From positions 19,434,783-19,498,782 of the forward strand of contig OZ020250.1 of assembly GCA_963971285.1 (NCBI GenBank): a DNA stretch of 64,000 nt, written 5' to 3'. This stretch comes from Astropecten irregularis (Eukaryota; Echinodermata; Asteroidea; Paxillosida; Astropectinidae). Below the pieces are notes generated by a model, which saw only the letters and a program-made list of their open reading frames with translations, searched no databases and was not told the DNA's origin. Shown here one piece after another: positions 1-64,000 of the stretch. How positions within the stretch are numbered: position 1 is the stretch's first letter; every line of letters begins with the position of its first letter. A program made the translations under genes and the position numbers.

Positions 1-1
1 T

Positions 2-997
2 GTCACATGTAGACGCTTGTATTCTAAGCCTTGCACGCAGTTCATGGCAGACCTACCGAAAGAGCGTGTTGAACCTAACAAGCCCCCTTTCTCCCACGTA
101 GGTATTGATGTTTTCGGGCCATTCCATGTTAAATATGGCCGGTCTGAAATTAAGCGCTATGGTTGTATGTTCACGTGCTTGGGCCTGCGAGCTGTTCACA
201 TCGAGAAACTTGATTCTTTGGACACTGATTCCTTTTTGAATGGCTTTAGGCGCTTTGTAGCACGCCGAGGCCACCCTGAAGTTGTGTTTTCAGATAATGG
301 CACCAATCTTGTTGCTGGTGAGTCAGAGTTAAGGAGCAATTTGAAGGGTCTCTCTCTTAAACTCATAGATGCCTACGCAGTAAAACAGGACATAGTCTGG
401 CGGTTTAACCCCCCGACTGCATCACATATGGGTGGAGTCTGGGAACGGATGATAGGGGTAACCAAGAGGGTAATGACAGCTCTGCTCCCTAGATCCGTTA
501 GGCTCACTGATGATATACTAGGGACTCTCTTTTGTGAAGTAGAATGCATCATCAATGGGCGCCCACTCACCAAAATCAGTGATGACCCCAGAGACCCCAC
601 ACCAATAACACCTAATCATTTGTTACTCCTCAGACAAGGCAGTTGCTTACCACCAGGTAAATTTGACCGCGTTGATGCTCTCCGAAGGCGCTGGAAACAT
701 GTTCAACATCTCGCCGATCAATTTTGGCGCAAATGGCTAAAACTGTACCTGCCTGAACTACAGAAGCGTTCAAAGTGGCTGAAAGTAACAAATAATTTGG
801 CAATTGGTGACCTCGTCCTACTCCAGGACGAGACTACCCCTAGGAATCTTTGGCCATTAGCTATAGTCATTGGTGTTACTAAAGGCAGAGACGGACTAGT
901 TAGATCGGTGAAGGTCAAAACCAAAACGACCGAACTTGTTCGACCTATCAGTAAGATTGTTCTGCTCGAATGCGCTTGCGCACCAATCAACAAGTAA
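2..997 (+). mobile_element. BEL/Pao retrotransposon pol: integrase and C-terminal domain (fragment)
   Basis: The frame is open from base 2, so this is the 3' part of a longer pol gene cut by the window edge. It opens with the end of a zinc-binding segment (C-R-R-x5-C just before MADLP). The DDE integrase core follows, with the first Asp in GIDVFGPF, the second in SDNGTN and the Glu in GGVWERM. The last 90 or so residues (WLKLYLPELQKR ... LVLLQDE ... RPISKIVLL) match the DUF5641-type tail typical of BEL/Pao integrases. The stop codon is TAA at 995-997 and this part has no internal stop, so the copy may be fairly young. It sits in an upstream intron of COPZ, in the same orientation. The enzyme would insert the element's cDNA into the chromosome. 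Confidence 0.9.
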
Positions 998-1259
998 TTC
1001 CTAGGTGGTTTAATTTTGCCTTTTTTCAATCTAGACTCGCAGGCTAGTCAGAAATTGACTTATTGGCTTGTGAATAATTAACGTTTGGTGTAATCGAGTT
1101 GTTTGAATGTAATTTATTGAATGTATAATTACCTATCCCATGTTATACTTGATTATAGTGTGATTCACTTGTGTGCTTGTGCTATTGTTTCCAATTCGTT
1201 AATGTAATAATAATTAATTAATTTAATTCAATGAATTATCACTAATTCATTGGGGGGAG
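998..1259 (+). other. BEL/Pao 3' spacer with polypurine tract
   Basis: AT-rich non-coding stretch between the pol stop codon and the LTR. It ends in the purine run GGGGGGAG at 1252-1259, directly before TGTTATCG. This is where plus-strand priming would be expected in an LTR retrotransposon. Confidence 0.55.
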
Positions 1260-2255
1260 TGTTATCGTCGCCGCTATTTATTTATTTATCACCGTATGAT
1301 TTGGATGACCCCGGCTGTTTATGTAAATCTTTCTAGACCTTTGGCCCCCACTTTGCATAAAACCTTAGGTCGAATTCCCTTAGCCCGGTTTAACTTTGAT
1401 TATGTAATGTTTGTGGTCATGCCGCGCCCCGAAATGGCATGTCCCTGTGAGGGCAGTTGCGTCCCTGACACCGACCGACTCACACCGTTACGTCTCCCCC
1501 TGGCTATTTAAATGTAAGTAATTTGTAATTAACTTTATTAAACAATGTATAATTATGCCTCTATTGTAGTATCTTCACCCTTATCGTTTTAATGTTTATT
1601 TGTCCGATTTTACAAGCTATGTTTTTCTGGTTATTTGATCGAAGATTGAGTCTTCACCGACACGGCATTATTATTTCTCAGGCCAACGCCCTCACTTCCA
1701 ATCGTCTTAATATTTGTGCAGGCTCTTCCTTTATTGTTATAGCATACATGTAGTAAGTTATTATCGTCCAGTTGTCGTGATATTTCGTATAATTATGAAG
1801 CATGATCTATTTTCGTACATGTGCATTTTCGTTGTAATTATTGCAATGTCCTGATTAATGATTTACGCACAGACCCAGAACGCCGCCGTAAGCCCCCGTA
1901 TACACGCCGAAAGCTATAGCACTGTGTGCCGCCACCTTACCCCGGGAACGATTGTAAGTTTGGGTTCCCGTAATTTATATAAGATAATTGTTAAGAATAA
2001 TATTGTACTTTACATTGTCTTTTGAATATCTGCCGATTATAGTTATTTGTTGCTCGTTTGTTTCCACTCTAAGATTTATTTTTGAATATTTAAAGATGAG
2101 TTTATGTGTATTGTAATTGTCTTACTTAATATGAATGTCAATATTTTCCGTTCAGTTTCACCTGCATCACCTGCGGTGTGCAAATAAATGGGGTAGTGTG
2201 CCACTCAAGAACATCGGAGTCCTGGTTTTTCTTTGTGCGGCTGTACACAGTGACA
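1260..2255 (+). repeat. Probable 3' LTR of the BEL/Pao element (right end uncertain)
   Basis: Starts with TGTTATCG straight after the polypurine tract. An AATAAA signal at about 2184 is followed by a short U5-like stretch, and TGACA at 2251-2255 gives the usual TGT...ACA ends. The 5' LTR is outside the window, so the right boundary is inferred from the ends and signal order only. A 71-codon open frame at 1296-1511 inside it looks accidental. Confidence 0.5.
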
Positions 2256-2668
2256 CAGCCCACCCCATCCCCTCCACCTCCCCTAAAGGCTACCATACCT
2301 TTAAGCACATGCAACAGCCCCTTTGCTTTTATAAGCCCACCATCAGGTTAACTCTTAAACAGACAGTGTGATCACTATGATGCATGGATGGCCCCCAGTC
2401 ATGGCAGCCTCCATTGAGGCATACTTTGATTCATCCATGTACATGTAGTTAGCAGAATGCAGAACCTGTCAACCCGCTAAAATTAGGCCATGATTTACAA
2501 GCAGAGGAAGCAATGTATTATAAACTGTTTTTTGGGGTCTTTCTTTTCTCCCCTCCTTTTCTATTCCCTGTTGACTGTCCTTCCTTCTACCCCTGGCTTC
2601 CTCTCTTTCTGTGTCTCATCTTTGTCTCCTTTTCCCTTGTTCGTTCCTCCTTTCGCTTCGTTCTGCAG
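2256..2668 (+). other. COPZ intron sequence
   Basis: No gene seen in this stretch. The last 150 bases are strongly pyrimidine-rich and end in TTCTGCAG, which is the acceptor for the next COPZ exon. Confidence 0.6.
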
Positions 2669-2746
2669 GAAAAATGTGGAGAAGCGGGCCCTGTTGGACC
2701 ACCTGGATGCTGCGTTCCTCGCGGTGGATGAGATAGTGGACGGAGG
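2669..2746 (+). CDS. COPZ: Coatomer subunit zeta, internal exon ([10 protein letters not shown]... VDEIVDGG)
   Basis: COPZ is the small zeta subunit of the COPI coat. It packs against gamma-COP in the F-subcomplex and helps coat Golgi-to-ER vesicles. This 78-base exon encodes [20 protein letters not shown] followed by EIVDGG. It matches the conserved longin-fold region of animal zeta-COP, where the vertebrate form has [11 protein letters not shown] and [11 protein letters not shown]. Borders are TTCTGCAG/GA and GG/GTGAGT. It begins with the third base of an Arg codon and ends two bases into a Gly codon, which joins the 4619 exon in frame. Exons for the first two thirds of the protein must lie upstream of the window, because the DNA just upstream is the BEL/Pao element. 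Confidence 0.93.
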
Positions 2747-3168
2747 GTGAGTACATAGCCCTGATTTCAAGTCTCGCTTTTTACCGTAAGCGTAAAAAAT
2801 GCCGCTAACGGAAACAGGAAATTCTGAGCATATGAGATCCTATTTTATAAGTCTTACATATTCATGGCGCATCCATTCTGTCACCTTCCTTGTATACCCT
2901 TTGGAAAAGATAACACCAATTCTAAAAAGTAAACGGGTACCAGACTATTTTGAATCCAAGCCTCGGTTTGATTGTACTGCTTCGAATGCAGGATGGATGC
3001 ACCGTGAATAAGGCCTATTTTATGGATTAGCAAGGAATTTTCAGTTGGATTTCTCGCAAGTTAATGCTTGGCTAGCGTAGAAATTTGATGCTAACCCAGT
3101 ATTAAGCTGAGAATGAGAATTATAAGCGCCAAGTACTGCGGTAAGCAGAGTCGTAAAAATTGAGCCCT

Positions 3169-3216
3169 GGGGTCAATTTCGCGAAGCCCTTACGATCGAT
3201 TGTAGCTCGAGTTATT
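3169..3216 (-). repeat. Truncated copy of MITE family A (GGGGTCGATTTCAC ends)
   Basis: The end GGGGTCAATTTCGCGAAGCC followed by TTACGATCGATTGTAGCTCGAG matches one terminal half of the family A element. The other half is missing. Confidence 0.6.
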
Positions 3217-4189
3217 ATCTCATCCGCACTTCTCCCTGGGTGAAGCAAGTGCATGCATAGATGCTCTGAAAACTTAGTGCACAGGTGGAACATGACTGGT
3301 CATTACACGTTACTCTCGATAGCTTGGATATTGAAGCAGACGGTTTTATACATAGGCAGTGCATTGGGATAGGTACCAAAGGCACCTGACCAGGTTTTTG
3401 TTTAATACTACTCTCAGGCCGTGTCCCAATTCTCTGGCTGCGACCGCAAATAACACAGAAGTCTATGGAAACGGTTACAGTCACTGGCTAGTGGCTGCCA
3501 TAGGTACATGCATAATTTGCAGCCGCAGCCGGAGAATTGGGACACAGCCTAAGTGTAATGACACGGTACCACGAGCGTGTACGTAGCTGAGGCATCACTG
3601 CAAAGTATCTTGCTCAAGGGCACAGTGCCCCAAATCGCCCCGGCCCGGTCAATAACCCAGGTGGGCAAGGTGTACATACTCAGGGGGAACTCCACGGAAA
3701 CTTCCCTGCCACAAACCAGCTGGTCTGAGTCACATCTCCCACTCCTCCCTCCCTCCGGATGATAGTCAGTGTCATCTTACATCATAACATGCCCTTAGGA
3801 GAGGGGAGTCTCTCCTAACATATCACATTGGATTTGTAATCCACCTCTTCTCCCTGGGTTAATAGCGCTGACAGTGTGAACAGAACCGTGGAATCAGATT
3901 ACAGGGTCCCTTGTTATTATTTAAGCTATGTGTGAAAGATCAGGCCTTGAATTTGGTGGTTCTGAAAAGGGCAAGGCCACTTTTTTTTTGCAAGGGGCAC
4001 TTCCATTGGAAAATCATAATGTCTATGGACATATTTGAAGGCCAAGAACCAGGGCAACGAAGGCCATGGCCTCCGTGGCCTCCGTTAAATTCAAGGCTTT
4101 AAAGATACATTTTTTATGAAAGAAAACGGGATAGCCGGCATGATATTGTCATGACACTTCCAAAGGGCAATGATCAAACTTGACCCCAC

Positions 4190-4440
4190 TACTGAGGGAT
4201 TAATCAGTGTATTAAAACAAATTGTAATCGGTATGTGAGTGGTTTTATGGCTTCTGACTGCCAAAACGAACAATGATATTAGCTATTAGGGACACCACCA
4301 ACATAGGGCTGGATAGCTCAGTTGGTACATCGCCAGTACAGTATTCCAGGGGTTGCTGGTTCGAATCCCACAGTCAAATTTTCTTTGTTCACTTTTCAAT
4401 GACTTAAAATGAATCCAGCCAGCTTCCCTTGTGGTTATTT
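4190..4440 (+). repeat. tRNA-derived SINE copy
   Basis: A tRNA-like segment from 4306 (GGGCTGGATAGCTCAG) has a good Pol III A box (TAGCTCAGTTGG, 4314-4325) and a perfect B box (GGTTCGAATCC, 4358-4368). The anticodon arm and the 3' acceptor strand do not fold, so it is not a working tRNA gene. About 110 bases upstream (GTATGTGAGTGG ... GGGACACCACCAACATA) and the tail (TTTCAATGACTTAAAATGAATCC) recur in other copies at 13.4 and 36.6 kb, which makes this a dispersed family. Confidence 0.7.
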
Positions 4441-4618
4441 GATTGTTTTTATGTTATTTAAAGGTGGGCAAAGAAAATTGATTATCATAGAAATAGTTTT
4501 TCTTTTTAATTGAGTAGGGTATTCTGTATAATAATACACATATGTAGTTTTCCTTGTAAAATATTAACTTTATAGTATGCTGGATTGTTATTTCCGGTAT
4601 TTGTATTTTTTTTGTCAG

Positions 4619-4709
4619 GATAATTCTGGAGTCGGATTACAGCAATGTTGTACAGAGGATCGCCATGCGTGGAGACGACATTCCCATCAACGAGCAGACC
4701 GTTGCACAG
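4619..4709 (+). CDS. COPZ: Coatomer subunit zeta, internal exon (ILESDY... NEQTVAQ)
   Basis: This 91-base exon encodes (G)IILESDYSNVVQRIAMRGDD followed by IPINEQTVAQ. It matches the conserved zeta-COP stretch where vertebrates have [20 protein letters not shown] and VPLTEQTVAQ. The acceptor is TTTGTCAG/GA and the donor is CAG/GTATTT. The first base completes the split Gly codon from the 2669 exon. The exon ends in phase 0, and the C-terminal helix continues in the exon at 25650. Confidence 0.93.
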
Positions 4710-4972
4710 GTATTTTTGGGGCTGACAACAATTCCAGTTTTCGTTTCGTGGCCTCGGTCCATGTTGGATCTGAGTTCCCTCTTTCCATACACACTTGTGA
4801 CTTTTTTGGGGGGTCCCTTCCTCCCTGGCATTTTGGCTAGGAAGCTTCTTGAGTCTTCCAAGATCTAACACTGTGCAGCAACCTTATTGCACATTCTTCT
4901 TGGACTTGAGATGAAGATTGGTTTGTAAAGAAGACCCACGTCAAAGTTACGGTGCCTTGGATCTGCTCATCA

Positions 4973-5121
4973 GGGGTCGATTTCACCAAACTCTTCGTAA
5001 CTTACTATCAATCGCAGAACTTTTGATGCATTGAAGCCCTACGTGGGATAGGTCCCCTACGATGGGTTATCCTTCGTAACTCAAGATGAGATTGATCGCA
5101 GGGCTTTGTGAAATCGACCCC
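4973..5121. repeat. MITE family A copy 1
   Basis: 149-base near-palindrome. It begins GGGGTCGATTTCACCAAACT and ends CTTTGTGAAATCGACCCC. The interior carries TTACTATCAATCGC and GATTGATCGCAGGGC, the inverted inner arms. No open frame. Same family as copies at 13181, 17413, 23679, 28458, 37711 and 59509. Confidence 0.85.
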
Positions 5122-6386
5122 AGGACACGTTTGATACCAGACAGTGAGTGAATAGATCGAAAGATTGTTCCATCAAAAGATGGAGCGTGTGCTCCATTAT
5201 TATTATTATTATTTTTAAACTCTCGACTCTGTGATCACTCCCAAATACTGAACACAGTATTTGATGGCAGCATGAACTTTCATCTTTCATCATGCTCAAA
5301 GGTCCGTGTGAGGATACCAAAATCTTTTTTTGGGGCCTTGATGGGGATATATGTGGCTTTAGTATCAGACTTTGTTTTTGGTTGTCCTACTGTACGTAAA
5401 TGGTGTACCGGTAATTATGGAAACGCTCTCCAATTTTACTTTAAGAGTCCTGAAACTTGTACCTGAATGTCCAGCAATACTCCGTCCTTGCACTGCCCCT
5501 TCCCCTCGGGTCTGCAGGATGTGGCATCCCTGGCCCTCCCTTCTCCTTCTCCCCCTCCCCCATTCCCCTTCTCTTCATAGCCACCTGCTTTCAGATTTCG
5601 TCTCGCACTCGGTTGAAGATCAGTGCACTTTGATTTGTCAAGAGAGAAGAGTCCCTCGGCGTTGTCGTCGGATGCATGTCCACATCTGATACATCCACCA
5701 GGATCACTCACGATGAGAGAAACGAAATGTGAGCCCGTGGTTAACCAACATTTTTGTTGACTGATCCGGGGGATCCCGAGAAGAAGGTATTATACCTTGA
5801 TGGTGGATTCTGGGGAACTCGATTCCACGGTAGCTTGCTGTGTTTGCAAGATAACACCTATGGAGGGAGCCCTAGATATTAAAGCTGGGGTCCAAACGTA
5901 AACTTTCCTTGTAATTGTCAAACTGCCCGGAAGAGGAGCTATGTCGTTGGAAAGCTTCTTCGAATGATGACACACGTATTAGGCTCTAGCATTCATTAAA
6001 GGCTCATTGGAGGAACTCAGGAAATGGAAAATAGTCGCTTTTGCTGCTTGATATGTGGGTTTGGAATCCATTCTCAGGCTTTATTGGTTATAGATGTGTC
6101 GCCACATGGGTTGTCAACGGAATAGCTTGGATGTGGGTAACGTTGTTTTGAACGTGGGCGTGGGTTTGATGGGTCATCTGCTTGGTGTTAACCTCCATGG
6201 CGGTGGCATGCCATGCTGGAGAAGTTTGATAGGTGGACATCCTTCAGATATTTGATTTTGCACATTGTTGATGATGCACCCCCAGGCTTTGTATCTAATA
6301 GTTCCAGAGGGGCTAGAGTACCTTCCTTGAAACACCCAAGATGTTTGAGGCACCATCTGAGAGGAGCGCCAAGGCCAAGACCACCA

Positions 6387-6634
6387 GGGGCCAATTTCAT
6401 AGAACTGCTTACGCAAAATATTTGCTTTTAGCATGAAAAGTCTTCCTAGATCAAACAGGATTACCAAACAAATTTTCATGTGTTGATTACTGCTTTTGAC
6501 GTGTATTCGGTCATTGTAGTTTGCTGAACATAACATTCACAAGGAGTTTTGGCTGGCATTACTGATTTTATTTACCAAGGGTTTTGGCGCCTAAGTAAAT
6601 TTTGGTGCTTAAGCAGCTTTATGAAATTGGGCCC
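6387..6634. repeat. MITE family C copy 1 (GGGCCAATTTCATAG ends)
   Basis: Element of about 248 bases with inverted ends: GGGGCCAATTTCATAGAACT at the left, AGCTTTATGAAATTGGGCCC at the right. Inner arms include TGCTTACGCAAAA and GGTGCTTAAGCAG. The interior AAAGTCTTCCTAGATCAAAC recurs in the copies at 40675 and 61877. Confidence 0.8.
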
Positions 6635-8474
6635 GGGGCTACAAAAGCCGTTATTGCCTCCCCGCAATGACCTTTGCGAAACAACAGCCCGTCCGGTGGT
6701 GTCCTGATCGGCTTCATAGTGGACTGTCATATCGGTGTGACAAACAAAAGGCTGAGTCATTATTACAACCTGGCTTTGACCTCAAGTCACTCCATCCCAC
6801 TATGTGCTTCTTTCCTTGAGGAAGATGCGTGTAATTTGCAATTACCTCTCTCTTCATCCAGCGGCTCAAGTTGACTGAACTTGGGTTGTCCTTGAAAGTC
6901 CCCGAGCCAGTTTTGCAGAGTCGCTGAGCACACAATGCACTGATAAGCAACAACGTTCTTCTTAGGCTTAGGCTATGTCTCATTAACTTGGCTATGGCTG
7001 AAGATTCCACCTAGGTCTACATGTAATTGGAAAGCAGCCAAAAGCTGCTATTACTTGTAGCCATGAGACTAAATTGAGATTATCCATTAGGCTGTGTCCT
7101 GGCTCTTGCTATTAAAGAGGAATTGCCTTAGATGTAGCCTTTGAGAAACGTCACACACTCCCTGTATGATCAACACTAGAGAAGATTACATAGTCGTCAA
7201 TTATTGAAATAATCCTGAGCCTGCATATTTATATAATCGAATCTACGGATTTGAAAATCTCACTAGACAACAAAAAAGATGCTTGATATGAGGGTTTGGA
7301 GGGTAAGAGAGAAATGATCCCACGATTTTCCCCATATTTTTCACATTCCCCTTTCCTCCAACCGATCAGAATCTTGTCCCAGTCAGTCCATCCAAGACAC
7401 GAACAGAGGAAGATCTCACATTTGACTTGACATTTTAATTTGATTAGGCTTCTTCTTCTTATTCTTCTTCATGAGGGTTGGGATGAGGCTAAGGTGAACC
7501 GTTCTGGGTCAGGACATAGCTTGCAACGGGGAGGAAATGAATCAACAATTTTTTATTCTTTCCTCTTCTTCGTTTGGCGGCTTCTTTTTATATATGCACG
7601 CTATTAGAGAGGTACTTGAGGAAGCTGGACATCAGGTGGGGAAGGGAGGGAAGGGGAGTCTGTGTTAATGACTTATCAAGAGCTGGGGTTAAGGCCTGGA
7701 GGGGTTGGTGGGGGAGGGGGTTGTGTTTTGAGAACAATGGAGACTAGAGTTTACTTTCGGGTCGTTATCTTCCCGAGTTTGTTCGTCGGCAGTGGGTTAT
7801 CTTCTCATTGCACGCACTCCTGCCTGCCAGTAGCGGTGGAAGCTTGTTCACCGGGCCAGTAGCAACAACGAGGGTTGAAGGGAGAGGGGTTGGGTTATGG
7901 GGAGGGTTGGGTTGGCTGGGGGGAGGGGGTTGTTCATGCCAGATCTAGTTCCTTGACTTCACTCAGCACTGTACAGCTGGAGAAGGCTATTGGTGCGTGT
8001 CCAGGTTCACAAACTCTGTGTCACTGTCCCATGCTATTGCATTTTGGTGAAAAGCTGCAGTTGTTAAACTGCAACAGCCGTCGTCTCGACTGCCGGTGGG
8101 CATTTTGATGAACCACTTCCGGGGGGGTTATTCCGACCCCCCTTCCCTCTGACCCCCCCTTTCCCCTCTCCTCAACTGGCAACAGGGAATTCCCACCCAG
8201 GGGCTGTTTGTGACTCCATCGTCCCCTTATCTAACCAATTACCTTCTTGGCATTTATTGACCATAAAAAGAATGAAAGAAAGAACAGATTCTTGTCTTGA
8301 TGGACATCCATCAACTCCTCGAGAGGTCCGCAACTTGGCGACAGGGTCTCATGTTTATGCGAAATCCCGGGGCCAAAGGCCATCCCATAACATTTTTTCT
8401 TGGAAATATACTCTTGGAAAAAACAGAAGTGGCGACACGTAATTTTATATTTCCACACTCGTATTCCATTTTAG

Positions 8475-8572
8475 TTGATGAAAGTTTTGAAAAGAAGCAG
8501 CCTGTGTTTCACGCACAGGAGCTTCTTGGTTTCAAAATTGAAGAGATTGTTGGAAAAGATGATGAGGAGCCC
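8475..8572 (+). other. Exon-like stretch in COPZ intron (unsupported)
   Basis: ATTTTAG precedes and GTATGTAG follows a 98-base open stretch reading (V)DESFEKKQPVFHAQELLGFK, then IEEIVGKDDEEP. It has exon-like borders and protein-like composition, but I recognise no family. Its phases (1 in, 0 out) do not fit between the flanking COPZ exons. It is probably fortuitous. Confidence 0.15.
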
Positions 8573-11390
8573 GTATGTAGACACTCGTAATTAACTTGGT
8601 CTCCCAGTGATCAAATGCATCAATGTCAGAATCCCCCACACAAACTTGTTGTCGTCAGCGGGCCATCAAAATACGAGGGTGTGGCACGGTAGTTGTCAAT
8701 CACGGGGGCCCGGCCCTCGGCAAAAGCAGGGGGAAGTTCGTCCTGACAGCAATTTTGTATAAGGAACATGAACTGCACTACATTACATCGAAGGACTAGA
8801 CTTGAATCTTCTTGTTCGATCTTGGAGGGGTGACCTGGTTGAATGTTTGTCACGGAGCGTACCACCAGCCCCACCCTCGTGTTGGCCGTTCTGTTTAGTC
8901 ATGTTTTAATTATGCTATCTTTTATGGGCGCAAAGGGGGAAGTTCTGGCTGTTAGAGTTTGCTGTCGGAGTGTGTATACACACACGTGTCCGTGCCTGTG
9001 TGTTTTAAAAACGTAATGAACTTGTGACCCTGTCGTCGTAAACTGCATAAACCAAAAACTAGCGGGAAACCACAAACTTTTCACCTTTTTTCTGGCTAGT
9101 TGTGACAGTTACTGTGCCCTTGTGGTTCTTACTCAGCATATAAAATGAATGATTGGTTTTCCTTGGGAACAATCTGATGCATCACCGGTGCCCCGAGAAC
9201 AATTGGCTGGGACCAGTCAGTCAGCCCGGGGAAGGTAGCCATAGGTTAACGGGAGGACTCCTGTTTTTATGAGGAGGTCACAGGGTTTTGTCTGCAGAAT
9301 TTCATAAGCAGAAAAAAGGTGAAGATGAAAATGTCACGGGTTTGGCGGAATGATGCATGTTTAAATTGCCACGGGTTAGGAAGCCAACGAAGGTTAAAAA
9401 AGAGCATAGGTTTACTTAATATGTTGACAAGGGTTGCTTAGGGATAGGTTCAGGAAGAGGGCAGTGGTTTAATCTTTAAACTCTAGTCTTTCTTTTAGTC
9501 TCTTTCTTGTTGAAGAGTAGCATGGAAGAGCTTTACTGAAGAGTTTAGCAGACGCCTACTTCATATCAGCAGGATAAAAAGATTCCTAGGTCACAGGTTA
9601 CCATTTAGGTCACAGTTCAGGAGAAGGGCACAGGTCAGCTGAATGTCATAGGTCACGGCAGGTCATTGATTGCCCAAACAACCGTCAGCAGTATCAAGCA
9701 ATCCTGTTTCATTTGACTTTGTGAAGCACAGCCTCCGCATGTATTCCCTGCACTGGCTCTGTATGTTTGCAGACCGTACGTGATGCAGTTTTCTCAACCA
9801 TCGATCGAAAAAACTTGTCTTTTCATGCTTCTCAAACTCAGGATACCTTCTCTCTCTTCATCGCGGAGGAAAAGCTTACAATTAGGTTTTCAATTTAAAA
9901 CTCCGATCACAGTGCCCCGGCGGCGCGGGATCGCACATTTATTTACCCAGCCATTGCGAGGTAGTGACACATTTATTTAACCCCATTTCCCAAACGGTAC
10001 ACACAAGAAAAGAGAGAGGGTTGGGGTAGTAGTTTCTCTTGTTCAGGTGGTGACGTGGGGTGTTCAGGATGCACCTTGCGATTCGCTTGGCTGTTTTCTG
10101 TTACCATCAAATGGTTCTTCCTCTCGATTCTCAGCCTTCCGTCTTGAGTGCGAGCCCAACATCTGATTGTTATTTTGTTTTAAACAGCAAAGGATTTTGT
10201 CCCCTTACATCTGGGAAACCGAATTTTTTGTTTGAAATCGATACCCTACATGTCCCCCCTTGTCCCCCTTCTCCTGCCCCCTGTGGGAGCATTTTGCAGT
10301 GGGCTAGTGACAGGTTGAATGCAGTGTAATGTGAACGGGATGGAGGCGAGATACTTCTTGCTCAATTGTGCGTTGCGGTGCCTACAGATGAGGGAGGTGT
10401 TGGCACTTTGGGGCGTAAGATGTTGCAGAGTGCAACACATGTGAAGCCACATCGAATGTTTAACCCGTTGCTGTTTAGCACGGAGCATAGTGTTAAATAA
10501 AAAAGAGTGTGCGCTTCGTATTCAACGTGCGCATTTTCTGCACTTTGGTTTGGCAATGGTGCTGGCCATGGTTGAGTGTATTACGTGCAGAGTGCACACT
10601 CTAGTTTTTAATTTAATCTATGGCGTGGAGTCTTAGAACGCTAACATGTTCATCAAGAACTTTGTGGCAGTTGTTACAGTTTAAGCTTGATCCACAATTT
10701 GTGTGCCCTCACAAGAGGGCGACAGATAGGCAAGAATTTGTTGATAATGAAACATGAGAGTTATAATCTGTAAACACAACGTATTCTTGGTATTTCCATT
10801 GTTTTCAAATGCCTCACCGCACTTCATGCTTTAGTTTTGAAAAAGAAAGAAGCACCTTTTTGTGAACTTGTCTTCTATGTCTGTGATTGGTCAGAAACAA
10901 AAGAGGGCGTTGCTCAACCAAGCGGTCTGCTCCAAACAGTGACACATTTTTGTTGTAACATGTTTCAGGTCAGAGAAACAGAAAACAAACAGAAGGATTC
11001 AGGGCCATTTTCACAATTTTTCAGAGTGAATACAGAGTGGGCAGGAAATATAAAGAAGTGTAACGTGAGGCTTCCAGTTCCTTATTATTGACGCGGGAAA
11101 GAGTTGAGAGAGTTCTCAAGGACGCGGCGTGCAGGTGTGAAGAGCCTAATCCATCCAGGAAGTCGGGGGATCGAAAAGGTGGGAATTTTGGCACCATGCC
11201 TGTTAAGTCCTAATACCTCCTTTGGGATTGGTCTTAGTCTGCTGGAAGCCCTCCCAGATTGTTGTCCTGCTTAAATGAATTAAGGTCTCTATAGTCCCAC
11301 CTTTGTCGCGGAGGCAGCTGACTGTCTTCTTTCCGAACTGTCATGTCTTTGTCTCGGACTGTGGTAGCTCTTTGGATTGACATGGCTTCT

Positions 11391-11737
11391 TTAAAGGTAG
11401 TATCATACCTTTATCAAAGAAATACAGATTCATGGGCAAAAATACCAAGACTTATACAGTAATAAACAGTCATCTGTGAACATTTCAGTCCCATACGGTG
11501 CCCATTTTCTGAAAAAACAGTGAAAAACAGCCACAGTAAGTCTTTTCTCTTTTATTTTTAATCTTTTGAAATATCAAAAAGATTTTCGGTCGTTGTTTTT
11601 ACTCATTTCTTGATAAGTACACCATCTCAGGCGGAAATATTTTAACGGTATGTTTCTACCACCACCATCTTCATACAAGTTATACGTAAATCTGTGAACA
11701 TTTCTGTTTTGGTTTCTTACCAAAGTACTACCTTTAA
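11391..11737 (+). repeat. MITE family B copy 1 (TTAA-flanked)
   Basis: Flanked by TTAA, with inverted ends AGGTAGTATCATACCTTT and CCAAAGTACTACCT. The interior has ATACAGATTCATGGGC, TCTGTGAACATTTC and the central palindrome-like GATCTTTTGAAATATC. Same family as at least ten other copies in the window. Confidence 0.85.
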
Positions 11738-12704
11738 TAGACAATTCAAATCTCTTGATTGTGGTTGCTGTTGTCTGAATGTTAGTGTGTAATCAAATGA
11801 TTTTCATGTGGGGTTACTACCGAGCAGGTTTGAAGTTGCACTCAAAAGTTTTGTGTGGACTCATGTCTATGTTTCTTATATTTTGTCTTGGATTCTCTCG
11901 GAGGAGAGAATCTAAGCTTTACGCCGTGCCCACAAAGGTGCGACATTCTGTCAGCTACTCACAGGGAATGAAAGTGATGTTCCATGAATGTATTTAAAAA
12001 AATTAGTCCCACGCGGGAAGATGCGGTAGACATCTCCGAAAGAATGCCGCGGTAAGCTACCGCTTGGCTGTAAAGAAGAGAAAAAGTCCAAAGGGAACAG
12101 GGCTTCAGACTCAGACAAATAAAATAAGAAGTTTCATTTTGGCGAGTTACTTCCAAGGTTACTTGTAGCTTTTTGTTCCGATAAAGAAAAATAAGTCATG
12201 CTCTTGTGAAATGCGTAACCGATTTCACTTGGGAGATGGGGTCTTGGGAGGGGGCCTGGCGTTGATTGAGCCTGCAAATGAAGAAGGTGCTGGAAGTTGA
12301 CGCCATCAGGAAGTGATTTGGTCAAAGGATTAACACCCTCGGCCGCCAGAGGCGCTAAAATCGAATTGCTACAAGGCCAGTTTAACACCCCCGCCCCCCT
12401 TGCCCTAGATGTAAATCCTAAATTGGGTTATGTTTTTTCTTCTTTTTTTAAATAAATAAATCCTCATTATTTCAAGGTGTTAAAATGACAAATTTAGAGG
12501 AAATTGAATTTGCACCACCAGTTTTTTTCCCCACTTTCTTTAATCCCATCTGGGGTTTGGGGTTTACTCCAGCGACCCGCATGACTCTTGTTTTAATTTT
12601 CTGAGGTGTTAATTCAAGGACTTGTCTTGATGATATTTTTGTTTTTTCCCTCACTTGCTTTTTTTAAAAAATAATAATGAAATCATTTTCCCAGACAAGG
12701 GAAA

Positions 12705-13157
12705 GTGGTATTGACTTGCATTTTTGTCTTTTGTTCCCTGGAGCCCGTGGTAGTGGTAGGGGCGTTTCCCAAGAGGTGTAAAGAAGTAAATCCTGATGGG
12801 TTTAGTCTAATCAGAGGGTCCCTCTACTGTCTGGTCACTCGTAGGGGGGAAGGGATTGGAATCAATCGTTCAGAGGTCTTCTTTTTGTCAAAGAGCTGCC
12901 ACAGTGTTTCTGATGTGACTGTCCTCTGTCATTTGATGAAAGGCATAAGGTGTGAAGTCAAACCTGAGGTCAGGACACATATGAACCCGTTGCAGTTGTT
13001 GAGAGTTGAGTTCAGTGACATTGTAAACTTTCTGACCAGTCGCACCTGTGACTCGTTGTGGTCAGTCGTGGCTCAAAACATGTTGTCCAGTCCAGAGGAC
13101 CTTAGGGTAGGGGTCCTGAAGTGCAATGCTCCCCTTGAAATTGTCTTTATACTGTAG
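12705..13157 (+). other. 150-codon open frame in COPZ intron, not recognised
   Basis: Longest non-repeat open frame in this part of the intron. It has no recognisable domain, no splice context and no coding-like base composition against its surroundings. I list it only because of its length and consider it a chance frame. Confidence 0.1.
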
Positions 13158-13180
13158 TACCCATGGTGTTCCATGACCAA

Positions 13181-13312
13181 GGGTCAATTTCACCATTGAA
13201 ACTCATCTTAACTTACTGTCAATCGTAGCATTGCAGCCCTAAGTGGGATACGATGGGTTATCCTTCATAGCTGGAGTTAGGATTAATCGTAGGGCTTTGT
13301 GAAATCGACCCC
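13181..13312. repeat. MITE family A copy 2
   Basis: Ends GGGTCAATTTCACC and GTGAAATCGACCCC. The interior has TTACTGTCAATCGTAG and GGATTAATCGTAGGG. It lies next to the SINE copy on the minus strand. Confidence 0.8.
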
Positions 13313-13344
13313 AGGTCGGAGTAAGAATTTCATCCACACTACAT

Positions 13345-13545
13345 CAGCTTCTACTTGGACCAAGTCATTAAAAAAGTGAACACAGAAAAACTTATTTGAA
13401 CCAGCGACCCTTGGAATATCCTACCGGTGCTCTTACCAACTGAGCTATCCAGCCCTATGTTGGTGGTGTCCCTAATAGTCATTTATCTTTGTTCAATTAC
13501 CAGTCAGAAGCCATGAAACCACTCACATACCACTACATATCCCGA
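13345..13545 (-). repeat. tRNA-derived SINE copy (minus strand)
   Basis: On the minus strand it carries the A box TAGCTCAGTTGG (13437-13448) and a B-box remnant GGTTCAAATAA. The upstream block GTGAGTGGTTTCATGGCTTC ... TAGGGACACCACCAACATAG is shared with the copy at 4190. The acceptor stem does not close, so it is not a tRNA gene. Confidence 0.7.
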
Positions 13546-14020
13546 GAATCATTTACGATTTAAGATATTTCAGATAATTATGCTTAAACATTAGCAATAG
13601 AAATGCTGCATTATGATTTCTAGTTAACATTGTCTTTTTCTCTTAAAAGAGTTGCATACTAGTTTTCTTCCCATGTAAATAACAACTGTGAATGTACTCG
13701 CACTGCTGAATATTATGAAATGGTAGAACTTGTTTCTGATGTTGCATATGGACCCTGGTGGGAACAGCCCATGTGGCAAAATAGTTATAAAGAAGCAACC
13801 ATTTTCAGTTTTCTGTGTTAATTTATGTTGTGGCCCTGCTCCCACACCCCTTTTTGTTACCACCCACTATGTAAAATAGAAAAATATTGATTGTTGCTTG
13901 CCCTACTTGTATTATTCCACTCCCATCTTAGCCAATAACTTGCCTGACTTGATTAAATTTTGTTTTGATACATGATATAAACATGAATGTATTTTGTTGT
14001 TGATTAAGTTCACCTGTTTT

Positions 14021-14302
14021 GTGGATTGGTTTGCGGAAATACTATGTAAGAATTGTTCGTACTTTCGCACTTCTATTTCGTTCGCACTTCTCGTAAGGTC
14101 TCAACGTTTCGACTAGCTTGCTCTAGTCCTCATCAGGAGTCATGACCATCCTTCAGGACTAGAGCAGGCTAGTCGAAACATTGAGACCTTACGAGAAGTG
14201 CGAATGAAGTAGAAGTGCGAAAGTATGAACAATTCTTACATAGTGTTTCCACAAACCGATCCACATACCAATTGTCACCATGCAAAGCCACAAATCTTTT
14301 GT
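14021..14302. repeat. Inverted-repeat copy of hammerhead-bearing family D
   Basis: Two arms of about 110 bases in inverted orientation. Each carries GGTTTGCGGAAA-like, TTCGTACTTTCGCACTTC and GTAAGGTCTCAACGTTTCGA-like blocks. They meet near 14130-14160 around GGAGTCATGACC. The right side continues with ACCAATTGTCACCATGCAAA. The same unit occurs at about 43114 and 48564. The arrangement recalls the head-to-head terminal repeats of Penelope-like or retrozyme elements, but there is no reverse transcriptase in the window. Confidence 0.7.
14095..14144 (-). ncRNA. Hammerhead ribozyme-like fold, minus strand
   Basis: Read on the minus strand: the core CTGATGAG (14129-14136), a hairpin GACTAGAGCAAGCTAGTC (stem II, 14111-14128), then GAAAC and GTT, then GAGACCTT. 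Both core boxes (CUGAUGA and GAAA) are intact. Stem I is imperfect: CATGACTC against GAGACCTT pairs only in its inner 3 bp and one more. Stem III would be a tiny ACGU palindrome, as in dimeric hammerheads of Penelope-like elements. Activity is not shown. Confidence 0.5.
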
Positions 14303-14842
14303 CACTTGTTTTGTTGATAGTTTTGTGGATATGATGGTAACCCCCAGTAATTGATGTGTTTTTTGAATTAAATTAATCACTTTTTGTGTTGTTTTCGTTT
14401 CTTCCCATCCTTCATTGCTGCATCGTCATCCATACCTTCCCCCCTTCCCATCGTTCTTTGGTTTTTGTGCATGGTCTAGACTATCACAAGCAAGTTGCAT
14501 GTAAGTCAATGGTTTGAACTTTGAACTTTGATTCACCAGTAACCCTTAAAGATATTTGAATAAAACCAAACATCTCTAAAAACTCCTTTTCCTATTAGCT
14601 CTTATTTCCTTCGGTGGTTTCTTTCACTGTGTAGCATGAGTATGGTGGGTTATAGTGGTATTGGTGTTGGCTGTGTTAGGTCTGTAGAAGAAGTCTTATT
14701 TAAATAGCAGGCAGTGTGTATGTATGCTCACTCGTATGTCCGCTCGACCTGCCCCGCTGTGGCAGTTAGGATGCAGTCGTGTTCCACTGTATGCGGTTTT
14801 GACCCTAGCTCCTCCCTCGGCAGTGTGTTTGCCACTGCAACC

Positions 14843-15035
14843 TTGCTCAGTGCAACACGATCCCACAATCGTTATAGAGCAAGTCTGCTGGGTGCAGAAG
14901 CGGGATCATGGGTGCAGAAGCGGGATCATGGGTGCAGGAGCGGGATCCCATGGCTGGAAACAATAGAACCTGTGTTCTCTGGCTGAGTCGCACAAGATGG
15001 TGCCACAGAGATTGTATTGTGTTGCACTGAGCATA
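14843..15035. repeat. Small inverted repeat enclosing a 20-base tandem triplication
   Basis: Three copies of TGGGTGCAGAAGCGGGATCA lie at 14889-14908, 14909-14928 and 14929-14948 (the last with two changes). They are flanked by inverted GCTCAGTGCAACACGATCCC at 14850 and GTGTTGCACTGAGC near 15023. Confidence 0.6.
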
Positions 15036-16356
15036 GGCAAGGTTACAATTAAAGCAGAAAGGTGTAGGGGACTAGGGGTGTGTGTGTTTGCATGTTGGCA
15101 TGTTGGTCATGGTTCATTTTCATGTTCCTCTCCACCCTTTCCCCCTCATACCCCACCCCATCCTCATTGAGAATCGCAGAGCTGAAATGTTTGAAATGCT
15201 GCCCACTTTCCAAAATGGCGTGCAGTGATGTATCAATGTGTAATACTTTGCATGAGTGTCCTGCTTGATAGCAACGGCATGCACGCACAAAGGGTTAAAA
15301 TGCCGTATCTTGATACCAATCTCTTGCCTGGACTTCCCCTCCAAATAACCCTGTGCCCCTTTCAGACAAGACACGCAGTCCACGATGGCTCTCAAAATCA
15401 AAATAGATTGCTTAAGACTTATGCAATGCTTTGATATCATGGGGCTTCGAATGTATTACTTTAGACAAAATGTTTGGTATAGCGGTGTTCATTATAGCGA
15501 TGCTCCACTGTATAACCCATGTAGCTGTAGGTTTTAACAAACCTGAAATTGTTCGCGAATGTAACGACAAGCTCTTATGTTCCCATAGACACATTACTAG
15601 TCGTAGGATCTGGCCAAGCTTTGCCAAGAGCTTAAACTGTAGATTCTCAGTGTGTAGTTCTAGATTGAAAGAGCTTGTTCGTCTTGTGCATCGTAGAATG
15701 TCCCACGTTACCACCATGTCTGACATGTATGCATGTTCCTCATCCCGCAGTTTTTCAGGGACAGTTCATAAACCAACACGTAGCCGACACTCCGCTTAGA
15801 GAGGTTGACAAGGTACAGTGCATGTTCACGAGGACGTATATTTTGCTTATTAAAACTTGAAATTGTTTCTGGCTTTGGGGCTTCTTTCACGAGCGTATGT
15901 GGTAACATCTCCTTTCCCGCTGCTTTTCTGTGTCGCATCTCTTGACTGGTCGCGAGACCGCATCATTTGCTTTTTCTTCGCTGTTGGTGACAAAATGGAG
16001 GACAGAAGAATATTGACTGGTGTGTGCTATGGTATCCTTGTGTATGTAGGTGTACTTTGTACCAGACTTCCAGGGATGAAACTTTTCTCGGATCAGCTGA
16101 TTTCCTCTTCTTTTCACTTCACTCTTATGCTATTGAAAAGTGAAAAACACTGTACAGTTATGGTAAAGATTGGAATCTCCTCGTTTGCAAGTTGCATGCC
16201 TGTTTGTACAAGTTATGTATCTATACATGATACGTACACCACATGTGGCCTTCATTTGTACAGTTTTGTACCATCAGTGAAAAAGAAACTACGCTACAAT
16301 TGTAAAAAAATAATAATAAAAATGTCCCTTTCACCAGTGCTTCATAAATTCTCTTA

Positions 16357-16562
16357 AGGCCTTTTCACACGACGCTAAAAAACTCTCAACCATTGAGAGA
16401 TTCTCTCATGGTTGCGAAATCTTACAAAAGTGTCATCGTGTGAAAGGGCACCAATGCTTGAGAGTGACCAACGTCCCTGGTGAATCCTTGAGAGATTTTG
16501 ACCGAGGTCCAGACCCATGAGAGAATTTCTCAACGTTTTTTTAGCATCGTGTGAAAAGGCCT
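16357..16562. repeat. MITE family E (AGGCCTTTTCACACGAT ends)
   Basis: About 206 bases with inverted ends AGGCCTTTTCACACGACGCT and AGCATCGTGTGAAAAGGCCT. Sub-terminal GAGAGATTCTCTC and GAGAGAATTTCTC blocks repeat inside, with a second internal ATCGTGTGAAAGG. No open frame. Only one copy is in the window. Confidence 0.75.
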
Positions 16563-17412
16563 CAACTGTGAAGTTCTGTACCTGCTACACTCTACCTGCG
16601 ACCAACTTTATAAATCATGCTTCTTCTTTTTTTTTCATTTGACCTTTTTTTTTCTCCTTCTAGTAAGTGATTTGATGCTAAATTGTCATTCCCCTCTTAT
16701 TCATCCATGTAATGGGAGGAGGGTTTTAGAAAGGTTAGCCTGAGCCAAGCACCAGAGAGCCAGGGGCATTACGGGAAGTCTAGTTAATATAACAGAAGGT
16801 TGACTAATCATGTGTAGTTAACCCACTTTTGCATCCATATTTCTTACTACGTGGAGATTATTATTATTAACAACCGTGGCTTTTTGGTGGATATTTTCTG
16901 TGCTGGCTTTCCTCTCTCTCTGTGACTGTGAGATCGCTTGGCTTATAATCGCATCCATCACGGTGTTCTGTTCAGCAATTGGAACGCGGACTCCCAAAAT
17001 AGCAACCTTTAGCCCTTTAAATATGTTAGCCGTGTTTCCGATACTTGCTTGCAGGATGTACGTTTCCTGTGTATTTTACGTCCCGTGAGCTTGGCCTGTA
17101 TTAACGCGGACTAACAGTTTGCTGTCAACAGTTAAAGATAACAAAAACAAAGCAACAAATTGCTGAGAGGCGGGATTATTAGTTCGCCGCCTTCTTTCAA
17201 CTGTGCTTGGTGGTTTTTGTTTATTAAAGGGAGGAGTTGCTCACACAGTGATTGCTTTAGAGATGTAGTAGTGCACATTGATATTCAAGTGCCTGTAGTT
17301 GGTATGATCGCTACTGGTGGAATTTTGACTGACTACTAACCTTTACTGGAGGGTCATTCTTATTAACCTAGTTGCTTCTGATTTATTGAGGGTGCCTGTC
17401 TCTTTCTGAACA

Positions 17413-17563
17413 GGGCTCGATTTCAACAAACTCATCGTAACTTTCTATCAATTGTAGGACTTATGGTGTATTGCAGCCCCATGTAGGAGTCGTAGGATAC
17501 GATGGTTGTAATCCTTCATAACTCGAGTTACGATCGATCGTAGGGCTTCATGAAATCGACCCC
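17413..17563. repeat. MITE family A copy 3
   Basis: Ends GGGCTCGATTTCAACAAACT and CATGAAATCGACCCC. The interior has AACTCGAGTTACGATCGATC, one of the better kept inner palindromes of the family. Confidence 0.85.
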
Positions 17564-18623
17564 ACGTCATTAACAATTCTGAAAGGGGATGAAGTACTTG
17601 CAACAATAATTAGAGCTAATTGTGCTTAGGGAAGCACAGGGTATATCAGCCGTTAACGTTAACCATGTTAACAGCTTTTGAAAAATATCAATATCAGTTT
17701 GTGGAAGAACTATTAGCATTTTGTTATGTTGAAGAAAATGACCACAAGTGACCACTAGGTCACCACTGGCCGAATGTGCTAGTCACTACAGATGAGGCTA
17801 AGACCAAACAAGATTCTGCCCAAATTTGGCTCAAATCGGTGGAGGAACTTTAATAGAAGATATTGCATTTTTGTGCAAGCTTTTGCACGAAGAAAGCAAA
17901 AAGCAAGAGAGAAAGTCGATGATTACAATACAGTATAGTATACCAGCCTGCTTTGCACGTCACAAACAAGAAACAAACTGATTTATAAGTGAAAAGTACC
18001 CACTTGAATGTCGGTTGGAACAATTTTATTGGGGTGCGGGGTACGAAGAGGTGATCATTTGAAGACGGTGTGGTGGGCGGTTGGATTGTTGCCAAAAGCT
18101 TGTCAAATTGCTGAACATTTCTCTGTCTCAACTGTTATCCCAAGACTAGTACGGTACTTAGCAAACGGTACCGCGGGCACATACGTGCAGAGGTTCACAA
18201 GGAAATACGGAATTGATTGACTCATTTTATGAAATAGATAACGGTGCAGCTGAGCCTGAACCAAGGCAAATTTAACGCAACATCCTGTCCCGATGATGTT
18301 ATACCCTTTGCCAGTAGTGTGCCCTTGTAGTGGTGTTCCAGTACCTTGTAGTAGGCGTGGGGTTAGCTGTGGGGTGTGGAGGTGTGCTTTTTTTTTGGGG
18401 GGGGCAAGGTGGAGAGTATTTTGACATTGGTATGAAGCGGTGCGGAGCTGGCTGGTCTGGTTTGGAGCCCCAACTGGAAGCAGGAAGGCTGTCTGACTGT
18501 CTAAGTGTTTGTCAGTTGCCTTGATGAATTGGTCCAAAAGACCAAAAAATCCCACTTCTGCCACCTTTGGGAACTAGATTAGAAGCTTTTCTAGACCTTA
18601 GATTGGAATATTTTTTTACAAAG

Positions 18624-18959
18624 TAAAGGTAGTATTATACTTTGGTAGCATACCGAAACAGAAATCTCCACAGATTTACCTATAACTTACAGGGTATGAA
18701 GAAAGTGATGGTAGAAACATACCGTTAAAATCTTTCTGCCTGAAATGCTGTATCTATCCAACTTTGATCTTAGAAAGATAAAAAGTAATGGTGAAAAGAT
18801 TTTTAAAATACTGTTGATGTTTTTCATTGTTTTCTCAAAAAGTGGGCACCGTATGGGACTGGGAATTTCACAGATGACTGTTACTGTATCCTCCTTGATA
18901 TTTTTCACCACGAAACTGCATTTCTTTGACAAAAACCATAGTATGATATTACCTTTAAA
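18624..18959 (-). repeat. MITE family B copy 2
   Basis: Reverse orientation relative to copy 1. It begins TAAAGGTAGTATTATACTTT and ends CATAGTATGATATTACCTTT. The minus-strand interior shows CATTTCAGGCAGAAAGATTT and the AAAAGTGGGCACCGTATGGG block as its complement. Confidence 0.85.
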
Positions 18960-19460
18960 CAGAGGGTTTTGGTGGACTCAACAAGATTGACACAGCCACC
19001 CTATCGGAGGTCCGCTTCTGAGAATCGTAACCCCCTCTGCCTGCTCAATTTATCCAGATAACAGTTCAATCCAAAATTCAAAGAAAAAAGTTTGCACAAT
19101 CTGAAGAGGTTTGGCAGCTGCTCTAAGTGTGGGAATTTAAAACCTAATGAGGGGCTTAGTTTTTCCTACTTCTACTACGCATTTCCTGGTTTTATGCATG
19201 AGGGAAGATTTTCAGCGATTAAGATAAAGAAGAGTCAGAGAAAAAAGAGTTGCAGACCAAAATTTGAAACCAACTTTTGGGTTTTTTATTTGTCAAGGGT
19301 AAATATCCTAAGATAAGGTTGAGTAAGGGATTTGATCCTGGTATTTTCTTGTTATAATCCTGGTAATGCTGGGGATGGCATCGGATAATCCTGGTTCGTC
19401 CCAAACCTGTCAAATTTGGACTTAAAAGAACTCAGATCTGGGTCCAGCAATGACGTAATT

Positions 19461-19475
19461 GGGGGGGGGGGGGGG
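19461..19475 (+). repeat. Poly-G tract
   Basis: 15 consecutive G. A longer one (21 G) is at 26742-26762 and another (13 G) at 63897-63909. Confidence 0.95.
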
Positions 19476-19764
19476 TGGCTAACCCTACGGGGGCACCTGC
19501 CAGAGGCACCACTTTTAGGGGGCACAAAAAATGCTAAGGAAAACAAGTTATTGAAAATCAATTAAAGTCAATGAAGTTTGAACAAAAAAGGAAAGATTCT
19601 AATTTCAAATGATTTATTGACATCTGAAGTTGTAATTAGGGGCACGATTTTAGCACTTACCCTGGGGGCTGTTTTCCCTAGATACTCCACTGGAGTCCAG
19701 AAGACAGTTTCACAATACCGCGTACAATTGCTTGACTTGGATTAAACCAAGCTAAATGTCACAC

Positions 19765-20138
19765 TTAAAGGTAGTATCATACTACTTTGGTTTTTATCAA
19801 AGAAATACAGATTCATGGGCAAAAATATCAAGACAGATACAGTAACAGTCATCTGTGAAAATTTCAGTCACATACGGTGCCCACTTTTTGAGAAAACAGT
19901 GAAAAACAGCCACAGTTTTTCTTAAGTCTTTTCTCTTTTATTTTTGATCTTTAAAAGATCAAAAAGATTTTCGGTATTTGTTTTTACCAATTTCTGGATA
20001 CATGTAAATAGACCATTTCAGGCAGAAAAATTGTAACGGTATGTTTCTACCACCACCATCTTCATACCCTGTAAGTTATAGGTGAATCTGTGAACATTTC
20101 TGTTTTGGTTTCTTACCAAAGTATGATACAACCTTTAC
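19765..20138 (+). repeat. MITE family B copy 3
   Basis: TTAAAGGTAGTATCATACTA at the left, CCAAAGTATGATACAACCTT at the right. The central block GATCTTTAAAAGATC is a self-complementary core conserved in the family. Confidence 0.88.
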
Positions 20139-20617
20139 ACAGAAAGACTATTTCACAGGGTATGGGAGGTTTTGAGGTAAATTGCTCAGGAGGGGTTAGA
20201 GTTAGGCCCTCCCGATCAGTCATAGTTGAATTTTCCTTGCAACAAAGTTTTAGGATCAGTCTTCACTTGGGCGTGTAGTTTTACCGAGATTTTGTTTCTC
20301 TTCTGTATTTTAAAAAGTTTTTGGCAAATAATGGAATTAGAAATAGAACGCTCAGTAGCTTCATGGCTCTACTTCAAGAGGTTTATCAAGTTGTTCTTTC
20401 TCCTGGGAGGTAAAGGGGGAAGGGGGCGACATGCTCTTTGGGCGTTGAGCCCCCTCTGTGTATTCTCCATCAAATTTGGCCCTTCCTAAGGGGACCTAGA
20501 GGGAGGGCGAAGGGTTTTCCTTAAAACCTGTCGGACGTCTAATCCTTGACTTGCCTCTTTCGAGTCGCTGTCGTTTTTTTATTCCGGCCTGACAATTGTA
20601 GAAAATCGCATGGGCTA

Positions 20618-20795
20618 TGTGTGTGTGTGTGTGTATATAAAAACACTCACTCATTCTAGAACTGTCATGATTTGGCATTCTGCGTGCGAAAGTAAGACAT
20701 CATGGTGTCAGACGTACGGAGGGGAGGGACTAAGTAAGCTCCAACTAGAGACTCTTACTCTCCCTTTTTTGTGTGTGTGTGTGTGTGTGTGTGTG
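20618..20795 (+). repeat. Two (GT)n microsatellites
   Basis: Dinucleotide GT runs at 20618-20634 and 20771-20795, with unrelated sequence between them. Confidence 0.9.
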
Positions 20796-22773
20796 AGGGA
20801 AATGAAAGCCAACTGTCGAGTTGTTATCCAAAATTTGGAAATGTCTCTAATAAAAAAAGGAATTAAAGTTGCTGACTAATGCTAGCCCGGGGTCAGGGCT
20901 ATCGCCTAGCATCCTTTGCGGCGATTTTTCTCTGATTGAAGACCGGGATGGATTTTGTTCGAGTCCTAATGTAACCGTAACTTTTGTAGGGTTGAAGTGA
21001 CAAGTTCCTCATTTGGTGTCCCTCTAGTCCTCCCTCTCCCCCGTCAGCTTGTCCGATTTTTTTTTGGCAGAAAGCAGAGCTTGGTACAAAAACAGACCCT
21101 AGCAGGTTTGTCTTATTATCTCTAGATGCTTTGACATCCATATGTTCTGTCCGAATTAGCCTTCTTGTCAGAATTGCACACTTAGAACCTGTACTTCTCA
21201 CACCCTCTGGTCTGTGCTTCGTCAAGGCGACTCGCGAAAAGAAATCCCGTGCAGTGCACCCTTTGACATTTTGACTGTAAGAGTTTGTTTTACCCACCAG
21301 TCCCCCCCCTCCCCTTTACTATTTTCGGCTATATTTAGACCCCGACCACATCCCGTCAGAAGCCATTGGCACTTGAACTCGCTGTAACAGCCACACGAAC
21401 CAAGTTTTTTTGGGGAGAGGGGGCGAAATGTATGCCATCTGTCTCCCAAAAAATATGGACTTCTTGAGAGGTCCTTGAGAGCTTGTGACTTGCTTCCCGT
21501 AAAAACTCTCCGACTTATAGAGAGCTCCTGTCAAATTTTATGGTGAACTGCGGTTGACTTCTGTTTAAAAAAAACGGTGACTTGTTTCCTCTCATAAAAA
21601 CCTCCCTGTTGTTTTTTTTTTCTTTGCTGCTTCTTAATAAATAAAGTCGCACAGCATGTACTTTACAACTTCCCTTAGATCTAGAGAGGGACACTCATTT
21701 CCTTTCCTTGTGTAGAATGTTTGGCTGATGCCGTTCAGCTTTTTTTTTAAAGTAGTGTGTAGCTTTGTCTGGCCCGAAGCCGATCTTTATAGCTCTTGTC
21801 ATCCCATGTTTCTCCGTGATGCATATTTGAGACCTTGGCCTTTTTTCCCTGATCAAGAGAGACTCTAGGATGATGCATGATGGTAGAGCCTTCGTAGAGA
21901 TGCTATATTTTGCATCGTTGGATTTGTGTAGCAGATCTGCTGTGAGGTTTTGAGGTTTTTCTCTTTATTTATCAAGCGTGTTTTGTCCTGCATCGTGATT
22001 TTTTGTTTGTTTCATCCTTCTGGCATCCCAAAGCTGTCTGATGCTTGTTGATATTCTTGACTTTATACCCTCTACATACCCTCTACGGTGGATGTCAGTC
22101 TCTGAACTCCTGGGTCCCTCATCATCCTTAAATTGCCACCATCTTCTGAGTTTTCAAACATTTGACTCCCCTTGATACCTTACTTATCCTTTACATTTGT
22201 TACCCCCTTGTGTTTTTACCTTCTCCCCTTTCCATGATGGTGAGAGGTTTCTATTTATACATTCGACAATCCGCCCCTTCCCGTTCAAGACCCTCGCCCC
22301 TTCTCGCCATAAAGGGGGTCATTGTATTCTTGTATGCATCTTGGTAACCCAATCCCTATTGATAATGACTTGCCCCCTTCTTGTAGAGGTTATTAGAAGT
22401 TTTGAAAGGCAATTTGATACCCCTGTTTCGCACCCCTCCTTGCCCACAAGGGTCCCCTGACTTTTTGTGTTTACCGGTATTGATCATACCCTCCCCTAAT
22501 GTTGTTTTTGGTTTTGGTTTATGCATGCGTTGGTCTTCTACTCTTGGTTGGCAAGGTGGTCTCCTGAATCCACATTGCTGTTTGTTTCAGTTTAGTTGGC
22601 TTAATTAGCTCAAAGTCTTTGAAAATCGTGATTGCAAATTAAATTTTCTCTGCCTCAAACTATGGGTCCGGAATTAATTTCATTCTCAGGTATTGGTGAG
22701 TTTGGGGAAAGGGCCCCTCATGGTGGCAGGAATGTTTCTCAAACTGGTGTTTAGTTCTAGACTGATTTCGCCC

Positions 22774-22912
22774 GGGTCTAAGTTTCATAGAGCTTTGCTA
22801 GCACAAACAGTTTTCCCGATTTGGGCTCACTACCGGTACCTTATATTTGCATTTTTATTGTGCTTGTGCAAATGGTGGTGCTTAAATTCAGCAAGCTCTA
22901 TGAAATTGACCC
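22774..22912. repeat. Short family C-like element
   Basis: Inverted ends GGGTCTAAGTTTCATAGAGC and GCTCTATGAAATTGACCC resemble family C. The interior differs: it has GCACAAACAGTTTTCCCGAT and no AAGTCTTCC block. Confidence 0.5.
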
Positions 22913-23205
22913 ATTAGTCTTTAATAAAAGGTATCTGTAGCTAGAGGCCATCCCATAATAACCCCTTTTCTCTCTCCATGTTTCGATGATAGAAGAATGC
23001 GCTTGGTATAACGGTATTTTAATAATGATTAATATTATTGTTCCATTGTGGGATGGGTTTTATGTTTATGAACACATTCCCACAAAGTCACTTGTACATT
23101 TAACAAAATAATAACAAAACTATCATAGAAATCCAATTATAAACCATTTGCCTTTCCCTGGCCACAAAAACCAGTTCAATTAAAACTGATAAAACAACTA
23201 ACTAA

Positions 23206-23356
23206 TTAAAACTGGTGTTTGATTAAACCCTTGCTAATCAGGTTTAATTAAAGTGGTGTTTGATTAAACCCTTGTTAATCAGGTTCAATTAAACTGGTGT
23301 TTGATTAAACCCTTGTTAATCGGGTTTAATTAAACTGGTGTTTGATTAAACCTGAC
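23206..23356 (+). repeat. 41-base tandem repeat, about 3.7 copies
   Basis: Unit starts TTAAACTGGTGTTTGATTAA and continues ACCCTTGTTAATCGGGTTTAA, repeated head to tail with a few changes. AT-rich and without an open frame. A loosely inverted part unit lies just upstream (ACCAGTTCAATTAAAACT). Confidence 0.85.
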
Positions 23357-23678
23357 TGGCAAGGGGGTTACACCACGCAGAATCTTTGGAAAAAACAAAA
23401 GATCTGTGGCATTGAAATTCTCTCTGGTTAATAAGAACAAAATTGTTCAATGATTTTTTCAACTTCCCTAATGCGTAGTTGTGTACTTTAATAATTAAAA
23501 AAGTTATAAGATGGCAACCATTGGAGGAAGCCTGGAGTTGATTTCACTAAGCAAATAGTTATCTTAAATGTGAATGGATCTCAATTTGTAAGCAAAGTGT
23601 GATGTCACTCACTTTGGAGATCTTGACAACCTATCTTAAGATTTGATAATCTTCAGAGGTTTTGTGGAATCCAGTCCA

Positions 23679-23820
23679 GGGCTCGATTTCACCAAATTCA
23701 TCATAACTTACTATCAATCGTAGGACTTATGATGCATTGAATCCCTATGTAGGATACGATGGGTTATCCTATGTAAAACAAGTTACTAGCGATTGCTAAG
23801 CGCTTCATGAAATCGACCCC
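23679..23820. repeat. MITE family A copy 4
   Basis: Ends GGGCTCGATTTCACCAAATT and CATGAAATCGACCCC. The right inner arm has decayed (GTTACTAGCGATTGC). Directly upstream, 23530-23678 may be another small element with ends CTGGAGTTGATTTCAC and GTGGAATCCAGTCCAG. Confidence 0.8.
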
Positions 23821-24639
23821 TGATCTGATTGGTTGACAAATTAACCCAGACGTACTTGAAATTGAACAAAATCTTCGCATAGAATACTTCCAGTTGCTAA
23901 TTTTCACCAGACGAGCATTTTTTCCCCCCAAAGTATCGTTCATTCCCTCCGGGCAATAATTTCTCTTTTTGGTGGGGAGTTTGAAGTTGATAATCACCGC
24001 TGGTGTATTAATACGCAGACAGCTTCGAGGCAAACAGCCGATTGATTGATCAGAAGGAGTCTTTAATGAAAGTAACCTGGTTCTGTCTCCATCCTGCAGA
24101 TATGCACCCAGATCAGTTTTAACTCTGTGGGCTTTGCTAGGGGCGTTTGCTTGAGACCCCCAAAATGTGCACCATACTGGCAATATTTGCCCATTTTTCA
24201 TGTGTGACACTGCACAAAAAAACTTTTCTTGGTTGGCGGATTTTGACTTAGGTTACACCTCTTTGCATGCCCCCATCCAACAAAACAAGAGTGTAGGTTA
24301 CAAAAAGTCCCCCCGCTGCAGTGGTTAGATATCCATTCCGTGATGGATGAATCGCATCCTATGACGTGAGCGACCTTAGCTTTGAGATCCTGATGGGGTC
24401 GTTCACACCTGTTCAGAAGGGGGGAGGGTGAATTGGGGGACAAGATTTTGATACTTTGCAGGGTTCTTGATACTCCAGGTCGATGCACCATATCTTGGAT
24501 TTTTTTGATAAGTCATGATTAAGATGGATGGGTTTGGATTTCAAATGAAAAGCGAGGGTGAAAATTGTGCACTCCTATAGCGTTGGATATTAAGATGGTA
24601 TTTTACAGGGTGGCTCTTGATGCCAATCTTGCCCCGGCC

Positions 24640-25490
24640 GGTCTCATAAAACTTGGATAGACTGGCTTTTGCCCTGCGGTTCACAGGGTCAATACAGGTC
24701 TTGTCTGTGGCCCTTGTTGTATTGTCAGCTTCGGCAAGGGCTTCGACTTTGGCTTAGGCTTTACCTTCACCCAGGATATTCTTTTCAAAGTGTGTCAGAA
24801 TTAAAGGTATTGTGATATCATTTGCTTTGTGAATACGAAAATGTGAGCCTCAGCTTCAAGACAAAGCCACAGTCTGTACCTTCAGCTTATGGATGACAGA
24901 GCAGAAGCCACAGCCTAAGCCAGAGTCGAAGTCAGAGCCAAAGTTGGAGCTGAAGCCATAGCCAAAGCCATACTTGAAGCCATAGCCAAAGTCTTAGCCG
25001 AAGCCCTAGCCGAAGCCCTAGCCATAGCCATAGCCGAAGCCATAGCCATAGCCATAGCCGAAGCCCTAGCCAAAGCCATACTTGAAGCCATAGCCAAAGT
25101 CTTAGCCGAAGCCCTAGCCGAAGCCCTAGCCATAGCCATAGCCGAAGCCATAGCCATAGCCATAGCCGAAGCCCTAGCCATAGCCATAGCCATAGCCCTA
25201 GCCATAGCCGAAGCCATAGCCCTAGCCGAAGCCCTAGCCGAAGCCCTAGCCATAGCCCTAGCCGAAGCCATAGCCGAAGCCATAGCCATAGCCCTAGCCC
25301 TAGCCGAAGCCCTAGCCATAGCCGAAGCCATAGCCCTAGCCAAAGCCGAAGCCATAGCTGAAGCCATAGCCGAAGCCCTAGCCATAGCCCTAGCAAAAGC
25401 CCCTAGTAGACAGAGCAGAAGCCAGAGTCACAGCTTGAGCTGAAGCCAGAGCCAAAGCTGAAGCCTAGGTTTTGAAAAGACCCTGTGTAT
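24640..25490. repeat. MITE family F copy with expanded hexamer arm
   Basis: The left end GGTCTCATAAAACTTGG and right end GGTTTTGAAAAGACC are roughly inverted. The inner block CTTCAGCTTATGGATGACAG before the array matches CTTCAGCATGGATTACAGAG of the family F copy at 34252. So this is the same kind of element, with its right arm enlarged by the minisatellite at 24904-25400. Confidence 0.55.
24904..25400. repeat. GCCNNN hexamer minisatellite, about 0.5 kb
   Basis: About 80 tandem hexamers, mostly GCCATA, GCCGAA and GCCCTA, fading into variants at both ends. A higher-order unit of 108 bases is duplicated: the marker TACTTGAAGCCATAGCCAAA appears at 24971 and again at 25079, followed by the same hexamer order. 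Because the unit is 6 bases long, two minus-strand frames of about 155 codons stay open: (Ala-Met/Arg/Leu/Ser)n and (Leu-Gly/Trp/Arg)n. These are a by-product of the repeat and are not genes. Confidence 0.9.
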
Positions 25491-25649
25491 CTCGGTCAAA
25501 TAACCCCCTCCCCCCCCCTCCGCCAGCAAGGTGTTTCTAAAGCTTGTGGCCCACGTTGTGCCCATTGGTTCGTGCCCATCCCAGGAACATGAATTTCTCA
25601 TCAAATTTCTATGTTTTGTCCCGTTTTTTTTTCTTTTCTACCTCTGCAG

Positions 25650-25697
25650 GTCCTGCAGTCGGCCAGGGAACAACTGAAATGGTCACTACTCAAGTAG
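25650..25697 (+). CDS. COPZ: Coatomer subunit zeta, last coding exon (VLQSAREQLKWSLLK stop)
   Basis: Encodes VLQSAREQLKWSLLK and a TAG stop at 25695-25697. It matches the C-terminal helix of animal zeta-COP, where vertebrates end VLQSAKEQIKWSLLR. The acceptor is CCTCTGCAG/GT after a long pyrimidine tract. It is phase 0, continuous with VAQ of the exon at 4709. An AATAAA at 25740-25745 lies only 43 bases downstream, so the real poly(A) site may be there or further on. Confidence 0.93.
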   Translation, partial: VLQSAREQLKWSLLK

Positions 25698-26044
25698 CAT
25701 CGTGTCTCTCCTTCTCAAGAAATGCTATTAAGATATTTGAATAAAAAAAGGGCGTTGTGGCTGTGGCAACAGCGTGATTTCATTCCTGTGCTTGGAGGAG
25801 GTGTATTTATGTGCTTAATAAGAGAAGGCATCGCTGGGACGTCCATCGTCTATAAACATGAAACACTGGTCCAATTTGGTTTGGGTTATTGGCTACATGT
25901 CATCGTTGGAGATCAAGTATCTTTCAGATGCTTTGTGTACATGGATTCCCAACTCAGATAGTGTCATGTTTCATTGGAGAATATACATGATGTACAGTGC
26001 CATTTCATCTCTTCTTGTATAGTTACTGGGAGAATACCAGTCAT

Positions 26045-26421
26045 GAATAAGCCTTTTGCACATTTAGTCTGAATAGTATCTGGCACACAGACTTCTTTCA
26101 TTGCATTATAAACACCCTGGTTTGAATTTCCCAGACTAAAGACTTTGTTGCTATATCATATGATGCGGTGCAAGCTTTTGTGTAGCGATACCCATCTCTG
26201 GAATGGACTGGTTCCTTTGTGCCATTCTTATCCATTATGAACAGTGCATTGATGCAATATGTCTGTTATGTAACCAAGCAAAAGCTTGCACCGCATCGTG
26301 TGATAAAGCAACAGTGTCTTTAGTCTTGGAAATTCAAACTGGGGTGTTTATGTGCAATAAAAGAAGTCTGTGTACCAGATACATGTACTTATTCAGATTT
26401 AATGTGCAACAGGCTTATTAG
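26045..26421. mobile_element. Foldback element with arms of about 140 bases
   Basis: Left arm 26045-26180 and right arm 26278-26421 are inverted copies. Examples: ATAAGCCTTTTGCACATTTA against AATGTGCAACAGGCTTAT, GACTTCTTTCATTGCATTAT against its complement, and GATGCGGTGCAAGCTTTTG against CAAAAGCTTGCACCGCATC. The loop of about 100 bases is unique and has no useful frame. Confidence 0.8.
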
Positions 26422-26741
26422 GACTTTGTGTTCATACCTCAAAAGATGATCTCGTTTCGGGGGATTTGGGTGTTGTGTTTTTTGTAAATGTTTTTGGATG
26501 TCTTTGTTCATGTTTGTTTGTTTATTTTGGTTTTTTTATGCACCCATCTTGAATTGATTACTTTCTTCACCAGTATGTCCACGGCTCAGAATGATCGGGT
26601 TGCCTCCCCACAAGCCCCAGCATGCTGGGCATTTGCATTTGTAGTCAGGGCACCAAACCAAGATGGCCGCTTTTGTGTACAAACTGTGTGGCAGACTGAA
26701 GTGTGGGGGAGTGAAAAGGGGGGCGGAGTTTGGAGTTGGTC

Positions 26742-26762
26742 GGGGGGGGGGGGGGGGGGGGG
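26742..26762 (+). repeat. Poly-G tract, 21 bases
   Basis: Uninterrupted G run. Lengths of such tracts are often unreliable in assemblies. Confidence 0.9.
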
Positions 26763-27187
26763 TTTCCAGGAATTGAAAAAGAAGTAAAGAGGGTACATTT
26801 TGGTACAACTAACTCATTATGACACACAACATTTGTATACTATTATGACCTTCAAAAAGAGTTATTTTGTGAACTTAATTAGAATATTGAATATTATAAT
26901 TTTCTTTATGTTTTCTTTTATTTGTTTGTTTTCATTGAATCATTTATAATTTCTTTATTTTTGATTTAATTATTGTTTTTGTTTATTTTGGGAAAGGTAT
27001 TAGTTAAACACTTTTACATATTAACACACATACATTCACTTAAGATAAGGTCTCTACATTGTAAATTAATAGTAAATATCTATAGTTAGTGAATAGTATT
27101 TTGTTTTCTCCACATTTAAAGGATTCATGCATTTGAAATCTAGCTAAATGATATACCCTCCCCCGCACCACACAGAAAATGGTTCCT

Positions 27188-27551
27188 TTAAAGGTAATTT
27201 CATATTTTGGTTTTTGTCAAAGAAATGCAGATTCATGGGCAAAAATATCAAGGAAGATACAGTAACAGTCATCTGTGAAATTTCCATACGGTGCCCACTT
27301 TTTGAGAAATCTTTGCAAAACGCTCACAGTATTCTAAAAATCTTTTCACAGGAGTTTTGATCTTCCTGAGATCAAAATTATTTTTGGTCAATTGATTGGT
27401 TTTACTCCTTTCTGGATAAATACAGCATTTCGGGCAGAAAGATTTGAATGATAATGTTTCTACCATCACCATCTTTATACCCTGTAAATTACAGTTAAAT
27501 CTGTGAAGATTTCTGTTTCTGTATACTACCAAGGTATGATACTACCTTTAA
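27188..27551 (+). repeat. MITE family B copy 4
   Basis: TTAAAGGTAATTTCATATTT at the left, CCAAGGTATGATACTACCTT at the right. It is more diverged than copies 1 and 3. The self-complementary core is GATCTTCCTGAGATC. Confidence 0.85.
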
Positions 27552-28457
27552 CTGTTCTACTTCACTTAGACCACGTTCTTCTTAACCTGCCTAACTTGTT
27601 TTGTGAGTGAGAGAGAGAGATTATGGATATGCAGCTATGTTGCCTAACTACTTGACTCTCTCCAGTGTACAGATCAAGGGCTGCTTGCCTAACTATGCCT
27701 ATGCCCCCTGCCTTGTGGCCCAGCTTGGGGTATAGAGGAGGGGGCACAGTACTATCCCAGGAAGGGAGGGGAGGGGGAGACGTCACAAAAAACAAACACA
27801 AGGGTACATTTTGCTGTGTGTGGGGTGGGGCTAGGTGCTCGCTGCAGGTTGGGGGCTTGCAACAAGTAGGTTGGGACCAGATTTACAATCATGGTTGGAG
27901 TGTGGTTCTTTCCCTATTATTTGTTTCATACAGCATAATATACATGCCCCTACTGTCCTACCGTGGAGGAGAAAATAAAAGAAGTAAAAAAGATACATTG
28001 ATCATATTGTTTTAATTTTTTGTTTTGTTTTGTTTTGTTTTATTTTGGTTCTGTTACAAAAATTACTGTTTTTGGTGAAGGAATTTGTTTCTCATTATTT
28101 TATGGGTTAACTTTCCATCCATGACATGAAATAACTAGGAAAATTGAGTGCTGTTTGAAATGGTAGAATTCAAGTTAAGTTCTTTCTGGTATAGGCCTAC
28201 CATGCTTTTTCAAGTCAAGTGAAAAGTTAAGTGAGTATATGTATTGGTTTTGTCGAGTTGTGTATACATTGGTTGCGATTTATGTGTGTTTTTTTATCCG
28301 CGTTTTATATATTGATTGAAGAGATGATAATTTTGTGCTACTAATTTTGTTCATTGGAAATAATTGAAATCAACAAGCTTACTCCCTTTAATTGATAATG
28401 TTAATTGGGTGACGTCTAGGCGTGGTGCATGTTGTATGCAACTTGCACCCCGCCCCA

Positions 28458-28597
28458 GGGGTCGATTTTACCAAACTCATCGTAACTTACTATCAATCGT
28501 AGGACTTAATGATGCATTGCAGCCCTACACAGGACACGATGGGTATCCTTCGTAACTCGAGTTACGATCGATCGTAGGGCTTCGTGAATTCGACCCC
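28458..28597. repeat. MITE family A copy 5
   Basis: Ends GGGGTCGATTTTACCAAACT and TCGTGAATTCGACCCC. The inner palindrome AACTCGAGTTACGATCGATC is intact. Confidence 0.85.
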
Positions 28598-29897
28598 GGG
28601 ACCCGTGTTTTGCCATGAAATGTTTTGTCTTCCCCCAGGTATTGAGTTTTGGTTCGAGGAAAGAATTCTGAGTAAACCAGGGGCCTCGAAGCACCGGGCA
28701 TCTAGATCACTTCGTCAGCGATATCTCACCCACGACACCTCGCCGTAAGATGGCAACATCATCCCCCTTATTTCAGGCAGTGTAATCCAGGACAAGCCAC
28801 GAATGGACCGTTGTGGTCTTGTTATTTTCATTTCACTGATACTGTACATGATGGCAGTTTGTGGAGGATGGGCGGTTAACCCTTATCGATGTTTTACCGT
28901 AGAGGAAGTGTTGACATTCTGCCGTACAAGTCTCTCTTTCCTCCCTTCAGGAAGTGACCTTGCACTCGTCCCAGACTTCGGACTCCGGGCCTTGTCAAGG
29001 TGGACGCTGAGGTTCACCAGGAGACAGCTTATGGAAAAGAGATAGAAACCAAGAAAGAAACAACATGCCTGACGTCCAGAATAATAGTCAGAAGTGTATT
29101 TTTTCTCCTGCTCAGATATTTTGATCAGAGAGATGCAACCAGTGTGTTTACCGCGGCCAGCCTCGTCCAATCGCCCAGTCACACCCACCTGGACCCCCTA
29201 CGGGAATAGGTTGCCCACATGGCTGTTTATTCCCTGTCGTTATCGTACCAAGGTGCATGACAAGTTGGTGTGAATGTTTAACATTTATGTGCCTCCATAC
29301 TGTTATGGTATAGGTCTTGGCTGTCCTCACAGCTATACATGTATTTGTTTTGTATTCGCGCATGTGTTCTGCACCGGGTTGGAAAAAACAAAATGGCAGT
29401 CGTCCCACAACATACTGACCCATCACAAAAATGCTCAAATGTGTTCAGATTTTGAATTGATTGGGAAACTCATTATTATTTTTCGCCACTTTACTTTCGT
29501 CGAGATTGTTTTGCTGTTTGTTTGTGTTTTAATCACCATAATTGAAACAGGTTTCCTGAGCTTCGATCGGGCATGCGTCTCGAATCATCGGATACCGATG
29601 GAAGTTGAGGTGAATCTTCGGACATGAAGTGGCGTTCGACCTGTAAGTTTACAGCACTAAATCTCTATAGATCATTGTGTGTGAATTTAAAAAAGATGAA
29701 ATAATTTTTACGAGTAGCTCAGCTACAAATGTTACCTGAGTATGAAGAGTCAGACAAAAGACATGATAACTTAGAAGTTGTTTTATTTCTTAGAAGACGC
29801 ATTATGGTCTTGTTTTGTGGGAAAGATTGTGAACGTTCAGATGTCTGTTGAAATTTATTTGGTAATGTTTGGATTTTGTTCTTATTTTCCGCTGCAG

Positions 29898-29957
29898 GAG
29901 CAAGACACGAGCTTTGCTGGGAGGTCAGACGGCTCTGGGAGGAACGACTGGGAGTAA
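29898..29957 (+). other. Possible isolated 3' exon (unsupported)
   Basis: A good acceptor (TTTTCCGCTGCAG/GA) leads into a 19-codon phase-0 frame EQDTSFAGRSDGSGRNDWE and TAA. No family is recognised. Phase would allow it as an alternative end for COPZ, but nothing else supports that. Confidence 0.12.
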
Positions 29958-30982
29958 CGGGCGTCTATCTCTGCAGTCGGTCTTGATTCAGATTGACTTG
30001 ACCGGCCGAAGCAAGGTGATCTTCGTAGCTGGGTCATCAGTCCTGTGTTCCATCTTGAATCGCTTGGGCTACCTTCTAGACACAGGCTCCGGTCGAGACC
30101 CCCTAGCCACAGGGAAGCCATAATGTACTTCGGAGTCCCCGAATCCTGGAAGTTGGTCATTTACCGTGACTTCGAACTTGTTTGGGTTGCGAAGCATTAT
30201 GCTTATTTGCATTGTAATCTAATTGTTAATATATACAAATTTATGATTTATCTTTATTCGAAATGTTGACACTAAATTAATGAACTGTCCAAGCAGGTAT
30301 AGCATCGGTTAGCTGGGAATGCGGAGAGCGCCACCGTGCGACGTTGCTGGGAAGGACTGGGGAGGGGTGGAGTGGTATAGGTAGCGCCCCCTCCTCCGGC
30401 AAGTAGCTACCTCAACTAGGCCTCCGGCAAGAACAACATAAACATCAGTGTCATCCTCTGTGTGTTTTACTCTTTGTTGGATCTGTTTCTCCCTTTCCCA
30501 AGCCCAGGTTGAACTCCCAGAGAAGCAATCAGGATGCAGAAGGCGGCTCATCACATTGTACACCAACCGGGGTGAATCTTGCATCTTTACTGTGGTCGCA
30601 AACAGTGGCAGATACTTGAGGGCGCTTTTTACCATTAGTGGTCTGATTCCTACCATGTAGTCCACAGACATAAATTTATGTCTGAGTCAGGCCAATGGCT
30701 CAGGCCAAGTTGCACCAGCAGTGTCTACTGTCTAAGGCCGTTTCCAAGTCATTTGACATGGGCTTGAAGTCATAATAAGCGTCTGTTTGGTAAGTAGGAC
30801 GCGCTTCGGGTACAACATGGTCCCCTTGAATGTCGGTTTGTACCTTAGGAACTGGGTTTGATGAATCGAAATCAATGTATTAAATGAGGTTTACAATCCA
30901 AGGTAGCCTACATCACTGACACGGAATGCCACTTCTACTACATTATGTAACGTGTTGGAATCTGAAAAGACTGCGCACACTA

Positions 30983-31095
30983 CATGCTTCGGCGCGCGCG
31001 TATGACGTAGGCCAGGCCTGACGCACACGCTCGTGTCCTCGCAGTGTTTACGCATGTCGCGCGTATGCGTATCAAAGCGGAACGCACAGCGCAGT
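30983..31095. promoter_or_regulatory. CpG-rich patch upstream of the receptor gene
   Basis: Dense CG dinucleotides (GGCGCGCGCGTATGACGTAG, CATGTCGCGCGTATGCGTAT) in otherwise CpG-poor DNA, with a CRE-like TGACGTA. It lies about 280 bases before the receptor start codon, a plausible promoter position. No TATA box is obvious. Confidence 0.3.
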
Positions 31096-31370
31096 AACTT
31101 CTCAAAGAGAATACAGCAGAAAAACTGCATTGTGTATGCACGAAATTTAACGTATGGGCCTACACGTAGTGGACATAGGACAAAGTTAAGTATTGTACAT
31201 TAATACAACTTGACCTTGTGTCCGTGCTTTCTTTTAAATCCTTACTCTTTATACCAAAAGGACTTTGGTAATCCCAAATTTGTACATAAGTTAACATGGT
31301 TACTTGATCTTGACGTACATCGTTGTTTTAGTTTAGTCTAATTGTTCGAAAAGAATCGACGTCGGGCGGA

Positions 31371-31461
31371 ATGGTACATCTTCATCGCGAAACAGTCACT
31401 TCCAGAAGAACTCTCGTCATTCTGATTTTTCTCTTGAGGATGTTTTCCCAAATTGTACAAG
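31371..31461 (+). CDS. Receptor exon 1: start codon and signal peptide
   Basis: ATG at 31371 (GCGGAATGG, purine at -3) opens MVHLHRETVTSRRTLVILIF, then LLRMFSQIVQ: a basic n-region, a hydrophobic core LVILIFLL and a polar end. The exon closes with one base (G) at the strong donor CAAG/GTAAGA. Phase 1 matches exon 2. Confidence 0.8.
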
Positions 31462-34400
31462 GTAAGAAAATACCCAGTCCTCTTGGCTCGAGGCTTGAGG
31501 CTTGAGAGATTGATTTTGCTACCACCATTTTGTGTTCTGAGTGAAATAAAGGGCACGGAGATACATGTCGAAGCTGGAGCCTTTCTTCGGCTTCGTCACG
31601 TGGCCCAATCGCTTCGTTTCATTTTCTCCTTTAAATGGCGGTAGCGAATCAAGTCCCAAGCCTAGCCTCAAGCCTCGGCCGGTTTCGTAAAGGCTCTAAG
31701 ACTAGAGGGAATTGTATGATGTCCGAGGTTTATCAGTGTAGTAGTCTGAGGTTTGAAGCTATAGGCCTACTGACACCGGTGTTTTGGGATCGGTGTCGGG
31801 ATTCGGATCTAGATCCAATCTAGTTTTCACTTACACCAGAAAAGTAGGCTGCTTAGTGGCGGTTGCCATCAGCTGCCGTCGTAGTCCAGTGGTGAGGGAG
31901 GGGACGAGGGTACATAAAGGGTGACGTGTTTTTATGCTGTTTGTTTAGGCCCCTTATCCACCTCTAAACAGTTAATTTGTGGATTATTTTAGGATGGAAA
32001 CTTGGCGTGAAGGATCAGGACAAAACCTGCTACCTCTACACTCACGAGACCAAAACCTGCTTCATCGAGTCCCACGTGTACGGCCGAGTCGTCCTGCCGC
32101 TGCTTCTAACTCCCACCACGCCCACCGAGTCGGCCACACCTCCCGATATCAGCTGGTTCCGACGGGTGAAGCTCCGCAACGGCCACACCCTCGCCGTCTC
32201 CGATCTCCTCGACAGAGGGCGCCCTCCTGTCGACATGGACCTGTCGGAGGACCGGAGCGAGCTGACGATTAAGATCTTGTCCGAGCATGACATGAGCAGA
32301 AACAGCTTCAAGGCCCGCGTTGGAGCTGGAGACGGGCAAGGGGGAGCTGGAGGGGACTTTCAAAATTTCGTCATTGAATCAGCACCGGTTGGTGAGTGCG
32401 TGCAAAATGGACATTGAAAACACAAAATGACAGACCCTTGAAACTCTAGTAACTAGATCATTTTGCTTTAATACTGAGTGAAAGACAATATAGACGAATT
32501 GACAATTAACGGGGGCAGATAATATACACAAGCACATGCAAGCAGATAAGGCAAAGATTTAAAGCTGACCCCAGTTAAAGGGCGTGTTCAACGTTGATAA
32601 AGGTCACAGAACAACACTCACACTTTGTCTAATCCAGCATGTACATGAAATAATTAGCCTGTGAATATTTGAGCTCAATCGGACATCTGAGTCACGAGAA
32701 AATAGCCAAAAACCGACTCAATTTTTCTAAGAAAACATGAACATTTTGATCTCGCCAAGATAAAAATGTTTTGGGTGTTTGGTTTTCTTCTTTCTAGATA
32801 AATACACCATTACAGGCAGAAATATTTTAACGATATGTTTCTACCACCGCCATCTTCATACCCTGAAAGTTTGTTACTAATGTTGTACAATCATGCTCTT
32901 TAACCTGAACAAAACACCCTTTACATGCAATGTAAAAACCGTGCTTCGTTATTGCAGTCAATATGTTGGGCCAGAGATTTTGTTCACCATGCAGTCGGCC
33001 ATCCATGATCATGCAAGCCATTTCCATTGACGATCAAACCTTGAAATGTCACTCAAAGACGAATTCTCTGGACCCAAAGTTTAGGCCTACCTCCTAAAGC
33101 GATCCCAATCAATTTCAGGGGATCGTTGTTAAAATCATCCCGTCTTTATACCTTATGTTAGTCCTCTTTGCCTTCCCTTCCATCTCGAATCTAGATATCG
33201 AGGAGCCGAAGCCGGGAACCTTCGTCGCCATCAACACGATGGACTTTTTCACGGTGCCCGGACGGACGGCCCACTTTGAATGGTCAAAAGAGGGCGCCCT
33301 CCACCTTCCTCGCAACGTCGACATCAGCCACGACGGCAAGCGGCTGTTGATTCGACACTTTCTGCCGGCGGAGGACTCTGGCGTGTACGTGTGCGAGGTG
33401 TACAACCAGGCGGACTACTTTATTGCGGGCAGGAGATTTATACTTGGAAGCGGTAAATAGCCCACTAAATGTGAACCGCAATAGACTTTTCTTTTGTTTA
33501 CAAACATTGACTGGTGGTTGGCAATACTTGGTATGGGCGGCCAAATGTTGCAAATCATTTCGTCTCCTTGACAAACGGCGTGATCAAATTCATCATTTTA
33601 TTTTTTACAAACTTTCCATAGCTGTACAAAATACATACCAGCATTGCTTGTGTTGTTTCCATTTCATTCAGCAATATCTTTCAATGTCTATGAAACGTTG
33701 GGTACAAATTGGGTACAAATTGCGGTTATTTTTTTATGCCTGGCTTTGACGGCTCGCCATAGTTTCCGCCATCTTGGTTGGCAAAAAAACCCAAGAGTTT
33801 GCAACACGTTGGCCAATGACAATGCGCGGAATTTTCAACCCAATGCGCATCTGGAAAGGGTCGACAAATTCTGCGCATTGTGATTATGAAATCTCGTTGA
33901 AAGACACAGACAGAACTTGACAGGTTTAACACTTCAATTGATCATGTTTTTGCAAGACCATCTATTCGAAAAATTTCCTAACAAGTTTATAATAAACTTG
34001 GTTCTTCAAAAGAAATAAGCCTATCGTTTAATCATAAGGTAGGCCTATTCAGGACATAATTTTCCCATGTATATGTTCTTTTTTTTTCAGCCGGGAGTGC
34101 ACACTCCGAATGGAGTCCAAGTGCACCCACGGATGATCTGCACTACGATGAACAATATGGTATTTTCCCAATAACATGAGAATTACATGACTAAAACGTT
34201 ATTAGGCAAAAATGCAAAGTCCAAAGCCACACAACAGTTGCATCTAGTTCAGGGGCCTTTCTCAAAGCAGGGCTCCGGCTAAGGCTCCGGCTTCGGCTCC
34301 ATTTAGTGAATCCATTTTAAAATAATTATGGGTATCAAAATATAGACATTTGGCTGCGGTTAGGAAGTAGATTCTCTGGTTTGAAAAAGAAAACAGAGCT

Positions 34401-36348
34401 TCTATTTCAATGAAAAACCACAACCTATATTCTTCAGCATGGATTACAGAGACGAAGCCGGAGCCTGAGCCGGAGCCGAGCTTTGAGAAAGGCCCTAGAC
34501 TTGACCCAAGTCGGACTTTCGTGCTTGTTAGCCGTATGGCGCCCTCACTTGCCAACGCGCCAATCAACTCTGGGAATTTTGCGATCCAACAAAAAAATAA
34601 TTAACGCCGAGCAGTTACGGACAACAGAGGGCGTACACAAGCAGCTTGCTGACGAAACCCACTTGAGTTCAAGTCTAAAAGATTTCATTATGTGGGGAAT
34701 AATATTGTTATTACATCAGTCAAGTTCAAAGCGGCGTTATGATTTCCATCGGCAGGTAAAAGCGCCCTCTATGAGCTGGAATCCCCGGATGTTGAAGGGC
34801 AGCAGCTGCCGTGGACTGACGATGAAGCCCCGCCTGATGATATGGACGAAGCCCCGCTCCATATTGCTGAAATGGTGCACACCTTCAAAAACAATGGAGG
34901 TTTGTCCAGATCCCAGGCAATTATCCTCTGTCTCAACGAGAAAACAGACATCAAAGTTATTTTGGGGAGATTTGAAGTGTCTAATGCCAGTGTCATATGG
35001 GCAAATGTTTACAGGCAACTTAGAGGCAACTGCCTTCGCTAGCACTAAAGAAATGTTTTCTGGTAGTGTCTTACTTTCGATAAGGAAATTATGTGAACAT
35101 TGAAAAGATAAATTTTATTCCTTCCTGAATATTGCCGGGAACTGATTGTTTGTAAATTGCTGGCAGTGGTGCAATATGGGCCTAATTTAGCCAGGTGTCC
35201 GTGGCTTTTAAACATGGATTTTGGCACGGTGAATTCTCCACACCCATTTTCACAAGATTGATCATAGACTTGTGACACGCAAGTAAACAGGATGATAGCC
35301 AATGCTTCATTCAAGCACATGGAATCTAGAAAATGAATGGGCGTGGTACTCCCGCCCTTTCGCGCCCCACCAATAACTTGGCCACCATTTTAATAAGTCT
35401 TGACTCTCCATGTATACATGTACATTGCACGATTATTACCGGGAATGGGTTATTAGGGAGACTTTCTCATTGGGTCGTGCACAAACTTTACTTACCTATT
35501 TCTAAACATCCTCCAAACCAATGAACTTGAAATTGACATATAATCATATTGAGCACATTCTCTGTCTTCTATTAAAATATGGACATTAAAAGTATGTCTT
35601 TAAAAGGTAGCTGGTATAATAGGGAGACACCGAAAAGTCTCCCTATTTTTAAATGTCTTCCAAATGTTCACTTTTAGACGCTAAAGTGTCTCCCTAATAT
35701 AATAATTTAAATAAATTGGCCAAATTATATTGGCGGTCCATGTTTTCATGATACAAATGCCGACACGTGTTCTTTAAGTTCAAGGGACGCTAGCTCAGGT
35801 TTTTAATTTTCAACTAATGGGAGTTGAATAATGTTTTGTCTAGAGTATTGAATTTGGATTTAGAGACGAAATCTGAAATTCTTTGGTTTAAATTTACCCT
35901 ATACAGATACCGATTACGTGCTGAACGGAAGGACCGTGTACCTGTCCTGCTTGCCCAGCAACATGGCGCCGGTTGACGCCAAGATGATCATGGGTCTGAC
36001 TTTCGCCTGGGCCAGGCCGAGCCGCCGAGGCGGTGCCGTCACGGCGACCTTTGATCCGGCGAGGTATCTGACCATGGACGGTGGCGTCCTGTCCGTGTTC
36101 GGTGTCGGGCCGAATGACTCCGGGATGTTAGAATGTAAAGTGAGGTACCACGACGGCTTGGGCAGGAGGCGAGAAAAGATTTACGCTTACGGTATTGAAG
36201 GTACGATGGTTTAAAGAAAGTAAGCACATAATAATATTATGTATTCCTTTGAATGTGCAATTTGTTTTACTCAGTTACTTTGTTGAGGTTGAAGGTCGTA
36301 GGTTGGAATCCCACTCCAGGCAATGGGCCTTAACGAATCGAAACGGAC

Positions 36349-36381
<33 letters not shown>

Positions 36382-39300
36382 AAGGCTCAGGCTCAGGCAC
36401 AGGCTCAGGCACAGGCTCCAGCTTTGTCATCCAAATGCTGAAAATGATAGGTTGTGTTTTTTTCATTGAAGCTGAAGCTCTGTTTTCCTTTTCAAACCAG
36501 AGAATCTACTACCAAACCGCAGCCAAAAGCCTCTTAATTGATTCCTGTTATTTTAGAATGGATTCAGGAATTGGAGCTGCAGCCTGAAACAGAGCCTAAG
36601 CCTCCGTTTCGTAAACGCTCTACGTTCTTTGTACACCTTTCAATGGCTTAAAATGAATCCTTTCAATGGCTTAACATTAATCCAGTTAGTGTCCCTTTTG
36701 GTTGGTTCGATGTGTTCAGTTGTTTTAGTCTTTAATTTCCAACTATAATAATGCGTAAGGCCATACAGTGGCCTACACATAAAAACGCCAATAGAAGACA
36801 GTGAAGGTCATCGTTAGGTTTGTTGGGTGCAATGCAGAATATGTGTGGAATCGCATATTGTTTTAGAGCAGGGAAACAAAGGGTGGCGTGCCGGTGGCAG
36901 GATTGGAACCGTCGCTTGTGGAGATGATAGCCCTGGTGGTCCTCAGTTCTCCTCGGTCGGTCTCACACCATGTACCAAGCTCGCTGAATTGAAGCGAGTC
37001 ATCGGGTTGCTGTGCTCCTTGCATCAAGCCGCAGTCATCCCACAGCCTGCCTTATCTCGTACCATGCCTTAAGAATCTCCTAACATACGCCACATCCAAA
37101 CAAAAATACCGATACGGTTATAAAATTGTCAGATTCTATAATTATTTCAAAATGCTAAACATGTAAGGTTGTAAAAATGTCAAAAATCTGTGCGTTGACA
37201 AAACGTGCATGGGTTTAAATTACCGAGTTCTGCAGTATGATATGACGAATGTGACACATGCCAGGCTCTGGTCATATCGGGCGTCGTGATGGTGTCGGCC
37301 CCAAGTTGGACATCGGCGACAGTTTTACTGCGTTAATGACTCGGGGAATTAATTACAATGTAGGACCTTGGCTCCTTCGTAATTGCATGTTATACATTAC
37401 ACCTAGACGTAGTCTAGCCACTGGGCTAAACCTATGTCTGCTTAGCCTTGTATTGCGTCTTAGGCTCTGGCTTTGTCTTACTGACTTGTATCAGGTTTAT
37501 GATGTAGGCCTAAGTCAGATTTTTTTTCCTATTTCCCATTTTGATATCACTTTACGCGTCGCAATGGGCTATACGTATAATATCACTTTGGGTGTCGTCT
37601 TGCGGCTTCCATAGCTGTACGTAAAATTAATATTCCAATGAAAAATATTATCATCATCAATTCAAGTTGAATTTTTCTTGCCTGAATTTAAGCATCAACA
37701 ATGGACCCCAGGGGTCGATTTCACCAAACTCATTGTAACTTACTTATCAATCGTAGGACTCATGATGCATTGCAGCCCACGTAGAAGTCGTAGGATACGA
37801 TGGGTTATCCTTCATAACTCTGGTTACGATCGATCGTAGGGCTTTGTGAAATTGACCCCATCAGCACTATACATCTATGGCCCAATGTTGTCAAACCAAA
37901 TTTGGTATTGGTATATTCTTTGTCATTTTTTTTGGTCCTTTTTCTTTTTACCTTTTTCACATGCAGTCTTTTCTAACGAGATGATTTTGTTTGTTTGTTT
38001 GTTGGGGGTGTTTGTTTGTTTGTTTGCTGAATTGTTAATGATCAATCGCTCTTAGCGCTGGAAATCAAATCATTTGATTGTCCTCGCAAGTTCTTTGAGT
38101 TACTTATCGTAACAATTCTGAGTCCCAAAAATGTTGTTTTGTTCCTGGTTCTGCCTCGGGCCTCCCCGTGGATGACGTATCGTTCTCGGGATGATGAAGT
38201 TTCAGTTTTCGGTTGTGTTTCTGCTGTTGTTGTAGCCCGTTGAGATCAGAAAATCAGCCATGCAAAACCTAATTATATAGGATGGGGGGAAGATTTACGT
38301 CCCATGTCGGATTCGAGTCCCGGTTCTTTTGGTTTAACAGCCAAACTGAAGTCGCTTTCACAGTCATAGAAATCAAAGAATAAATTTGATCTCAAAAAGT
38401 TGGCAGAATTTTGTCTGTGACTTTCATTTGAATATTATTCATCCCTTGACATGGAAGCAGATGACTTTGTAGATCTTGGCGTTTTTTGGAACAATGTTCG
38501 TCATTCGTTTTATTTGGTTCCTTGTTCGTTTTTAGTGTACACTCTCCCCGATGCTGTCTACTCGATATCGGTGGACTATACCGTGAGCTCTTGCAGGTAT
38601 GCCCGGTCCATCTTCGCCCAGCGACTGGGAGAGCACCTCAATTCGTTCGTCGTTTCGAGCGACGACGATGCAATATCCTCCTCCTCCTTCTACGAGATCA
38701 GTAACTTCACCGCCGCCTGCAACGACAGCAGCCCGGCGAGCGCTAGCCGCGGCGGCAAGACCAGGGCGGTGCGGCGTCCGGGCAGAGACCGGGACGCCAC
38801 GGGTGATGTGCCCGTGGGTCGTGGTGGTGGCCGGCGCGTCGCCGTGACGCGGGTGGGCATGGACGTGGTGGTGCGACACGGTGCGATGTCGGAGTGTAGT
38901 ATGGAGTGTATGACGGGCCAGATGGACGTAAAAGCTAGCATGGTGAGTACAGGAGAAAAACAAACAAACAAACACCCCAACAAAAAACAAACAAAGTACA
39001 AAACAATAACAACAACAACACCAACACCAAAACTGAAACCAAAGGCAATGCATTGCCAAAACTCAAAACTGAACACAAACGACAACCACAAGAAAACGAA
39101 ACAGATTTAAAAATCGAAAAAAGAAGGATTCTTTGACATGACTTCCCTTGTGCCAACAACTCGCTCTCGGCCATTAAATATTTGTTCGTGGGGAATAAAT
39201 TGATTAATAATTATGTTTCCAAACAAAGGAGGTATATTTCTGGAATTGTGTTTCCACAATTTGTGACGAAAATGTAACAATTCCATGAACATAACCGAAA

Positions 39301-42300
39301 ATAGGGAGTCATGAAAACGTTTCAATAATTCAATAATTCAATAATTGTGCCAAAAAGACAAACTTAGGCCTTTTTTGTTTTTCCAAGAGTAAATAACTTC
39401 TTAAATTTTCTGAAAATGTAAGTTGCAGAAAGGAATTCCACCACATATCAAGTTGAACCAAACGAGGCCATACGTTACATCTTCATTCCTGAAGATGTTC
39501 TGAATAAAGAACGAAATATAGAATCCAAAAATGGCTTCCCTGAGTCTTTTTGGAGTTTGTATAATATTAATTATTGAGGCCATACTTGCTTAGCTTTTTT
39601 AGGAATCGAAGTAAACTCAATTCCTCCTTATACATTGTTTTCCGCCTTGATAGTTAGTCGAGGCAGGATGTAGAATTCTCTTTTTCATTCCTTTTTCGTT
39701 ATTTTCAGATCGGCACGAAGTTGGCTACGTTCTTCCATCTGGAGTTTGAGAAGGGGCAATACTCCAATGATCCGTACCGACTGATTCCCAGCTCCCTACG
39801 CATCGCACTGAGCTACCGCTGCGATGAGGGATACGGGCTGCACGGCTCGATTTGCGGTACGTTGTCGGTCCAATGTCACCATTTCAAGTTGGTGTTTTTC
39901 AAACGCAAACGAACAGAAATCACTTAAATGTTCCTTCAATACGAGGGCAAAACTAGCTTTCAGGAAACAGAGGTTTGAAAATCACGAAGTGTCATTTCGA
40001 TGAAATCAAGTCCTAAACTGAGTCGAAATCTTGAAGAAGGTGATGGGCATGGAAAAACCTACCAAAGGAATTGTAATGGCCAGTATGAATATGGACACGG
40101 CCTCCAAATCATCGTTTGCAAAATTCAGAAGACTTTCGAGATTTTCGAGATTTTCTCAAATTATAAGGCATAAAATATGGTAAAAAAAAAAAAATCAAAT
40201 TACAGGTGTGAAAAATGGTTTGAAAATTGCACCGGAATTAACGATTTGGTTAAAGGGTGTCAATTTTTTTCTCCATAAAACCCCGGCTAAACGGGGGTTT
40301 GCAAACCTCAAAACCTCCCTCTAGATTCGCCGTTGCAATCACACATTTGGGCGGTGTAGTAGTTTTTCGTGAAAACGGCAACCGAAAAGTAATTGTCCTG
40401 CAAGATTTATCAGAAAGAATTATGTCCAAGTAAAAGTTCGATCTATTAAAAAGGAAAAACAAAACACAGGTGGTTAAACTGCCTATGAGCCGGAATTTTG
40501 TAGAGAGCGGAATTTAGTTAAAGAATACAAGAATATCAGAAGAAAATAGGTACAATCAAATGAAACAAACAAAACATTTTGAACTCAAACACAGACTATT
40601 TAAATTATGAATTTGTGATTGTAATAAGTTGGCAAGACTAGAAGCCGTTAGCTAACTTCGCGATGAACAACCAAGGGTCAATTTCATAGAATATTTTGCT
40701 TAAGCATGAAAAGTCTTCCATGATCAAACGGGATTACCAAACGAATTTTCATGTGATGTTAATACTGCATGTGACTTGTATTCGGACATTGTTTGCTGCA
40801 TGTTCATAACATTCACATGGAGTTTTGGCTGGCATACTGATTTTATCTACCAAGGTTTTTGGTGCTTAAGCAACTTCTGGTGCTTAAGCAGCTCTATGAA
40901 ATTGGCCCCTGAATATCAAAGCTTAGCCACACATCGGGAAAGGAAAAATTTGGTTTTTTTAACAGAAGTTTTGAAACGGTCACAGGCTTTCTCCGAAGAC
41001 CGTGTTTAACTGACTAAAACCATTGAAATGATGTGTGCTTAATGTACAGAAGTTTTGAATCCAAATCGGAAAAAAACAGAGAGAGAAACATTGATTTCGT
41101 GCAACAGTTTGATTTTCAACACGCATGGGGTCCGAACCTATTCAGATTAAGTGTCCAAAACTTTGAGTTTGGTGATGGGAGTGCTCTCGGTGTGAAAGCA
41201 CCCAGAATCGTAGCTGTAAAATATGCCCTATGATGGTAAAAAAATATCGAACGATGGTTTAATTTTGAGGCCATATAGGCGCCGCCTGCAGTCGAAGTAC
41301 TACGGGCGGCTGCAGGTTGGGATATAGCCTTTGATAAATGAGAAATGTTTTACGCGACCTGTGTAAGAACTCCGCATGCGAAAACAATGAAGTAAACTTT
41401 TTCTTTCTTGCAAAATGGTCAACGCTCATTCGGACTAAAATCAGCTTTACAAATCCTCAAAATTAAATCGATTTCAGACATCACAATGATCTGTACAGAT
41501 AAACATAGCTTATCAGAATCCTTGTTATTATGTTATAGTGGCCTGCAAACCCGGATCCTACAGCGAGCTCGGTAGTACGGAGTGCCGTCAGTGCTCCGTC
41601 GGTACCTACCAGGCAGCGGCCGGTGCCGTGGGCTGTACGGATTGCCCGACCCAAGAGTCCACGTTCTGGTCCGGTGCAGTCTCCGCGGAGCAATGCCAAG
41701 GTATATACGCTCAGAATATCCGGTCTTTTTTTGTCCTCATCTGTTTTGTGCTTATTCTTCATGATTTCGACGGATTTTTCTTTGCATTAAATAACTGATA
41801 TTGGTAGCTATCGATGTATAGGCCTTACGGGTTATTTTCAATTTTCGTCTACAACGAAGCTGAATTTTTCAGGGGGAAAATATTGATGTTGTCTCGGTTG
41901 AATTTTAACGGGCGTGCTTCACTTTAAAAGGAGAAAACTCACGGTCGTATTATTTTTAGGAACGCCCGAACGTTTACGCGATGTAACGAAAAATGAATAT
42001 TTAATCTCCGTTACAACTTTGACCTTTAATTATTAATAAACCCTATATAGCTGTACTATTCATAGGTTCAGAATGGTAATAACCTTAATTGGTTGTCGGT
42101 CAGAAATGGCACTGAGATCAATAAGGCCAAAAAAAAAAATTGTGTTGCCCTCAGCGACCGACCGTAAAATGCCAAAACTTTGGGTCGGGATTTTTTTTTC
42201 TTTTTCCTCCGAGTCCTTAAGTATAAAAACTCACAATTTTTGACAGAAAATGTAAGATCTAGCAATAAAAAAGCGTGTCTCATCAAAACGATCCAAGATC

Positions 42301-45300
42301 GTTGATTTATAAGCCCTGGTGACCATTCATCCTGTATTTATTCTTAAATGTTTGAAAGTCGGCCCCCTAAAAAAAAATACAAAAAAAAATCAACCGACCG
42401 ACCCAAAATTTAAATTTTTCCACTTGAGGGCAACACAACAATTTTTTTGTTTTTCGGCCTAATTATGAAACTGGTAAAGAGAGGTACAATGTCACTCGGT
42501 ATTCAACGTGGGCAGGGCATGTCAGTTCAGTTCAGTTCAGTTCATTTTATTTCCACTCATGCAAGTCAAATCAGTGCATAAAATAACAGTATTTTTACAC
42601 ACAAAAATAACTCCAAATTCTTCAAACTTTCGCAAGATGGTTATTATTGGCTTTTATTTTATTTATTCATTATTATTGTTTTTAAGAGAGAAACACATTT
42701 TACTTTTTACTTTTCGAAGGAGAACTTTTTTTTCGAAATTCGAAATGACAAAATTAGAAACAAATATATGTGTGTAGGCCCCTAAATAAAAGAATTGTGT
42801 GATCACAAAAAGAGCAAACAATTCAGTATCTATCATAATAAGTAGAGGGTATGTAAGGTTACGGAGATGAAGATTATAAGCAACGGTGAGGAGGTGTGGG
42901 ACGTGGGGCACATTTTAATCGACACCGTCTTGGAAAAAAAAATGTATAGTCATACCATCAAAGTTCAATGGCACATCATGCATGTGCTTTCCTTAACCAG
43001 TCAATATTGTTGCCCACTCAACGCTGTTGCTTGGACCGAGAACTAGAAATGACCAAACATGCAATGAACAGTCCATTTGTTGACTAATAACAACGATAAA
43101 GATCCTCCTGATAAAGGTCTCCTGATGAGGACTATAGAGCAGGCTAGTCAAAACGTTGAGACCTTACGAGAAGTGCGAACGGAACAGAAGTGCGAAAGTA
43201 CGAACGATTCTTACATGGTGTTTCCGCAAACCGATCCACGTACCAATTGTCACCATGCAAAGCCTCAAATCTTTCTTGATAAAGATCGTGCTAGGATCGA
43301 AACGCGTCAGGCCCTGCTAAACCCTAGTATAAAATGATATAAAATCAAAATGGCTGATTGTCTGCATGTTTTTTTTTTTTTTTTTTTATCAGTGAAGACA
43401 GTCATCATGGCGACTATGCTGGGTGCCTTTGGTCTGATGGTAGTCCTCGGGCTCCTGGTGTCCTGCATACTCTACAGGTAGGGCCTTACATGCTCTATGA
43501 AGAACAAAAGGAAACATAGTTATTACTGTTGATAAGAATTGCGTCTTTAATCTCAACAAAGCTGTTTTTAAGTTTTAACCGCCGCCATACAATCATAATA
43601 TTAGCCAACCAACCAAATAATTAACATAAATAATTACATATACATGTAACATAATAAATAAGTTACATCACAGAAATGTCAATTAAAGAGCGTTTATTTG
43701 TTTTCTAAACAGAATTGAAAAGCATCGTCGTCGGAAGTCTGTGCGATTGGTAAAAGCCGATGCTGACATTGTAGTGACAGCGGACGGTGCAGCTGGTCCG
43801 GATTCCGGTCAGGAGGCTGGCCAGCAGACGAGTAAGCAGCGCCTGTACCTGTCAGCGTCGGATGTGGCTAGTGCCGCCGACGAGAGCGAGTTACAGGGGC
43901 TGCTCAGCCGAGACGACGGCGATGACGACGGCACGGAGTCACGGCAGCACCCACCGGCAGTCGCCCTGGATAGAGCCGGTTACTTACCGGTACGAGAAGA
44001 GGTGCTTGTTCATTACGGCAACCTGGAGCCTGACCAGGTGCTCTACGATCACCATACACAGCGTGGATTTGCTGAAAGCCCCTATTCGGTGCATCAGGAT
44101 CCTACAGGCGCATCAAGTGATAAAATGTATCGAGACGAAATGGTCAGCTCATATCAACCTCACTATCATGATCAGTATCATTATCTCAATGAGGACAGGA
44201 GGCAAGAAGAAGACCCATTCGAGACACTTGCTCATACACGTAGTTCTAAACAGTTGGTTTCCTCTGAAGAACGGTATGGTAGGCCTGGTTCCCTCATTGA
44301 GCAACCCGTTGTTGAGACTATGCTGGACCAGACATACCCTCCTTCTCAGACGACCCTCACTCCCAAGTACTTGTCTCGGGATGCCAGCGTATCTCGAGGA
44401 TCTGTGCTCCAGTCCCATGTTGATTTACCATCCCACCGGATGCCCAGTTCACATTCTCAAGAGGTCAGGATAATGTCTGAACATTCGTCCCGATTTGGCA
44501 CTCCCTCCCAAGAATCTTTCATGGAGATATCTCGACCGACTGCATTTTCAACCCACCGAACGCTTTCATCTCAGGAAGGCCGCCACCTGTCTGGCAGGTA
44601 CTCATCGCCGCTGCTTGATGACACTCCTATGTATCAACTGCCCCCGTCATCAGGTAGGCCAACAACAACCTCCCAAGCAAGTATCACTAGGAAGAGTAGC
44701 ACGCAGCCACCAGCAAAGGAGCTACCGTCCTTCAGCTCGTCTAGTCCCAGTAGCCCTCGGAGTCTTCGGTCAAGCACGTCTAGCCGTTCTGTCTCGCCCG
44801 TCCTGCCTCTTGACTTTTCTGATTCCGATTCAGAGACTGAAATTAGGGACGTCTCAATGGAGGGGAACCGTGAAGTACCGAGAGACGTGGAGAGTATCCA
44901 ATCGTCGCTGGCTCACAGACCGGAGCCACCACCTGGAAGAGGTTCCATCGCCGCTCTGATAGAATCCTACCAATCCTTAACCCAGTATGTTTCAAGACCT
45001 CAGCTCCCATTATCCACCCATGAATTGTCAGATCAGATTAGCCTTGACGTCGGTAGTGCGTTAAAGACCCCTCCACGCTCTTCGAGTACACCTCGGAAGG
45101 ACTTGTCAAGAACGTCGACTTCAAAAAGCCCTGGAGCAGCGTCGAGCATGCACGCGTTCAGCCCTCCTCCGATTTCTACCGTTGAATCCGGAGAATTGCC
45201 TGTTCCTAGCAGAGAAGCACTAGAGACTATAGAGAAGCCTGTCCTCGATGAGCGAATCAGTGATGCTTCATTGGCATCCCCTCAAAGAACACCACAGAAG

Positions 45301-46926
45301 TATCCATCTAAACCCTCAGCTCCTGTCAGTTCTAAAGAATTCATCTCTGTTGAACCCACCTCTGTTGAAGATGAATCGTCGGCTCAGAGTGCCTCATCCC
45401 TGCAAGCCACTCCATCGATTCAGCAGCCTTCAAGGGAGTCACTCATGGCCAGGAGGTCCTCTCTCATGACAAGTGCTTCAGGGAGACCGATTAATCCATT
45501 CAAGCTGCAACGTCTCAGACGACTATCTCTTGTAGACCAGGAATCCTCGCATTCAGTGGCAATGCTGTCGTCAACCTCTATTGCACAGGCTTCAATTGTG
45601 AACATTTCTCAAACAGCACCACCACCGCCTCCTCCTCCTACTGCCGTAGAGACCTCTTCCACTACGGTTGCCTTGGCCACTCATCCTCCTGCCAGCACCG
45701 CCCATTCCCCTGCAAGTGCGCCACCTTCAACATCTGCACCTCCTCCGGCCGTGGTGCATTCCAATGTTGCCCTCCCTCCAAGTGCGACTCCTACTGCTGT
45801 ATCACATCCTGCGCCTCCCATTGCTTCTACCCCTCCCTCAGTGACTCATGTCGTAACCTCTCCACCTGTTGGCGTTTCTGCCAGTGTAATGCCTCCCCCA
45901 CCCGCTCCTCCTCCACCTCCCCCTCCTCCAGCCCTGTCTGCAGGGGAGGCAATTACTCCGGCAGGCGCACCTCCGTCGGTAGCATCCCCACCATCTCGTG
46001 CCCCTAACACCAAAACACCAACTCCAGCTCCTTCTGCGGGCCAATCAACTGCGCCTCCTCACCCAGTGGCCGCTCTCATAAACTCTGCGTCCACCAGAAC
46101 AAAGGGACCAAAGTTCCTCGAGTCTGAAACCGTCACGGCAGGACCTACAGCAAAGGCACCAGATCTGAGAGGCCCGTCTGCCGGAGAGGCCGGTAAACCA
46201 GGACTGCCCGGTGGTACTTCTGGTGAATCTGCAGGAGTCGCGCCGCCTCCACCACCACCTCCTCCTCCTCCTCCCCCGGCTCTGTCGGACGCAGGGGCAG
46301 CTACCCCGGCAGGTGCACCTCCTTCGGCAGCTTCCCCACCATCCCATGCCCCTTCAGCCAGAGCAACACCTCCAGCACCTTCTGCAGGCCAGTCAACTGC
46401 GGCTCCTCACCCAGTAGCTGCTCTCATCAACTCTGCGTCCACCGGTAAAAAGGGTCCTAAGTTTCTAGTGTCTGAAACCGCTTCTTCAACATCACCGACA
46501 GCCGCTAAGCCAGGACCACCCAGTGGTACTTATGGCCAAAATGCCGGCGGTATGCCGCCTCCAGCACCTCCTCCTCCCCCACCGGCCCCATCTGACGCAG
46601 GTGCAATCACTCCGGCTGGCACACCTCCTTCGGCAGCTTCCCCACCATCTCGTGCCCCTGTGGCTAAACCATCAACCCCAGCACCTGCTGCGGGCCAGTC
46701 AACTGCGGCTCCTCACCCAGTGGCTGCTCTCATCAACTCTGCGTCCACCCGTAAAAAGGGCCCAAAGTTCCTCGCGTCTGAAACCGTGTCGGCAGCACCT
46801 ACCGTAGAAGCACCAAGTTCGAGAGGGCCACCCCCACCGGCCGGTGCTTCCGGAGGGCCCGGTGGTTCTGCCAATGCCGTGCCTGCTCCCCCACCACCAC
46901 CCCCTCTCCCCCCAAATGTTAACTGA
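31371..46926 (+). CDS. Ig/GCC2-GCC3 single-pass receptor with poly-proline cytoplasmic tail (11 exons)
   Basis: Joining 31371-31461, 31993-32391, 33195-33452, 34091-34159, 34756-34899, 35907-36200, 38536-38942, 39709-39856, 41539-41700, 43393-43477 and 43713-46926 gives 5,271 bases: 1,756 codons plus stop. Every junction is GT/AG and in phase. Predicted order: signal peptide (1-30), Ig-like 1 (about 40-155), Ig-like 2 (about 165-245), acidic linker (250-320), Ig-like 3 (321-418), a Cys-containing module (419-603), GCC2/GCC3 repeat (604-657), membrane helix (about 661-685), basic stop-transfer IEKHRRRKS and a tail to residue 1756. It is a type I surface protein, probably in adhesion or signalling linked to the actin cortex; that role is inference. 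The ligand is unknown. I recognise no named orthologue. Missed small exons cannot be excluded. Confidence 0.8.
31993..32391 (+). CDS. Receptor exon 2: Ig-like domain 1 (non-canonical cysteines)
   Basis: Acceptor ATTTTAG/GA, donor GTTG/GTGAGT, phase 1 to 1. Ig-like features are the core Trp in ISWFRR (W85), a charged CDR-like loop and LTIKILSEHD. The last part has SFKARV where YxCxV is expected, so the F-strand Cys is absent. Two cysteines lie close together at C43 and C53 (TCYLYTHETKTC). The Gly/Ala run GAGDGQGGAGG precedes the end. The fold assignment rests on pattern only. Confidence 0.8.
33195..33452 (+). CDS. Receptor exon 3: Ig-like domain 2
   Basis: Acceptor CGAATCTAG/AT, donor AGCG/GTAAAT, phase 1 to 1. 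It contains HFEWSKEG (W193), LLIRHF and the strong Ig signature EDSGVYVCEV (C230). The partner B-strand Cys is missing; the site reads RTAHFEW. The domain is encoded by a single exon with symmetric phases, as is usual for Ig domains. Confidence 0.88.
34091..34159 (+). CDS. Receptor exon 4: linker
   Basis: The acceptor TTTTTTTTTTCAG/CC is excellent. 69 bases encode AGSAHSEWSPSAPTDDLHYDEQY, an acidic Ser/Pro linker. Donor TATG/GTATTT, phase 1 to 1. Confidence 0.75.
34252..34495. repeat. MITE family F copy (hexamer-built ends) in receptor intron 4
   Basis: 244 bases with inverted ends GGGGCCTTTCTCAAAGC and GCTTTGAGAAAGGCCCT. The sub-terminal arms are imperfect hexamer runs: GGCTCCGGCTAAGGCTCCGG at the left, GAAGCCGGAGCCTGAGCCGG at the right. 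The inner block CTTCAGCATGGATTACAGAG is shared with the element at 24640. Confidence 0.8.
34756..34899 (+). CDS. Receptor exon 5: acidic linker
   Basis: Acceptor CATCGGCAG/GT. The product includes ALYELESPDVEGQQLPWTDD, then EAPPDDMDEAPLHIAEMVHT: acidic, Pro-rich and without Cys. I chose the donor GGAG/GTTTGT because it restores phase 1 for exon 6; GTGCAC at 34875 would not. The frame stays open 47 codons past this weak donor to a TAG at 35040-35042, which allows a truncated soluble form. Confidence 0.65.
35451..35700. repeat. MITE family G (TATTAGGGAGAC ends) in receptor intron 5
   Basis: Outer ends TATTAGGGAGACTTTC and CTAAAGTGTCTCCCTAATAT are inverted. Inside, AATAGGGAGAC and GTCTCCCTATT (35618-35647) form a perfect 11-bp hairpin with an 8-base loop, so the terminal motif occurs four times. 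Confidence 0.6.
35907..36200 (+). CDS. Receptor exon 6: Ig-like domain 3 (canonical)
   Basis: Acceptor CTATACAG/AT, donor GAAG/GTACGA, phase 1 to 1. It is the best Ig domain of the three: VYLSC (C335), FAWAR (W355) and LSVFGVGPNDSGMLECKV (C397) give the standard Cys-Trp-DxGxxxC spacing. One N-glycosylation sequon (NDS) sits in the EF turn. Confidence 0.92.
36325..36622. repeat. MITE family F copy with GGCTCA hexamer run
   Basis: About 12 GGCTCA-type hexamers at 36349-36420. The right arm is a decayed counterpart (GAGCTGCAGCCTGAAACAGA, GCCTAAGCCTCC). Ends are near AACGAATCGAAAC and GTTTCGTAAACGC. The interior TTTTCATTGAAGCTGAAGCT matches the family in inverted order. It lies in receptor intron 6. 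Confidence 0.65.
36617..36730 (+). repeat. SINE tail fragments
   Basis: TTTCAATGGCTTAAAATGAATCC is present twice in tandem, followed by CAGTTAGTGTCCCTTTTGGT. It corresponds to the tail of the SINE copy at 4190-4440; the tRNA part is absent. Confidence 0.5.
37711..37859. repeat. MITE family A copy 6
   Basis: Ends GGGGTCGATTTCACCAAACT and CTTTGTGAAATTGACCCC, in receptor intron 6. Confidence 0.88.
38536..38942 (+). CDS. Receptor exon 7: Cys-containing extracellular module
   Basis: Acceptor CGTTTTTAG/TG, donor AGCATG/GTGAGT, phase 1 to 0. It begins VYTLPDAVYSISVDYTVSSC, predicted mostly beta. A Ser/Asp-rich loop follows, with sequons NFT and NDS, then a long basic stretch (TRAVRRPGRDRD ... GGGRRVAVTRVG) and the cluster SECSMECMTG. 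No family was recognised; it directly precedes the GCC2/GCC3 region. The exon is GC-rich, so antisense frames stay open over it, but these are shadows. Confidence 0.8.
39709..39856 (+). CDS. Receptor exon 8: membrane-distal half of Cys-rich region
   Basis: Acceptor TTATTTTCAG/AT, donor TGCG/GTACGT, phase 0 to 1. It encodes IGTKLATFFHLEFEKGQYSN and ends SYRCDEGYGLHGSIC. The CxEGYxLxGSxC pattern is the typical lead-in to GCC2/GCC3 (ephrin-receptor-like) repeats. Confidence 0.85.
40675..40909. repeat. MITE family C copy in receptor intron 8
   Basis: Ends GGGTCAATTTCATAGAATAT and GCTCTATGAAATTGGCCC. The interior AAAGTCTTCCATGATCAAAC aligns with the copies at 6387 and 61877. Confidence 0.82.
41539..41700 (+). 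CDS. Receptor exon 9: GCC2/GCC3 (ephrin-receptor-like) Cys-rich repeat
   Basis: Acceptor ATGTTATAG/TG, donor CAAG/GTATAT, phase 1 to 1. ACKPGSYSELGSTECRQC and SVGTYQAAAGAVGCTDCP fit CxxGxY(x7)CxxCxxGTYQxxxGxxxCxxCP, with six cysteines (C606, C619, C622, C636, C639, C656). This small disulphide module is common in stalks of invertebrate surface proteins. It directly precedes the membrane helix. Confidence 0.9.
42121..42463. repeat. MITE family H (TTGTGTTGCCCTCA arms) in receptor intron 9
   Basis: Left arm AAGGCC, an A run, TTGTGTTGCCCTCA. Right arm TGAGGGCAACACAACAATTT, a T run, CGGCCT. A second inverted pair inside is ACTTTGGGTCGGG against CCGACCCAAAATTT. No frame of interest. Confidence 0.75.
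43114..43165 (+). ncRNA. Hammerhead ribozyme-like fold, probably inactivated
   Basis: Stem I is perfect: AAGGTCTC (43114-43121) pairs with GAGACCTT (43158-43165). The core CTGATGAG is at 43122-43129. Stem II is GACTA...TAGTC (43130-43149). The second core box reads AAAA instead of GAAA, so a catalytic G is lost. Then come C and GTT, the expected cleavage triplet. Stem III is only the ACGU palindrome, as in dimer-forming hammerheads of retroelements. The order is type I. Confidence 0.65.
43114..43285 (+). repeat. Family D repeat unit (hammerhead-bearing)
   Basis: Starts with the ribozyme-like fold and continues TTACGAGAAGTGCGAACGGA, then AAGTGCGAAAGTACGAACGA, CATGGTGTTTCCGCAAACCG and ACCAATTGTCACCATGCAAA. 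It is collinear with the right arm at 14162-14302 and with the minus strand of the 48564 copy. It lies in receptor intron 9, sense to the gene. Confidence 0.75.
43393..43477 (+). CDS. Receptor exon 10: transmembrane helix
   Basis: Acceptor after a long T run (TTTATCAG/TG), donor TACAG/GTAGGG, phase 1 to 2. It encodes VKTVIMATMLGAFGLMVVLG, then LLVSCILY. This is one hydrophobic helix of about 25 residues (661-685) with a GxxxxxxxG face. The next exon starts with the basic run RIEKHRRRKS, which fixes the orientation with the tail inside the cell. Confidence 0.88.
43713..46926 (+). CDS. Receptor exon 11: long cytoplasmic tail with poly-proline modules
   Basis: 3,214 bases, acceptor TTCTAAACAG/AA, stop TGA at 46924-46926. 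The juxtamembrane part is basic. Y787 lies in VHYGNL, which fits the ITIM pattern (V/I/L/S)xYxxL and also YxN. Y843 lies in YLNE, a Grb2-SH2-like YxN. The middle is Ser/Thr/Pro-rich, with SPRSLRSSTSSRSVSP and acidic DFSDSDSETE. From 45889 three tandem modules of 104-117 residues follow, each with a run of 6-12 prolines, the phrase HPVAALINSAST and a basic K-G-P-K-F-L box. A fourth proline run (PAPPPPPPLPP) ends the protein. It probably binds profilin, EVH1, SH3 or WW proteins; that is inference. The exon is GC-rich against its AT-rich flanks. Confidence 0.92.
45889..46878 (+). repeat. Three tandem coding modules in the receptor tail
   Basis: Modules at 45889-46239, 46240-46551 and 46552-46878. 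Shared order: poly-Pro, (A/I)TPAG(A/T)PPS, ASPPS, PAPxAGQST, HPVAALINSAST, KGPKFL, SET, then a Gly/Pro linker. They are similar at the DNA level as well, so the duplication is fairly recent or homogenised. Confidence 0.9.
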
Positions 46927-47134
46927 ATAGTAGGAACAAGCAACCAACGAGTTTATACCAAATGTAACAGCAAATTATTCGATTCCGTACATTCGCTTCC
47001 ACATCGGAGAATCATTAAAAGAATCATTAAATGTCCTGATAATGAATGAGCAGTGTCATTTCATCTCTCAATTCTAATCGTGTACACTCATTCTTGGCCG
47101 AATAGTTTCGAAAAAGAGGAAATGGAAGATGTTT

Positions 47135-47166
47135 ACGAGCAGCTCTACATTAGTAGAGCTGCTCGT
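47135..47166. other. Perfect 14-bp hairpin with 4-base loop
   Basis: ACGAGCAGCTCTAC, loop ATTA, GTAGAGCTGCTCGT. The stem can extend through GGAAGA against TCTTCC with a bulge. It lies 209 bases after the receptor stop codon, possibly in the 3' UTR or just beyond the poly(A) site. Confidence 0.7.
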
Positions 47167-48563
47167 TTCTTCCTTTTAAGTTTTCCGGCCTGGACGAATT
47201 AACGCCTACTCAATTATCCCCACAACTGGATTTTGTGTGAATGTAACACCAAAATAGTACATAAATACTTGTAGTATAAGCATGTATCAAAATGGTTGTG
47301 GTCCAGTAGATTTGCCTCAATTTCATGATTCGCCAAGCAAGGCGTATAAAACCAAGAATCACATCAGTCCTGCTAATTAAACATATGCTACTTAATTACT
47401 TCGTGTGTCCTTTTTCCTCGAGAGTGTCTTGATGAGGCTAAACTTTTGTAGCTTGCCTTCATGTGGGTAAACATTAATCCCATGTCCTTGGTGCCTAGCA
47501 CAGCCACAGACCATATTCAAGGAAACAAGGGCAACTTTGATAATTGTTCAGTTGTTTTCTGTTCATGATAAATATGAACGTCTTAAATATGAATTTAGAT
47601 TCATGCTCTCAAAACTCTCTCTGTCGAAGTTGTCTTACGGCCGTCGACTCTGTATTGAATACCATTAACTTGAGGCTTCGCAACCTCGGTAGATTACAGA
47701 TAACAAGAATTGTTGCGAGTACATTGCAAGTTGATCAGCAAGTTGACCAAGGATACCCGTGACCTCGACGTCAAACCTTGCTTCATACACTTACAATTAG
47801 CTTTATATACGTCTTATACAATATCACGTTCCATGTGTTAGATGAGCCTAGTCAATAGGCCTGAATGTGTTATATTTAAACATCGTGTTTATAAGTTTTA
47901 TCAATTAAGAGTGAGTTTTGCATTAATCTGATAGCTACTTGCGAAGCTGATGTTGAGAAGAAAACAAAAAATTTCTCGGAATGCCCATCATGGAGGTCGG
48001 TTTGATAAACGTCCGCACGCGGACAGTTAATGGCTGTTGAGATCTTTCGGCACGCGTGTGAGTTCGGTGTGTGTCTGTGACACATTCTGAGGGAATTAGC
48101 CTCACCGGCAAGCCGGCGTTTCACCAGACGGAGTGTAGTCCGTCGCTGTCTGCGAATCCAGCAAAACGGAAACGGGAGATTCTTTGGAACGGGCTTTAGG
48201 CCCACTCAGAGAGGCCGAGTCATTTTTCTGTTGTTGCATTTTGAGCTGTGTGCTGTTCCCTGACAAGTCAAGATGGCACAGGGAAGTATTTTATGGTCCA
48301 TGATGAGGTGTGTTAATAATCATAAGTGTCATTCAGAATGACACGAAGGATATGCAAGGCCAGTGAACCAACACTGTCGACCAGTGAACTTTTTTCCCCC
48401 CCCGTTTTGTGCAATTTATTTGAGCATTCACCTTTCCGACCTTTGTTCTATAGGAAGTAAGTTTGGATTAAGAATTCAAGTTTTGACGTCTTGTGTTGTG
48501 AGCTTGTAGTGGCAATTCAGTATTGTTGAAAAATGTTGTATAATGTCAAAAACAGATTTGAGG

Positions 48564-48677
48564 CTTTGCATGGTGACAATTAGTATGTGGATCGGTTTGC
48601 GGAAACACCATGTAAGAATCGTTCGTACTGTCGCACTTCTATTTCGTTCGCACTTCTCGTAAGGTCTCAACGTTTCG
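48564..48677 (-). repeat. Truncated family D repeat
   Basis: On the minus strand it starts CGAAACGTTGAGACCTTACG, which is exactly the 3' part of the hammerhead fold, and runs on to ACCATGCAAAGCCTCAAATC. The CTGATGAG half is missing, so the copy is cut inside the ribozyme. Confidence 0.7.
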
Positions 48678-48983
48678 TTTCTCCATATCTCTTATATACG
48701 CAATGTAGGCCTACCATTTGTCTCATATTCATTTCTGTAAAGTTGTTTGTATCCCGGATGTGGCTCGTATCTACAGCTTCCGGCCTGTGTCACGCTTTGT
48801 AAAACAAAGGTTGCTGTGTACTGCAGTGTTTATACCCTTGGTTTTTAGTAGCTCTATCTTTGGTGTGCGAATTGTGTGTAAGTTGTGTGTTTTTGTTTTG
48901 ACCATATCTGTCATTGAACCATTGAGAGTCCTGCCGATACGATACGATCGAACCACCATTTCGTCCGCATTCGTATGATCCCA

Positions 48984-49080
48984 TTATTATTACATTTCGG
49001 GTCACCACATTGTTGCATTTCGGGTTACAATATTGTTGCATTTCGGGTCGCAACATTGTTGGATTTCGGGTCACAACATT
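48984..49080 (+). repeat. 23-base tandem repeat, four copies
   Basis: Unit TTGTTGCATTTCGGGTCGCA + ACA with small changes. The first copy is part-degraded. Confidence 0.8.
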
Positions 49081-49094
49081 AAGCACGTATATAT

Positions 49095-49420
49095 GAAAAT
49101 GATAAACCTGTGCACAGCTGTGAAAATTTGAACTCAATCGGACATCTGAGTCACGAGAAAACAGCGAAAACTTTTCTTATATTTTTTCTTATTTCTTAAT
49201 TTTTCTTATAAAACTCAAAGAATGGTTTTGATCTTACCCCGAGATCAAAACTGTTTTCGGTCGTTGTTTGACTAATTTCTGGATGAATACACCATTTCAG
49301 GCGGAAATATTGTAACGGTATGTTTCTACCAGCACCATCTTCATTCCCTGAAAGTTATAAGTAAATCTGTGAACAATTCTGTCAGTTGGGTATGTTACCA
49401 TTCCTGTCCTGTATCTTTAA
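49095..49420 (+). repeat. Family B-related element (subfamily B2)
   Basis: The left part differs from family B (GAGCTCAATCGGACATCTGA-like, then GTCACGAGAAAA). The right part (CATTTCAGGCGGAAATATTG ... TCTGTGAACAATTCTG) matches family B. It ends in TTAA at 49417-49420, which is also the first TTAA of the next element. Related copies are at 32575-32872 and about 60743-61070. Confidence 0.65.
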
Positions 49421-50016
49421 AGGTAATATCATACTTTGGTTTTTGTCAAAGAAATACACATTTGTGATGTGATCTGGGAAAACCCTTCACATGGTGATTT
49501 TTTTCAGTTTTGAGTTATGTACATCAAATTAAAGTGGAAGTCTTGTTCTTTCCAAAACTGCTTTATTTATAATTATAGGATGTCCACAAGTCAGGTTATG
49601 CTCCCATGAAGTTCGGGAAACTGGTTCGCCTCATTTTGAGAAATAAAGCTTTAAAGTATAAAAGGAATACTTCTCATAACCAGGACAATTTCACTGATTG
49701 ACAGAACCTTTATAACAGCTGTAATAACATAATACAACCACTTTGGGGAGGTTTGGGTAGAATCGTACCGATATGTATCTGTTAAAAAGTATAAAACCCA
49801 CATTCTTGTGTCCGGCAACGCCTACAACCTTCCTTTTTAGGGGCGTGGTCCCCTTTTACCATAAGAGGGAGGCCAAGTAAAGCATTATAAGTTTAATAAT
49901 AACTGTGAGTGTAGTGTTGGAAATGCAATTTGTATGAGTTTGATTGATTTAATTTGATGGACTTTAGTGTTTGAGTCACTCTGACGTTCCTCATGATGGG
50001 GGCACACACCTAACAT

Positions 50017-50278
50017 CAACTCGTACGCTGTCCAACTCGTACACCGACAAACTCGTACGCCGACCAATGAAATGACTTTTCTTCTCAATTTGAAGGATTA
50101 AAAAAAAACTAATAAAAAAGCGACCAGCCCCTCAAAAAAAAAATTGATTTAATTATTTGAGTGGCGTACGAGTTGGTCAGCGTACGAGTTGGTTTGCGTA
50201 CGAGTTGGTCGGCGTATGAGTTGACAGCGTACGAGTTGACCAAACAGTGTACGAGTTGATTGGCGTACGAGTTGACCT
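50017..50278. repeat. Inverted arrays of CGTACGAGTTG
   Basis: Three copies of CAACTCGTAC-type boxes at 50017-50066, and seven GTACGAGTTG boxes (one with TATGAGTTG) at 50162-50278, spaced about 16-18 bases. The two sets are inverted around a 95-base spacer. Confidence 0.8.
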
Positions 50279-50504
50279 ACCAGTATAGTAGAAGGACTTC
50301 CGTAGTACAACAATTTGTTATTATTAATAGTCAACATTTTTGATAGGCTGATTGGGCCAAAGCCTGAGGGATATAAACAAAGAAAAATTGAACACTACTA
50401 GATTTCAATTTTGGACCCAAACAAACCTCGATCGTGGTGATATTCATCTAAACCAGCCTCGCTTATCACGTCAACATGATCACAAGCGGTAGCCTAACGT
50501 TAGT

Positions 50505-50732
50505 AACTATCGTTGCGCGTTGACGGTATCCCCATCATGTTTTATAAAAAATCTCTTCACATCTGAATGATCACTAGCATCTCTAGCTGTGAAATAATCA
50601 GCTATGGCCTCTTTCAAAGCTTGATCATCTAAGAACTTTGCAAATTCAGCCTTCTATTCTCATCCAATTCCAAACAAGCAGCAACTTTTGTCGTACATTT
50701 TCGACTCCGAGTCCGTGGAGGCCGCCATCTTG
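50505..50732 (-). pseudogene. Decayed minus-strand frame inside the nested transposon
   Basis: From ATG at 50727 (CCAAGATGGCGGCC) one frame reads MAASTDSESKMYDKSCC, then two stops (TGA, TAG) three codons apart. The same frame then stays open for about 45 codons, including AEFAKFLDDQALKEAIADYF and ending in TAG. The even, protein-like composition suggests a dead gene rather than chance. No family was recognised. Confidence 0.35.
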
Positions 50733-52321
50733 GATCGCAAGTCCAACACGCAAACGGAGCTCGCACTCCGTCGTTCAAACTTACTTTATAAGTTCAGAAC
50801 ATCTCAAAGTTATCACCAAACCACAGTTCATGAGTCACAAAATATCCCCATTTTTCTATGAGCACCAAATGTAGAAAATATAGCGATAAAACTACTGGGG
50901 AATTCATGTAAAAATAGAAGCAGCTGAGCGAGGTGTCGAAAAACTTGGTCGCAAGGTCAGTCAGACATACAGCATTGAACGTGCACAAAAAACCCTCGCT
51001 GTGTGTCATGTAATAATACACACGAACGCGGATTGATAATAACCTTGTTCAACAGTGATTAGGCTTTATTTTGGTGTATGATTCAGGCATGTACGATAAA
51101 GTACCGTGGAGTTATGATCGCTGTTGCGCATGTAAGTATACGGCCGCCGCTGTCCTTTCCAAACAAAATGGCGGATACCAAAAATAATTACGGCGTTGAA
51201 TCACCCGTCATCATAAAACTACATTTATAGGTATAAAACAGTATGATTTTGCACTAGAAATTCTACGAAATGATAATTTGGATATTAATGAACAAACCTG
51301 GGTCAAAAAATGAAATTGTCAAAAAAAATTCTTTTGGGACTATTTTTCGATTTTCTCAAAATCGGGTTCGGCGACATCCGACGGGTTTTCCCAGATCGCA
51401 TCACATTTATGGGTAAAAATATCAAGGAAGATACAGTAAAAGTCATCTGTGAAAATTTCAGTCCCATGCGGTGCCCACTTTTTGAGCAAACAGTGAAAAA
51501 CGGCGAGAGTAATTTTCTTAAGTCTTTTCTCTTTTATTGTTGATCTTTTAAAAGATCAACAATATTTTCGGTCGTTGTTTTACTAATTTCTGGATACATA
51601 CACCATTTCAGGCGGAAAAATTGTAACGGTATATTTCTACCACTACCATCTTCATACCCTGTAAGTTATACGTAAATCTGTGAACATTTCTGTTTTGGTG
51701 TCTTACCAAAGTGTGATACAACCTTTAAAGCAGCAAAATGCCTAACGTGAGGAGCAAACTCTTTCAAACAGAAGATCACCAAACTGATAGGAGGAAAACA
51801 AGACCTGACGGTTGTAGCTAGCACGCTGATTGAGAGGCGAGCTTATCTATCATGAATCATGTCATCCATCCACTCGCTGTCCACCCAGGACCGGTCACTC
51901 GGAATGCTCCGGACACACAGACCAGCGGCCGACATCAAACGACACCTGGTGCCGCCACGTCTCACGGCCCCACCGTGTGTGGCTGACGGCTCGGTAATCT
52001 GGAAACATTCACGGAACAGGGAAAAGTGGGAGAGGGGCAGAGAAAAAACATGCTGTTGCACGAAAGGTATCCTTACACCTCCTCAGAAAAACTCCGAGAA
52101 AGTCCTTGAACCGGTGGCTGTTATTAAGCCGTCCTGATGCGTGTTTTAACGGCCAGGTGCAGACGGTTTGAATATGTCACGTACGGTCCGCGGAAGGGAA
52201 TGTTATTTACACCATTCTGTTTAAAAATCTGGCAGTGGTGTTATGCAACTGCAGCGTGATTCAGCTAATTCGGAGTCTCATATTGAAGGTGTCATTCCCT
52301 TTTTTTGTCTAAAAGCCCATG

Positions 52322-52674
52322 TTAAAGTTAGTATCATACTTTGGTTTTTGTCAAAGAAATACAGATTCATGGGCAAAAATATCAAGGAAGATACAGTAAA
52401 AGTAATCTGTGAAAATTTCAGTCCCATACGGTGCCAACTTTTTGAGAAAACAGTGAAAAATGGCCACAGTATTTTCTCTTTTATTTTTGATCTTTTGAAA
52501 GATCAAAAAGATTGTCGGTCGTTGTTTTATTAATTCTGGATAAATACATCGTTTCAGGCGGAAACATTTTAACGGTCGGTTTCTACCAGCATCATCTTCA
52601 TACCCTGAAAGTTACATGTAAATCTGTGAACATTTCTGTTTTTGTCTCTTACCAAAGTATGATACAACCTTTAA
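52322..52674 (+). repeat. MITE family B copy
   Basis: TTAA at both ends, AGTTAGTATCATACTTTGG at the left and CCAAAGTATGATACAACCT at the right. The core is GATCTTTTGAAAGATC. Confidence 0.88.
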
Positions 52675-54250
52675 TGACACTTCGTTGTAAATTCAGCTTG
52701 TGTAATAGCCCAGGTTAACCCGAGCAAGACCTACCCCATTCCATCAAAAACGAAGGCCATGTCCGAAACGGGCTTCAAGGGCTTTGGTTATAGGTATATT
52801 GTCTTGGTGTCTCCGCGAAAATAATTTATTGAAATAAGCACGAGAAGGCCTATACCACTTATACTTATTTCCTTGAAATGCATGCAAATAATTATGCAAA
52901 ACAAAAAGGTAACTTAGGTTGCAAAATGTCCCAAAACCGTGGAAATGCCCGTGTACAATATAAGAAGTATTTATCGTGTATAAACATCGTAAAGGACCAC
53001 TTTACCGCACCAAAAAATCTTCTCATTATTCCACGACCTTGCATTGGCATTTTCCCCGTACTCCGGCCACCGGACGAACGGGGCGTGGTTGGCACTTCGT
53101 GGAAATGCTGATGTTTGTGTATGATAAATATTTTTCTCCAATTTTTGACAATATCATGAAAGACAAAGAAGAGAATGTAACGGCAAAGAGTGTTTTGTGG
53201 CAATTTACTGCGCTGCAATGAAGTTTATTTTAATTATAGAATATTGTTTGTCCAGCCTTATAGAAGAGGCAAACATGAAAACCGTTTTAATGCTTCGTCA
53301 ATTCCGAATGCCCACCCCAATCAACATTCTGCCTCATTAATGTCAACGAGAGCTCAACATCACAAGAACCGTAAAAAAACATACCAACACGAAATTGAAG
53401 AAAATAAACATTTCCAGAAAAAAATAGTAAAATACACCCCTACCTTCAACAAAAGTAACAAAAAGAAGTGTTGCATGTTCACCAGCTTTAGGATCAATGT
53501 CGAATAATGCTATTTTCTTTCATTCTGCCTTTTTTACGAGAAGCATTATGGTGACAGCGCGCGCTCGGTTAACACCACGGGGGTTTTGAGCGTCTAAGTA
53601 ACGGTCATAAACCGCCCGGAACGAGCCAGTTTGCCCGGCGTGTTATGAGCCATTACATCGGTCTTCATAATATCTCTCCACGTGTATGATGTTGTATAAG
53701 AGGGTTTACTCGCTCGGGCATTCCCCCAAACTGTACTCTCGCCATGTCATTTTGTAACATGCCACTCTAAATGACAATACTTCGTATTCATGAACACTGA
53801 ATATTATTGTCGCCATATAGCTCATATTTCAAATCATTGGCGTGCCTAATTTATAAAAAACGCGCGTGGATTGCTGAGCCTTAATACACAAGTTCAAGTT
53901 AACATTATTTTTATGCATTCCTTTTTACACACACCTTCTTTCAATTGGAAACGGCGTGTCGAAATGATTCTGCCGGCCGGCCGGCCTGACGGACGGGGGT
54001 AAATTGTCACTTCGGTTTAAAACTTTACATGTAATTATGGTGTTTATTGCTCGGCTCGAATGTCATTGACAAAACTACGTCCATGTGTGATGTGTGTGTG
54101 TGTTAACGCTTATCAAGTGTGATTTAAAAGTGAGATATTTTGAACGTGTCAGATTCCTCGATAATGTAAGGAATCTGTGCGTAGTGATATTTGGGATGAC
54201 TGTTTGTATGCAAATTATTTTATATAAGGTTAAAATATCGTCTTGGTGTT

Positions 54251-54654
54251 TTAAAGGTGGACCATATACTTTGGTTTTTGTCACAAAAATACAGATTTAT
54301 GGGCAAATATATCAAGAAAGGTACATAAACAGTCATCTGTGTAAAGGCCAAATTCCCAGTCCCATAAAGTGCCAAATTTTTGGAGAAAACGGTGAAAAAC
54401 GCTCACGGTATGTTCATCGTGATCGTTAAATCGCCACATGGGGGCAGCATTCATTACTGAAAATTCGTCTACTGAGGCAACTTTAACAAATTCGAATTTC
54501 GTCTGATTTCTATAGATTTTCAAATCAACGGGAACAGTTTGACGAAATGATTTCGCATGATGATTACTGGTATTGTTGTCATTTTATCAATTTAGGATTT
54601 TAGGTAAAGACTAGGTTTTTTAGATGCATCAGCAAAATATGATGGTACCTTTAA
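54251..54654 (+). repeat. Diverged MITE family B copy
   Basis: TTAA at both ends. The left half follows the family up to GTGAAAAACGCTCACGGTAT. The right half is unlike other copies until GATGGTACCTTTAA, so the interior has been replaced or rearranged. Confidence 0.7.
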
Positions 54655-55242
54655 GCGGTACTGTGGTAGGCCCAGTAATTTCGCTGAATACGGATGTTCC
54701 ACAGGAAGTGTATAAGGGCCATCTATTGGTTGAATTTTGAAACTGCCAAATGCAGAATTCGTGCAGTGTTTGTTTCTTGTCCATTATTGAGCAATTTGAA
54801 TATTCAAATGAGCCGTGTTGCTTCCTGTAGTTCTCTGCCGTACCGTACGGTGAGCGTGATACAGTGTCGTCTGTACTTTTCGAGTGTCCCTCATGTTGCA
54901 AGACCATAAAAGTTGCGCCAAACGGCCACCGTTAACCACGGGACGACACCTTGACAAAAACAGACCCCGCCGCCAAAGCATACCTTCATACACCTTACGC
55001 CATTATGCACGGGAACACTGTAAGCTATAGCTACCTCCATCTGACCCAGCTCTCATCATAAAAAAAGAAGACTGGGATTTAAACTCGTACGAAGTATAAC
55101 GTCTATAGCTCAATCTTGACATTTTGATGCCGCGTTTTTATTTGCCGCGCCAAACTTTTTGAGAGAATTTGGGATTTTTTCATTGTCTTATTTCGTCGCG
55201 TCCGCTGATGTTTGACTAAACGAGGGTACCGTTTTCTTTCAG

Positions 55243-55941
55243 ACTGTTTTGCAAAAGGGGGTACAACACAACATCCCTGTGTTGAACTGCGTTTTCGTGA
55301 GTGGCTCTGTATGTGCCGTTATTCTTTCCACATGTTTTATGATCTATTTTGCAACTCTTCGTCGAGGACAACACCTTCGAGTGATATAGTCATGGACAGC
55401 GGCTCGCAGACGTTCGGTAGCGCCGGGAAGCCGTGTGCTTTGGCCACCCCTGGTGGTACGGGGAGTAGCTATCCAGCATCACGGGGTGCTTCGGGCGTTG
55501 GGAGCGGCTTCATGCAGGTACCGGCGCCGCCCATGGACCGCGGTCCGTCTACTTCGACTCCCCATCTCCCACATCACCCGACGGCACCGGGGCCTGGGGG
55601 CTACGCCTACGTAAACACCCGGGCCGACTGCCGGTTCGTGCAGCCGGGCTCAACCCCGGCAGCTGCTGCAGCCGCGGCGCCGTCCTCGTACGATGAACAG
55701 TATAAGAGCTACCGAGGCACAGCACCGGCGCTCTCCTTCAACAGCATGGAGCTCTCGACGGCCCACGAGGCCAGCCATCACCGGATGGACTTCGGGAACC
55801 CCATGCGGTATTCGGGCACCATGGGCGGTGCAACGGCTGCTGTGATGTACGGCAGCAACCATCAGGCTACTCAACAACATCTATCCTGCCTCAACTATCC
55901 AACGTGTGCTAATCCTACCGGCTATCCATTTGGTTTATCTG
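55243..55941 (+). CDS. 5' coding exon of a probable transcription factor (partial gene)
   Basis: The acceptor TTTTCTTTCAG/AC at 55242 and donor TCTG/GTAAGT at 55942 bound an open exon. I place the start at ATG 55392 (ATAGTCATGG, good context), giving 183 codons plus one base: MDSGSQTFGSAGKPC to YPFGLS. Earlier in-frame ATGs (55311, 55332) have poor context. Composition is Gly/Ser/Pro early, poly-Ala (PAAAAAAAPSSYDEQY), then Tyr/His/Met-rich with CLNYPTCANPTGYPFG before the splice site. Such low-complexity first exons, followed by a long intron, are typical of homeobox and other developmental regulators. No DNA-binding domain is in the exon, so the class is not known. It is GC-rich against its AT-rich flanks. 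Confidence 0.55.
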
Positions 55942-57011
55942 GTAAGTTCATTACTTGATCAAAAAAACAAGTCAAAATCCTTTCCCGCACTTCATAACTT
56001 TATAACATGCAAAGAAATGTTCCCCTCCCAACAAAATGTCCACCGTCCATCATGCCCATCATGAAGTCCTTACAATGCAACTTGCATTTAGCATTATTAA
56101 CAATTTGGGTTGTCTTTCGTTTCCACGATTTCGCTTAAAAGTGAAATGTAACTAATTATGTTTGTCAAACATTTCCCCTACTTTGAATGTTAAATGGCAC
56201 AAATCCATCACTCAACTAGAAAATCAATTTTTATCGCCGAATTGTTGAACAGTCTTCTTTAGGCCTACAGTAAAAGCTTAGATTTAAGATAATTTAAAAG
56301 TGAAAATACTTCTGAAGGAAACTTCTCCAAATTGTACTGTTTTCCTTAATAAATGAATGAAAATGAATTGTCAACCAGCGATTTATTGTTGGTTACAAAA
56401 AAGCCCACAAATTGTGGTCGCCCCGAGAAAGTGCCGAATATTCTGTGGGGGAAACGGGCGGCACGTGCCCCCTCCGAATGTCGCTCCCCCCTGGTACCCC
56501 CATCATTTGAAATCTCAATTTTGTTTAAAAGAATTGCAAACCTTACTGATGTTCCCTTCATTGTCTTCAGTGCCTCCTTGAAAACTTGGTGCACCCCATG
56601 TGCTCCTTCACAAATTTGACCCTAGTGACGCCATCGCTTGGAAACAACTAAAGAAATAGCAACATTAGGCCTATTTTCCATGATCATCTGAAGTTTGTAC
56701 AAAATAAGAATCTTTATAACACCCTTAAAAAGTTTGGCAAGCACGACTACCCCTCAACATATTAAATGACAATCCTACGGAGCTCTGCACAATTAATACG
56801 TATTTTATTATCAGAAATGAAAAAGCCTCAAGAAATTAATTCACTGAACTGTATAATTACAATAGGCTATTTTGTACGGGTATCGTGCGTCATACTGTTG
56901 TGTGTGATGTCAATCGCGACAAAAACTGTAAACCGTTCAAGTGGCAGTTAGGATTGCATAATTATGATAGAGCAGTTTAGGGATTCCTAAGGAGGGGTCA
57001 ACTTACAAGAC

Positions 57012-57379
57012 TTAAAGGTAGCATCATGCTTTGGTAAGACACCAAAACAGAAATGTCCACATATTTACCTATAACTTACAGGGTATGAAGATGGTGGTGG
57101 TAGAAACATACCGTTACAATTTTGTTCGCCTGAAATGGTGTATTTATCCAGAAATTAGTAAAACAACGACAGAAAATCTTTTTGATCTTTTAAAAGATCA
57201 CAAATAAAAGAGAAATGACTTAAGAAATATACTGTGGCTATTTTTCACTGTTTCCTCAAAAAGTGGGCAACGTATGGGACTGAAATTGTCACAGATGACT
57301 GTTACTGTATGTTCCTTGAAATTTTTTCCCATGTATCTGTATTTCTTTGACACAAACCAAAGTATGATATTAACTTTAA
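57012..57379 (-). repeat. MITE family B copy (reverse orientation)
   Basis: TTAAAGGTAGCATCATGCTT at the left, AAAGTATGATATTAACTTTA at the right. The interior core is GATCTTTTAAAAGATC. Confidence 0.88.
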
Positions 57380-58330
57380 TTAATAGGGTGTATTTTGAGA
57401 CTAAACCTTCCAAACTGGGTTGATAATCGAGGGCTAACGGTTGTAAGGAGTTAGATAGAATGATTAGACGAGATTGGGTATCACGCCATTAATGTCATGG
57501 GCACGGTCACAGCCATACTACAGTGTGATACTCACGCACGTATGATTGATGTTTGATGTCTATACGCGTAGTGTAGGCTGTGTGTTATGTTGCATGGTGG
57601 GGAAGCGAGGAATCTTGACAAGATGATGGCCAGAATCTTGGCACGGGGTGCGAATTTGCATTCCAAGTTGGGGATTATTTTTGCACCAAGGGTTCGTCTG
57701 TGCATAATGCAGCTATATACGGATATTATCAGTTGAATCGACTTGTGACAGAGTTATGCATATTTGTGATCGGCTATAATTATGGAAATGAGTCAATTAA
57801 TATGTTACCAAGTTGAGAAAATGAGTTATCTACATGACCAGAAAGAGTGTATTTTAAGCTTTAATAATTATGGTGTATGATGTAAAGGCATGTCATGCAT
57901 TATTATGGCATTGTGAAGTTACAAACATTATCACCAACGAAACTTAAATAATTATGGTTTTGATGCAGTCTCTTCATGCTTATTGCCCATAATGTGTATG
58001 CATGCTGTGATATATGCCTCATTTTCACTGAGCAAGTCATCATTATTCCCAATGTTATGAGTATATGCATATTATAACACAAATGACATATTAACCACAC
58101 TGCCAGAAATAAAATGAATACCAGTATATAAATAGCATACCAAAATGTCAACCATATATTTTGAGATTCCTTCATTCCCATTTTTCTTTTTATTTCGTTA
58201 GAATTAGAAACAAGAATGATTTGAACATCTTGGATTTGAATAATTAGGAAAGGGATTTGATTCTCAAAATTATCATTGTTTGCAGAAGGAAAGTGGGACG
58301 ACATACGAACAAAATAGCTCAGAATTAGAC

Positions 58331-58516
58331 CAGGCCGCCAACTTCGCAGTCCTGGTTAAAAGCACCAAAATTTGCCGTAAGCACAAAACACCTAAGTCAA
58401 ATAAGGCTGCCAGTCAAAAGCGTTGAATATCACATGGAGATTTGGTTGGTAATCCTGTTCTTCCTATAGGAAGACTTTTCGTGCTAAGCAGATTTCAGTG
58501 CCTAAGCAGGTCTGCC
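58331..58516. repeat. Decayed family C element
   Basis: The block TTTGGTTGGTAATCCTGTTC, then AGGAAGACTTTTCGTGCTAA, matches the interior of family C. The ends are worn (GCCGCCAACTTCGCAG, AAGCAGGTCTGCC). Confidence 0.6.
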
Positions 58517-59508
58517 TTGGCTGCAGGCATAACTTAAAATCTGTATCAGCAAACGTAGAGGCTTCCAGCTTCCACTGTATAACATCAAGGCGGGGTTGGG
58601 GTAGGGCAGGGCACCCTCTGAGCCACCATTGAATAGGTCGGCCTTGGATAAGCCACCAAAGGCGCATTGGTACTCGGCTTGTCCCCTCAGTCATCATACA
58701 GCAATATAGCTATCTAAATTTTACTATCGAATGGGACGCTCGTTTCTTCGTTTGCTTTGCTCAAAATTAGTTCATGTGGACAGCTATCGTCAATAGAACA
58801 AAACATCACGTGCAAACAAACTAACTTATAACTTATATTAGAGATATATGATTGAGAATGGGCCTAAATCGAAAAAGAATTTGGCGCCAAAATTCAGCGA
58901 TGTATCCGTATTGCAATCACTGAGTCAAGTATAGGATATGTAGTGTAATATGGCCGACCATTATTAAGCACCATGCCATGTCACACGAGTTAACTTTAAC
59001 AGACAACTTGGTGTCAACCAACCACAGCACATGTAGAAATTACCATGAAAATGTGAAGATGAATGCTAATTTCTTCTTAATGATTGCCTGGAACTACGTG
59101 ACTGTCTGTAAATTTTCTCGTGTGCTAATGCCTTGGTTTGTGTGGGGAAGGCAGGGAACTTAACAGGAACAATCCCATGGCGTTTTTGTCTGCATGTGAA
59201 CCCAACTTGCTAAGTTTACATCACTAATTCAGCCAAAGGTAATCGGGTTTTAAAAAAATCAGCCAATAAAATGGCTATGTGCATCGTCATTTTTTCTAAT
59301 AATGTTGAGCACTTCCATGCTTATTCGTTTAGAAAGGAAAATACTCTCTTCAAACGATATTTGATATTTCATACAAGTAATAAACTGCTGCAAACTGCTC
59401 ATCACCCAAAATAATGGCCCCAAAATGTTTAGAGTAAGGAGGGCCTGACGTTTCAATCCTAGCAGGATCTTTTTCATAGACTATTGATATTTTGGTTAGT
59501 TGGCCATC

Positions 59509-59646
59509 GGTTCGATTTCAAGAAGCCCTACGATCGATCGTAACTCGACTTACGAAGGATAACCCACGTAGGGCTGCAATGCATCATTATCCAGTAGTCC
59601 TATACGATTGATAGTAAGTTACGATGAGTTTGGTGAAATCCACCCC
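59509..59646. repeat. MITE family A copy 7 (reverse order)
   Basis: Ends GGTTCGATTTCAAGAAGCCC and GTTTGGTGAAATCCACCCC. Reads in the opposite order to copies 1-6: CTACGATCGATCGTAACTCG comes first. Confidence 0.85.
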
Positions 59647-60356
59647 ATGATGGTTCCAAACGAACGGACATGGCACGTGGGGGCTTGTTTGTAACCTCCC
59701 ACGGTTCGCTCAAAATCTCCCTAGAGCTCACCGTCTCGCCTATAACAAATGATTAATGTGGGCATTGACTCCTGCTAGCTTAATATTCACCTTATACAAT
59801 CACAAAAACCAGCACGACTCCCGTGCGCGTCACAAACATCGCTCCCTCTCTTTTTTGGTTTCAATTTGAAACCATCGAACCAAATTTTGTGGTATATTTT
59901 ATGGGCATAACCTATAGAAACGGAATTGTACAGGATTAGTGATATACTCGTGTAAGTATACGGAGATTTGTAGGAATTGGTATTTCTCATATGAGATGTT
60001 TTTAGGGAGAGGGGATAAACCTGAAAACGACATAACACATGTAATCCCATACAAACCACACATTTCAATAGCATGCCCTTGTACATGTCTATACTGTCCA
60101 GACATGGTTCAAGTGAAAACACCGACCAAACATTGACATTATTATTTTATGCATCAATTAGCCTACACTATAAAAAATAAAATCAAAATCTACAAAGATA
60201 ATAAAGAAATGACATTCATTTCCAATCCGTCATCAATGTTGTAATTGATTATGTAATTCAGTTGTATTCGATTGCTACTCTGATGGAAAGCAATATCTAC
60301 TGCTATGCAATTTGGCGAATGAAAATGTATATGCGTTTGTACTGAATGTATTTTAG

Positions 60357-60722
60357 TTAAAGGAAGTATCATACTTTGGTTTTTGTCAAAGAAATACAGA
60401 TTCATGGGCACAAATATCAAGGAAGATACAGTCACAGTCATCTGTGAAAATTTTAGTCCCATACGGTGCCCACTTTTTGAGAAAATCGTGAAAAACGGTC
60501 GCAGTATTTCTTAAGTCTTTTCTCTTTTATTTTTGATCTTTTAAAAGATCAAACAGATTTTCGGTCGTTGTTTTACTAATTTCTGGATAAGTACACCATT
60601 TCAGGTGGGGAAAATTTAACGGTATAGGTTTCTACCAGCATCATCTTCATACTCTGTAAGTTATAGGTAAATCTGTGAACATTTCTGTTTTGGTGTCTTA
60701 CCAAAGTATGATAAACCTTTAA
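60357..60722 (+). repeat. MITE family B copy, well preserved
   Basis: TTAA at 60357-60360 and 60719-60722. AGGAAGTATCATACTTTGG at the left, CCAAAGTATGATAAACCT at the right. The central GATCTTTTAAAAGATC is a perfect 16-base palindrome. A B2-type relative follows at about 60743-61070. Confidence 0.9.
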
Positions 60723-61876
60723 GATTTGACATTAGCAAACCTAAAGGTATACAATTAATTTAAAGGTATATAATACATGGTTGGTAAACTTAAGGTCACA
60801 GAACAGCACTCACTTTATCAATGCATGAAATGATAAATCTATGAAACTTTGAGCTCAATCGGACATCTGAGTCACGAGAAAATAGCGAAAACCCGATTGA
60901 ACTTTCTTACCCCGATATCAAAACTGTTTTCGGTCTTTGTTTTACAAATTTATGGATGAATACAGCATTTTCAGGCGAAAATATTTTAACGGTATGTTTC
61001 TACATCACCATCTTCAAACCCCTGAAAGTTATACGTAAATCTGTGAAACATATGCAGTTTTACACTGTACCAAACTTGTTAATGTAGGCCCTTACATGTA
61101 TACATAAATTATATATCTTCATTCATGTATACAACAGCGTCCTGTAAAAATTTTTTTCACAGAATTAAATGGATTTGTTGAGGAGTAGCTTTCAGTTTTA
61201 AAATAATTCCAATGACATGTTAACGTGGCGTAATGTCAGGAATAACTATTATAAACCGATATGTTTGTATCTTTTATAGATGATAAAATAGCACATTATA
61301 CCGTCTTTATATCCCACATTCACCTTGTACTAGTAATATTAAATATCTGAGTGATATTTCAGCGCACATCGAAATCATGCGACATTTTTTTTTTAAGACT
61401 AATGTCCTTGTACGAGCCAGTCGATTGGGTAATATAATGTTTGTGCCGGCCGATGGATTTAGCACATGTCCCCGGTCGGCCCATCGCGTGCACGCGGTGC
61501 CCTTGCTCGTTGCGTGTATGCATGCAAACAATTATTATTTATACGAGAATGTATTCGTCTTTCAATGTGACTTCCGATTGCTCGCTCATATTAAATGCAG
61601 TCACCGTGACGTGAAATTGGGCGTGAAATGTCTCCTTCGACAATAGAAATAATGTTTTCTTCTCTTCCATGTTTATTTTGCCGGTATTATTTGGAATATT
61701 GTTCAAATTCTCACAAGAGATGTATGCCTAATATCCATTTCATAAGTTTGAATGTTGCCTGGAATGTAAGAAGGTTGTTTTCAATTTATGAGCCCGCTTC
61801 AATGCAGATTATTCAACAGTCAACATTTCAAATCTCCTGAATCGCCCTATACAGCTGCACCATGCACTCACATCAA

Positions 61877-62106
61877 GGGCCAATTTCATAGAGCTGCTTA
61901 ACTTCTTAAGCATGAAAATTTGCTTTTAAAGCACCAAAACACTTGGTAGATAAAATCAGTATGCCAGCCCAAACTCCTTGTGAATGTTATGCTCAGCAAA
62001 CAATGCCCGAATACCAGTTAAAAGCAGTAAACTTCACATGAACATTTGGTTGGTAATCCTGTTTGATCAAGGAAGACTTTTTATGCTTAAGCAAAATGTT
62101 TTGCTT
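61877..62106. repeat. MITE family C copy, right end truncated
   Basis: Starts GGGCCAATTTCATAGAGCTG. The interior AGCACCAAAACACTTGGTAG, then AACTCCTTGTGAATGTTATG, is the reverse order of copy 6387. It stops near GCTTAAGCAAAATG, without the final CATGAAATTGGCCC end. Confidence 0.75.
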
Positions 62107-63661
62107 TGTTATTGTCCTATGTTTTGATGATAGATGGGTTATCACCTTGCAAATTCCTTAAGCATAAGCAGAATCCCGCTGCCAGTTTCACTACTAAGTT
62201 ACAAAAAGTAGCTTAGCGCAAACATGAAACATGTTAAACATGAAATCGTCATCCAGTCAGTATAACACTTGTTGATCAGAGGAGTAATTTTCCATTCTGC
62301 ATGAAAATCTGCATGTAATGTTCTGTGGTGTTAACGCCTTCTTTTCCAAACATGCTTAGCAAAATTGGATTCATTGCTGCTATCATAGCAACTCGTAGAA
62401 TCAGTGGCTACCGGATGAGCATTCATTACTTGGCAAGGGAACTTCCCTGAAATAACACGTAATATGAAATACGGACTGAAAAGCTCAAATATCAAACTGA
62501 TTGTTATAGCTGATAAACAATTCGATTTTATTTCTGAGGTCAACGAATGGTTTACTCATAGTTTGTGCATTCGTCATAACTCACAATCAAATTTCCATTC
62601 AGACTTAACTAGTCTTGCTCTTCAAATTCCAGTATTAAAAACTATTTATCTCTGAACTATATTCAACCTTTTTCTCGTGTCATCAACCGTTTTGGATCAT
62701 TGCCTTTTCCGGCAAGTATTTTTTTGTGTGACCTACGATATTTCGTACTACAACAACCGAATCAATCAAGCCATTTAGCAAAGAATGAACGATCATTGCA
62801 TAAAGGTATATAATAAATGATAATACTGCATGGCCTCAGTCGAACTTCGTTGTTGGCAGACAAATTCATATTAACCCCATACAGAAAGATTGATTGTTTT
62901 CGATCGAAAAGAAACACCGCGAACTCCACATTCACCGTAAACTCCACACACACCGCGCCCCGTGATCAGCGCACCTGGCCCCCGCGTATTTCTTTGGACT
63001 GCACGGATGGATAAGTTTAACGGCCGTCTATAACGCGATTAGTCAAAAGTGAAATCGTCCATTTGACATCATAGGGTCGTTATGGCCTCTCTTTTTAATT
63101 TAGAAATTTCTCGTGTCAATTTGAAGCAAACTCTATTCGAACCTGACGGGTATTTTCGCCCAGCAAAATTTAAATCTGAACTCGGCAATCATTGGTATTC
63201 TCCCTTTGAAAGAGATGCCACAAAATCATTCTTTGATGATTCACGATAATTGTGCAATACATTGTAGGGTGTTATCTCGTGTAGGGGAGAAAGAAAAATG
63301 CAGAATGTTTTGTGCATGTTTATGCCTTAAATTCGTCGCGATTCTATCACGGTTCTTCCTAACAAACTGATCACCTAATGAAACAATTTTCAGAAAAACT
63401 GCCAATATTTTCAAGATTTTTAATGTTCTAAACAGACTAACAAAATTGCTTAGGCCAAGAGTTTAGAGAATATGTGTTGATGTGCTGATCATTGTTTGGT
63501 AGTTTACCCTTCATATTTCCTCAACTTCATTTGATCTCAAAATTCCCCCCTTTTTACAAATTTATAATCCAAGTTTTCAACACCTTCTTGGTAAGCTGCT
63601 ATAAGTTCTTGAAAAGTTTCATTCAACGGAATCATGACTCTCTACCGCGTCTGTTTTTCAG

Positions 63662-63756
63662 CGAGCAGCGAGCCGTGCCTTCCACCGCGTCTGTGGGTCA
63701 ATTTCCCCCGGTACCTGTCCGATTCGAGGCCGGTGGCTGAAATATCGCGATCGTGA
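63662..63756 (+). other. Possible next exon of the 55.4 kb gene (weak)
   Basis: Acceptor TCTGTTTTTCAG/CG. In the phase required after 55941 it reads ASSEPCLPPRLWVNFPRYLS, then DSRPVAEISRS and TGA. A donor GTACCT at 63711 is possible but poor. No domain was recognised, and a stop so soon would make the protein only about 215 residues. It may be fortuitous. Confidence 0.2.
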
Positions 63757-64000
63757 AAACAAGCCCGGCAGCACGTTCCAGTAAATTGAATTACATAATT
63801 CGCATAACCGCATTCAGTGATGGTGGTCAGTGGGTTAATGTTCAAAACAGAGTTTGGCCATTACTTGGGCCTGGAACAATTGGTCATTGGGGGCGAGGGG
63901 GGGGGGGGGTCTTACGGTTACCCCACCCCTTTTTCTCAAACCGAAACTTCAACTGAAGCCAAGGTTTCTTCTGAAGCCATGACACATTCTAGTTGGAAAT

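Follow-up and report, generated by a model that had tools for sequence, protein, structure and literature searches.

A sea star receptor gene with a probable distant ZPBP-like block in its ectodomain and a long proline-run tail

A gene of 11 exons on the + strand of the sea star Astropecten irregularis (positions 31371–46926 of the window, the 64,000-nt stretch of DNA analysed here) encodes, in a well-supported model, a protein that crosses the membrane once and has Ig sequence in its ectodomain and proline runs in its cytoplasmic tail. Within the ectodomain we report a likeness that is new: exons 6–9, comprising an Ig domain, an unnamed middle segment and a Cys-rich end, probably parallel the sperm proteins ZPBP1 and ZPBP2. 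The middle segment (exons 7–8) had not been singled out in an earlier note on this DNA. The reading that best explains the whole, which we hold tentatively, is a membrane protein with an ectodomain homologous to ZPBP1/ZPBP2 and a tail that would gather profilin–actin; it overlaps in part with the alternatives below, and the likelihoods attached to them all do not add up to one. The receptor is a testable candidate for linking cell-surface contact to actin growth.

The exon chain joins into 5,271 nt, giving 1,756 codons and a single terminal stop, with GT/AG borders at 10 of 10 introns and phases that are consistent across all exons, so that the 11-exon chain and 1,756-codon frame of the earlier note are borne out. 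Exon 1 (31371–31461, aa 1–30) supplies the start codon and a signal-peptide-like segment, and exons 4 (34091–34159, aa 250–272) and 5 (34756–34899, aa 273–320) are acidic linkers placed by splice sites and phase only. The whole protein has just two hydrophobic stretches, in windows starting at residues 13–16 and 656–672, in agreement with the signal-peptide-like start and single hydrophobic helix described before. The second is the transmembrane segment, recognized by hydropathy in exon 10 (43393–43477), with a peak KD19 of 2.57 at residues 666–684 (43416–43472). Exon 11 (43713–46926) then continues as one open frame through a basic stop-transfer run and a cytoplasmic tail some 1,070 residues long to the stop codon at 46924–46926.

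As a control on these frames, equal-length stretches were sampled from position 20000 onward, with the receptor exons left out. Long exons are seldom open by chance (56 of 15,844 sampled stretches at the length of exon 2, 46 of 15,615 for exon 7 and 0 of 10,807 for exon 11) and short exons frequently so (3,904 of 17,341 for exon 1 and 5,768 of 17,429 for exon 4); exons 1, 4, 5, 8 and 10 are placed mainly by splice sites, phase and content. The model could in principle fuse two genes wrongly, one contributing the ectodomain (exons 1–9) and the other the transmembrane segment and tail (exons 10 and 11), given that an intron of 1.7 kb precedes exon 10, a small exon with an ordinary open frame (4,599 of 17,353 sampled stretches). 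The phases match, however, and the signal-peptide-like start and the transmembrane segment complement each other, and we regard such a fusion as very improbable.

The receptor gene is apparently single-copy. In the 475.7-Mb assembly, with the best candidates scored, exons 2–5 and the first 635 tail residues each found their own locus only, as did exons 6–8 at E ≤ 0.1; at the same threshold and scope, a search with exons 6–9 reached nine other places, which have the Cys-rich repeat alone in common. The window also holds a retroelement piece at 2–994 (+), open at the window edge, with a DUF5641 match (2.6e-30) and a sub-threshold match to the integrase core rve (E 0.0054), as well as an array of a 12-base unit, AGCCGAAGCCAT, at 24900–25394 (41.2 copies); short runs that resemble this unit by eye occur in receptor introns near 34260 and 36350. 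Rfam gave no match on the window.

The ectodomain had been described as carrying three Ig-like domains. From the Cys pairs, the Pfam matches and an alignment to titin, we restate these as one with a canonical Cys pair, one probable and one possible. The canonical one is the third, in exon 6 (35907–36200, aa 321–418), which has both marks of the Ig superfamily that we looked for, a Cys pair (C335/C397) and a DSGxYxC-like motif (DSGMLEC); Pfam Ig_3 matches it at E 0.2 only. The probable one is the second, in exon 3 (33195–33452, aa 164–249), with the motif DSGVYVC, one Cys (C230) and a sub-threshold match to PF13927 (Ig_3; E 1.6e-5, 25.7 bits versus a cut-off of 30), the best Ig match of an ectodomain in which none exceeds a Pfam cut-off. 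Exon 2 (31993–32391, aa 31–163), the possible first domain, has neither the Cys pair nor a DSGxYxC-like motif and no Pfam match at E ≤ 10; its phmmer alignment to titin Ig reaches a whole-sequence E of 0.0013, with single stretches at 2.4 and 4.1. AlphaFold predictions of exon 2 alone (mean pLDDT 32) and exon 6 alone (39) were uninformative.

The six-Cys GCC2/GCC3 repeat of the earlier note is upheld by a match of exon 9 (41539–41700) to PF07699 (Ephrin_rec_like, formerly named GCC2/GCC3) over residues 609–656, at 42.3 bits (6.5e-11) versus a cut-off of 23.1 in a Pfam search of the first 1,321 residues. In the Pfam check that the earlier note had put forward, PF07699 passes its cut-off and every Ig match stays below. 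Kinase, EGF, CUB and sushi domains were looked for in the same 1,321 residues, and none was found over its Pfam cut-off.

A weak match to PF20626 (EGF_Sp38_C; E 0.11) prompted the comparison of exons 6–9 with ZPBP1 and ZPBP2, a lead that was spotted by inspection and tested afterwards. The sequences of human ZPBP1 and of ZPBP2 used here are approximate; that of ZPBP1 reaches 132.8 bits against PF07354 and 94.3 bits against PF20626, and can therefore be taken as near-correct. The ZPBP-like block would begin with the Ig-like domain of exon 6, continue through the first part of the middle segment in exon 7 (38536–38942, aa 419–554), pass in exon 8 (39709–39856, aa 555–603) from the end of the middle segment to the start of the Cys-rich end, and close with the repeat of exon 9.

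Three kinds of comparison point to this likeness. First, in pairwise alignments, BLASTP against the human ZPBP1 sequence gave E 1e-5 as a single comparison (33% over 51 residues, part of the support for exon 8), and Smith–Waterman scores of exons 6–9 were 80 against ZPBP1 (0 of 300 shuffles) and 94 versus 34.6 ± 4.8 against ZPBP2 (0 of 300 shuffles). Exons 7–8 compared with the middle of ZPBP2 scored 48 versus 28.7 ± 4.4 (1 of 300 shuffles), and with the middle of ZPBP1 they did no better than noise (62 of 300 shuffles). Second, hhalign aligned exons 6–8 with the ZPBP Ig and middle segment over 88 columns (E about 0.004, 0 of 30 shuffles) and the Cys-rich end over 51 columns (E 5e-6 to 1e-5, probability 82–86%); exons 7–8 alone versus the ZPBP middle gave 24 columns, E 0.02 and a probability of 2%.

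Third, a ZPBP1+2 profile scores the whole ectodomain at 21.5 bits, which for a search of 177,635 sequences means E 6.5e-4. The match consists of two stretches in colinear order, one of 9.0 and one of 10.1 bits, and taken singly they are not significant. The best of 177,635 distinct PDB sequences, the Ig part of DSCAM, reaches 16.2 bits with the same profile (E 0.026). Exons 6–9 alone score 24.3 bits, a value that drops to a mean of −0.8 bits when they are fully shuffled, and the exon-6 Ig alone scores −1.5 bits. Shuffling only the middle (aa 419–590) brings exons 6–9 down to a mean of 9.3 bits (maximum 15.1, 20 shuffles), and shuffling only the C-terminal part (aa 591–657) to a mean of 11.0 bits (maximum 11.3, 20 shuffles). 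When the C-terminal part was swapped for nine Cys-rich stretches of the genome, which also removes aa 591–603, the scores were 11.4–18.6 bits. The likeness to ZPBP stands or falls with the middle segment.

Against it stand both Sp38 Pfam models. PF07354 (Sp38 Ig) has no match in the first 1,321 residues at E ≤ 1 or in four pieces at E ≤ 10, and the PF20626 match, at 12.9 bits (10.7 bits in pieces), misses the cut-off of 24 bits. Genome-wide, PF20626 finds nothing over its cut-off and PF07354 only four weak places, none at the receptor gene and none over the cut-off; none of 14 control genomes gave a hit with either model. As a single-sequence phmmer query, exons 6–9 score 17.9 bits with ZPBP1 and 16.6 bits with ZPBP2, values that seven PDB sequences exceed (Mst1 at 27.3 bits, thyroglobulin at 25.6 bits and Eph receptors among them), in all of which the best stretch is the Cys-rich repeat; with the repeat removed, ZPBP2 scores 8.8 bits versus 14.5 bits for DSCAM. 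The other Cys-rich repeats of the genome, taken alone, score 1.0–12.1 bits with the ZPBP profile, one of the nine lying above the 8.2 bits of exon 9.

Exons 6–9 might on these grounds be an ordinary Ig plus GCC2/GCC3 array that resembles ZPBP by chance and shares no ancestry with it: the Sp38 models stay under cut-off, single-sequence searches place ZPBP behind PDB chains whose Cys-rich repeat or Ig is generic, and generic repeats score with the ZPBP profile too. Yet shuffling the middle alone costs about 15 bits of profile score, the receptor scores above every PDB sequence listed, and the gene is linked to Hox genes, as the human ZPBP genes are (see below). We consider chance likeness unlikely, although by no means negligible. 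Weighing the support from profile and shuffling against the counter-evidence of single-sequence searches and Pfam, we judge homology of exons 6–9 to ZPBP to be probable and not proven.

Because both Sp38 Pfam cut-offs are missed and a transmembrane helix is present, we call the receptor ZPBP-like and do not class it among the ZPBPs, although its way of working may still be theirs. The earlier note knew of no named family with this combination of parts, which holds for the whole architecture within the scope of our searches but gives way for exons 6–9, where ZPBP/Sp38 is a probable distant relative. Among the matches listed, the open-access literature yielded no record of such a protein, and the open-access ZPBP literature no title on an invertebrate ZPBP. 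A sequence search of the PDB found no ZPBP-like solved structure. A genome search with the approximate ZPBP2 sequence returned no candidates, even at the receptor gene, and is hence silent on absence.

The receptor gene ends about 8 kb upstream of, and on the same strand as, an open frame at 55209–55955 (+) that has no Pfam match and in which a posterior Hox gene probably has its first exon. A homeobox follows beyond the window end (C14:19502225-19502398, L024 3371–3670), and the two probably belong to one gene. Seven further Hox-type homeoboxes lie at 15.45–15.82 Mb of the same sequence, C14, all on the − strand, and from their motifs, judged by eye, we take them to be Hox1-, 3-, 4-, 5-, 7-, 8- and 9/10-like. 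Two more homeoboxes, both +, occur at 0.97–1.02 Mb of C20, perhaps as part of a ParaHox cluster; one is Xlox/Pdx-like, again by eye. The posterior-type homeoboxes of C14 number three, at 19.50 (+), 19.55 (−) and 19.60 Mb (+), the orientation pattern of Hox11/13a–c with 11/13b reversed that is described in PMC13228809. Echinoderm Hox clusters are reported as intact or otherwise rearranged (PMC6018497, PMC11310086, PMC13228809). That of A. irregularis looks split, with some 3.7 Mb between the seven homeoboxes and the three posterior ones, and a misassembly is possible.

In humans, each of the two ZPBP genes shares a chromosome arm with Hox genes: HOXB is at 17q21, ZPBP at 7p12 and HOXA at 7p15, and ZPBP has Ikaros as its neighbour. 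Human ZPBP2 is placed at 17q12–q21, adjoining Ikaros, in PMC5328393. As C14 makes up 22,992,106 of the 475,729,200 bases of the assembly (4.8%), linkage to Hox genes would arise by chance about one time in twenty, and we count it as modest support for the ZPBP reading. A corresponding linkage to Ikaros is unsupported: the best match is on C16, with none on C14 among the matches listed (best 150 of 1,126 candidates). The genome also contains a bindin gene (E 7e-31) on C19, the mark of an echinoderm, with its core exon at C19:2969360-2969560 (L019) and, upstream, a 357-residue open frame with many KGKK repeats.

The cytoplasmic tail spans residues 687–1756, and its last 436 residues are 27.8% Pro and 19.5% Ala. 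It contains five proline runs, of 7 (aa 1322–1328, 45619–45639), 8 (aa 1418–1425, 45907–45930), 12 (aa 1530–1541, 46243–46278), 6 (aa 1638–1643, 46567–46584) and 6 residues (aa 1745–1750, 46888–46905), after the last of which come LPPNVN and the stop codon. The earlier description of a tail of about 1,070 residues with proline runs of 6–12 is thus confirmed. Between the runs lies a repeat unit of 271 nt in three copies; identity to the first copy is 72% for the second and 80% for the third. All three share the module core HPVAALINSAST..KGPKFL.SET, whose 26 codons occupy 46060–46137, 46408–46485 and 46714–46791 (all +). Silent changes exceed replacement changes between the cores (5–9.5 versus 3–5.5, which are small numbers; dN/dS 0.13, 0.15 and 0.25), and the protein sequence of the module seems to have been kept between copies. 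With the best candidates scored, the genome holds the module in these three copies at the receptor gene only.

Profilin, EVH1, SH3 and WW domains had been named as possible partners of the proline runs. The tail has no EVH1 ligand motif (F/W/Y/L-P-x-phi-P) and no WW ligand motif (PPxY), which rules out an EVH1 or WW reading, and it has two SH3-type motifs. Neither part of the tail matches any Pfam family at E ≤ 1, a WH2 or other actin-binding domain included. The tail is Ser/Thr-rich, with one ITIM-like VHYGNL from aa 785 that may be a chance occurrence. The runs might serve as flexible spacers or SH3 ligands, leaving the work to the repeated HPVAALINSAST module with some partner, as the mainly silent differences between module copies, the two SH3-type motifs and the lack of a recognized domain would allow. 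An SH3 ligand, however, needs a shorter proline stretch than five runs of 6–12 prolines offer, and we think this account of the tail distinctly unlikely. Poly-proline binding is a general property of profilins, with testis profilin 4 as an exception, and profilin is the best-known partner of such runs (PMC2694148). Profilin binding by the tail, signalling through it and its link to actin are our inference.

Cell biologists have long asked how the membrane of echinoderm sperm sets off and directs the actin burst that builds the acrosomal process; a receptor with a proline-run tail would offer a gene with which to test this. The proposed mechanism takes the membrane-proximal ectodomain (exons 6–9) to be a distant homologue of the acrosomal ZPBP1/ZPBP2, extended at its N terminus by one or two further Ig-like domains and anchored by the transmembrane helix. 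The ectodomain would bind a ligand carried by a second cell or by matrix; if the gene is expressed in sperm, which is a guess from distant homology, this could be the egg coat or the acrosomal matrix. Clustering of receptors would pack the tails at the inner face of the membrane, where the proline runs may hold profilin–actin and feed it to filament ends, as for proposed membrane-clustered polymerases. In theory, membrane-clustered carriers of profilin–actin can outpace assembly from solution (PMC12621849). In echinoderm sperm this would most naturally take place at the tip membrane, where the actin acrosomal process grows out; in sea urchin and starfish sperm, egg jelly triggers exocytosis and rapid actin polymerization into that process (PMC7158055).

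A somatic adhesion receptor of the same anatomy is as likely as a sperm receptor. It would be an IgSF adhesion or guidance protein that acts in epithelium, nerve or coelomocytes through a tail linked to actin, and any likeness to ZPBP would reflect an old shared ectodomain and no role in sperm. Exons 2–6 each start and end in phase 1, as is typical of IgSF genes; the Ig parts weakly match titin, DSCAM and contactin; and the Ser/Thr-rich tail has its one ITIM-like motif. The middle segment fits this account less well, scoring with the ZPBP profile and matching no Pfam family at E ≤ 10. If the gene is somatic, the finding is far more ordinary, though still that of an IgSF receptor whose tail is unusual; if the ZPBP reading is true, ZPBP gains a possible invertebrate relative of different anatomy. 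The fullest form of the sperm reading, in which one membrane-anchored ZPBP-like receptor would join egg-coat recognition to profilin–actin feeding of the acrosomal process, with mammalian ZPBPs as what is left, in soluble and shortened form, of an ancient sperm receptor encoded by a Hox-linked gene in the deuterostome ancestor, is a bold conjecture to which we give little weight.

Finally, the receptor can be set beside three known systems. With ZPBP1/ZPBP2 (Sp38; PF07354 and PF20626) it probably has in common the order of Ig, middle segment and Cys-rich end, and it shares the Hox linkage. ZPBPs are soluble acrosomal proteins and are not known to have a transmembrane segment or a proline tail, whereas the receptor has extra Ig-like domains, a full PF07699 repeat, a transmembrane helix and its tail of about 1,070 residues. 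With the Ephrin_rec_like/GCC2-GCC3 proteins, which include SCUBE and SVEP1 besides Eph receptors, thyroglobulin and Mst1 (the best PDB matches of exons 6–9), it shares the six-Cys repeat of exon 9, of which it has one only. With WASP/WAVE and Ena/VASP-type polymerases it shares membrane-near proline runs as putative holders of profilin–actin (PMC12621849). It differs from these polymerases in a tail that has no Pfam domain such as WH2 and no EVH1 ligand motif, and in that the proline tail here belongs to the receptor itself.
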